Source: Balneolales bacterium (GTDB taxonomy: Bacteria > Bacteroidota > Rhodothermia > Balneolales > Cyclonatronaceae). From it: 43,382 nucleotides of DNA. Where the stretch lies: NCBI GenBank assembly GCA_020832405.1, contig JAFIET010000022.1:1-43382 (forward strand), given 5' to 3'. Shown here in pieces: positions 1 to 43,382 of this stretch. Position 1 is the stretch's first letter. Every line of letters begins with the position of its first letter. A program made the translations under genes and the position numbers. The notes beneath the pieces are model-generated. The model was not told the DNA's origin, did no database searches, and worked only from the letters and a program-made list of their open reading frames with translations.

Positions 1-56
1 ACAAACCCCCATAGTGGACTTTCACCACCAAGTTGGTTGCCATGCACGGCACACCC

Positions 57-94
57 AAAAAAGGGCTGACTTTCAACTAAGAAAATCAGCCCTT
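57..94 (-). terminator. Rho-independent terminator of tRNA-fMet
   Basis: The 9-bp inverted repeat aagggctga/tcagccctt lies at 61-69 and 86-94. Read on the minus strand it directly follows the tRNA 3' end and is followed by a T run (complement of the A run at 57-62). Confidence 0.8.
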
Positions 95-98
95 ATAG

Positions 99-171
<73 letters not shown>

Positions 172-183
172 GTGTAGATTCAT

Positions 184-213
184 AATATAGGGGGTAAACC
201 CTACCCATGTCAA
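184..213 (-). promoter_or_regulatory. Promoter of tRNA-fMet
   Basis: Read on the minus strand, a perfect -35 TTGACA (208-213) and a -10 TATATT (184-189) are separated by 18 bp. The predicted start of transcription falls a few bases before the tRNA 5' end at 171. This suggests the housekeeping sigma factor here accepts ordinary sigma-70-type elements. Confidence 0.75.
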
Positions 214-245
214 GCTTTAATTTGGATATTCTGAAATAAAGGTTC

Positions 246-1112
246 TCACACCCGGAAATGCCCGCCCTGTTTCATGAGCCTGTTTACTTCTTCGATGTAG
301 CCGAGGGCTTTGTCTTCGTTGCGGACGGCGATCTCCGTTACCAGGGCGTTTACCACTACCGAGAGGGCGGCGATGCTGTTGGTGAAGAGCAGGTTCTCGC
401 TTTTCACGGTGAGGCTGTGCGTGCAGTGCTCCGTTATCGGGGCGGTCTGTATATCGGTGATGCCGATCACCTCCACGCCGCGGGAGCGGGCAAGGGCCGC
501 GACTTCTATGGTGCGGCCCGAGTAGGGCGGGAAAGAGAAGCACACGAGCACATCCCGCTCATCCATGAACAGCACCTGCTCCTCAAAGCTGAGGTGCCCG
601 CTGATGACCGCCTGCGCCCGAATCGCGACCTGACACAGCGAATAGGCCGTTATCTGCGCTACAAGGGCCGAAATCCCGAGACCGTAGGTATAGGTCACGC
701 GGGAGGCCGCGATACGCTCCGCAACCCGGTTGAAGTCCTCGAGGTTGAGGTTTTCGATGGTGCGGTTGATGTTGCTCACATCCTGCTGCGCGACCTGATA
801 AACCGATTTGCCCGCCGAATGACGAATCAAATGAAAGCGGTCCGATTCCGAAAACCGTTTTTGTACCGAGGCCTGCAGCGCGTCGCGGAACAGCATGAAG
901 CCGTCAAAACCGAGGCGCTGCGCAAACCGCACAACGGTCGCCTTCGATACGCCGCAGCGCTCCCCGATTTCCACGACTGAGAGGAAAGCGGCCTCGTTCA
1001 GATTTTTGATGAGAAAGTCGGCAACAGCTTTCTGATTACGCGGCAGCTGTTCATATTCGGAGGCAATCATCCGGATCAGTTGTTCAGCGGAGTATTCTTT
1101 GGCAGGTGTCAT
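246..1112 (-). CDS. MurR/RpiR family transcriptional regulator
   Basis: 288-residue protein. Residues about 10-85 form the RpiR-type HTH_6 domain, with the characteristic stretch LPRNQKAVADFLI followed by IGERCGVSKATVVRFAQRLG. Residues about 130-270 form a sugar-isomerase (SIS) domain, with the signature region GLGISALVAQ and later VCFSFPPYSGRT. This family normally senses a phosphorylated sugar, amino sugar or related metabolite through the SIS domain and represses or activates nearby catabolic genes. It is the last gene of a tight operon, only 19 bp after the cyanophycinase-like gene, so it probably controls the receptor/peptidase genes upstream. A perfect palindrome upstream of the 11163 gene is a candidate operator. 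The ligand cannot be read from sequence. Upstream purines are only moderate as a ribosome binding site. Confidence 0.9.
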   Translation of the reverse strand: MTPAKEYSAEQLIRMIASEYEQLPRNQKAVADFLIKNLNEAAFLSVVEIGERCGVSKATVVRFAQRLGFDGFMLFRDALQASVQKRFSESDRFHLIRHSAGKSVYQVAQQDVSNINRTIENLNLEDFNRVAERIAASRVTYTYGLGISALVAQITAYSLCQVAIRAQAVISGHLSFEEQVLFMDERDVLVCFSFPPYSGRTIEVAALARSRGVEVIGITDIQTAPITEHCTHSLTVKSENLLFTNSIAALSVVVNALVTEIAVRNEDKALGYIEEVNRLMKQGGHFRV

Positions 1113-1131
1113 TGCGGATAATACCCCTTTT

Positions 1132-2070
1132 TTATTCTGACGGTAGCAAAATCCCGCTCACCCGCATCCCGTCCCAGCGGAAGCGCGCGCCCGGCGGCAG
1201 GATGTGCGTCACAATGCCGCGCGCGCCCAGATTACCTTCCGCAAAAACACCGCTGTCAGCGCCGCTCGCGTCGAGCAGAATCACCTGACTCTCCCCTACC
1301 ACCTCTACCCAACCGTCGCCGGCAAACCATAGCGCGGTCGCTTCGTCGATGCCGGCGGCGTAGGGGGCGCCTTCATCCAGCATCACGTTCAGCAGGCGGT
1401 TGAGGCGGCTCCGGCGGATGAAGTGCTGATCCACAATCATGTTTTCGACCAGTCCGAGGCCGGGCGTTGTAATCACGTTTTCATGCCGGATGATGCCGAA
1501 GGGCTGCCTTACCGCGTGCCGCTCATCCCCGGTGATCATCACGGCCGACTGTACCGCGGTTCCGGCGCTCGTGCCTGCAATTACGGCGCCGTTTTGCCAG
1601 GCTTCGTGTACGGCTGCGCGCATGGCTTCGGTGCCGAAATAGTGCATCAGCTGCCGCTGATCACCGCCGCTGAACCAGATGCCCGAGGCCGTGCGAAGCT
1701 GTTCCAGAATTTCGGGCCGGTCGATGTCCTCATCCTCCAGCATCATAATTTCGACAGATTTCGCGCCGTAGCTCAGAAACATATCGCGGTGCTCCCAGCC
1801 GATGGTGTCGGCAATGGCCGAAGCCATCGGCACCACAATCATGGTCGAATCGGGACTCAGGCTCACAATCAGCTCCATGATTTCAGCCGGACGCGGGCCG
1901 CCTCCGATCATCACGAGGTTTCCTTTGGCCGAAAAGCTTCCCTCCGCCAGAAACGGAGCTTCGTCATGGGCTGAGGTGCAGGCGCCAAGGCCCGTCATCA
2001 TCCATCCCAAAAATAGAAATAACAGTAGGTTGCGGTACATAGCATTCGGTTTGGTTACGAGGGATGGCAT
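1132..2070 (-). CDS. Cyanophycinase-like peptidase S51 lipoprotein
   Basis: 312 residues from an ATG that overlaps the upstream stop codon (TGATG), which suggests translational coupling. A second in-frame ATG at 2040 is possible. The N-terminus is a lipoprotein signal: hydrophobic LLLFLFLGWMM followed by the lipobox LGAC, with Cys31 as the lipidated residue. The body carries the S51 pattern: SGGDQ at about 135-138, the nucleophile elbow AGTSAGTA with Ser168, and DQHFIRRSRLNRL at about 214. These match cyanophycinase and related Ser hydrolases that release Asp-X dipeptides. Known cyanophycinases cleave beta-Asp-Arg polymer; a lipoprotein member in an operon with a TonB receptor and an M20 peptidase more likely acts on imported or surface-bound peptides. 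The exact substrate is inference. It could also be a general peptidase E/S51 relative. Confidence 0.85.
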   Translation of the reverse strand: MPSLVTKPNAMYRNLLLFLFLGWMMTGLGACTSAHDEAPFLAEGSFSAKGNLVMIGGGPRPAEIMELIVSLSPDSTMIVVPMASAIADTIGWEHRDMFLSYGAKSVEIMMLEDEDIDRPEILEQLRTASGIWFSGGDQRQLMHYFGTEAMRAAVHEAWQNGAVIAGTSAGTAVQSAVMITGDERHAVRQPFGIIRHENVITTPGLGLVENMIVDQHFIRRSRLNRLLNVMLDEGAPYAAGIDEATALWFAGDGWVEVVGESQVILLDASGADSGVFAEGNLGARGIVTHILPPGARFRWDGMRVSGILLPSE

Positions 2071-3287
2071 CACGCCCTCAAAAAAGTTCGGGACTGATTC
2101 AGCAGGGCGCGGATCAGCGAGAGACAGCTCTCCATATCACGAAGCAGGATGAATTCATCGTCGGCGTGCGGGTTTTGGGCGCCTATGCCGAGGTTCACGG
2201 CCGGGATGCCGGCGGCATTCAGGGCGTTGGCGTCGCTGCCGCCGGAGTAGGTCACGCCCAGGGGCGTAAGGCCCGCCTCCATCATCGATTCCCGGATGAA
2301 GCGCACGAACGGGCTTTTCGGATCGAGCCGGTAGGGCGCAAAGTCGGGGGTGATGCTGAAGCTGAGCTTCCCTCCTGCCCGGGCGGCTTCTTCTTCACAA
2401 AGCTCGTGATACTGCTTCAGCACGCCATCAACAGCCTCGGCGCTGAAGCCGCGGACCTCGCCGGTGAAGCGGCACACGGCCGGAATTACGTTGCTCAGGC
2501 TGAGGTCGCCGCCGCGGATGCCGCCGATGTTGGCCATCACCGCTTCCGGATGCGGCCATTCGCCAATGCGGCTCAGGCTTCGGGCAGCCATCATCACCGC
2601 GCTTACGCCCTTGTTGGGCCGCACTGCGCTGTGTGCCGCGCGGCCGGTAAATGCGGCCTCAAAAAGGCTCATGCCGGCACAGCTTTCGATGTACGCACCG
2701 GGCCGCAGCGAGGAGTCAAGCACGACGGCCTCACGCACCTTCCAGGGGGACAAATCCAGCGCTTTGGCGCCGAGCATGCCGGCTTCTTCGCCTACGGTGC
2801 ATACCAGAATCAGGTTTTGGCGCGCTGCAGCGGGGAGGCTCTCGTACTCCCGCAGCAGGCGCATCAGCAGGGTAAGGCCCCAGCGGTTGTCGGCCCCGAG
2901 CTGCGTGGGGCCGGCGGAAGTCACCCGGTCGCCCTTCACCACGACCTCCGTTTGGCCGGTGTCGCGCACCGTATCGAGGTGTGCGAGAAAAGCGATGGCA
3001 GGTTCAGCCGGCCTGAAATCCTCCGGCACGATGATCAGGTTCCCCTGATTGCCGCCTGTTTTGGCCGCCGCTTCATCTTCGGTGATCTGTACCTGAAGTG
3101 CCGCAAGCTGCTGTTTTACATAAGCAGCGATGCCGCGCTCGTCGCCGGAGCGCCCGCTGATGGTCGCAAATGCCGCAAATTCCCGGATGAGCTCCTGCAG
3201 TTCTGCGCTTAGCGCCGTTTGGGCTACCCCGTTCGACGGACCTGCCGGCAGAGTTGCTGCTACCTCCTCATTTTGTTGCTTTTTCAA
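2070..3287 (-). CDS. M20 family metallopeptidase (peptidase T-like)
   Basis: 405 residues if translation starts at the TTG preceded by GGAGGA at 3291-3296. A longer reading from 3365 would overlap the PorV-like gene by 60 bp and adds no recognisable sequence. Di-zinc M20 residues are in place: AHLD (His103, Asp105), GADN (Asp133), VGEEAG (Glu167 catalytic base, Glu168 metal), a later Asp191, and a C-terminal NPHADDEF histidine. A lid/dimerisation domain lies around 205-310. The order and spacing resemble the PepT-like branch that removes N-terminal residues from tripeptides and small peptides. There is no signal peptide, so it should be cytoplasmic. Together with the exported S51 enzyme it suggests stepwise peptide breakdown. 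The gene starts 17 bp after the PorV-like stop and overlaps the next gene by one base. Confidence 0.87.
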   Translation of the reverse strand: MKKQQNEEVAATLPAGPSNGVAQTALSAELQELIREFAAFATISGRSGDERGIAAYVKQQLAALQVQITEDEAAAKTGGNQGNLIIVPEDFRPAEPAIAFLAHLDTVRDTGQTEVVVKGDRVTSAGPTQLGADNRWGLTLLMRLLREYESLPAAARQNLILVCTVGEEAGMLGAKALDLSPWKVREAVVLDSSLRPGAYIESCAGMSLFEAAFTGRAAHSAVRPNKGVSAVMMAARSLSRIGEWPHPEAVMANIGGIRGGDLSLSNVIPAVCRFTGEVRGFSAEAVDGVLKQYHELCEEEAARAGGKLSFSITPDFAPYRLDPKSPFVRFIRESMMEAGLTPLGVTYSGGSDANALNAAGIPAVNLGIGAQNPHADDEFILLRDMESCLSLIRALLNQSRTFLRA

Positions 3288-3304
3288 AAATCCTCCGATT
3301 CCGT

Positions 3305-4339
3305 TTAGAACGACAGTGAAACACTCAGCCGCTGAATGCCCGGCAGATATTCGTGCTCTGACCATGAGTAATCAACATAAATGTTGTATCCGCTAAGGTC
3401 AATCATGAGTCCGGTGCCGACCGACCATTTTTGATCGGGGTTGTTGAAGGTGTACCCGCCCCGGCCGAATACGCTGGCAAACTCCAGTTTAAATTCCAGC
3501 TCGGTACCGAAGCTGAGCATTTCGTAGTTGTCGCTCGGGTTTTTGAGGTCAGCCGCCACGCGCCACAGCAGGTAGCGGGTATCGATTGCATCCATCACCG
3601 CGCCCACCTGAAAATGCAGGGGAAGCGGGAAGCCAAGGGTTTCGAGATTGGCGAGCGCCCTCCGGCCCGGCGGCTGTGTCGGGTCGTTGCGGTCGGGCAC
3701 AAAGAACGCGAGATCGGAGCCGCTGTACTGCATGTCGGGGCCGAAATTGCTGACCGTCATTCCGAGGGTGAGGTTGCGGTAGCCGAAGTTGTACTGCGTG
3801 CCGATATCAAAGGCGAGCGCGCCGGCACGCTGATTCCAGATCTGCTGACTCACATATTTCGCGGAAACGCCGACCGAGAACTGCGGGAGCAGCTTCCGTG
3901 CGTAGGAAACGCCCACCATCAGGTCGTTGGCGTCGAAGAAGCGGCCGGTGCCGTCGGGCTGATCAACGGTCGTGATTTCCTGCTCGGGCACGCTCAGGCT
4001 GATTACGCTGAGGCCGAACACCCCGAGGTTTCCGGCGCTGAGGGCGGCGGCAAACTGATTAATTTCTACATCGGCCCACCACGGGATATTGGTGAAGCTC
4101 ACCGAGCCCCGCTCCACCTGCGTGATGCCCGCCGGATTCCAGAACAGGGCCGTTGCGTCGTTGGCGCTTCCGGCGAAGGCGCCGCCCATGGCTTCTGCCC
4201 GCGCCCCTGCGTTGATTTTCAGAAACTGCGCCCCGCTCGTACCGGCGTTCACGGACTGCGCCACCGCGCTTTCACTCCAAACCATCAGCAAAAGTGCGGT
4301 GAGGAGCAGGCTTGTTTTCAGGATGATGTTGGTCTTCAT
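3305..4339 (-). CDS. PorV/PorQ family outer-membrane beta-barrel protein
   Basis: 344 residues. A Sec signal peptide (MKTNIILKTSLLLTALLLM, cleavage after AVAQ) precedes the family opening GAQFLKINAGARAEAMGGAFAG with the ATALFWNPAGI segment, typical of PorV/PorQ-like barrels (UPF0164/DUF3308). The rest consists of alternating amphipathic strands and ends SVSLSF, a normal barrel C-terminus. PorV is the shuttle/anchor protein of the type IX secretion system, and paralogues often sit beside genes for T9SS cargo. Here the T9SS-sorted protein is immediately upstream with 12 bp between them. A clear ribosome binding site (AGGAGGAG) precedes the ATG. Whether it is a true T9SS component or a dedicated partner of this locus cannot be decided by eye. 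Confidence 0.85.
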   Translation of the reverse strand: MKTNIILKTSLLLTALLLMVWSESAVAQSVNAGTSGAQFLKINAGARAEAMGGAFAGSANDATALFWNPAGITQVERGSVSFTNIPWWADVEINQFAAALSAGNLGVFGLSVISLSVPEQEITTVDQPDGTGRFFDANDLMVGVSYARKLLPQFSVGVSAKYVSQQIWNQRAGALAFDIGTQYNFGYRNLTLGMTVSNFGPDMQYSGSDLAFFVPDRNDPTQPPGRRALANLETLGFPLPLHFQVGAVMDAIDTRYLLWRVAADLKNPSDNYEMLSFGTELEFKLEFASVFGRGGYTFNNPDQKWSVGTGLMIDLSGYNIYVDYSWSEHEYLPGIQRLSVSLSF

Positions 4340-4351
4340 GCTTGGCTCCTC

Positions 4352-7252
4352 CTATTTGATGACCGCAAAGCGGCTGATGTGATCGCCCACGTTCGAGCGG
4401 ACCATGTAGATGTACACGCCGGGCGCGATTTCGCGGCCCGATTCGGTGCGAAGGTCCCAGCCGATTTCGCCGGTTGCGTCGTTTTTCTGCAGCGTTTTGA
4501 TGCGCTCTCCCGCCATGGTAAAAATGTGGATAGTTACCTCATTCGGCAGATTCCGGAAGCGAATCAGGCGTTCCGGCTCGCGCCGGGTGAGGCTCACATC
4601 GGGCTCCCAGGCGTTGCCGACCAGGTACGGGTTGGGGACCACGTTGATGCGCGAGAGGATGTCTTCGCTCGCATCGGTGCGCACGGTGCCGGCATCTTTT
4701 TCGTAGCGGTAGATGTCGTTTTCGGTCGGGAAACGCACCGGTGTTGTGGTGATGCTGAAAGTCGCCCCGACCAGACTCTGCGGCTGAATGCCGTCAAGAT
4801 CAAGGGTGAGGGTGAAGCTGAAGCGCGCCAGCTCGATGAGTCCGCCGTTGGCAATTCGGAAGGTGCTCTGCTGATTGTTGCTTTGCCGGGTGATGCGCAC
4901 CTCGATGCTGTCTGCCTCAATGGCCCGGATTTCGCCCAGGTTGGTGTCGCTGATGAGCGCGCCGAAGCTTGCATCCGCAATCTGCACGGAGAGCCGGCTT
5001 GAGGAGCGCGTAATCTGAAACGGATTGTGCCGCAGGGTGATGCCAACCCCATCGCTTGTGATGAACTCGCGGTCGCGCAGGTAGGGCCGCATCGGCAGCA
5101 CAACTTCGCCGCTGTTGCGGCTGCGGACTTCCAGCGCGGGGATGATGCGGAGCACGTCGCCGGACTGCGGCCGCAGCTCGGGGTCGTCGGAGCCTTCCAC
5201 AAAGGTGAAGGCGATGTGATCCTCCTCGATTTCGTAGCGCTGACCCGGCACGTAGGCCTCATTCCGGATGCGGTTCCGCCCGGCTGCGTCGTTGCGCACC
5301 GAGAAGATGTCCGGAGAATTCCAGGTTACGGTAAACGTGGTCGGCGGGGTGAGCGCCGGATCAAGCGGCTCCGAAATGACCTGCGTGAGGATGGTCGTTT
5401 CCGGCTGACCCATGCGGCCAAAGGTGATGTCGTACTCGCCGAAATCCAGATCGAGGGGGTTGAGGATGCGGAGGAAAACCGAATCGGTTGAGGCGCCCTG
5501 CACATGGTCGGCAAGGCGGACCTGCGAGCCGAGCCAGTCGCCGGCAATGGTGCGCGGAGTTACGACCGCGATGTTGATTTCGTCTTCGTTGCTGCCAATG
5601 GGCGTTGCAAGCGAGCCCAGATCAGGCAGGCCGCGGTCGTAGGCAACCAAACTGTACCAGTAAGTGAAGCCTTCCCGCACGGTATCATCCACAAAAGAAT
5701 ATTGGATGCCGTTTTCATCATCCTTGTCGAACACCGCAATGGGGACCGGATCGGGACCCACGTTCGGGTTTCGGTTGCGGTCGATCTGATCCCAGGTGCG
5801 CCCCTGATTGATGGAGCGGTATAGCCGGTAGCCCTGAAAATCGAACTCTCCGGTGAACGGATCGGGCGCGGTTTCGGAGCGGTTGTCCCAGGCGAGGGTC
5901 ACGGAATTCTGATCGGCGTACGCGCGCAGCTCAGGGCGCGGCGGCGGCGAGGGCAGCAGCCAGTTGTTGGCAAATGACTGATGCACGTTTTCGACCGTTT
6001 GGCGGATGCCGGCATAATCGGGCCCGGCAACAACGGCGATCACAAAGCTGAGGGTGTCGCCCGGCGCGATGGTGTATGGCCCGGAGGCAGAATTGTTTAC
6101 CAGATCCATGCCCGTATTGGGGATCAGGCTGACGTCAGAAATGCGGCGCCCCGGCTCAACCGGATGGAAAAACTGCGGCCAGAGGGCTTCGGGCACCATG
6201 TCGTAGTTGGAAGTGTACACGCCGTAAAACCAGTCCGGGTTTTCGTCGAGCAGCGGGGTATCCTGCCAGAGGTTGTAGTGCAGGTCGGTCATGCCGAGGC
6301 GCTGACCGTTTACCTCGGGTGTCGAAACCCAGGTGAGGCCAAAATGCCCGGTCGGGCCGCCCCAGTCCGGTGAGAAGCCGTTATCGAAGTAATAGAAGAA
6401 ATCGAGGTCCTCATCCAGGCCCATGCGGTCGTTGAGGTAACCGGCGTAGTCGGTTCCGGCGCGGTTGCCGATATCGAAATCGCTGTACATGCCGAAGTAC
6501 ATATCCTCGTAGGTGTTGTTGCTGTGATTCACCACATCGAAGGTGAAAATCACGGCATCGCGGATCAGCGGCGATGAGAAGGAGTAGCCGGTCTGATACA
6601 CGCTGATATTCAGAATCTGCTCGCGGTTGAGGCTGTCGTTGTAGGCGGCGAAAGTGTCCTGATCGGAGATGATGATGGGGTTGCCGTCGGCATCCTGAAC
6701 CGGCCAGCCGCGTGACGGCCAGGTGGTGGGATCGGTTGAGGTCGCGACCCGGACGCTTTCCGGATTGTTGAAGCCGAATTCGGCCTCCCATTCTTCGTTG
6801 GCCGTGTTACGGCCCTGAATCACGTTACCCGGAAACAGCACGACGGGGTTGAGCTGATAGATGTACTCCTGCTCGGAATTGATGGGGTACTCGCCCGAAA
6901 CGCCGATGGCGCTTGATCGGGCGTACAGCTTGCCGCGGTTTTCGATAAACATGCCAATGTTGCTCCGGTTGTGCGTGGTGAAGCCGCGGTCCTGAATGCC
7001 CTGCAAACCGGCATCCGTGCCGGAAGCACTTCCGCTGCCGCCCGGATTTTTGGCCTCAGCGCGCGCATCCGAAGCGCTCTGCTGTACCTGCGCCAGTGCC
7101 GGCTGCGGCCCGGTTACGAGCACGGCGGCCAGAACCAGCACGAAAGCCGTCATCCCCCTAAACCCCAAAAAGCGGGCCAGACCGGAAAACGGGTTCAGGG
7201 CACGGGACACATCACCCTTGTACATCACAAATCTTAAATTAAATGATTTCAT
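4352..7252 (-). CDS. Large T9SS-sorted FN3-containing surface protein
   Basis: 966 residues from the ATG at 7252, 8 bp after the receptor stop. A reading beginning at 7330 would run into the receptor gene. A long N-terminal region ends in a hydrophobic export segment (MTAFVLVLAAVLV) cleaved near PALAQ (about residue 55). A central fibronectin-type-III-like stretch (SVTLAWDNRSE, FQGYRLYRSINQGRTW) is visible. The C-terminal ~90 residues begin INVVPNPYLVG and end GVYIYMVRSNVGDHISRFAVIK-like, which is a T9SS type A sorting domain. The protein should therefore be exported by Sec, moved through the T9SS pore and kept on the surface or released. Asp/Asn-rich stretches between may bind calcium. No catalytic motif was recognised. 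Its position between a TonB receptor and a PorV-like barrel suggests it captures ligand for that receptor. Confidence 0.85.
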   Translation of the reverse strand: MKSFNLRFVMYKGDVSRALNPFSGLARFLGFRGMTAFVLVLAAVLVTGPQPALAQVQQSASDARAEAKNPGGSGSASGTDAGLQGIQDRGFTTHNRSNIGMFIENRGKLYARSSAIGVSGEYPINSEQEYIYQLNPVVLFPGNVIQGRNTANEEWEAEFGFNNPESVRVATSTDPTTWPSRGWPVQDADGNPIIISDQDTFAAYNDSLNREQILNISVYQTGYSFSSPLIRDAVIFTFDVVNHSNNTYEDMYFGMYSDFDIGNRAGTDYAGYLNDRMGLDEDLDFFYYFDNGFSPDWGGPTGHFGLTWVSTPEVNGQRLGMTDLHYNLWQDTPLLDENPDWFYGVYTSNYDMVPEALWPQFFHPVEPGRRISDVSLIPNTGMDLVNNSASGPYTIAPGDTLSFVIAVVAGPDYAGIRQTVENVHQSFANNWLLPSPPPRPELRAYADQNSVTLAWDNRSETAPDPFTGEFDFQGYRLYRSINQGRTWDQIDRNRNPNVGPDPVPIAVFDKDDENGIQYSFVDDTVREGFTYWYSLVAYDRGLPDLGSLATPIGSNEDEINIAVVTPRTIAGDWLGSQVRLADHVQGASTDSVFLRILNPLDLDFGEYDITFGRMGQPETTILTQVISEPLDPALTPPTTFTVTWNSPDIFSVRNDAAGRNRIRNEAYVPGQRYEIEEDHIAFTFVEGSDDPELRPQSGDVLRIIPALEVRSRNSGEVVLPMRPYLRDREFITSDGVGITLRHNPFQITRSSSRLSVQIADASFGALISDTNLGEIRAIEADSIEVRITRQSNNQQSTFRIANGGLIELARFSFTLTLDLDGIQPQSLVGATFSITTTPVRFPTENDIYRYEKDAGTVRTDASEDILSRINVVPNPYLVGNAWEPDVSLTRREPERLIRFRNLPNEVTIHIFTMAGERIKTLQKNDATGEIGWDLRTESGREIAPGVYIYMVRSNVGDHISRFAVIK

Positions 7253-7260
7253 AAGCTTGC

Positions 7261-9756
7261 TTAAAAGGTGTAGCGGATGCCAAAATTCGTGGTGCGGGGC
7301 GGATACCAGTTGTTCGGGTTCAGGATCCACTCCTCTGACTGCGGACGCAGCGTGAACTCATCGGGCCGGCCGGTATCGGTGTACACGTTGCGCACGTTGC
7401 GGCGGTTCGTGAGATTGGTGACGTTCGCGAAGACCGCGACCTGCTGCGACCCGGAAATCCGGAAGCTGCGGCTGGCAAAAAGGTCGATGTTGTAGGTGAA
7501 GGGCTGACGCTCGCTGTTACGCTCCACAAAGCCGATGTCGCGGCCGGTTGGCGTGTACGGGAAGCCGGATGCACCGCTGATAACGAGCCCGATAATGGTG
7601 TTGGCCAGCGGGCGCAGATTGAAGAGCTGCGGGCCGTCGTTTTCGCTGAATTCGAGATTGGCGCGCACATTGAAGAGGTGCCGCTGATCGAAGTTCAGGA
7701 AATACAGGCGCGTATCGGGGATGCGGCGCGGGAAGCCCTCAAGCTCGGAACTTGCGCTGCCCTTGGCGATCGAGTAGGTGTAGGAGCCGAGCACGTCGAG
7801 GTTGCGGGTGAGGCGAAGGTCGGCGCTGAGCTCGAAACCGCGGACGTTGGCGTAGGCCTCGTTCACAAAAAAGGAGTACGAAGTGAAGGCCGGTCGCCCG
7901 TTCACGAGCTGCCCCTGTGCCACGTACTCGGTGCCGATCAGGCCGCGGATATCTTTATAATAGGCCGATAGGGTGACCGCCGCGCGCTCCGAAAACTGAT
8001 GAATGAGGCCGAACTCGTAGGCGGTTGTGCGCTGCGCATCGAGGTCGGGTGAGCCGAAAAGCGGCTCCCGCGTGCCGAATTCATAGAAGTTGTTCTCGAA
8101 AATGAAGCGGTAATCCGGGTTCTGGAAAAAGCGGCCGTAGCTGAAACGCAGGATGGAGCTGGCCGAAATCGGATGCGAAATACCGATGCGGGGGCTCAGC
8201 TGATAGATGGGGCTTGAGCTGACCTCCGACTCCGGCCGCAGCGGATCGGCCCGGAAGTTGCTCCGCTGATTCGCGAAATCGAAGCGAAGGCCGATGTTGA
8301 GCACGAAGTTATCCTGCTCGATTTTATCCTGAATGAAGACCGCGCCCTCGTACGGCCGCTGTCCGCTTACATCCGTGATGTAGGGCTGCACGGCCTGAAT
8401 GTTGATGATTTCGAACCAGTCGATGTTAAACTGCTGAAACTGAAGCCCGGCCTTAATTTCGTGCGTGTTGTTGGGCGCCCAGATGAGGTCCGTGCGGAAG
8501 TTGACGGTGCTCGTTGTGGTTTCCTCACGGGAGGTGGGATCGGCTGAGCTGTAAAATTCGCCGACAAATGTAGGGTTACGGAAAGTTACGGATTGCTGAT
8601 AATCTTCGATGGGTTTGCTCAGCCCGCGGAAATAATCCTGCCGGAAATAGCTGAGCGTGGCGTTCAGTGCCATCCGGCTGCCGAGCGCCTGCGTGAGCTG
8701 CACCATGCCCTGAAAACTTTCCGATTCCTGAATATTCCAGCTGTCGGGGATGTATTTATAGGCGTGATTGTAGGTCTGCCAGTTTTCCTGCGAATAGCGG
8801 CCGGAAAAGTTGAGCTTGGTACCGGGTATGGGGCGCCAGGTGAGCTTGCCGAAAGCGTTGTAGCCGTTGTCGTACCCGAAGGGCGTGAAGGGCGTTTCGT
8901 CGTAGCGCTCGGCGGAAATCAGAAAGGAAAGGCGGTCGCGGATGATGGGTCCGTCGAGGCGGAAGCTGTAAAGGTTGCTCGCCGGACGGCCGAACAGCGA
9001 ATCGGACTGCTCGTTGATGAAGCCGAAACTCTGATTTACCTCGGCGAGTCCGCGGTAGGTGTTGCCGCCTTCGCGGGTTGTGATGTTGATGACGCCCGAC
9101 ATCGCATTGCCGTACTCGGCATTGAAGGTGCCGGAAAGCAGGGTAAGCTCTTCGATGATATCGTTGCCGAGGTTGGTGGCTACGGAACCACTGACCGGGT
9201 CGCGCACCATCACGCCGTCGATCATGAAGGCGACTTCATTCGAGCGCCCCCCGCGGATGTTGAACGACCGTCGGCCTGCAGAAACGACGCCGCTTTGCAG
9301 TGCAACGACATCCGAAAAATTCTGAACGGGCAGGTTCTTGATCTGATCGCCGGAGACGGACTGCCGGGTCGCGGTTTCATCCTTTCGGATGAGCGGCTGC
9401 TCGGCTATTACCACAACTTCTTCCCCCGCTATGCCGCCGTCAGGATCCATCGCAATATTAATTGTAGTGGTGAGATCGGTACGAACCACTACTTCCTGAA
9501 TAATCTGGGTCTGATACCCGATGTAGGTCACCCGCAGGGTATAGGTGCCGGGTCGCACATTCAGAATAATGTACTCGCCCTGCAGGTTCGTTGAGGCACC
9601 CTGCGCGGTTTCGATGATGAAAACATTGGCGCCGATCAGCTCCTCCCCGGTCCGGGCGTCGGTGATCCGGCCGGCAATTTTGTCGGCGAAGGCCGTTTCT
9701 GTTGCGGCACACAGCAACAGGAAAAGGCTCAGAAAAAGAATGCGTTTCATGGGCAT
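7261..9756 (-). CDS. TonB-dependent receptor with carboxypeptidase-regulatory-like N-domain
   Basis: 831 residues (a second ATG two codons on is equally possible). Signal peptide to about residue 24; CarboxypepD_reg-like Ig fold about 26-108 (GRITDARTGEELIGANVFI, GTYTLRVTYIGYQT); plug about 120-235 (NLPVQNFSDVVALQSG, FNIRGGRSNEVAFMIDGV); then a beta-barrel to the C-terminal YTF. The domain order matches Bacteroidota receptors that import large substrates, but no SusD partner follows; the next gene is a T9SS-sorted protein instead. It is the first gene of the six-gene operon. The leader contains a hairpin, AGGATGACAGCATCC on the minus strand at 9841-9855, resembling one before the 11163 gene. 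Substrate unknown; the downstream peptidases point to peptides or a polypeptide polymer. Confidence 0.93.
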   Translation of the reverse strand: MPMKRILFLSLFLLLCAATETAFADKIAGRITDARTGEELIGANVFIIETAQGASTNLQGEYIILNVRPGTYTLRVTYIGYQTQIIQEVVVRTDLTTTINIAMDPDGGIAGEEVVVIAEQPLIRKDETATRQSVSGDQIKNLPVQNFSDVVALQSGVVSAGRRSFNIRGGRSNEVAFMIDGVMVRDPVSGSVATNLGNDIIEELTLLSGTFNAEYGNAMSGVINITTREGGNTYRGLAEVNQSFGFINEQSDSLFGRPASNLYSFRLDGPIIRDRLSFLISAERYDETPFTPFGYDNGYNAFGKLTWRPIPGTKLNFSGRYSQENWQTYNHAYKYIPDSWNIQESESFQGMVQLTQALGSRMALNATLSYFRQDYFRGLSKPIEDYQQSVTFRNPTFVGEFYSSADPTSREETTTSTVNFRTDLIWAPNNTHEIKAGLQFQQFNIDWFEIINIQAVQPYITDVSGQRPYEGAVFIQDKIEQDNFVLNIGLRFDFANQRSNFRADPLRPESEVSSSPIYQLSPRIGISHPISASSILRFSYGRFFQNPDYRFIFENNFYEFGTREPLFGSPDLDAQRTTAYEFGLIHQFSERAAVTLSAYYKDIRGLIGTEYVAQGQLVNGRPAFTSYSFFVNEAYANVRGFELSADLRLTRNLDVLGSYTYSIAKGSASSELEGFPRRIPDTRLYFLNFDQRHLFNVRANLEFSENDGPQLFNLRPLANTIIGLVISGASGFPYTPTGRDIGFVERNSERQPFTYNIDLFASRSFRISGSQQVAVFANVTNLTNRRNVRNVYTDTGRPDEFTLRPQSEEWILNPNNWYPPRTTNFGIRYTF

Positions 9757-9840
9757 TGATGGTGGGAATCAGGTCAAATCATACAGATCTAAACAGCGCA
9801 ACCGGGCCGTAACGGGTCGCGGCAGGTGCCGGAAGGTTTG

Positions 9841-9855
9841 GGATGCTGTCATCCT
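9841..9855 (-). promoter_or_regulatory. Leader hairpin of the TonB receptor operon
   Basis: On the minus strand AGGATGACAGCATCC folds as ggatg/catcc, 85-100 bases before the receptor start. A near-identical sequence lies in the leader of the 11163 gene (11203-11218). Confidence 0.35.
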
Positions 9856-9876
9856 AAAAAAACTCCCGCGCATCAG

Positions 9877-9918
9877 AAAAAAAATCGCGCCGCCGGACAG
9901 CATTCAACCGGCGGCGCG
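9877..9918 (-). terminator. Rho-independent terminator of the 9976-11163 gene
   Basis: A perfect 11-bp GC-rich stem, cgcgccgccgg (9886-9896) with ccggcggcgcg (9908-9918), has an 11-base loop. On the minus strand it is followed by eight T residues (9877-9884). It sits between the T9SS protein gene and the receptor operon, so any transcript joining them would depend on read-through. Confidence 0.85.
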
Positions 9919-9975
9919 GTAGTATTCGATCAATCAATCATTTTGTAAATCAACGAACTGATCAGGGTACGGGTG

Positions 9976-11163
9976 TTACTTCATGAGGGTCATGCTGCGG
10001 GTCATGGTCTGACCGCCTGCCTGCAGGCGGTACAGGTACACCCCGGAGGAGAGGTTAGCAGCATCGAAACCGAAGGTGTGCGTGCCGGCGCTGAGCCGCT
10101 CATTTACGAGCACGGCAACCTGACGCCCGAGCATGTCATAAACCGTGAGGCTTGCATGGCCGGCTTCTTCCAACGCGAAGCGGATGTTAGTCGTCGGGTT
10201 GAAGGGGTTCGGGTAATTCTGCTCAAGGGCGATACGCACCGGAGCGTCGGGGCCTTCAGGACCAACGGAAACGGGATCGCCGATAATGCCGAGGTCTTCG
10301 GCTTTTGCAATAGCTGCATCGAGGCGGTCGTCAACATCATCAAGATCCGGACCGTGCGTGAAGGCAATCCAGACGTAGGCGGTATCGCCGGTCGCGATGT
10401 TGGAAACGTCCCCAAAATTCATGAATGCCCAGCCGCCGTCGGGTCCTGCTGTGATGGAGCTTGTCGGGAAGTCTTCTTCAACCATGATATCCCATCGGGC
10501 GAAGTCACGGGCGTTGTCGCGCGCCGGATCGGTACTGTCGTACTCGTCGAAATCCATCAGTACCACTCCAACCGGATCGGCGGTAAGTGCCTGAATGCCA
10601 ATGGCTGCATTGTTATTGAAAATGTACAGACGCTCCGAGGCAGCATCCCACTCCAGCGTTTCGCCACCCCATTCTTCAAAAATCTTGGCGCGCAGCAGGG
10701 CTGTGAGCTTAAACTCATTCTCCGCCTGACGCACAACGCCAAGCCGGGCAAGGCCATAGACTTCATCTTTAAATAGGCGCACGAGGGTGTGCACTTCAAT
10801 GTCGAAAGGCGGATTGCTGCGGAAGGAATTATCCATGAGCAGCTCGCGGAAATACATCACGTCGCCTTCACCGGCATAGTACACCGTATCGATGAGGTTG
10901 ATATCCGGATCGTCGTTTGGGTTCCACACATAATTGCTGTTAAAACCGACCATCTGATAAAAGCGGTCTATCACTTTATCGTCGAAGGAATCCCAGCGGC
11001 CGTCGCCGCCGTCGTAGGTTTGGATGCGCCCGAAAGCGTTGGTGGTTGTTACAAAAGCGAAAGTAGAGTCGTTGTGCGGGAAGAACTGCGCTTCGGCTAT
11101 ATCAGCCAGCATCAGCGTGAACCCGAATACAGCAAGCACGGCAGTTTGTATCAGATGTTTCAT
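9976..11163 (-). CDS. Secreted protein with T9SS type A sorting domain
   Basis: 395 residues. Signal peptide MKHLIQTAVLAVFGFTLML to about AEAQ (residue 26). Residues about 27-300 form an unrecognised domain rich in Asp and aromatic residues, with repeated strand-like segments (e.g. DGGDGRWDSFDDKVIDRFYQ, GPDGGWAFMNFGDVSNIATG). The last ~80 residues are a textbook T9SS type A sorting domain starting LEQNYPNPFNPTTNIRFAL, with SSGVYLYRLQAGG near the end. It should be exported to the cell surface by the type IX machinery. It lies upstream of the receptor operon in the same direction but has its own terminator, and is preceded by a palindromic operator and leader hairpin. No enzyme motif was seen in the central domain; function unknown beyond surface export. 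Confidence 0.87.
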   Translation of the reverse strand: MKHLIQTAVLAVFGFTLMLADIAEAQFFPHNDSTFAFVTTTNAFGRIQTYDGGDGRWDSFDDKVIDRFYQMVGFNSNYVWNPNDDPDINLIDTVYYAGEGDVMYFRELLMDNSFRSNPPFDIEVHTLVRLFKDEVYGLARLGVVRQAENEFKLTALLRAKIFEEWGGETLEWDAASERLYIFNNNAAIGIQALTADPVGVVLMDFDEYDSTDPARDNARDFARWDIMVEEDFPTSSITAGPDGGWAFMNFGDVSNIATGDTAYVWIAFTHGPDLDDVDDRLDAAIAKAEDLGIIGDPVSVGPEGPDAPVRIALEQNYPNPFNPTTNIRFALEEAGHASLTVYDMLGRQVAVLVNERLSAGTHTFGFDAANLSSGVYLYRLQAGGQTMTRSMTLMK

Positions 11164-11202
11164 AGAATGGTTCCGTCAGATTGGTTGGTGTTAAGTCGTG
11201 TT

Positions 11203-11218
11203 AGGATGATGACATCCT
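11203..11218 (-). promoter_or_regulatory. Leader hairpin before the T9SS protein gene
   Basis: On the minus strand AGGATGTCATCATCCT folds with aggatg/catcct, about 40-55 bases before the ATG at 11163. It matches the leader hairpin of the receptor operon (AGGATGACAGCATCCC) apart from three bases. Confidence 0.4.
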
Positions 11219-11225
11219 GAAATAA

Positions 11226-11242
11226 AGAAATAAATTTCTCAT
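11226..11242. promoter_or_regulatory. Second, imperfect operator-like inverted repeat
   Basis: The sequence agaaat-aa-atttct, followed by cat, resembles the perfect palindrome at 11254-11273. Its centre is 31 bp away, close to three helical turns, as expected for two sites on the same DNA face. Confidence 0.4.
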
Positions 11243-11253
11243 ATTCAACAAAT

Positions 11254-11273
11254 AATGAGAAATATTTCTCATT
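11254..11273. promoter_or_regulatory. Perfect 20-bp palindromic operator candidate
   Basis: The core tgagaaatatttctca extends to a perfect 20-bp palindrome in the divergent space between the T9SS gene (minus, ATG at 11163) and rlmN (plus, ATG at 11379). AT-rich TGA...TCA palindromes are typical of homodimeric regulators, including RpiR-type proteins; linking it to the MurR/RpiR protein of this cluster is inference. Confidence 0.55.
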
Positions 11274-11378
11274 TTGATTCAGGGTGATGTGTCCCTTGCC
11301 TTTGAGCTGCGTTTGAGGGCAGAAGGAAGTCCGGCTTTGGTACCCCGCATCTCCCTCCTTTTTTGTATCTTAAGCGCT

Positions 11379-12518
11379 ATGAAAATTTCCGAAACTCCCC
11401 TCTCTCCTGCCACGGCAACGGATGAACTTCCGGCCCTCAAAACCAATCTGAAAACCCTCAGCCGGGCTCAGCTGTCCGATTTCTGCCGTGAACGCGGCCT
11501 GAAGCGGTTCCGCGCCGATCAGCTCTTTCAGTGGATGTATCAGAAAGATGTGCGCGATTTCCACGAGATGACCAACCTGCCCAAAACGCTGCGGGATGAG
11601 CTTACCGAAACGGCCTTAGTCGGCACCATTGATCCGGCTTCACAGCAGCGCTCGGCCGACGGCACCATCAAGTTTCTGTTCCGACTTGCCGACGGGCATA
11701 AGGTCGAAGCCGTGCTGATCCCCGATTTCGAAGACGACGGCTCGGCAAAACGGCTCACGGTCTGCGTGAGCTCACAGGTCGGCTGCGTGTTCGGCTGCTC
11801 GTTCTGCGCAACCGGCAAAATGGGCCTCCTCCGAAACCTGAGTCCGGGGGAAATTGTGGATCAGGTTGTGAAAATCAATACCGTTTCGGAGGAAACCTAC
11901 GGGAAGGGCATCACCAACATCGTGTATATGGGGATGGGCGAGCCGCTGCACAACTACAGCGCGGTTACCGAATCGGCCGCGATTATCTGCGACGAAAAAA
12001 GCCTGGGGCTGTCGCCGAAACGTATCACCGTATCAACGGTTGGGCTCACCAAGCAGATTCAGAAGCTCGCTGACGAGCAGCAGCCGTTCAGGCTTGCGAT
12101 TTCCCTGCACGCGGCAAGCGATGAAAAGCGGGATAAAATTATGCCCATCAACAGCTCCCTCAACCTGAAGGCCCTCAAAGATGCGGTGCAGTATTATCAT
12201 CAGAAAACGGAGATGCCGGTAACCTATGAGTACCTGCTCTTCGATCAGTTCAACGACACGGCTGAGGACGCGAAGCGGCTTGCGCGCATCTCGAAATGGG
12301 CGCCGAGCAAGATCAATATCATCATGTATAATAATGTGGCCGGTGTGGAGCTGCTGCGTGCGCGTGAAGAGCGCCTCGATGCGTTCATGCGCGCCCTGCG
12401 CGATCAGCATGTTAGGGCGACCGTGCGACGCAGCCGCGGCGACGATATCGACGCCGGCTGCGGACAGCTCGCCATACGCGAGGGCGCCCCGAAAGGCAAA
12501 ACGATCCGGAAGGACTGA
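11379..12518 (+). CDS. rlmN: Dual-specificity 23S rRNA/tRNA adenine-C2 methyltransferase RlmN
   Basis: 379 residues from the ATG at 11379; the frame is open upstream to 11274 but that extension is not family-like. This radical-SAM enzyme methylates C2 of A2503 in 23S rRNA and A37 of some tRNAs. The cluster motif VGCVFGCSFC supplies Cys136, Cys140 and Cys143 for the 4Fe-4S centre. Cys129 (LTVCVSSQ) and Cys361 (DIDAGCGQL) correspond to the two catalytic cysteines, Cys118 and Cys355 in E. coli RlmN. MGMGEPLHNY (184-193) is the SAM-binding GEP motif. The presence of all catalytic residues favours RlmN, and there is no sign of the antibiotic-resistance relative Cfr. It is transcribed away from the T9SS gene. 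Confidence 0.95.
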   Translation: MKISETPLSPATATDELPALKTNLKTLSRAQLSDFCRERGLKRFRADQLFQWMYQKDVRDFHEMTNLPKTLRDELTETALVGTIDPASQQRSADGTIKFLFRLADGHKVEAVLIPDFEDDGSAKRLTVCVSSQVGCVFGCSFCATGKMGLLRNLSPGEIVDQVVKINTVSEETYGKGITNIVYMGMGEPLHNYSAVTESAAIICDEKSLGLSPKRITVSTVGLTKQIQKLADEQQPFRLAISLHAASDEKRDKIMPINSSLNLKALKDAVQYYHQKTEMPVTYEYLLFDQFNDTAEDAKRLARISKWAPSKINIIMYNNVAGVELLRAREERLDAFMRALRDQHVRATVRRSRGDDIDAGCGQLAIREGAPKGKTIRKD

Positions 12519-12783
12519 TCAAAAAAAAGGATTCCTGTCAGGTTCATTTTACCTGACAGAAATCCTTTACAGAAGGCCCGCATTCCGAATGTATGATCAG
12601 AAAGTTGCTCGCACCGGGCTTCAAATCAGAATGCTATGACCGGGCATAAGAAGTTAATGCGGGGCTGTGAAAAACCGAAGACGTAAAAATACGTCTCCGG
12701 GCTTTGCAGTGCGGTGTGAGGGTTCAAACTCAATAACACGAAAAGGCAACCCAAACTTCAGGATTTCGGGTCACGGCTACAGA
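12519..12783. other. Convergent intergenic region
   Basis: Besides the hairpin at 12521-12568 it holds a second stem-loop at 12675-12700 (ccgaagacgta-aaaa-tacgtctccgg, one G.T mismatch). No gene was seen. Confidence 0.6.
12521..12568 (-). terminator. Long hairpin between rlmN and the oxidoreductase gene
   Basis: Arms 12526-12543 and 12551-12568 form an 18-bp stem with one mismatch and a 7-base loop. Only on the minus strand is it followed by a run of eight T (12521-12528), so it can terminate the leftward oxidoreductase transcript. It begins 8 bases after the rlmN stop and may also protect that mRNA. The stem contains the palindromic core cctgtcagg, seen again at the window's right end. Confidence 0.65.
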
Positions 12784-13740
12784 TCACATTCTGATTACGA
12801 TTTTACCTTTGGTGTGCAGGGTTTCGATCTGCTGCAGGGCATCAGCAGCCTCGTTGAGCGGGTAGGTTTTGGAAACGTGGATTTTCAGCTTCCCGGCATC
12901 GGTAAGTCGGGCGAGTTCTTCGAGCTGCGGGGCGTTGGGCTCCACGAAAACGTACTGAAACTTCACATCATCCCGGCGCTCCGGCTTGCTGTTGGTTATG
13001 GAAACGAGATATCCGCCCTGCTTCAGCAGCTGATGCGTTTTTGTGAGCACATCCCCGCGCGAGCAGTCGTAAATCAGATCGAGGGGGCCGCCCGCTGCTT
13101 TTTCGATATCAACGGCAATATCAGCGGTATGGTAGTCGATGCAGGCATCCGCGCCAAGCTCCTGCATGAAAGCATGGTTGGCGCTGCTTGCCACGGCAAT
13201 CACCTTCGCGCCGGCATTTTTGGCCAGCTGAATGGCTACCGACCCAACCCCGCCTGAGGCGCCGATAATAAGTACCGTCTGACCAGCTTCGAGTTTACCG
13301 GCATCAAAAAGCGACTGCCAGGCTGTGAGTCCCACAAGCGGAATGCCTGCGGCTTCCTCAATGCTCACTGAGGCCGGCGCCGCAGCGACATACGCTTCGG
13401 AGAGGCTGATGTATTCCGCAAAAGTGCCGTGCTGAATTTCGGGGCGTCGCGCATAGGCGAACACGGCATCCCCCTTTTTGAAGCGGCGGGCCGCATGTCC
13501 CGTTTCTTCAACCACACCGGCTACATCCCAGCCGGGGATAAGCGGGAACTTACAGGGAAACGCATCTTTCAGCATCCCCCGCACCGTGTAAGCGTCAACG
13601 GGGTTCACCCCGGCGCCCTTCACCCTGATCAGCACTTCCCCTTCCCCTGCCGAAGGTTTGGGCAATTCTCCCACTTTGACAGGTTTTTCTTCCGGACTTC
13701 CGAATGCCTCGTAATAGGCTGCTTTCATTTTGGTACTCAT
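12784..13740 (-). CDS. NADP-dependent medium-chain oxidoreductase (quinone-reductase-like)
   Basis: 318 residues. N-terminal GroES-like fold (GEVLIRVKGAGVNPVDAYTVRG, then PLIPGWDVAGVVEETG) and C-terminal Rossmann fold with LIIGASGGVGSVAIQLAK around residues 151-168. The catalytic and structural zinc cysteines of alcohol dehydrogenases are absent, so it belongs to the zinc-independent quinone oxidoreductase (QOR/Zta1-like) branch. These enzymes use NADPH to reduce quinones or alpha,beta-unsaturated carbonyls and often serve in detoxification; the substrate here cannot be read. It is monocistronic and convergent with rlmN. A purine-rich AAGAGAA lies just before the ATG. Confidence 0.9.
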   Translation of the reverse strand: MSTKMKAAYYEAFGSPEEKPVKVGELPKPSAGEGEVLIRVKGAGVNPVDAYTVRGMLKDAFPCKFPLIPGWDVAGVVEETGHAARRFKKGDAVFAYARRPEIQHGTFAEYISLSEAYVAAAPASVSIEEAAGIPLVGLTAWQSLFDAGKLEAGQTVLIIGASGGVGSVAIQLAKNAGAKVIAVASSANHAFMQELGADACIDYHTADIAVDIEKAAGGPLDLIYDCSRGDVLTKTHQLLKQGGYLVSITNSKPERRDDVKFQYVFVEPNAPQLEELARLTDAGKLKIHVSKTYPLNEAADALQQIETLHTKGKIVIRM

Positions 13741-14138
13741 AAATGGTTCTCTTAATTATGATGAATAATGGATTCTGCAAGACTGAATTAGCTGTTACAA
13801 CAACCAAATTCGGCTGAATGGTTCAGCAGATGTCTTTTGCCGGATTTACGCCGTCTCATGCCGGCCTCCGGTTCGCTCCTCATCATTCCTGCAGCCAGCC
13901 GCTTTAAAAGCGCTTCGATTTATGCTATCCAAATACTAATTTGTTGATATTCAGGCATTTATAAAACTACGGGGCGGGGCGGGTTCTGTATTTCCCAAAT
14001 AAAATGGTATTTTTGGATTGATTTGAACCGCTTTGTACTGAAACGGTGTTTGAGAGTTTTTGGGAAAATTAGCAGTGAATTAACCTCACCAATAAATCGC
14101 TTTATTTTTTAAAGCTAAAAGGAGTTCAGACACTTATC
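13741..14138. other. Divergent intergenic region upstream of pnt genes
   Basis: About 400 bp without a credible gene, between two divergent genes, and therefore expected to hold both promoters. AT-rich stretches occur at about 13920-13970 and 14000-14110, but no promoter match is good enough to assign. An AAGGAG sequence at about 14118-14123 lies some 15 bases before the GTG start of pntAA, a long spacing. Confidence 0.5.
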
Positions 14139-15278
14139 GTGATTATCGGAATTGTGAAAGAAACAAGACCCGGTGAAACAAGGGTAGCCTTTAATCCGGA
14201 AACGGCTGCCAAATGGGTCAGCAAAGGACTGGAAGTGCGGGTCGAAAAAAATGCCGGACTCGCCTCATTCTTCACGGATGAAGCCTACAAAGAGGCCGGA
14301 TGCGTGATTACAGATGATGCCGTTACCGGAGCCGACATCATCCTGAAAGTAAACCGCCCCACCGATGCCGAGCTTGCAAAGATGAAGCCCGGCAGCCTTT
14401 TCGGCGGATTCCTGTGGCCCGCGCAGAACCGCGAGCTTGTTGACGCCCTCCTCAAAGCAGAGATCACCGCGCTCGGCATGGAATCCGTGCCCCGTATCTC
14501 CCGCGCACAGAAAATGGATGCGCTATCCTCTATGAGCTCCATTGCCGGCTACAAGGCCGTGCTGATCGCCGCCGACGCGCTGGCCAAATACATGCCCATG
14601 ATGATGACCGCCGCCGGCACCATCGCGCCCGCCAAGGTGCTCGTGTTAGGCGCCGGAGTTGCCGGCCTTCAGGCCATTGCTACGGCCAAACGCCTCGGCG
14701 CAGTCGTTGAGGCCTTTGACGTGCGGGCCTCAGTAAAAGAGCAGGTCGAAAGCCTCGGCGCAACATTTGTTGACGTGCCCCTTGCTGAGGAAGATCAGCA
14801 GGCCGAGACCGCCGGCGGATACGCCAAAGAGCTATCCGAAGCAAGCAAAAAACTGCAGGAAGAAGCCATTCAGGAGCGCGTAAAGCAGTCCGACATCGTG
14901 ATCAGCACCGCACTCATCCCCGGTAAAAAAGCGCCGCTGCTCATCCGGGCATCCGCTGTTGAGGGCATGAAGCCCGGCTCCGTGATTGTGGACCTTGCCG
15001 CTGAGCAGGGCGGCAACTGTGAGCTTACACAGGCCGACCAAATGACCGAAATCCACAACGTGCGCATATTCGGGCCTACCAACATCACCGCTGCCCTGCC
15101 GCTGCATGCGAGTCAGCTGTACGCCCGGAACCTGAACAACCTGCTGGAGCTCGTTGTAAAAGACGGCGCCCTCAGCCTGGATTTCGAAGACGAAGTGGTA
15201 AAAGGCAGCACCGTTACCCATCAGGGTGAGGTCGTGAGCCCCTTCGTGCGCTCGCAGCTTGGCCTGAGCGCTTCCTGA
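14139..15278 (+). CDS. pntAA: NAD(P) transhydrogenase subunit alpha part 1 (PntAA)
   Basis: 379 residues, GTG start (MIIGIVKETRPGETRVAF is the standard family opening). This is the soluble NAD(H)-binding domain I of the proton-translocating transhydrogenase, with the Rossmann motif VLGAGVAGLQAIATAKRLGA and the conserved stretch SRAQKMDALSSMSSIAGYKA around the nucleotide pocket. The enzyme couples the proton gradient to hydride transfer from NADH to NADP+. The alpha polypeptide is split: domain I here, and three membrane helices on the next gene, as in Rhodospirillum rubrum. The three genes form an operon with a terminator after pntB. Confidence 0.95.
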   Translation: MIIGIVKETRPGETRVAFNPETAAKWVSKGLEVRVEKNAGLASFFTDEAYKEAGCVITDDAVTGADIILKVNRPTDAELAKMKPGSLFGGFLWPAQNRELVDALLKAEITALGMESVPRISRAQKMDALSSMSSIAGYKAVLIAADALAKYMPMMMTAAGTIAPAKVLVLGAGVAGLQAIATAKRLGAVVEAFDVRASVKEQVESLGATFVDVPLAEEDQQAETAGGYAKELSEASKKLQEEAIQERVKQSDIVISTALIPGKKAPLLIRASAVEGMKPGSVIVDLAAEQGGNCELTQADQMTEIHNVRIFGPTNITAALPLHASQLYARNLNNLLELVVKDGALSLDFEDEVVKGSTVTHQGEVVSPFVRSQLGLSAS

Positions 15279-15312
15279 GTTACCTGACATTCTAACACCC
15301 TTACTTTCCGAT

Positions 15313-15606
15313 ATGGAATCTCTGATTTTCAACCTTTTCATTTTTGTGCTGGCCTGTTTCGTGGGGTTTGAGGTCATCTCAAAAGTACCGACAACCCTGC
15401 ACACCCCGCTGATGAGCGGGGCCAACGCCATCTCCGGCATCACCCTTGTAGGGGCGCTCGCCATTGCAGGCTCCGGCTCGGGCACTACGGCAACCATCAT
15501 CGGTTTCCTGGCCATCGTTTTCGCAACCATTAATGTGGTGGGCGGATTTATGGTGACCGACCGCATGCTCGAAATGTTCAAGAAAAAGAAGGAGGATGAA
15601 GCCTGA
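15313..15606 (+). CDS. pntAB: NAD(P) transhydrogenase subunit alpha part 2 (PntAB)
   Basis: 97 residues made almost entirely of three hydrophobic helices (about 4-22, 36-57, 60-82) followed by a charged tail, FKKKKEDEA. The segment SKVPTTLHTPLMSGANAISGI is the family signature. It supplies the alpha part of the membrane domain II that carries the proton path. It starts 34 bp after pntAA, and its TGA stop shares a base with the pntB ATG (TGATG), indicating coupled translation. Confidence 0.95.
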   Translation: MESLIFNLFIFVLACFVGFEVISKVPTTLHTPLMSGANAISGITLVGALAIAGSGSGTTATIIGFLAIVFATINVVGGFMVTDRMLEMFKKKKEDEA

Positions 15607-17021
15607 TGGAGACCTTTATCCCTGAATCCTGGTACAGCTTCCTCCCGAATTTTGTTGAGCTTGCCTATCTGGCTGCTATCGTGCTGTTTATTCTCGGGCT
15701 GAAGCGCCTCAGCTCGCCGGCAACGGCCCGCTCGGGGAATCAGCTGGCTTCGCTCGGAATGTTTCTCGGGGTGATTGTGACCCTGCTCGACCGCGAAATT
15801 ATTGCCTTCGAATACATTCTTGCCGGCGTAATTGTAGGCTCGCTGCTGGGTGCAGCGGCGGCTAAAAAAGTAGAGATGACCAAAATGCCGGAGCTTGTTG
15901 CCGTCTTCAACGGATTCGGCGGTATTGCCTCAGCGCTGGTTGCCCTCGGGGCCTGGTTCCGCGTAACCGAGGCTGCCCTGCCTGCTGCCGATCTGCTGAT
16001 TATGGGCCTGAGCGTGCTCATCGGCGCGGTGACCTTTACCGGAAGCCTTGTGGCCTTCGCCAAGCTCAACGGCCTCATTAAAGGCAACGCCATCCTGTTT
16101 CCGTTACAGAATGCGCTGAATCAGGTGCTGCTTCTCGTCGCCCTTTTCGGCATCGGATGGCTGCTCGCTCAGCCGCTGGAAGTGGCGCCGGTTCTGCTGA
16201 TCAGCGGTATTTCTATCGTGCTTGGGGTGCTTTTTGTGATCCGTATCGGCGGTGCAGATATGCCGGTTGTGATTTCCCTGCTGAATTCGCTCTCGGGCAT
16301 TGCCGCATCTTTCGCCGGATTTGTGATCGACAACAACCTGCTGATTGTGAGCGGGGCGCTGGTCGGGGCAGCGGGACTCATCCTCACCGACATCATGTGC
16401 AAGTCCATGAACCGCAAACTTACGAGCGTACTCTTCGCCAAATTCGGCGGCTCAGGTACAGCCGGCGCGGGCGCCGATACCGGCGATAAATCCATCCGCG
16501 AAGTGCAGTCCACCGATGTGGCCGTGATGACCGCCTACGCCAAGCGCGTGGTAGTTGTGCCCGGCTACGGCCTCGCCGTTGCGCAGGCGCAGCACGTAAT
16601 CCGCGAGGTCGCCGACCTGCTTCAGAAAAAAGGCGTGGATGTCCGCTACGGCATCCATCCAGTGGCAGGCCGCATGCCGGGCCACATGAATGTGCTGCTT
16701 GCCGAGGCTAACGTGCCCTACTCGCAGCTGTTTGACATGGAGGAAATCAACGATGAATTCTTCCGCACCGATGTGGTACTCGTAATCGGCGCAAACGACG
16801 TGGTGAACCCGCAGGCCAAAACCAACCCCGGCAGCCCGATCTACGGCATGCCCATCCTGAACGTTGATGAAGCCAAACAGGTCGTCGTATTCAAGCGCAG
16901 CATGAACACCGGCTACGCCGGCATCGAAAACGACCTCTTCTACAACGAAAACACCTACATGTACTTCGGCGACGCCAAAGGTACCCTCGAAGACCTCGTG
17001 AGGTCGATCAAGGAGCTCTAA
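15606..17021 (+). CDS. pntB: NAD(P) transhydrogenase subunit beta (PntB)
   Basis: 471 residues. The first ~270 form eight or nine membrane helices of domain II. The C-terminal part from about 300 is the NADP(H)-binding domain III with VVPGYGLAVAQAQ, HPVAGRMPGHMNVLLAEA and VVLVIGANDVVNPQA, all typical. Length fits the family. Together with PntAA and PntAB it makes the complete proton-pumping transhydrogenase, which supplies NADPH for biosynthesis and stress defence. A Gly/Ala-rich linker (GGSGTAGAGADTGD) joins the two domains. Confidence 0.95.
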   Translation: METFIPESWYSFLPNFVELAYLAAIVLFILGLKRLSSPATARSGNQLASLGMFLGVIVTLLDREIIAFEYILAGVIVGSLLGAAAAKKVEMTKMPELVAVFNGFGGIASALVALGAWFRVTEAALPAADLLIMGLSVLIGAVTFTGSLVAFAKLNGLIKGNAILFPLQNALNQVLLLVALFGIGWLLAQPLEVAPVLLISGISIVLGVLFVIRIGGADMPVVISLLNSLSGIAASFAGFVIDNNLLIVSGALVGAAGLILTDIMCKSMNRKLTSVLFAKFGGSGTAGAGADTGDKSIREVQSTDVAVMTAYAKRVVVVPGYGLAVAQAQHVIREVADLLQKKGVDVRYGIHPVAGRMPGHMNVLLAEANVPYSQLFDMEEINDEFFRTDVVLVIGANDVVNPQAKTNPGSPIYGMPILNVDEAKQVVVFKRSMNTGYAGIENDLFYNENTYMYFGDAKGTLEDLVRSIKEL

Positions 17022-17051
17022 AGCCTGAAAGCAGCGGCTCAGCATTTTAGC

Positions 17052-17079
17052 AAAAAAAGGCGTTTTATCACGCCTTTTT
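17052..17079 (+). terminator. Terminator of the pnt operon
   Basis: aaaaaggcg (17054-17062) pairs with cgccttttt (17071-17079) around an 8-base loop. T runs exist on both strands, so it could work in either direction; it lies about 30 bp after the pntB stop. Confidence 0.8.
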
Positions 17080-17112
17080 CTGCGATTCTCCGGTAGTACC
17101 GGTCGTATTGCA

Positions 17113-17475
17113 TTTTTTTGGGGTGAACTCCGTGCGCATCACTGTCTGCAGTGCCAGCTTCTGACACCCTAATCCTACGGAAAAGCCCTTGCTTTTTGCC
17201 TGTTTCACGAAAAGGTGCGCCAAATTTAACAGATAACTGCCGTCCGGAATCTGTCTGAGCAACTCTACATTTTTCCGGTACAGAAAAACGCATGTTTCGC
17301 TATGAACCCGCCCTGACTGCTTGCAATTTTGTAAGGAGCGGGTGATTTTTATTTTTGCAGATAGTCTGCTGCCAAAATACTGTCGCCCAAAAAAAAGCAA
17401 GGTGTTCTCCGCCGAATTGGGGTGTCAGAAGCTGGCACCAAAAGCCAGTGATGTGCACGGAGTTCTCCCAAAAAC
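17113..17475. repeat. Non-coding element with ~85-bp imperfect inverted ends
   Basis: The left arm (17113-17198) and right arm (17389-17475) are reverse complements with scattered mismatches. Shared blocks include gaactccgtgc, catcactg, tgccagcttctgacaccc and an outer poly-T/poly-A end. Each arm contains a small internal hairpin such as ggtgtc-agaagct-ggcacc. The ~190 bp between the arms have no convincing gene. The structure resembles a miniature inverted-repeat (MITE-like) element or a remnant of a larger one. No target-site duplication was identified with certainty. Confidence 0.6.
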
Positions 17476-17574
17476 TAAACGTAAAGCTCGTGAGACCCGG
17501 ATGCGGGAATCCGGAGAAGAACGCCCGAACCGGGACGTGGAAACAGCACTTTTGATGCAAAGAATGAGATCAGG

Positions 17575-17608
17575 CGCTGCGATTTACGGCAGGGCCAGAA
17601 TCGCAGCG
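17575..17608 (-). other. Stem-loop downstream of the second TonB receptor gene
   Basis: A perfect 10-bp stem with a 14-base loop lies 26 bases after the receptor stop on the minus strand. No T run follows, so it may stabilise the 3' end rather than terminate. Confidence 0.4.
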
Positions 17609-17633
17609 AAGGGCAGATTGCGCTTTAAGCGGG

Positions 17634-19754
17634 TTAGCTGAAACGCACATTAATCCCTGCCTGCCAGTTGCGTCCGGGGGAGGGCTCGTAGAAACGGCCG
17701 CCGAAACCGTTGATGATAACCGAGCCGTTGTAGCGCTCATCGAAGATGTTGTTAATTTGCAGGAAGGGGGTGATGCGGGTGTGATCGCCTATCGGAAGCG
17801 AAATCCAGGAAGCATTGAGATTAAACACGGTGTAAGCATCGTTTTTGGCGGTGTTGATGCTGTTCACGTAGTAGCTCGCGCTGTAGTCGCCCTCAAGGCG
17901 CAGTTGCAGCGAACCGGGCCGCACCTCCGCATAGCCGCTGATGCGGTGCTTCGGGATGCCCGGCAGCTGATTCCCTTTGAGTCCTTCTCCTGCCTGCACG
18001 AGCTCATCGCTGTCGAAAGTGAGGTCGCTGAAGCTATAGCCAGCCTGCAGGGTGAACATCCTGACCGGCATCCATTCGGCAAAGAGCTCGAAACCGTTGT
18101 GACGGGTCGCGCCGACATTGCGGAAATAGCTTCGGTCGTTTTCAGCCACAAACTGCTGCAGCACATCATCAACATACATGGTAAACACGGCAGCATCGAG
18201 GGTGAGGTTCAGCTGGGAAAGTGTGCTGCGGGTACCGAGCTCAAGCCCGATGGTACGCTCAGGGCGAAGGTCGGGGTTGAATCCGCCGGTCATATCCGGG
18301 CGGTTCACCAGCTCGGTTGTTGTCGGGGTTTCGAAACCGGTGGTGAAGTTGAGGTAGGTGAACCAGTCGCCGCTCTGATAGCTGATGCCCGCCATCGGGC
18401 TAAGGGCGCCAAAACTGCGGCTGCCGGAAGTATCTTCCCCACCCTGCCGGAACCGGTCGCTATTGCGAAAGTCGAACCAGTCAGCCCGCAGACCGGCGGA
18501 AAACGCAAAGTTACCGAAGGGAATTTTCACCCGCGAAAAAGCGGCAAGGCTGTACACATCCTCCTGCTGATCCAGCGTAAGCGGGCCCTGATCGCCGCCG
18601 TTCCGGGCTTCATTCACCCAGTTGCGGCGGCTGTCGCTCTGTATGGCCGCATCAAAACCGACGCCGAAGCTGAAATCCTGATACTCCTGCTGAAGCGTGG
18701 ACCGGAGTCCGCCGGCGAGGCGGTCAACCTGAATCCAGGCAAAAGCCAGCGGATTCTGCAGCTTGCGGGCCAGGCCCCAGGTCTGAACTTCGAGATCTCC
18801 CTGATCGAGCAGCAGGCGGTAGCGCGCGCCAAACTGACCGTGACGCGTAATTTTGCGGGCGTTTTGCGCCAGATTGTTGGGGGCCGCGAGGTCGGGTGTT
18901 TCGGCGGCTTCAGTCGCGGTGAGGGCGCCGGGGTTGTCGCTCGCAGGGGATTCAAGCACGGCGGCGGTGAGGCGCAGCCGCGAGCGCTCATCGAGGGTGA
19001 TATCAGCATGCCCGCCAAAGCGCCAGGCTTCAAAGCGGCTGTGATCGCGGAAGCCATCCTGCCACAGCCGCGAGCCGTAAATCTGATAACGGTTGCCTCC
19101 AACATTAAAGCCGGCTTCCACATCCTGCTTGCTGTAGCCGAAACTTCCCGCAGATACGCGCGCCCTTACATGGGGTTCGGGGGAAAAATTGGCGGTTGAC
19201 ATCAGCAGGGCGCCGCCGCCGGCATTTCCCCAAAAAGAAGAAACCGGGCCGCGCACCACTTCTACATCTTTAATGAAGGAAGGGTCGATCAGCGTCATGA
19301 TGCTTTGTCCGTCGGGCATGGTGAGGGGCACGCCGTCCATCAGAATATGAATACCCCGAACCCCGAATGCGGCCCGCCATCCCATCCCCCGGATTGAAAT
19401 GCGCTCGCCTACGGCAAAATTATTCCGGTCGTTCACCCATAGGCCGGGAATGCCCCTGAGCGGCTCAGTGAGCACAAGCCCGGGAGCGCTCAGCCTGCGT
19501 TCTTCTGAAATCCGGAAGCTCGTAACTGCAAAAGGCGCCTGAGCCGAGGTTTCGGTGAGGCGGGCGGCTTCGATGCGAACATCTTCGAGCGTTACCTTAA
19601 GGGTATCGCTCAGGGCCGTATCTGTAGTGAGTCTTTCAGCCTGAGCACGAAACGGGAAAGCAAGCATTAAAACAGCTGCAAACAAAACTGCAGCAACGGA
19701 AGCATTTGTAAAACTGACTGAAGGGCTGTGAGTTCGAAAATCTGAAACCATCAT
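17634..19754 (-). CDS. TonB-dependent receptor (siderophore/metal type)
   Basis: 706 residues from the ATG at 19754 (a second ATG follows directly; the frame extends to 19826 but that adds sequence ahead of the signal peptide). The signal segment VAAVLFAAVLMLAFPF ends near RAQA. The plug begins around VTLEDVRIEAARLTETSAQAPFAV, with ERISIRGMGWRAAFGVRGIHILMDGVPLT and VEVVRGPVSSFWGNAGGG, as in FecA/BtuB-like receptors. The rest is a 22-strand barrel ending NWQAGINVRFS. There is no CarboxypepD_reg domain, unlike the receptor at 7261-9756, which suggests a small chelate such as a siderophore, haem or cobalamin. No transporter or TonB gene is adjacent, so the ligand is open. It is divergent from gapA. 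Confidence 0.92.
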   Translation of the reverse strand: MMVSDFRTHSPSVSFTNASVAAVLFAAVLMLAFPFRAQAERLTTDTALSDTLKVTLEDVRIEAARLTETSAQAPFAVTSFRISEERRLSAPGLVLTEPLRGIPGLWVNDRNNFAVGERISIRGMGWRAAFGVRGIHILMDGVPLTMPDGQSIMTLIDPSFIKDVEVVRGPVSSFWGNAGGGALLMSTANFSPEPHVRARVSAGSFGYSKQDVEAGFNVGGNRYQIYGSRLWQDGFRDHSRFEAWRFGGHADITLDERSRLRLTAAVLESPASDNPGALTATEAAETPDLAAPNNLAQNARKITRHGQFGARYRLLLDQGDLEVQTWGLARKLQNPLAFAWIQVDRLAGGLRSTLQQEYQDFSFGVGFDAAIQSDSRRNWVNEARNGGDQGPLTLDQQEDVYSLAAFSRVKIPFGNFAFSAGLRADWFDFRNSDRFRQGGEDTSGSRSFGALSPMAGISYQSGDWFTYLNFTTGFETPTTTELVNRPDMTGGFNPDLRPERTIGLELGTRSTLSQLNLTLDAAVFTMYVDDVLQQFVAENDRSYFRNVGATRHNGFELFAEWMPVRMFTLQAGYSFSDLTFDSDELVQAGEGLKGNQLPGIPKHRISGYAEVRPGSLQLRLEGDYSASYYVNSINTAKNDAYTVFNLNASWISLPIGDHTRITPFLQINNIFDERYNGSVIINGFGGRFYEPSPGRNWQAGINVRFS

Positions 19755-21087
<1,333 letters not shown>

Positions 21088-21112
21088 GTTTCAGTAAACG
21101 ATATACTGAAAC
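21088..21112 (+). other. 3'-UTR stem-loop of gapA
   Basis: gtttcagta and tactgaaac form a perfect 9-bp stem with a 7-base loop, beginning at the base after the stop codon. A second GC-rich hairpin (ccggcc/ggccgg, about 21114-21138) follows. Neither has a T run, so they may shield the mRNA from exonucleases. Confidence 0.5.
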
Positions 21113-21146
21113 CTGCCGGCCGCATTTTACCGGCCGGTAAACATGT

Positions 21147-21182
21147 AAGGCTGCTCCGACTTTCGGAGCAGCCTTTTTTTTT
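21147..21182 (+). terminator. Rho-independent terminator of gapA
   Basis: aaggctgctccga (21147-21159) pairs perfectly with tcggagcagcctt (21163-21175) around a 3-base loop and is followed by a run of T. Confidence 0.92.
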
Positions 21183-21299
21183 AAAATATATGCTATGTGC
21201 AAAGAAATGTGGAATGGGGCAATTTAATCACATACATTTAGGCGATAGGTACTTATATTCATCTTTATTAATGGGTAAATATGAATTTCAATTTGTTTT

Positions 21300-23459
21300 A
21301 TGTATCCCGATTTCGAGAGCTTGCTGATTGATTCTCCCGTTGCCTTTGCGTGGCACAAAATGCTTTATGATGAAAACGGAAAACCCTGTGATTTTGAATT
21401 TTTATTGGTGAATGATGCTTTTCAGGCTGAAACGGGACTGAGCAAAGCTGATATACAGGGAAAGCGGCACAGTCAGCTTTTCCCGCTGGAAAAGCTGACA
21501 TTCGACTGGGTTTCATTTTATGCCGAAGTTGCTGAACAGCAACTCAGCAAAAGTACAGAGCAATATGTAGAGCAGCTCAAAAAATGGTTCAGCGTAAAGG
21601 CCTTCACCAATCAGAAAGGTTTCTTTGCCGCCATTTTTACCGACATTACTGAGAAAGTCTCCGGCGAACACACTTTCAGGCAGGCACGGGATCAGCTTGC
21701 GCAGCGTAAGATAATTGATAAGGTGTATGAGGTGCACACTGATCTTGAAGGCAGATTCGTCTTCATGAATGAGTCCTACCAGCGTGATTTCAATTCGCAC
21801 TCTCCCGGTAATTCCAGCAAACGCTCCTTCAGCAGTCTTCACCCTGAAGACCAGAATGCCGTTACACAGACCATGGCAAAGCTGCTTTCTGATCCCGATA
21901 AACCGGTTTCAGTTACTCTCAAAATGCCCTTTAGGGGCGGGAAGGCTGTAAACACAAAATGGTCTTTCAGGATTTGGAAAAATGAAGCCGGCATTCCGGA
22001 GAAAATTATCTGTCTCGCGCATGAAAATGCCGCCCTGCACCAGCTTCGGAAAAAAATGCAGGATCAGGAGTTGGGCATGAGGCAGGTTTTTGATGATCTG
22101 CTCGCCGGACACTGGGATTGGAACCTAAAAGACAATTGTGAATATATGAGTCCGGGCTTCAAACGTATGTTTGGGTATGAAGATCATGAAATTGCAAACA
22201 TTCCTGAATCCTGGCAGAAGCTCATTTTTGAAGAAGACCTGGCACGGGTCATGGAATCTTTTCGCAAACATGTTGATACAAAAGGTGAAAAACCCTTTTA
22301 TAACGAAGTGCGCTACCGGCATAAAAACGGCAGTACGGTTTGGGTAATTTGTGTTGGCAGGGTTATTGAATGGGACAAAGACAATAAGCCCATTCGCGCA
22401 GTAGGCTGTCATGTTGACCTTAGCAAACAGAAAAGCCTCGAAGCCAGCCTAAAGGCAACAAAACAGCAGCTGAGCTCTGTTTTAAACACCCAACGAGAAA
22501 TGATTTGCCGCTACAATGCAGAAACAGTGCTCACCTATGTTAACAGCGCCTACTGCCGCGCCTTCGGGGTATCGGAAAAAGAACTGCTTGGTAAACCGTT
22601 TATTACTTTTATTCCCGAACAGGAACATGCCGGGGTCTTGCAGCATATTCGCTCGCTTTCCCGAAAAGAGCCGGTAAAAACCCAAATCCATCAGACTCAG
22701 CTTCCTAACGGGAAGATCGTATATCAGGAATGGACCGATATCGCCCTTTTTGATGATGAGGGCAACATTAGCGAATATCAGTCAACCGGCATTGATATTA
22801 CCCAGCGGATGCACGCTCTCATGAAAGTACAGGAAAGTGAGGCAAAGTTTCAGGACATCGCTGAGAACATCCCGCTACTGATCTGGCTGCGTAATGAAAA
22901 GAATAACAAGATGCTTTACGCCAACAAAGCATACGAAACTATCTGGGGAAGAAGCCTCCAAAGCCTGTATGATCAGCCCGACGCTTACCAGGACGCGATT
23001 CACCCTGACGACCTGCCTTTATTTTATGAGGCTCTTTCGGTTTCCGCCGAAAACAAACACTTCAGCTGTGACTACAGAATTATCCGCCCGGATGGTGAGA
23101 TCAGGTGGGTGAGTGCAAAGCAATATCCCGTTTACGATCAGCATGGGGAGCTTATAAGGTACACAGGCATGGCGGTTGATATCACGCGGCTCAAAGAAAG
23201 TGAGCAGAAGATTCTGCGGCAAAATGAGACCCTCAGACAAATTGCGTGGGAACAGTCGCACCTTGTGCGGCAGCCCATTGCAAAGGTGTTAGGCATAGCC
23301 AACCTGCTTAAAACAGAACAAAATCTTGCCCCCGCTGAATATAGCCGGTTTTTCGACTATCTGATTGAAAGCACCTGTGAGCTGGACGACATGATAAAGG
23401 ATATCGTCAAAAAATCTAATTCCGTTGAATTTGAGCTCAAAAAACAGCAGGAGCCATAA
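21300..23459 (+). CDS. Multi-PAS sensor protein with H-box but no ATPase domain
   Basis: 719 residues, no signal peptide or membrane helix. About five PAS/PAC units can be traced (roughly 5-115, 130-245, 260-385, 395-505, 515-640). PAC-type endings such as VRYRHKNGSTVWVICVGRVI, GCHVDLSKQKSLE, YQSTGIDITQRM and YTGMAVDITRLKESEQ are clear. The last ~75 residues form a coiled DHp-like segment, LRQIAWEQSHLVRQPIAKVLG, with His654 at the normal phospho-acceptor position. The protein ends 65 residues later, without any N, G1 or G2 box of a histidine-kinase ATPase domain. It could receive phosphate or signal by dimerising with another kinase. No response regulator is adjacent. A hairpin overlaps the stop codon. 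Confidence 0.85.
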   Translation: MYPDFESLLIDSPVAFAWHKMLYDENGKPCDFEFLLVNDAFQAETGLSKADIQGKRHSQLFPLEKLTFDWVSFYAEVAEQQLSKSTEQYVEQLKKWFSVKAFTNQKGFFAAIFTDITEKVSGEHTFRQARDQLAQRKIIDKVYEVHTDLEGRFVFMNESYQRDFNSHSPGNSSKRSFSSLHPEDQNAVTQTMAKLLSDPDKPVSVTLKMPFRGGKAVNTKWSFRIWKNEAGIPEKIICLAHENAALHQLRKKMQDQELGMRQVFDDLLAGHWDWNLKDNCEYMSPGFKRMFGYEDHEIANIPESWQKLIFEEDLARVMESFRKHVDTKGEKPFYNEVRYRHKNGSTVWVICVGRVIEWDKDNKPIRAVGCHVDLSKQKSLEASLKATKQQLSSVLNTQREMICRYNAETVLTYVNSAYCRAFGVSEKELLGKPFITFIPEQEHAGVLQHIRSLSRKEPVKTQIHQTQLPNGKIVYQEWTDIALFDDEGNISEYQSTGIDITQRMHALMKVQESEAKFQDIAENIPLLIWLRNEKNNKMLYANKAYETIWGRSLQSLYDQPDAYQDAIHPDDLPLFYEALSVSAENKHFSCDYRIIRPDGEIRWVSAKQYPVYDQHGELIRYTGMAVDITRLKESEQKILRQNETLRQIAWEQSHLVRQPIAKVLGIANLLKTEQNLAPAEYSRFFDYLIESTCELDDMIKDIVKKSNSVEFELKKQQEP

Positions 23460-23488
23460 ACCCGGCTGCTGCTCCGGCTTTATGGCTC
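23451..23488 (+). terminator. Hairpin spanning the PAS protein stop codon
   Basis: gagccataaa (23451-23460) and tttatggctc (23479-23488) form a 10-bp stem, extended by ccgg/ccgg after one mismatch. Only a weak T tract (ttctc) follows. It lies between convergent genes and may act as a terminator. Confidence 0.5.
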
Positions 23489-23511
23489 TTCTCATACTGC
23501 ATGAACCGCCT

Positions 23512-25128
23512 TTAGGTCTGAATCACACCGGTTTTAAACTCCGGGATTTCCGGATTGTGATTGGCGGCTTCAAGCGCTTTCGAAATACGGCGACGGGTTT
23601 CTTCGGGATGGATGATTTCATCGACCCATAAGCGCGCCGCGGCGTACTGCACCGTTGTCTGCGATTCATACCGCTCCGTAATTTTTTGCAGGAATTCAGC
23701 CTTTTCTTCATCACTGAGCTGCTGACCCCTGCGCTCCAGAGCCGAGACCTCAATCTGCATCAGGGTTTTGGCTGCCTGCGCGCCGCCCATTACCGCGATC
23801 TTGGCCGTCGGCCAGGCGTAGATGAAGCGCGGATCGTAGGCCTTGCCGCACATCGCGTAGTTGCCGGCTCCGTAACTGTTGCCCACCACTACCGTAATTT
23901 TCGGCACCGTTGAGTTGCTCACCGCGTTCACCATCTTGGCCCCGTCTTTGATGATGCCCCCGTGCTCACTCCGCTTGCCGACCATGAAGCCGGTCACATC
24001 ATGCAGGAAAAGCAGCGGAATTTTCTTTTGATTACAGTTCATGATAAAACGGGCGGCTTTGTCGGCACTGTCGGAGTAAATTACCCCGCCGATCTGCATC
24101 TCCCCTGCTTTCGATTTCACCACTTTCCGCTGATTGGCCACAATGCCCACACTCCAGCCGTCGATGCGCGCATAGCCGGTAATCAGGGTTTGTCCGTAGC
24201 CTTTTTTGAATTCCGTGAAGGAATCCGCATCGATGATGCATTCCAGAACCGACATCATATCGTACGGTTTACTGCGGTCAACCGGCAGGCGGTTCAGCAT
24301 TTCGGAAGCCTCTGCCGCCGGGGCAGCGGATTCAATCCGGTTGAACCCGGCTGTTTTAAACGGCCCGAGCTTCCCGACGAGGTCCCGGATGGTTGCGAGG
24401 CAGGTTGCGTCGTCCGGCATTTTGTAATCGGTCACCCCGCTGATTTCCGTGTGCGTTGTAGCCCCGCCCAGGGTTTCGTTATCCACGTTTTCCCCGATAG
24501 CGGCTTTCACCAGAAAACTGCCCGCAAGGAAAACGCTCCCGGTGCCGTCCACAATCAGGGCTTCATCGCTCATGATGGGCAGATACGCGCCGCCGGCTAC
24601 ACAAGAGCCCATAATGGCGGCAATCTGAGGAATGCCCATCGCGCTGATTTTCGCATTGTTCCTGAAAATGCGCCCGAAATGCTCTTTATCGGGGAAAATT
24701 TCATCCTGCATAGGCAGATAAACCCCGGCGGAATCAACGAGGTAAATCAGGGGCAGGTGGTTTTCCATCGCGATTTCCTGGGCACGCAGGTTTTTTTTAC
24801 AGGTGATGGGGAACCAGGCCCCGGCTTTCACGGTCGAATCGTTGGCAACGATCATGCAAAGCCTGCCCGACACCGTGCCGAGCCCGGTAATTACGCCGGC
24901 TGCTGGACATCCGCCGACTTCCTCATACATGCCGTAACCGGCCCAAAGGCCGATTTCCTGAAATTCGGAACCCTCATCAATTAAAGCGGCGACCCGCTCG
25001 CGGGCCGTCATCTTTCCTTTGGAATGCTCTTTCTCAATGCGTTTCGGGCCACCGCCCATCCGGATTTTGGCCTCCGTAAGGCGCAGTGCTTCAATCTGAG
25101 CCTCATGGGCTTCAAGCTGATTGGTCAT
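23512..25128 (-). CDS. Acyl-CoA carboxylase carboxyltransferase subunit (methylcrotonoyl-CoA carboxylase beta-like)
   Basis: 538 residues, the usual length of these beta subunits. The N-half carries KGKMTARERVAALIDEGSEF, and MGSCVAGGAYLPIMSDE forms the oxyanion region for CoA ester; the C-half has GNSYGAGNYAMCGKAYDPRF. The segment LPMQDEIFPDKEHFGRIFRNNAKISAMGIPQIA is closest to methylcrotonoyl-CoA carboxylase (leucine breakdown), rather than to propionyl-CoA carboxylase, but geranyl- or other acyl-CoA specificity is possible. The partner biotin carboxylase/biotin carrier subunit is not in the window, so it must be encoded elsewhere. Starts at the ATG opening MTNQLEAHE, with no strong ribosome binding site. 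Convergent with the PAS gene. Confidence 0.9.
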   Translation of the reverse strand: MTNQLEAHEAQIEALRLTEAKIRMGGGPKRIEKEHSKGKMTARERVAALIDEGSEFQEIGLWAGYGMYEEVGGCPAAGVITGLGTVSGRLCMIVANDSTVKAGAWFPITCKKNLRAQEIAMENHLPLIYLVDSAGVYLPMQDEIFPDKEHFGRIFRNNAKISAMGIPQIAAIMGSCVAGGAYLPIMSDEALIVDGTGSVFLAGSFLVKAAIGENVDNETLGGATTHTEISGVTDYKMPDDATCLATIRDLVGKLGPFKTAGFNRIESAAPAAEASEMLNRLPVDRSKPYDMMSVLECIIDADSFTEFKKGYGQTLITGYARIDGWSVGIVANQRKVVKSKAGEMQIGGVIYSDSADKAARFIMNCNQKKIPLLFLHDVTGFMVGKRSEHGGIIKDGAKMVNAVSNSTVPKITVVVGNSYGAGNYAMCGKAYDPRFIYAWPTAKIAVMGGAQAAKTLMQIEVSALERRGQQLSDEEKAEFLQKITERYESQTTVQYAAARLWVDEIIHPEETRRRISKALEAANHNPEIPEFKTGVIQT

Positions 25129-25572
25129 AACAGTCGAAAAATTAAATATGGAAGTAGAAACTTAACAAGCTCGCGCAAAAATAAGACTTTTTCCGTCACT
25201 ACTGCTGTTTTTGACTTTTTTTAAAGGGGGATGTGTACCTTGCTTTTCCGCCGGTTAAGCCTCTGCACCTATTCGGGTACAAACTGCTGTCTTAATACTT
25301 TGGAAGCAGCAACCGCTCATCCCTAATTCGGTGCGTTATCAAAATGATTTTTCCTGCTTTAGGGTTAGTGTATGAAGGCATAGGCCGGATTCAGCCCCCT
25401 TGCAGCTTCAATAAAATACTGCGGCGGTCAGGGCGTTTGCAAGCTGACCGGCTAAGAGCCTTAAATCAATAGCAAAAGTCATTTCACAAAGGTTATTTTA
25501 AGACTGTCGCCGGATACACTGAATATTCCTTTACCCCTGGTAGCCCGATTACTTACTCTGATATCTAAACTT
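25129..25572. other. Divergent intergenic region upstream of GWxTD gene
   Basis: About 440 bp with no credible gene. A promoter-like pair lies at 25211-25243 (listed separately). The remainder shows no clear repeat or RNA fold. Confidence 0.45.
25211..25243 (+). promoter_or_regulatory. Possible Bacteroidota-type promoter
   Basis: TTGAC (25211-25215) and TACCTTGC (25236-25243), 20 bp apart, resemble the Bacteroidota TTTG / TAnnTTTG pattern. It is some 330 bases before the GWxTD gene start, so the assignment is weak. Confidence 0.25.
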
Positions 25573-26961
25573 ATGATTACACCCATAAAAAGCGTCCTGC
25601 TTGGGGCACTTATACTGCTCATTTCCGCTCCGGAGCTGCTGGCCCAGCGCAACGTAAGCTACCGCGAACTTGCTTCACAAAACCGGGCACCCGGGCTTTA
25701 TATCGATCATACGGTCATTAAGGCAGATGAAGGAGAGCCAAACGTGTGGCTTCACTACCGTTTCGGATATGATGTGCTTCGGTTCAGGCAGGTTTCCGGC
25801 GGCGCTGCCGACCGTTTTGAAGCTACGGCAGAACTCAGCATTCAGATTTTTGACGCTACGGGCGTTCGCGAACCAGAAGACATCAGAAGAGGTACAGCTA
25901 TCAAAACCCTCACCTGGCGGGGCCGGGCTCAGGCCTCCGGTTTTGATAAAACAAGCCGGGCCGACCTCTTCCTGAATGCGAACCTCTCTGCACAGCTGCC
26001 CGCCGGCCGTTATGCTTATGCAACCTCCATCACCCTCGACGGCCGGCCCCTTCAGCTTCGCCGAAACATGCGCATGTTTACCGTACCCGATTTTACAGAG
26101 CCCGGGAGTACACCCGTTTGGTTCGCATATCCTGCTGAGGAATCTTCATCTGACCGTTTCGGACTGATTAACTTCGGCCGTTCCGTACTTTACGCACAGG
26201 ATTTTGACGCCCTGCTGCTGCTGCCCGATCCTGAACGGACCTACAGCCTGCGCGTAAATCAGGTTGATGCAGCCACACGCGACACAAGTGTGATACGACA
26301 GGTGTTTGAAGCAGAAATCACCCCTGAAACTATCCGGCGCATCAGCCGCATGCAGATCAGCGAGCAAAGCGGCGCGCAACCATTTCTCGAAGTTGATGAA
26401 GCGGAAACAGGCAGTACTGCCGCCGCTTCCTACCTTGCACAAATCACCATACCAAACCGGAAATTCGAAAACACCTCCTTTATCATACAGGTGAAAGACG
26501 GGGATACGCTTGTTGCAGAACGCTTTTTCCGAAATTTATGGCTCGATATCCCCACAAGTCTGCTCAATATTGATGTTGCGATTCGGAAAATGGAAATAAT
26601 TATGGACCGCGACGCACACCGCGAGCTCAGGCGTGGCAATGAGCAGCAGCGCATTGCAAACTTCCGTGCTTTCTGGCAGGCACGCGACCCGGAGCCGGAA
26701 TCGGACTATAACCCCGTGATGGTTGAATTTTTCCGGAGGGTTGATATTGCTTTTGAACGCTTCACCACGCCGAATCAGCCGGGTTACGACAGCGATCAGG
26801 GCCGTACCCTCATCCGGTTTGGGGAACCTGACCGCATCACCCGCAGGCTCCCTGCGGGAAGTCCGGCTGTAGAAGTTTGGCAGTACAGCGACCGCGAGTT
26901 CATCTTTGAAGCAACAAGCGGCTTCGGAGAATACAGGTTGCTGCGATCGAACCGGCTTTAA
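25573..26961 (+). CDS. Secreted GWxTD domain-containing protein
   Basis: 462 residues. Signal peptide VLLGALILLISAPELLAQ (to about residue 25). The middle is a long series of beta-strand-like segments of unknown role. The C-terminal ~110 residues form a GWxTD-like domain with the spaced markers FRAFWQARDPEP, EFFRRVDIAFERF, YDSDQGRTLIRFGEPDRI and VWQYSDREFIFE. The domain is named for a motif found in Acidobacteria and Bacteroidota exported proteins, and its function is not established. No lipobox or T9SS sorting domain was seen, so the protein is probably periplasmic or outer-membrane associated. It is monocistronic, ending at a strong terminator. Confidence 0.82.
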   Translation: MITPIKSVLLGALILLISAPELLAQRNVSYRELASQNRAPGLYIDHTVIKADEGEPNVWLHYRFGYDVLRFRQVSGGAADRFEATAELSIQIFDATGVREPEDIRRGTAIKTLTWRGRAQASGFDKTSRADLFLNANLSAQLPAGRYAYATSITLDGRPLQLRRNMRMFTVPDFTEPGSTPVWFAYPAEESSSDRFGLINFGRSVLYAQDFDALLLLPDPERTYSLRVNQVDAATRDTSVIRQVFEAEITPETIRRISRMQISEQSGAQPFLEVDEAETGSTAAASYLAQITIPNRKFENTSFIIQVKDGDTLVAERFFRNLWLDIPTSLLNIDVAIRKMEIIMDRDAHRELRRGNEQQRIANFRAFWQARDPEPESDYNPVMVEFFRRVDIAFERFTTPNQPGYDSDQGRTLIRFGEPDRITRRLPAGSPAVEVWQYSDREFIFEATSGFGEYRLLRSNRL

Positions 26962-26982
26962 CCACCTTTGAAAAAAAGATAC

Positions 26983-27027
26983 AGGCAGGCTGCATAAAAA
27001 TATTTTTTATGCAGCCTGCCTTTTTTT
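26983..27027 (+). terminator. Rho-independent terminator of the GWxTD gene
   Basis: A perfect 18-bp stem (26983-27000 with 27004-27021) with a 3-base loop is followed by a T run. Confidence 0.93.
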
Positions 27028-27098
27028 ATTTTCGCAAATGCAGCTTGATACATTGATAATCTTCATTTATCATTTATGAAGTTCGTCAGAACCAAATA

Positions 27099-27127
27099 TT
27101 GCTCAACTTTCCGGTTTAGAATACAAT
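27099..27127 (+). promoter_or_regulatory. Candidate promoter of the pdxA run
   Basis: TTGCTC (27099-27104) and TACAAT (27122-27127) are 17 bp apart, about 165 bases before the pdxA start. Confidence 0.35.
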
Positions 27128-27293
27128 CAAGTCTTATCTGCCGTACATTACGCACCACAATGTCATTTTACGCACACTTAACCGGAAGTCCGTTAATCTG
27201 GGTTAACCTATATATGTTTCCATGCAAGCCGCAGTTCACGCCCTGAATCATACTCCTCAACCGTTACTTAAAGGCCGTTTAGCCGCCTGAACG

Positions 27294-28343
27294 ATGAACA
27301 GCCTCCCTCCTATCTGCGTTACCCCCGGAGACTTCAATGGCGTTGGTCCGGAAACGGTTCTGAAGGCCCTTACGGATCCTGAAGTGGCTGAGAATACTCC
27401 TTTTCTGCTGCTCGGCCCCCTTAGGGCATGGCAGTACTGGCAGGAAAAATGCGCCTATGCCGGGCCGTCACTAACCGCTGTTACAACGCTTTCTGCCCCA
27501 TTTGAAGCCGGCAAAGTGTACGTTTACAACCCGGCAGATGAGCTTTCCCGTTTTATTCCGCAACCTGGTGAACTCACAGCGCCTTCCGGACTGCTGAGCA
27601 TGGCCTGCATCGCGACCGCCACGGATTTGTGCCTGAGCGGTAAGGCCGCTGCCATGCTTACTGCACCAATCAGCAAAGAGGCCGTAAACCTGGCCGGGCA
27701 TCACATTCCGGGGCATACCGAGTACCTCGCTGAGCGTGACGGGAACGCCGAGGTTGCCATGATGCTGGTTTCCGGCAATCTCAGGGTCGTTCCGCTTACC
27801 ACGCACATACCGGTAAAAGCTGTAAGTGCCGCCATCACGCAGGAGCGGATTATCAGCAAGGCGCACATCATCCTGAAAAGCCTTCAGAATGATTTCGGAA
27901 TTGCCGAACCCAAGCTTGCTGTTTTAGGTCTTAATCCGCATGCCGGCGACGGCGGCGTGATTGGCAGCGAAGAAATCGAAGTGATAACCCCTGCCATAAG
28001 CCGTTTGCAAGAGCTGGGGCACAACTGTGACGGCCCGTTTCCGGCTGACGGATTTTTTGCCAACCGAACGTATCAGCAATTTGACGCCGTGCTTGCCATG
28101 TATCACGATCAGGGGCTTGTAGCCTTTAAAACGATTGCGTTTAATGCGGGCGTCAACTTTACAGCAGGGCTTTCCTTTATCCGCACTTCACCTGATCATG
28201 GTACTGCTTTTGGCATTGCCGGCCGCAATATCGCAAATGCGGGCTCCGTGAAAGAAGCCATCACCCTCGCTAAAGCCCTCACGGCCCTGCGCAGCAGAAA
28301 CGAACCTACAACTACTCCCTACCCAGTAAAAAAAACAGATTAA
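27294..28343 (+). CDS. pdxA: 4-hydroxythreonine-4-phosphate dehydrogenase (PdxA)
   Basis: 349 residues. The enzyme oxidises 4-phosphohydroxy-threonine in the DXP-dependent route to pyridoxal phosphate. The start MNSLPPICVTPGDFNGVGPE is the family opening. Metal-binding histidines sit at 171 (TTHIPV), 216 (LNPHAGDGG) and 271 (MYHDQGL), and PGHTEYLA at 139-146 holds the substrate-binding His141. One departure is TSPDHGTAFGIAG, where most members have Asp at the position of Gly307 (GTAFDIAG). The other residues suggest an active enzyme. It heads a run with a methyltransferase 5 bp downstream and ftsE. Confidence 0.93.
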   Translation: MNSLPPICVTPGDFNGVGPETVLKALTDPEVAENTPFLLLGPLRAWQYWQEKCAYAGPSLTAVTTLSAPFEAGKVYVYNPADELSRFIPQPGELTAPSGLLSMACIATATDLCLSGKAAAMLTAPISKEAVNLAGHHIPGHTEYLAERDGNAEVAMMLVSGNLRVVPLTTHIPVKAVSAAITQERIISKAHIILKSLQNDFGIAEPKLAVLGLNPHAGDGGVIGSEEIEVITPAISRLQELGHNCDGPFPADGFFANRTYQQFDAVLAMYHDQGLVAFKTIAFNAGVNFTAGLSFIRTSPDHGTAFGIAGRNIANAGSVKEAITLAKALTALRSRNEPTTTPYPVKKTD

Positions 28344-28348
28344 CGTAC

Positions 28349-29131
28349 ATGAGCCAGAAAACTGCCCGAATTTACACTTCTCTTGCGCCGGTTTACAACG
28401 ACCTGATGAAAGATGTGGACTACGAAGACTGGGCCGACTATGTTGATGCGATCATTCAGGAATTGCGGCCGGATGCGGTGAGCCTGCTTGAACTTGCCTG
28501 TGGTACCGGAAAAGTTGCGATGTACCTCGAGGAGCTTGACTGCTACGAAATTACCGCCACCGATATGAGCGCCGAAATGCTCGAAATTGGTGAGCGCAAA
28601 GCACGCTTCCGTAATATGCAGATTAAGTGGAAACAGCTTGATTTCTACGATATTCAGCTTGATGAAACCTATGATGTTGTCTTTTCGCTGTTCGACAGCG
28701 TTAACTACATCATGAATGAAGCCGATTTTCTGAAGATGCTCGCTAATGTGGAAAAGGTGATGCATGAAGATTCCATTTTTATTTTTGATTTCACTACGCC
28801 GAAGCATTCCGAATATGTGAACGACAAGCTCAATACCGACGGCGTTAGCCCTGACGGTATCCGTTTTGAACGGGTGAGCTATTATGTACCAAGTCAGAAA
28901 GTACATGTGAGTGAGTTTGAGATTGAAGTACTTGATGACGATAAAATAACGGCACTGCGCCGCGACCGGGAAGTTCACAGGCAACGCATTTATGACCTGC
29001 AGGAGGTGAAGGCTATTGTGGCAAAATCCAATTTTGAAATGCTTGCCGCTTACGACGATTTCGTGATCGAACCGGCACATGCTAAAACTGAACGTGTAAC
29101 CATGGTGCTCGCGTGTCGCAGGAACCCGTAA
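28349..29131 (+). CDS. Class I SAM-dependent methyltransferase
   Basis: 260 residues. Motif I LLELACGTGK (46-55) binds the SAM methionine end, and EITATDMSAEML supplies the acidic residue at the end of beta2 for the ribose. YDVVFSLFDSVNYI is the typical motif around beta4, and the fold continues through IFIFDFTTPKHSEY. The opening ARIYTSLAPVYNDLMKDVDYEDWADY is common in the Methyltransf_25/UbiE-like group, many of which have unknown small-molecule substrates. It starts 5 bp after pdxA and overlaps ftsE by 19 bp, so the three are surely co-transcribed; a functional link is not implied by family knowledge. Confidence 0.87.
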   Translation: MSQKTARIYTSLAPVYNDLMKDVDYEDWADYVDAIIQELRPDAVSLLELACGTGKVAMYLEELDCYEITATDMSAEMLEIGERKARFRNMQIKWKQLDFYDIQLDETYDVVFSLFDSVNYIMNEADFLKMLANVEKVMHEDSIFIFDFTTPKHSEYVNDKLNTDGVSPDGIRFERVSYYVPSQKVHVSEFEIEVLDDDKITALRRDREVHRQRIYDLQEVKAIVAKSNFEMLAAYDDFVIEPAHAKTERVTMVLACRRNP

Positions 29132-29796
29132 TTGAATTCCGGAACGTAACCGTACGTTTCGATGGAAAAAGCATACTGGAAGACCTTGATTTTTCGCTCG
29201 GCAACGGCGAGTTCTGCTACCTGATTGGTGCAACCGGCTCGGGTAAAAGTTCGCTGCTGCGGCTCATTTACCGCGACCTGATGCCTGACTTCGGGGATGT
29301 GCTTGCAGCAGGCGAACACGTAACCCGTCTCAGGGAGCGGGATATTCCGTTTTTACGGCGCAAGCTTGGCATCGTATTTCAGGACTTCCAGCTGCTGCCC
29401 GATCGCAGCGTGTATGAAAATGTAGCCTTCGCACTGGAAGTTACAGGCAACAAGCGCAGCTTTATCCGACAGCGTGTGCTGGAGTGCCTGGCCATGGTCG
29501 GGCTTTCCCACAAACATAACAACATGCCCGGCGACCTCTCCGGCGGCGAGCAGCAGCGTGTCGTAATCGCACGTGCGCTGGCCAACGAGCCCCGTATTAT
29601 GCTGGCAGATGAACCAACCGGTAACCTCGACCCGGAAGCTTCGGCCAGCATCATGGAGCTGCTGATGCAGATCAACAACCGGGGCATGGCCATACTGATG
29701 GTAACCCACAGCTACGACCTCGTGCGGCAGTTCCCCCACCGCACCGTAAAACTGGTGGACGGCAAACTGCGGGAAATCGCTCCAGGCGGGGTCTGA
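29113..29796 (+). CDS. ftsE: Cell division ABC transporter ATP-binding protein FtsE
   Basis: 227 residues, GTG start inside the end of the methyltransferase gene. Walker A GATGSGKS (39-46), Q-loop VFQDFQLLP (88-96), signature LSGGEQQR (142-149) and Walker [13 protein letters not shown] (162-173) are all present. The Q-loop and [21 protein letters not shown] are typical of FtsE, the ATPase that with FtsX controls peptidoglycan amidases at the division site. No ftsX follows; the next gene 600 bp on is an N-acetylmuramoyl-L-alanine amidase, a class of enzyme that FtsEX activates in other bacteria. A LolD-type ATPase is the main alternative. Confidence 0.85.
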
Positions 29797-30402
29797 GTTA
29801 AGGAAGCGCTGCCAATTACGGAGCTCTTTTGATTTGAACATATTTAATGTATGTTATTAATTGCATATGGTAATTCTATATGTAAACATGCGTCTGGTAT
29901 GAGACGCCAACCGTCTCATATGGGGATTTTTAACCTCCAAAACCAGTCGCTTTTTTTTGAGATATGTTTTTTTGCTACTTAGATGAGTCAGGTACTCCGC
30001 ACCTTCCAGGAAACACAAGCCATTATGTGTTGGCAGGTTTAGCTATTCCAACCAATCGTTGGAAGCATTGTGAAATCGAAACCGGCCGAATCAAAAAAGT
30101 ATGGGCCTTATGGTGAGGAAATCCATAGAAGATGGTTGCTTCAAAGATATCCGGTGCAAAGTCACATTCCGGATTTTGAGTCTTTAAACCGGAACAAGAA
30201 TTCAAATCGTTGGTCTGAGGCATTTTACAACCAGGGAATGCGAGTGCAGCTACTGCATATAGCCAAAAAAAATCTGTAGAGCTCTTGTTCTGAATAAATA
30301 TCAACATTGCCTATTTTAATAAATAAAAACCGACTCAGCCTTCGTTATTATACAGGTTTCCAACTACCCATTTTCTCATAAACAGCAATTCCATCAACAA
30401 GC
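29797..30402. other. 606-bp intergenic region between ftsE and the amidase
   Basis: AT-rich. A perfect 9-bp hairpin tatgagacg-ccaac-cgtctcata (29898-29920) is preceded by another cgtct (29891-29895), and may terminate or process the ftsE transcript. A 69-codon frame with a GTG start (30070-30279, plus) and an overlapping 94-codon frame on the other strand (30023-30307) have no recognisable family and ordinary composition. I do not call either a gene, but a degraded gene cannot be excluded. Confidence 0.5.
29898..29920. other. Perfect hairpin after ftsE
   Basis: Nine paired bases, loop ccaac. No T run follows directly on the plus strand (gggattttt comes after a 3-base gap), so it is a possible weak terminator. 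Confidence 0.4.
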
Positions 30403-31770
30403 ATGTTACGCTTTCAAAAACTGTCATCAACTTTGCTGCTGTTTATTTTGACTGTACTGCTTTTGCTTCCTCAGGTTGTTACCGGAATTGCGGTAAGTAC
30501 TGAAACCGCGGCCCTGTCCCCCTCTTCCGCTTCCGCTTACACTGCTTCAGATACGAACCGCCTCGACCGTATCTCAGCGGCCCGCAGGTCTGACGGGCTC
30601 GGTTACGTTATTCGCTTTCACTTCACGTCGAGGCCGGACTCCTTCCGCGTGTTTCAGCCGGAACCGGACCTTATACAGTTCGCCGTTTACAGCAGCAGTC
30701 CTGTATCGGTAGCTGAGAACCTTCAGCTACCGGAGCCTTTCGGTGAAGTACGCAGCACGCAAACCGATTTTGGCTTCGGTTTCGATATCCCCCTGAATTC
30801 AGAAACTTCGTTTCTGGCTCAAAGCTACATCGATCAGAACCGCAGGCACGCCCTCATCGGACTGACGGAAATTTCCGGGAGGGAAATAGCCGCCCTTACC
30901 GAGGGTTTCAATGTAATAAACTGGAACCCTGAGTCAAACGGCCCTGCTGCGACTGAGCCCTCCGGCGGAGAAACCGTTTTTGTGCCAAACCCGATTCCCG
31001 TACCCGCAGAGGAAAACAGCCCGTCACCGGCAAGCGAACTGGTAAACTGGATCGTATTTGATACCATCGTGCTCGATGCCGGGCATGGCGGGCGCGACCC
31101 CGGTGCCATTGGGGCAAGCGGTACCTACGAAAAAGACATTGTGCTTGCAGTAGCACTGAAAGTCGGGGAATACATCAAAGAGCACATGCCAGAGCTTAGG
31201 GTTATTTATACCCGTAATGATGATACTTTCGTAGGCCTTGCCGAACGCGGGCGCATCGCCAACCGCAACAACGGGCACCTTTTTGTTTCTATCCACACCA
31301 ATGCGCATACCGGCAGACAGGCCAACGGTGCTGAATTTTACTTTCTGGGTCAGGGCAGAACGCAGTCGGCATTGGAAGTAATGCGGCGAGAAAATGCCGT
31401 GACCCGCTTTGAAGATCAGGATGAGCGGCCGGACGAGCTCACCGATTTTATGCTGCTAACCCACATCATGCAGAATTCGGGCAACATCCGGCAAAGTGAA
31501 ACCTTCGCCGGGCTGCTCGAGCAGCAGTTTTCGCAGCGGGCACAGCGCCGCACGCGCGGGGTAAAGCAGGCTGGGCTTCAGGTACTTTTCGAAGCCTCCA
31601 TGCCCGGAGTGCTGGTAGAGCTTGGCTTCATCTCAAACCCGCAGGAAGAGCGCTTTATGAACAGCGAATACGGACAGGCAATTCTGGCCTCGGCCATTTT
31701 CAGAGCCATCCGCGATTATAAAGAGCTCATTCAGCGCCGTCAGCGTGGTCAGCAGGTACCAACCAATTAA
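30403..31770 (+). CDS. Exported N-acetylmuramoyl-L-alanine amidase (Amidase_3)
   Basis: 455 residues. Signal anchor LLLFILTVLLLLPQVV near the N-terminus, an AMIN-like or unrelated beta-rich region about 50-175, a Pro/Ser/Glu-rich linker about 176-212, and the zinc amidase domain about 220-445. Zinc ligands are His228 (VLDAGHGGRDPGA), Glu243 (GTYEKDI) and His298 (SIHTNAH), with catalytic Glu406 in VLVELGFISNPQEE. The enzyme cleaves the bond between MurNAc and L-Ala in peptidoglycan and acts in the periplasm during cell separation. Residues about 312-390 form an insertion in the domain (GQGRTQSALEVMRRENAV...) as in the autoinhibited AmiA/B/C type, which is controlled through FtsEX-type partners. 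ftsE lies just upstream. Confidence 0.92.
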   Translation: MLRFQKLSSTLLLFILTVLLLLPQVVTGIAVSTETAALSPSSASAYTASDTNRLDRISAARRSDGLGYVIRFHFTSRPDSFRVFQPEPDLIQFAVYSSSPVSVAENLQLPEPFGEVRSTQTDFGFGFDIPLNSETSFLAQSYIDQNRRHALIGLTEISGREIAALTEGFNVINWNPESNGPAATEPSGGETVFVPNPIPVPAEENSPSPASELVNWIVFDTIVLDAGHGGRDPGAIGASGTYEKDIVLAVALKVGEYIKEHMPELRVIYTRNDDTFVGLAERGRIANRNNGHLFVSIHTNAHTGRQANGAEFYFLGQGRTQSALEVMRRENAVTRFEDQDERPDELTDFMLLTHIMQNSGNIRQSETFAGLLEQQFSQRAQRRTRGVKQAGLQVLFEASMPGVLVELGFISNPQEERFMNSEYGQAILASAIFRAIRDYKELIQRRQRGQQVPTN

Positions 31771-31858
31771 GCCGTCACATCATCATAATTCAACTCCTTT
31801 AAAATCAGCCGGATCAGTCAGGCCGGAATCTGAACCTTACCCTCAAAATAATCCTTCT

Positions 31859-32524
31859 ATGAAACCCTTTGTAATCGGTGTAGCCGGAGGAAGCGGCTCA
31901 GGTAAAACAACGGTTGTAAGCCACATTATCAACGCAGTGGGCAGCGAAAACCTCGTACTGCTGCAGCACGACTCCTATTACCGGGATCTGAAGCACCTCA
32001 CCTTTGAACAGCGTGTAAAGCAGAATTATGACCATCCCGCTGCCCTCGAAACCGAACTGATGATCCGGCACGTGAACGCACTTTTAAACGGCTACAGTAT
32101 CAAATGCCCGATTTATGATTTCAAGAATCACGTGCGTTCCGAAAACTACAGCACCTACACCCCAAAACCCATCATCCTTGTTGACGGCATCCTCATTTTC
32201 TACGAGCGCGAACTTAGGGAGCTGATGAACATCAAAATTTTTGTGGATACCGATGATGACCTGCGCCTGCTCCGCAGGCTGAAGCGCGATATCAACGACC
32301 GCGGCCGGAGTGTGGACAGCGTGCTGAATCAGTACGAGCAGTTTGTGCGCCCCATGCACCTTGAGTTTGTGGAACCCTCCAAGCGGTATGCAGATATCAT
32401 CATCCCGCACGGGGGGCAAAACAAAGTAGCGCTCGACATCCTGAATTCTTTCATCTCTGAGAAAGTGTCCCATATCACCGAAAAAGAAAATTCGGTTTCC
32501 GCAGCCAACCAGTCCGAAGAGTAA
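31859..32524 (+). CDS. udk: Uridine kinase
   Basis: 221 residues from the ATG at 31859; the frame extends upstream into the amidase gene end, but the family starts at MKPFVIGVAGGSGSGKTT. P-loop at 10-17. LLQHDSYYRDL binds the nucleoside, NYDHPAALE is a family signature, and the lid region RLLRRLKRDINDRGRSVDSVLNQY is intact. It phosphorylates uridine and cytidine with ATP/GTP in pyrimidine salvage. The C-terminal ~20 residues after HITEKENS are non-conserved. Separated from the amidase by 88 bp and followed by a long terminator hairpin. Confidence 0.95.
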   Translation: MKPFVIGVAGGSGSGKTTVVSHIINAVGSENLVLLQHDSYYRDLKHLTFEQRVKQNYDHPAALETELMIRHVNALLNGYSIKCPIYDFKNHVRSENYSTYTPKPIILVDGILIFYERELRELMNIKIFVDTDDDLRLLRRLKRDINDRGRSVDSVLNQYEQFVRPMHLEFVEPSKRYADIIIPHGGQNKVALDILNSFISEKVSHITEKENSVSAANQSEE

Positions 32525-32573
32525 AGCCAGGCGGCCCGCACATGTTTAGGCTCCCCTAAGCCGGTTCTGCAAA

Positions 32574-32648
32574 AAAAAGGCGCCCGGAGCGTTTTCAGTT
32601 CTGAATGCCGCTGAGGCTTGCAGCACTGAAAAGCTTCGGGCGCTTTTT
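32574..32648. terminator. Bidirectional terminator between udk and the repeat protein
   Basis: The outer arms (aaaaggcgcccggagcgttttcagt and actgaaaagcttcgggcgctttt) form a ~24-bp stem with few mismatches, and T/A runs flank both sides. It serves two convergent genes. Confidence 0.85.
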
Positions 32649-32681
32649 ATTTATATCTGTATCCTGCGATGGAGCTGACCC

Positions 32682-34028
32682 TTACCGGCCGTAATTAAAG
32701 AAGGGAAACACACGTGCAAAACCACCTTCCTGAGCGATGTTGATGAGGCCGATTTGCAGTCCCCTCAGGTTTTGGGCATAGTTCACAATCCCGATGGTGA
32801 GGCCGCTTTGGATGCCGTCGTTCCAGTTTACCGGCGCGAGCACAAGCCCGTACTGACGCCCCTCATCAGGCAAGTAGGTGAACAGGCTTGCCACATGCAA
32901 GCCTGAAAGCTGCTGCGCCAGCACGGCCGAGCTTAACGATGCGCCGCGCAGGTTTTCAGCGGCTACAAATCCGCCGGCAAAGCTGATGCCCGAAACATCC
33001 CTGCCTGCAATCCCGAAACCGCTGAGCTGAAGGCCGCGGATGGTTTCCCCTGCCGTGATTAAACCGGAAGCATTCAGCCCCCTGAAGCTTTCACCAGCCT
33101 GAACAAGGCCCGCAGCAGAAATACCACTGAATTGCCCGCCGCTCACCACAATGGGCGCAGCCATGATGCCGCGGCCGCCCTCCCCGGAAATTGCCGCAAG
33201 CAGGGATACGGAAATACCCCGCATTTCACCGCCGGTTACGGAGGCAAGCCCCGAAGCCTGAATCCCGCGGCTGTTTTCTCCGCTCACAGCGGCAAGTCCG
33301 CCAACCTGAATACCGCGAAATCCGCCGCCGGCAACCGAGGCAAGCCCACCGGCGGAAATCCCCCGCAGCTGCTCACCGGTAACAGAGGCAAGTCCGCCCA
33401 CCGTGATGCCGCGTTTTTCTTCGCCTACCACCGCTGCGAGTCCGCCGAAGGTAATCCCGCGGGCGCTTTCGCCGCTTACAGCGGCGAAGCCTCCCGCACT
33501 GATACCGCGCTGATGATCAGCGGTTACGCTCGCAAGTCCGCTGATACTGATCCCCGAAAAGCTGCCACCGGAAACATTGGCAATGCCGCTCACGAAAACC
33601 CCGCCGGAGCCCTCCGCTGAAACATTGGCAACCCCTGCCAGGCCTACGCCATAGTTTTCGGAAGCAACCGTAGCAATACCCGAGGAAGTTACCCCTCTGA
33701 TTTTCCCCATACTTACAAGCGCCAGCCAGCTGTAACCGACCCCGTTCAGGTTTTCAAAACCCGTAGCCGGTAATCCCAATGCCACACCATTGATGGTACC
33801 CGTGTACAAATTTTCTTCGCGGGGCACCCAAATGGTTGCATTGAGGCCGTTCACCTTACGAAGCCGGGAATCCCTGAAATTCAGCCGGATACCGTTTACG
33901 CCCTCCGAATCCCCGATTGAAATGCCCGTATTGCCGGCAGTGAGGTCGAAAGATGACTGCGCCTGTGCAGCGCTGTTCATAAAAGCGCCAGCCATGAGCA
34001 GCGCAAGACTTATGTAAATAAATTTCAT
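32682..34028 (-). CDS. Secreted Gly-rich repeat protein (LA_2272-like surface repeat)
   Basis: 448 residues from the ATG at 34028 (a TTG four codons upstream is less likely). Signal peptide MKFIYISLALLMAGAFM to about AQA. From about residue 105 to 360, roughly 14 tandem units of about 18 residues follow the pattern (R)GI-x2-GGLA-x-V-x-GE, e.g. RGITVGGLASVTGEQL, RGISAGGLASVAGGGF, RGIQVGGLAAVSGENS. This should fold as a regular beta-solenoid or small barrel. The tail IGIVNYAQNLRGLQIGLINIAQ and FPFFNYGR resembles the LA_2272-type surface repeats first named in Leptospira. No enzyme motif. The gene has an upstream terminator-free space shared with the DUF294 gene, 256 bp. Confidence 0.8.
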   Translation of the reverse strand: MKFIYISLALLMAGAFMNSAAQAQSSFDLTAGNTGISIGDSEGVNGIRLNFRDSRLRKVNGLNATIWVPREENLYTGTINGVALGLPATGFENLNGVGYSWLALVSMGKIRGVTSSGIATVASENYGVGLAGVANVSAEGSGGVFVSGIANVSGGSFSGISISGLASVTADHQRGISAGGFAAVSGESARGITFGGLAAVVGEEKRGITVGGLASVTGEQLRGISAGGLASVAGGGFRGIQVGGLAAVSGENSRGIQASGLASVTGGEMRGISVSLLAAISGEGGRGIMAAPIVVSGGQFSGISAAGLVQAGESFRGLNASGLITAGETIRGLQLSGFGIAGRDVSGISFAGGFVAAENLRGASLSSAVLAQQLSGLHVASLFTYLPDEGRQYGLVLAPVNWNDGIQSGLTIGIVNYAQNLRGLQIGLINIAQEGGFARVFPFFNYGR

Positions 34029-34284
34029 GGAATTAGACAAATAGTGTGTTCAATAAATATGGTGACGATAAACGGCTTATACGTCACGCCGGAAAATCGG
34101 TTCATGGTTTTCTTTATTCAAAGAGGAATAAAAGCAAGCCGGGGTTACAAACTTTTCTGATTCAGGCGGCCGGCGGTTGGCTTTTAGCTTTTAGCGGTTT
34201 GGCCGCGGACCGACCCAAAAATGCTTAATGTCAACTAAAAACATCAACCTTATTTAGGCATCTACAAACCAGAAACCAGAAACC
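34029..34284. other. Intergenic region with short direct repeats
   Basis: Between two minus-strand genes. It contains tandem snippets ggcttttagcttttagc and aaccagaaaccagaaacc, each a 7-8 bp unit repeated in tandem. No gene is credible. Confidence 0.5.
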
Positions 34285-35613
34285 CTAATATCCCGTCCGG
34301 TAAATAAATCCGAGTCGTTTTTGGAGGTCCCTCATTTTTTTGAAGGCTTCTTTCAGGAAGGCCTGCATTTCAGGGCTGTATTCTTCGGGAATAATGAAAT
34401 TATCCGCGCTACGGTTTCGGTCTATGATTCTATGGATGTGATGTTCGAGGCGGACCTTCATGAGTCCGCTGTAGTGCCTGATCAGCAAACCTGCATCTTC
34501 GGCTGAGAGGTATTCCGTTCCGGCAATGAGTCGAAGCCGGCGGATGGTGTTGGTTTCCGATACCTGATTCCTCAGGGCGAAAATGCGGGCATAATTTACA
34601 GCCGGCAGCATGGCCTTCTTCATATCAAGTCCGACCCCGGAGGGGTACTTGAATCCTCCGAAAAACCCCAGCGGAATGGCATTTCCGATGGTGTTCTGCG
34701 CCAGCTGATAAAAGAACACATCCGAGCGCTTTTTGAGGATGGTATTGAGATGCTCACGCAGCGCCAGGGCAATGCCGGCATCACCGTAGGCATAGCGAAA
34801 ATCAAAAAAGATGGTGGTGTGCATCACGGCCATGGGATCAGGGGTATTAACCCAGCGTGTGAAATACGCTTTCCAGGAAGCAAGGCTGCGGCACCATTTC
34901 GGGTTTCGCGCCATGATTTCGCCCCGGCAGTAGTCGAAGCCAAAGGCATCGAGCATGCGGTTTACTTTGTCGCCCAGCTTCAGGAAATACGGCTGATGCA
35001 CTTCCTCATCACCCTCAAAAACAATGGCGTTATCCTGATCGGTTTTGAGGGTCTGCTCGTTGCGGCCTTCCGAACCCATCACCATAAACATAAACGGGCA
35101 GGGCGGTTCGCTGTCCATTTCCTGTATGGCACGGTGTATGGCAATGTGATGCAGGGTTTCGGCCATATCGCTCACCATGTTGAGCAGCAGCAAGGGTGAA
35201 GCCCCGCAACCCAGGGCCTCCCGAAGGATGAACGCAAGCCTGTTGCGGGAAGAAGCCAGCTCCTCGTTATCCCGGCAATTGCCGATAAGGTGAAGCAGCA
35301 AAGGCGTGAGGCCGAGCACATCGCTTACGCCAACACGCCACTGCCGCCCGGCCGAAGCGCTGCTGAGCTGAATATGGGCGCCTTTGGCGTTGTTGAGTGC
35401 GACAAGCATCTCGTCAACAGAAGCGCTCAGCGGCAGCACCTTATCTGATTTGCTGCCTTGGCCTTCGGTAACCGGCCGCCTGCCCCATTCAAGTTTTGAG
35501 AGCTGCTGCTGTACCAGCGTGTACCCTGCCGTTGATTCTGACACCCATTCGCGGGTAATCAGTTCTGTGCCGGTTTGCGAAGGCGTAAGATAGCTTTGTT
35601 GTGGAGCTGACAT
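34285..35613 (-). CDS. DUF294 nucleotidyltransferase-like protein
   Basis: 442 residues, no signal peptide. The nucleotidyltransferase core (DUF294, Pol-beta fold) is at about 145-285 with VMGSEGRNEQTLKTDQDNA: G180-S181 and the metal-binding pair Asp192 and Asp194. The C-terminal DUF294_C-like helical domain (about 290-440) includes MKKAMLPAVNYARIFALRNQVSETNTIRRLRLIAG. The N-terminal ~140 residues resemble a degenerate CBS-like region (VDEMLVALNNAKGAHIQL). The family resembles GlnD-type uridylyltransferases and is often found beside acetate/carboxylate uptake genes, but its substrate protein is not known. Here it is downstream of acs, 184 bp away behind a terminator, in the same orientation. 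Confidence 0.88.
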   Translation of the reverse strand: MSAPQQSYLTPSQTGTELITREWVSESTAGYTLVQQQLSKLEWGRRPVTEGQGSKSDKVLPLSASVDEMLVALNNAKGAHIQLSSASAGRQWRVGVSDVLGLTPLLLHLIGNCRDNEELASSRNRLAFILREALGCGASPLLLLNMVSDMAETLHHIAIHRAIQEMDSEPPCPFMFMVMGSEGRNEQTLKTDQDNAIVFEGDEEVHQPYFLKLGDKVNRMLDAFGFDYCRGEIMARNPKWCRSLASWKAYFTRWVNTPDPMAVMHTTIFFDFRYAYGDAGIALALREHLNTILKKRSDVFFYQLAQNTIGNAIPLGFFGGFKYPSGVGLDMKKAMLPAVNYARIFALRNQVSETNTIRRLRLIAGTEYLSAEDAGLLIRHYSGLMKVRLEHHIHRIIDRNRSADNFIIPEEYSPEMQAFLKEAFKKMRDLQKRLGFIYRTGY

Positions 35614-35745
35614 AAACCCGTTTGTTTTAGCGAAGGATACGGCTGATTCTCGTACTCAGGCAGGATTACAGAAGATGATACATCACAAAATACAGCATTT
35701 TGGCCGGATTAGCTGTAGCAGTGGTGAATCATTTGCCGCAATAAA

Positions 35746-35777
35746 AAAGCCTCCGGCGCCGAAGCACCGAAGGCTTT
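35746..35777 (-). terminator. Terminator of acs
   Basis: On the minus strand aaagccttcgg pairs with ccggaggcttt around a loop, followed by TTTTTATT. It lies 20 bp after the acs stop. Confidence 0.8.
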
Positions 35778-35797
35778 CCGTTACAGCTCTGCGCGGT

Positions 35798-37714
35798 TTA
35801 TTCTTCCAGGGTTGAAAGGTCGCCCTCATCAACACCCATGGCGCGGGCCTTGAGCACGCGACGCATAATTTTACCGCTTCTTGTTTTCGGCAGCGATTCG
35901 AGGAAGTGCACTTCCTCCGGCTTGGCAATCGGACCAATCTCGGAGCTTACGTGCGCCTTGATTTCGTTAGCCAGTTTCTGATCACCGGTCATACCGGCTT
36001 TCAGGATACAGTACACGTGAATGCAGTTCCCCTTGAGCTCATGCGGCAGAGCAATAGCAGCAGCTTCGGCTACAGCCGGGAAGCTTACCAACGCGCTCTC
36101 CACCTCAGCGGTACCGAGGCGGTACCCGCTCACTTTGATAACGTCATCAATCCGGCCGATAACCCAGATGTAGCCGTCTTCGTCGATACGGGCAGAGTCA
36201 CCGGCTTTGTACCAGCCTTTGGCTTCATACTCTTTCCAGTAGGTATCGGCATAACGCTCCGGATCGTTGAGGATGGTTCTCGCCATACCGGGCGTCGGGC
36301 GCTTGATAACGAGCTTGCCTTCCTCACCGGGAGCAACCTCTTCCCCGTTTTCATCCACAATTGCAACCTGAACGCCAAAGAAAGGCTTGGTTGCGGAGCC
36401 GGGTTTCAGCGGGGTTACGGGCAGCGGGGTGATCATAAAGCCGCCGGTTTCGGTCTGCCACCAGGTATCCATAATCGGGCACCTGTCGCCCCCGATATGC
36501 TTGTGATACCAGCGCCAGGCCTCGGGATTAATCGGCTCGCCAACGGAGCCCAGCAGGCGCAGGCTGCTCAGGTCGTGCCGCTTCGGCCACTGATCGCCGA
36601 AACGCATCAGGCCGCGCACCGCAGTAGGAGAGGTGTACAGAATGGTAACCCCGTACTTTTCAATCATGTGCCACCAGCGGTTCGGGTACGGATGGTTTGG
36701 GGCGCCTTCGTACATAATAATGGTGGAGCCATTAATCAGCGGGCTGTAAACCAGGTAGCTGTGTCCGGTAATCCAGCCCGGATCGGCAGCACACCACCAG
36801 CGGTCTTCATCCTTAATATCAAACACATAGCGGTGTGTGGTTGAGGTGTACACCTGATAGCCGCCGTGTGTGTGCACCAGACCCTTGGGCTTGCCGGTTG
36901 TACCGGAAGTGAAAAGGATGAAGAGCATGTCTTCGGCATCCACCTGCTCGGTTTCGCACTTGGTGCTTGCAATAGGCAGCGACATCAGGTCGTGGAACCA
37001 AAAATCGCGGTCGTTTTCCATGCGGACTTCATGCCCGGTGCGCTTCACCGTAATGCACACCTCGATGGTCGGAGAGCGATCCATGGCTTCGTTAGCGATG
37101 GATTTGAGGTCGGTTATTTTGCCCCGGCGAAAGCCGCCGTCGGCAGTTACGAGTACACGGGAATTGGCACTCGCGATACGGTCGGCAAGCGCTTCCACAC
37201 TAAAGCCGCCGTAAACAACGCTGTGGGCAGCGCCTATCTTCACGCAGGCAAGCATGGTGATGGCAAGCTCGGGGATTTGCGGCATGTAGATGGTAACAAT
37301 ATCGCCCTTACGCACGCCCATGCTTTTGAGCACGTTGGCTGTTTTGCTCACTTCACGGTTCAGGGCGTGGTACGACATCACCTTCACATCACCCGGCTCA
37401 CCTTCCCAGATCATGGCAACCTTGTTGCGTCGCCAGGTTTTCAGGTGCCGGTCGATGGCATTTTGGATAATGTTGGTTTTGGCACCTACAAACCACTTGT
37501 AGAAGGGTGCCTGGGAGTCATCAAAAACTTTGTCCCATTTTTTGTACCACTCAAGCTTGTCCGCCTCTTCCGCCCAAAATCCTTCAGGGTCTTCGATAGA
37601 GCGTTTATAAACAGCATCATAATCTTTGATGTGCGCATTGGCTACAATTTCATCGGAGGGATAATAAAATTCTCCGTTCTTGTTTACAGTTTCGTCAGTT
37701 GCTGAATTAGACAT
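35798..37714 (-). CDS. acs: Acetyl-CoA synthetase
   Basis: 638 residues, normal for the AMP-forming enzyme that makes acetyl-CoA from acetate, ATP and CoA. Motifs: VVYGGFSVEALADRI; the P-loop-like FTSGTTGKPKGL; VGEPINPEAW; DTWWQTETGGFMITPLP; GDSARIDEDGYIWVIGRIDDVIKVSGYRLGTAEVESAL; and the C-terminal KTRSGKIMRRVLKA, whose lysine is the usual acetylation site. In SGYRLG the common His is Tyr, a mild change. It lies with the acetate symporter, its DUF4212 subunit and a porin-like gene, so acetate assimilation is the likely role. The gene has its own terminator and sits about 200 bp after the symporter. Confidence 0.96.
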   Translation of the reverse strand: MSNSATDETVNKNGEFYYPSDEIVANAHIKDYDAVYKRSIEDPEGFWAEEADKLEWYKKWDKVFDDSQAPFYKWFVGAKTNIIQNAIDRHLKTWRRNKVAMIWEGEPGDVKVMSYHALNREVSKTANVLKSMGVRKGDIVTIYMPQIPELAITMLACVKIGAAHSVVYGGFSVEALADRIASANSRVLVTADGGFRRGKITDLKSIANEAMDRSPTIEVCITVKRTGHEVRMENDRDFWFHDLMSLPIASTKCETEQVDAEDMLFILFTSGTTGKPKGLVHTHGGYQVYTSTTHRYVFDIKDEDRWWCAADPGWITGHSYLVYSPLINGSTIIMYEGAPNHPYPNRWWHMIEKYGVTILYTSPTAVRGLMRFGDQWPKRHDLSSLRLLGSVGEPINPEAWRWYHKHIGGDRCPIMDTWWQTETGGFMITPLPVTPLKPGSATKPFFGVQVAIVDENGEEVAPGEEGKLVIKRPTPGMARTILNDPERYADTYWKEYEAKGWYKAGDSARIDEDGYIWVIGRIDDVIKVSGYRLGTAEVESALVSFPAVAEAAAIALPHELKGNCIHVYCILKAGMTGDQKLANEIKAHVSSEIGPIAKPEEVHFLESLPKTRSGKIMRRVLKARAMGVDEGDLSTLEE

Positions 37715-37857
37715 ACGTTAAGCTGATCTTGTTCGTGAATGTTAGCTTGGCGGATGCTGACACCCGGTCTGCATCGCGGTGAAAAAATAATGTTGAAGGA
37801 AAAGCGCAGCTGTTTAAGCCGCAGTTTGAATAACAAAAATCTTTTACAGATAAAAAT

Positions 37858-37896
37858 CAAGCATGAACCGGATATCCTGCATCCGGTTCATGCTTG
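37858..37896 (-). terminator. Terminator of the symporter operon
   Basis: A perfect 16-bp stem, caagcatgaaccggat with atccggttcatgcttg, loop 7 bases. On the minus strand ATTTTTATC follows. Confidence 0.9.
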
Positions 37897-37910
37897 TTGC
37901 GTTTCAGTTT

Positions 37911-39605
37911 TTACTTGCTTTCATCATCGGTGAGTTCACGCGGGATGCGGATGTTCTCAACCAGATTCTGAATCTCAATCGGCGGCGGCGCCGTGAATTT
38001 GGACACCGCAAGGGCGACCGCAAAGTTCACCAGCATACCTACGGTTCCGAAGCCCTGAGGCGAAATACCAAACCACCAGTGGTCGATATTGTTCAGGTCG
38101 GTACGGATGAAAGTGAAGTACACGATGTAGGCGGTTGTGATTAAGAGTCCGGCAACCATACCTGCAATGGCCCCTTCCTTATTCATGCGCTTGTAGAAAA
38201 TACCGAGCATGATGGCCGGGAAGAAGGAGGCCGCCGCAAGCCCGAAGGCAAAGGCCACCGTTTGGGCCACAAACCCGGGCGGATTAATACCGAAGTAACC
38301 GGCAATAACTACCGCCAGACCAGCGGAAATCCGAGCAATCATCAGCTCTTTCTTATCGCTCATACTTGGTGAAAGGGTTCGTTTCACAAGGTCATGGGCA
38401 ACGGAAGTCGAGATTACGAGCAGAAGCCCCGCAGCCGTGGAGAGCGCAGCCGCCACACCTCCGGCAGCAACCAGACCGATTACCCAAGCGGGCAGGCCTG
38501 CAATTTCAGGGTTGGCAAGTACGATGATATCGCGGTCGATATTTAGCTCATTAATGGTGTTATCGGCCCGGTACTGAATGATGCCGTCCTCATTTTTATC
38601 ATCAAAAACAATGAGGCCGGTGTTTTCCCAGGTCTTAAACCAGTCAGGCACCTCTTCATACTTCACATTGTTGATGGTTTCGAAAAGGTTCACGCGTGCA
38701 AAGGCTGCAATGGCAGGAGCCGTAGCGTACAGAAGCACGATAAAAATAAGGGCATAAAGCGCTGATTTACGGGCATCACGTACCTTAGGTACGGTGAAGA
38801 AACGCACAATTACGTGCGGAAGACCCGCGGTGCCCACCATGAGCGCGAAGGTGATGAAGAAGACATCCAGTTTGGCCAGAGCTCCTGACGTGTACGCGTC
38901 AAACCCGAATTCGGTGCTTAGGCCGTCGAGGCGTTCAAGGATAGACTGATCACTGCCGAGCATGGTTGAGCCAAAGCCAACCTGAGGAATCACGTTTCCG
39001 GTAAGAAGCAGTGAGATGAAAATAGCGGGTACGAGATAGGCAAAAATAAGCACACAGTACTGCGCAACCTGTGTGTAGGTAATGCCTTTCATACCGCCGA
39101 ATACCGCGTAGAAGAACACGATAACCATCCCGATTACCACACCGATCTCAATTTCCACATTCAGGAAGCGGGAGAATACAATACCTACCCCGCGCATCTG
39201 ACCTGCCACATATACGAAGGAAATAAACACGGCACACACAACCGCCACAAGACGGGCAGTTGAGGAATAGTAACGGTCGCCCACGAAATCAGGCACCGTA
39301 AACTTACCGAATTTACGCAGATAAGGTGCGAGCAGAAGCGCCAGCAGCACGTAGCCGCCGGTCCAGCCCATCAGGTAAACCGAACCGTCGCGCCCCATGA
39401 AGGCGATCAGGCCGGCCATCGAGATAAAGGAGGCAGCCGACATCCAGTCAGCGGCGGTTGCCATACCGTTTGCCAGCGGAGGCACAGAGCCGCCCGCCAC
39501 ATAAAATTCACTTGTATTGCCGGCACGCGACCAAACCGCAATACCGATATAAAGCGCAAAACTTGCTCCGACGATTATTAACGTCCAAAAAAGGATAGGA
39601 TCCAT
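37911..39605 (-). CDS. Cation/acetate symporter (sodium:solute symporter, VC_2705-type)
   Basis: 564 residues with about 13 membrane helices. Family motifs: FYVAGGSVPPLANGMATAADWMSAASF, VPDFVGDRYYS, and the helix GGVAAALSTAAGLLLVISTSVAHDLVKR. A hydrophilic insertion at about 312-362 includes DDKNEDGIIQY, a DxNxDG loop like an EF-hand, between helices. The group moves acetate or other short carboxylates with Na+ or H+. It follows the DUF4212 gene by 26 bp, the normal partner for this subfamily. Substrate choice of acetate is inferred mainly from adjacent acs. Confidence 0.92.
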   Translation of the reverse strand: MDPILFWTLIIVGASFALYIGIAVWSRAGNTSEFYVAGGSVPPLANGMATAADWMSAASFISMAGLIAFMGRDGSVYLMGWTGGYVLLALLLAPYLRKFGKFTVPDFVGDRYYSSTARLVAVVCAVFISFVYVAGQMRGVGIVFSRFLNVEIEIGVVIGMVIVFFYAVFGGMKGITYTQVAQYCVLIFAYLVPAIFISLLLTGNVIPQVGFGSTMLGSDQSILERLDGLSTEFGFDAYTSGALAKLDVFFITFALMVGTAGLPHVIVRFFTVPKVRDARKSALYALIFIVLLYATAPAIAAFARVNLFETINNVKYEEVPDWFKTWENTGLIVFDDKNEDGIIQYRADNTINELNIDRDIIVLANPEIAGLPAWVIGLVAAGGVAAALSTAAGLLLVISTSVAHDLVKRTLSPSMSDKKELMIARISAGLAVVIAGYFGINPPGFVAQTVAFAFGLAAASFFPAIMLGIFYKRMNKEGAIAGMVAGLLITTAYIVYFTFIRTDLNNIDHWWFGISPQGFGTVGMLVNFAVALAVSKFTAPPPIEIQNLVENIRIPRELTDDESK

Positions 39606-39631
39606 TTGATTAGTTTCTCTGTTGGTTTAGG

Positions 39632-39895
39632 TTAGTCTTGTTCATCAAAGCCGAACTCTTTATCGAGCTTGTTCATCAGCACCATATATGCAGCAATTAC
39701 AATGACGAAGATGTACATAGAGCCCTGCTGAGCAAACCAAAAACCGAGCGGAAAACCACCCAGCGTAAAATTATCCAGGTAATCCACAAACAGAATACCT
39801 GCTCCGAACGATGCCATAAACCAGATGAAAAGCAGCCCGCCTACATAGGTGAGGTTTTTCTTCCAGTACGCTTTGGCCATTTCTTTATGTTCCAT
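39632..39895 (-). CDS. DUF4212 symporter small subunit
   Basis: 87 residues from the ATG at 39895 (MEHKEMAKAYWKKNLTYVGG). Two membrane helices at about 15-35 (VGGLLFIWFMASFGAGILF) and 52-73. The order YWKKNLTYVGGLLFIWF and FWFAQQGSMYIFVIVIAAYM is the family signature. Members accompany VC_2705-type symporters and are thought to be their small subunit. It lies directly upstream of the symporter in one transcript. Confidence 0.92.
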   Translation of the reverse strand: MEHKEMAKAYWKKNLTYVGGLLFIWFMASFGAGILFVDYLDNFTLGGFPLGFWFAQQGSMYIFVIVIAAYMVLMNKLDKEFGFDEQD

Positions 39896-40039
39896 AGTGC
39901 GCAATTGAGTTAGTTGGTTAGGTTGAGTCGTGTTGCGTTTATTGATACAAAGGCAGTATCCCCAAAATCTTTATGACCCTGCAGGCCTTCACAAAACTGC
40001 TGTAAAGGCCCACAGCTGTTTACTGCCTTGTTTCTTTCA

Positions 40040-41284
40040 TCAGAAAAACAGGTAAGCTGAAAGCTGAATCCTGAAATTGCCAACGGTTTCGCTGTCCCTG
40101 ATGGTAAGATCGGTGTTGAAGGGTCCGTAAGCGGCAACCGTGTACTCAAACTCGGCAGCGAAACGTACCGGCCCCGACTGCATCTGTGCACGGGGGGAAA
40201 CCCTCCAGACATAGTCGAGCCCGGTATCGGGATAGGCGGCCCCAAACGCCAGGCCCCTGGAACCGGGAACCGGCGCGAGGCCGTCTTCACTTACCCCCAA
40301 ATTCTGTGTATATCCGGCAAATATGCCGAACTCGGTACGGATCCCCTCGCTGTCGCCGCGAAAACCGCTGCTGAGCTCGGTCCAAACGGAAAAAATATCA
40401 GTAGGATAAACCTTATCCTTTCCTCCTGAAACCGCTTCCCGTGCAAGACCGCCAATCATCAGATGGTCGGTCATATTCTGACCCACAAGGCCGTAAACTT
40501 TGAAGGATGGTCCGCCGAAATTAAGCCTCGCGAAGGCAAAGGCAGCCAGGCTGTTTGCGGATTCGGTAAACTTATTTTCGAGCACCACAGTTTTTAAATC
40601 TACCCCGGTGCCGAAGTGATGCCCGCCTGCAGTACCCTGAATACCGGCATGCAGATTCGGGATGCCTGCATTCCGAAGGGGCTGACTCCCGCCGGGTCCG
40701 GCAAAGTCACGCTGCGTAAGGGCCGCAGCTATCAGGCTGATATCCCCCATTTTATAGGTAAGCCGCACCTGCGGATTCCGGGAAAAAGCCTGAAACGGCA
40801 CCCCTGTGTTGAAGTTCACCACTTCCGGAAAACTCTGGGTGATGAACATCGGATGCCAGAACTGACCCACAATCAGCTGTGTATTTTCCCAGTCGAGGCG
40901 TACAAAGGCGTGCCGCATCCGGAAAGTATTGATGTTGGCATCGGTAACGCCGAAAAAAGCACCTTCTATCATCCCGCTGGTGCGTGCACCAAAAGCATCG
41001 GGCCCGCTGATATGACCCGTAACGCGGGTCTGAATACTCACCATGTTAAACTGCCGGTTTTCGTTTAAGTCCTCGCCGTTAATAATGCGTTCGGGCAAAG
41101 GAAAAAGGGCAAACTGCCCTTCACGTGCAGAAACCAGCTCTCTGTTATCAGAGTAGGCATCCGTTTTAACAAAACCCGTAAACCGGATATTCTGCGCCTC
41201 CGCAACCGAATAACCGGCAACTCCGAAAACAAAAGCACCCATAAGGGCACAAAAAACCGCTTTCTTAACTAACTGAAGGTTCAT
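40040..41284 (-). CDS. Porin-like outer-membrane protein
   Basis: 414 residues. Signal peptide to about AEAQ (residue 31); RFTGFVKTDAYSDNRELVSAREGQFALFP opens a mature protein of alternating strands. RHAFVRLDWENTQLIVGQFWHPMF and RNPQVRLTYKMGDISLIAAAL read like trimeric porins or OprD-type barrels, and the C-terminal ILSAYLFF-type ending (QLSAYLFF) is a barrel signal. No named family was recognised with certainty. It precedes the DUF4212/symporter pair by 144 bp in the same direction, so it may admit short carboxylates such as acetate. This role is inference. Confidence 0.75.
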   Translation of the reverse strand: MNLQLVKKAVFCALMGAFVFGVAGYSVAEAQNIRFTGFVKTDAYSDNRELVSAREGQFALFPLPERIINGEDLNENRQFNMVSIQTRVTGHISGPDAFGARTSGMIEGAFFGVTDANINTFRMRHAFVRLDWENTQLIVGQFWHPMFITQSFPEVVNFNTGVPFQAFSRNPQVRLTYKMGDISLIAAALTQRDFAGPGGSQPLRNAGIPNLHAGIQGTAGGHHFGTGVDLKTVVLENKFTESANSLAAFAFARLNFGGPSFKVYGLVGQNMTDHLMIGGLAREAVSGGKDKVYPTDIFSVWTELSSGFRGDSEGIRTEFGIFAGYTQNLGVSEDGLAPVPGSRGLAFGAAYPDTGLDYVWRVSPRAQMQSGPVRFAAEFEYTVAAYGPFNTDLTIRDSETVGNFRIQLSAYLFF

Positions 41285-41426
41285 AAGCTTACTCGCGAAT
41301 CAAGATGTGTGTTAGGTAACTCGTTCTGTTGTTTACAAATATCCCGACAAATCAAAGAGCTGCCTCATCACAGCTCATGCATAGATAAGGAATCAGACAA
41401 AAAAAGACAAGCGAATTTTCGCTATT

Positions 41427-41449
41427 AGCTAAAAAAACTATTTTTAGCT
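41427..41449. promoter_or_regulatory. Palindromic hairpin/operator candidate
   Basis: agctaaaaa and tttttagct with a 5-base spacer, between divergent genes. Could be an operator for the porin/symporter operon. Confidence 0.35.
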
Positions 41450-41490
41450 GTTTACGCTGTTAAGTTTATATCCGCTTGCCATATCAATAT

Positions 41491-41518
41491 TTGTGTTGAA
41501 TCAGACCCTATTTATAGT
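41491..41518 (+). promoter_or_regulatory. Candidate promoter of the DUF4236 gene
   Basis: TTGTGT (41491-41496) and TATAGT (41513-41518), 16 bp apart, lie about 140 bases before the start codon. Confidence 0.3.
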
Positions 41519-41656
41519 ATTTTAAGAAGACGTTTTATGTTCCCTAAAAAGCCTGTGCATATAGGGCGCAGCTGTTGTTAATATTTTCAGGGGTTTAAAC
41601 CTTCGAAATATTACAAGGGTCAAATTAGAATATTCGATTTTAAATTCAAACAGATC

Positions 41657-42901
41657 ATGCCCTTTTTTATCAGAAAAAGTATTTCTAAAGGTCCTGTAAG
41701 GGTTAACTTTTCTAAAGGCGGCATTGGCTTATCAGCCGGAATTACCGGCGCACGCCTCGGATTTAATAAAAACGGCGCCTATGTTGCCGGCGGCAGGCAC
41801 GGCCTGTACTACCGTGAAAAAATTGGAAACAAAACCCGGCAAAGCCGCAGCGGCTCGCGCACAGGCGATCAGGCTTCGGCAGAAGAATTCGTAAATACCG
41901 GACTTACCTACACAGATGAAACAGCGCAAACAGCACAGAAGGGTCAGGCCGGGATGCCTGCTTTCAAATCCCGCGATCCGCTCATTACGGCCGGTTTTTC
42001 CCTCGGATGGATTATTCTGGCAGCGGGTATCTTCACCCCTTCCCTATTAACCGTAGTTGCCGGATGCGCAGTACTGCTCATCACCCGGGTGGCCAAAACG
42101 TCCCGCAAAAAGCAGGCGCAGCTCACGCTAAAACAAACTGCCGAAAGCCTTGAGAACCTCACCGAATCGGATAAGCCGGTACAGCTTCTCGATGCACTTG
42201 CCGGCCCCTCCCTGCCCGAACCCGAACGCACAAAACGCAATCTGCTGCTCGCCGATGCAGCCGTGAGCCTGTTTATGGACGGCAGCACCTCCTTTAACCG
42301 TTTCGATATGGAATCTTACCTGCGCGGGCTTCAGCTCGACGACGACCTCCTCAACCGGATCAAATCTGAGGCGCTCGATGAGCTTATTTCCGACTGCCTT
42401 GCAGATCATCAGCTCACAGCTGAGGAGGAAAAACATCTTTTTAAAATGATTGAAGACCTCGGGATACCCACTGCCGACCAAAAAAGGCAAAAGAAACAAA
42501 TTCAGGACTTTACCCGGGCACGTGATTTTACCGAAAACCTGCGGGAAATCAGCTGTCCCGTGATGCTCACCCGGGGCGAAGCCTGCTATTTCAGCACAGA
42601 AGGCCGGCTGCTCAAGCGCAAACAGCTGGGCCGCTATCAGCGGGAAGGGATCGTTTACAAGCAGATGGGATACGAAACTGACCTGGAAGGTACCATTTAT
42701 GTGACCAACAAAAACATCCACATCACCGACGGCAATACCCGCAGCATCCGCCTCAGCCACATCACAAGTATTACCGAAGATTTGGTTGAAAATGTGATTA
42801 CCCTAAGCCTGAACAACCGGGTGAACCCCGTGTACCTCACTGCCCGCGATACCCTGACCCTGAGCTTTCTGCTGAACCACCTTACCGAAAGTATAGTATA
42901 G
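41657..42901 (+). CDS. DUF4236 domain-containing membrane protein
   Basis: 414 residues. The N-terminal ~55 residues match DUF4236 (MPFFIRKSISKGPVRVNFSK, then GIGLSAGITGARLGFNKNGAYV and GRHGLYYREKI). A hydrophobic pair at about 112-150 (AGFSLGWIILAAGIF, LLTVVAGCAVLLITRV) makes one or two membrane helices. The rest is cytoplasmic and helical, with charged repeats such as EEKHLFKMIEDLGIPTADQKRQKKQ, then a C-terminal beta-rich part (CPVMLTRGEACYFSTEGRL, GTIYVTNKNIHITDG) resembling a small PH-like domain. The function of the family is not known. No Shine-Dalgarno sequence. The stop codon TAG lies inside a pentanucleotide repeat. Confidence 0.8.
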   Translation: MPFFIRKSISKGPVRVNFSKGGIGLSAGITGARLGFNKNGAYVAGGRHGLYYREKIGNKTRQSRSGSRTGDQASAEEFVNTGLTYTDETAQTAQKGQAGMPAFKSRDPLITAGFSLGWIILAAGIFTPSLLTVVAGCAVLLITRVAKTSRKKQAQLTLKQTAESLENLTESDKPVQLLDALAGPSLPEPERTKRNLLLADAAVSLFMDGSTSFNRFDMESYLRGLQLDDDLLNRIKSEALDELISDCLADHQLTAEEEKHLFKMIEDLGIPTADQKRQKKQIQDFTRARDFTENLREISCPVMLTRGEACYFSTEGRLLKRKQLGRYQREGIVYKQMGYETDLEGTIYVTNKNIHITDGNTRSIRLSHITSITEDLVENVITLSLNNRVNPVYLTARDTLTLSFLLNHLTESIV

Positions 42902-42955
42902 CATAGCATAGCATAGCATAGCATAGCATTGCATTGCATAGCATTGCATAGCATT
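42891..42955. repeat. Pentanucleotide microsatellite
   Basis: Two GTATA units are followed by eleven GCATA/GCATT units in tandem. The array contains the stop codon of the DUF4236 gene (42899-42901) and continues downstream. Confidence 0.9.
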
Positions 42956-42989
42956 GCGGCAGCCTGCCCCTGCCCCCCGCCAATTGATA

Positions 42990-43018
42990 TTGATATGAGC
43001 CCTGATTTAACGTATATT
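42990..43018 (+). promoter_or_regulatory. Promoter of tRNA-Val
   Basis: TTGATA (42990-42995) and TATATT (43013-43018) are 17 bp apart, 20 bp before the tRNA 5' end. Confidence 0.7.
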
Positions 43019-43037
43019 TGAGGCCTTCCAAAAAACC

Positions 43038-43111
43038 GGGCGGTTAGCTCAGTTGGTTAGAGCGCCACGTTGACATCGTGGAGGTCGATGGTTCGAACCC
43101 ATTATCGCCCA
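43038..43111 (+). tRNA. tRNA-Val (GAC anticodon)
   Basis: The 74-nt cloverleaf has acceptor stem GGGCGGT/ATCGCCC, D-arm TTAGCTCAGTTGGTTAGAGC, and anticodon stem CCACG/CGTGG around loop TTGACAT (anticodon GAC, valine). The T-arm loop is GTTCGAAC. The CCA end is not encoded: CCC follows the discriminator A. A terminator follows. Confidence 0.95.
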
Positions 43112-43125
43112 CCCCGGATATTTTT

Positions 43126-43164
43126 AAAGCCCATGTAAACATTTAGTTTGCAGGGCTTTTTTTT
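43126..43164 (+). terminator. Terminator of tRNA-Val
   Basis: aaagcccatgtaaac pairs with gtttgcagggcttt (one G.T pair) and is followed by eight T. Confidence 0.85.
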
Positions 43165-43262
43165 GTTTAATCTGTTGATATAACCTTCAACAAACAATCC
43201 GCGGAAATCCGCCCCGATCCGCTCAATCCGCGTGCCATACATCTGGGCAGACCTCACCCCAA

Positions 43263-43316
43263 CCCCTCTCCTGAAAGTGCCACGATGCCTTACGGGCCTT
43301 ATCTTCAGGAGAGGGG
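43263..43316. repeat. Hairpin repeat-like element
   Basis: cccctctcctgaa (43263-43275) pairs perfectly with ttcaggagagggg (43304-43316) around a 28-base loop. T residues follow on the plus strand. It resembles hairpin spacers found between genes in many bacterial genomes, but could also terminate read-through from the tRNA-Val gene. Confidence 0.55.
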
Positions 43317-43382
43317 CTTTTTGTTTCGGGGGGTTTTGGGGTTTCGAAGCCTTAGCTGCAAAGACCTGACAGGTTTTGAAAA

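Follow-up and report, generated by a model that had tools for sequence, protein, structure and literature searches.

Group IIC introns prefer sites just past terminator hairpins and are strand-biased, and the REP/BIME elements in enterics are said to have roles at transcript ends or in the organisation of the chromosome. A dependence on strand has also been described for IS608 and ISDra2, which target the lagging-strand template (PMC6006769, in the part of that paper covered here). In this work we analyzed an inverted repeat found in a Balneolales genome, whose arms turned out to be members of a high-copy family of short extragenic repeats with preferences for gene ends and for strand.

The window, that is, the whole stretch of DNA analyzed (43,382 nucleotides), contains at 17113-17475 an inverted repeat with arms of ~85 bp, which a previous sequence-only reading had described as a MITE-like element of about 360 bp without a gene. 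The inverted repeat is real: an inverted-repeat search of the window paired 17151-17197 with 17392-17438 (85% complementary) and 17116-17147 with 17443-17474 (88% complementary), and the plus strand of a 373-nt stretch folded at -170 kcal/mol and its minus strand at -173 kcal/mol, far exceeding chance when compared with 100 shuffles (z of -15.4 and -14.1, respectively). The arms have diverged, as had been noticed from the letters, the match between them being 82% over 83 bases by BLAST (E 1.5e-15). The window contig has a tRNA gene at each end (99-171 on the minus strand, 43038-43111 on the plus strand).

Two genes converge on the inverted repeat, their 3' ends lying on either side of it: a pntB-like gene (15606-17021, plus strand; an ORF named by eye from its translation, with relatives in genomes of the same genus and, among named hits, a best match to a Balneolaceae MAG at 63%) and a TonB-dependent receptor-like gene (17634-19826, minus strand; an ORF and gene call, also named by eye from the translation). 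Between the two stops, at 17021 and 17634, the codon-usage gene caller found zero genes, in agreement with the absence of a coding sequence proposed earlier. Ahead of the left arm, a terminator-like hairpin belonging to the pntB-like gene itself occupies 17050-17083 (plus strand; inverted repeat I5, with T-rich sequence after it). This arm, copy 1 of the repeat (17107-17199, plus strand; 98.7 bits and E 4.4e-21 with the profile model R1 described below, 83.0 bits with nhmmer), is in sense with pntB and starts 85 nt past its stop (locus L048:3001), while the right arm, copy 2 (17390-17483, minus strand; R1 89.2 bits, E 1.3e-18, nhmmer 74.1 bits), is in sense with the minus-strand receptor gene, about 150 nt past its stop (L048:3284). 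The 190-nt spacer between the facing copies (17200-17389) contains no called gene and is unrelated to the spacers of other pairs. No repeat copy follows pntB at the corresponding site in three other genomes (G005, G002 and G004), an observation in favour of the mobile reading given below.

The repeating unit is one ~85-bp arm and not the 360-bp whole. The sequence-only reading had proposed a search of the arms against the whole genome, and this search was positive: compared by BLAST with its own genome (G000, a 3.96 Mb draft in 188 contigs), the window region gave 71 matches, mostly ~85 bases long, and a 93-bp profile model (R1), built from an alignment of 42 copies (A1), matched 92 copies. 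In G005, a complete genome of the same genus (4,294,247 bases), R1 matched at least 150 copies; 15 further copies were found in 400 kb located away from those listed, which by extrapolation puts the total probably nearer 280. The distribution is patchy, lineage-specific and high-copy, since these were the only two of 128 Balneolales genomes searched in which the repeat was present, the other 126 having none. No match came from the four remaining genomes of the genus or from five others in its family, and plasmid and phage collections held no relatives of the repeat; an exact pattern scan of named genomes also gave 0 matches, a result in which near genomes may be hidden. Our literature search returned no description of the family, and in the main text of PMC6243061, within the part covered, "repeat" never appears.

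For the study of genomic context 246 copies were fetched, 163 from G005 and 83 of the 92 from G000, as six of the 69 G000 copy regions were left out of the fetch; gene neighbours are codon-usage gene calls made in this analysis. The core reads, in order, a T-run with GGGG, AACTCCGTG..CATCAC, a variable middle, CCCAAA..C and CCCTTGCTTTTTG. Its edges are sharp, information dropping at both ends when the 42-copy alignment is taken as anchor, with weak extra words outside it (CCTGAACC and GGCATTT upstream, AGGCGCT downstream). Two columns had no variation at all in 148/148 aligned copies and stand beside columns that vary freely; the core is polar and under strong constraint at the base level, without RNA structure.

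Copies prefer the 3' ends of genes and convergent gaps. Only 2 of the 246 overlapped a called gene; 99 lay between convergent genes, 37 between divergent genes, and 68 and 33 in tandem gaps, in sense and antisense to the upstream gene respectively, with 9 copies outside these four counts because they lack a flanking gene on one side. In G005 convergent gaps numbered 53/143 among occupied gaps versus 19/144 among control gaps (>=100 bp; p 3e-6), the control regions having been chosen to avoid the 150 listed copies and not being, therefore, a random sample. Sense copies were concentrated 30-89 nt past the stop (78/172). A strong hairpin immediately preceding the T-run of the repeat was found with 14/95 near-sense copies, 3/60 sense copies located farther away and 0/65 antisense copies, so the copies placed right after an intrinsic terminator are a minority.

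The orientation of the repeat has two separate ties, one to the upstream gene and one to the replication strand. The first tie is seen in the excess of sense copies in tandem gaps (p 6e-4) and in single copies within convergent gaps, 55/73 of which are closer to the gene whose sense they share (p 1.7e-5). As for the second, the top strand of the repeat falls on the C-rich strand in 103/150 copies (p 6e-6), the replication arms being assigned from the GC skew of the fetched regions only. The same bias was displayed by single copies from gaps of the convergent or divergent type (53/71, p 4e-5), for which the direction of the genes is uninformative; called genes are on the G-rich (leading) strand in 53% of the cases. 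Among tandem copies the replication bias was strong for those in antisense (18/22) and null for those in sense (25/46).

Forty-eight copies form 24 close pairs (<700 bp), facing each other in 24/24 cases, 13 of them between convergent genes and 11 elsewhere. Members of a pair are slightly more alike than other pairs from the same genome (mean rank 0.65, p 0.013); the arm similarity of the window pair, with a rank of 0.98, hints at a local origin or a local equalisation of these two sequences.

No cognate transposase of the repeat was identified in G000 or G005. The former gave no match to Y1_Tnp, RVT_1 or DDE_Tnp_1, an absence that counts for little given that this genome is a 188-contig draft; the latter gave 28 matches to DDE_Tnp_1, 5 to Y1_Tnp and 0 to RVT_1. 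Four Y1 proteins of G005 that were examined are of the IS200 type and flanked by palindromic or tandem repeats of their own, and these proteins fall below the NCBIfam cut-off for RAYT. In 3/5 Y1 regions of G005 a whole or partial copy of our repeat lay within about 1 kb, by eye more than its density predicts, and the two-sided bracketing typical of RAYT genes was seen in 0/5. Membership in a RAYT-driven REP family was consequently rejected, G000 having no Y1_Tnp match and the G005 genes having their own repeats. A group II intron or other retroelement was also rejected, with 0 RVT_1 matches in both genomes and none to an Rfam intron in the window; likewise an association with insertion sequences, the PF01609 places of G005 looking no closer to the repeat than density predicts (judged by eye from the coordinates). 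The IS200-type genes of G005 (L310:600-2400, L312:1200-2900, L314:1500-3200 and L311:1300-2500) each sit amid their own repeats, for example ATCCCGAAGGGATG-type palindromes for the L312 gene and tandem repeats of 79-80 bp for the L311 gene, which look like separate REP-like families.

We consider it moderately probable that the family is a lineage-specific, non-autonomous extragenic repeat, REP-like in its behaviour, which spreads by a strand-specific process linked to replication; we infer, that is, that the repeat is mobile. Under this explanation non-autonomous DNA would be copied by an enzyme acting in trans, fresh copies would become established close to terminators, favouring one orientation relative to the fork, and those disturbing genes or promoters would be lost; the constrained core may then be the recognition site for that copying enzyme or for a host factor. 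The large inverted repeat of the window would follow from the placement of its two copies, one downstream of each of the convergent genes. Counted against this reading are the lack of a mobiliser and of target duplication, the lack of near-identical copies in G000, where the best pair has an identity of 0.89, and the tandem-sense copies without replication bias. Moreover, the many places shared by the two species are not predicted by free transposition alone.

These shared places bring in the main rival explanation, namely a gene-end element maintained by the host, a polar site on DNA or on the transcript, bound by a host factor and selected place by place, with proposed roles in transcription end, mRNA-end protection or chromosome organisation. 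The two genomes are well separated, their orthologous genes having an identity at fourfold sites of 0.53 (14,472 sites), and the flanks of shared-place copies are near random identity; nevertheless, of 80 G000 copies considered, 41 have an orthologous neighbour among the G005 regions fetched, and for 33 of these a G005 copy lies beside the same gene. The places correspond in position and orientation: the distance to the common gene agrees across species (rho 0.82), with 15/22 same-orientation pairs within 25 nt versus 5.1 expected, a set from which the copies of locus L046 were left out. Of the gaps whose two bordering genes are the same in both species, 14 had the repeat in both and 45 lacked it in both, with 1 occupied solely in G000 and 0 solely in G005, a concordance that is ascertained, as only regions holding copies entered the comparison in both genomes. 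The invariant columns next to free ones, the preference for 3' ends and the facing arrangement of all the close pairs also speak for a host element.

However, the repeat is absent from the four other genomes of the genus, including a member without it whose pntB is almost as similar (88% vs 93%), and 37/246 copies lie in divergent gaps and 33 in tandem antisense. Besides, species variants at shared places and recent subfamilies require copying or conversion. Column 71 is C in 78/80 G000 copies and in 45/145 G005 copies, and at shared places in only 11/25 of the latter; copies at orthologous places resemble each other no more than copies drawn at random from the two species (identity 0.645 vs 0.634, rank test p 0.57). 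G005 has subfamilies of its own with identities of up to 95%, which together with the species-specific column 71 point to copying after the species split. Five G000 copies, at 3 loci, could be matched by an orthologous flank to stretches of G005 remote from any listed copy; a partner was present for 2 of them (one locus) and missing for the other 3. Taken together, some places are old and shared and others not, the copies having been homogenised within each species. On balance we regard a purely host-maintained element as unlikely, though both explanations can be true at once if an invader was later used by the host.

No clean pair of empty and filled sites was found at the base level, which also counts against the mobile reading. 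The sole discordant orthologous gap measures 283 bp with a copy in G000 (L046, 2871-3154) and 97 bp without one in G005 (L174); as the difference of 186 bp is larger than the 93-bp model, the mobile unit may exceed the core. A facing pair of G000 (L099:3001-3269) has a spacing of 83 bp, and its G005 equivalent (L143:3094-7315) has ~4.2 kb between the copies, flanked by the same genes; in this insert there are small ORFs, one of which starts like a lipoprotein, and the codon-usage caller made no gene call. A large gene is bracketed by copies in both species (L053:3001-6168 in G000, L348:16501-19660 in G005), at distances of 76 and 153 nt in the former and about 76 and 156 nt in the latter.

Rather improbable, in our estimation, is a third explanation, which would account for the stability of gene-end places on the time scale of species, the re-homogenisation of copies within each species and the fixed polarity to transcription and replication: a repeat driven by homing or conversion, or a polar site active at the meeting of replication and transcription, kept without any recognisable transposase.

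A true MITE of ~360 bp, that is, an insertion sequence with an internal deletion and with the 85-bp arms as its terminal inverted repeats, could account for the facing of every close pair, including the 11 that are not between convergent genes, and for the likeness of the arms in some pairs. Yet 198/246 copies are single, no other lying within 700 bp, and the pair spacers are unrelated, with lengths of 24-567 bp and, among 21 pairs, common matches no longer than 14-20 bases. Target duplications, searched around 244 copies with words of 5-10 bases, were not detected, no offset having >4 matches outside the T-runs of the element, a search for which the true ends of the element are uncertain. Such a MITE is therefore very improbable; what stands from the MITE-like description is a non-coding, multi-copy sequence of probable mobile origin, the 360-bp inverted repeat having failed as its unit.

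Single cores fold approximately like their shuffles (40 of the 246 cores per strand; mean z of -0.51 for the plus strand and -1.19 for the minus strand), and the small hairpins described in each arm, although readable in the window, are not a family-wide trait. A pseudoknot was dropped, as couplings between columns do not follow base pairs. A multi-copy structured non-coding RNA, the other possibility raised from the sequence, has in its favour the strong sequence conservation and the long hairpin that a co-transcribed pair would form, but is hardly tenable, because RNAalifold gave a consensus of only 3 pairs, none with a double change, a run on 80 of the 246 cores gave nothing on either strand, the column couplings track subfamilies, and Rfam had no family match, only sub-threshold ones at the arms.

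Returning to the reading of a mobile, strand-specific repeat, its mechanism is constrained by the biases for 3' ends and replication strand, the strictly facing pairs and the shared positions with species variants, and can be compared with the known systems. Like group IIC introns, it takes sites after terminator hairpins and has a strand bias; unlike them, it is 85 bp long, the Rfam scan of the window gave no intron, and G000 and G005 have no reverse transcriptase. It resembles the single-strand transposons of the IS200/IS605 type and their non-autonomous derivatives (PMC6006769, in part) in its fork-tied orientation and its lack of terminal inverted repeats and target duplication, although no matching end structures are shown for it, the Y1 genes of G005 carry repeats of their own and the G000 draft is without Y1. 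Correia and RUP elements, MITEs that are named in PMC2817692, are also short, non-coding, dispersed and intergenic; our unit differs from MITEs in that its ends are not reverse complements (consensus, by eye), and no target duplication or parent insertion sequence was found, only the Y1 regions having been compared with the profile. The differences from REP elements are a polar core of 85 bp where REPs have a short palindrome headed by GT(A/G)G, neither palindrome nor head being seen by eye in the consensus, no RAYT flanked by the repeat and no alternating tandem arrays. With the REP/BIME/REPIN families and their RAYTs (PMC2817692, again in part) it shares more than 100 extragenic copies, the location at gene ends, the opposed pairs, and the species-specific families with a patchy distribution. 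The repeat behaves, then, like REP elements while falling outside their definition; it adds an apparently undescribed family to the Balneolales and offers a test case for the spread of REP-like repeats without a visible RAYT.
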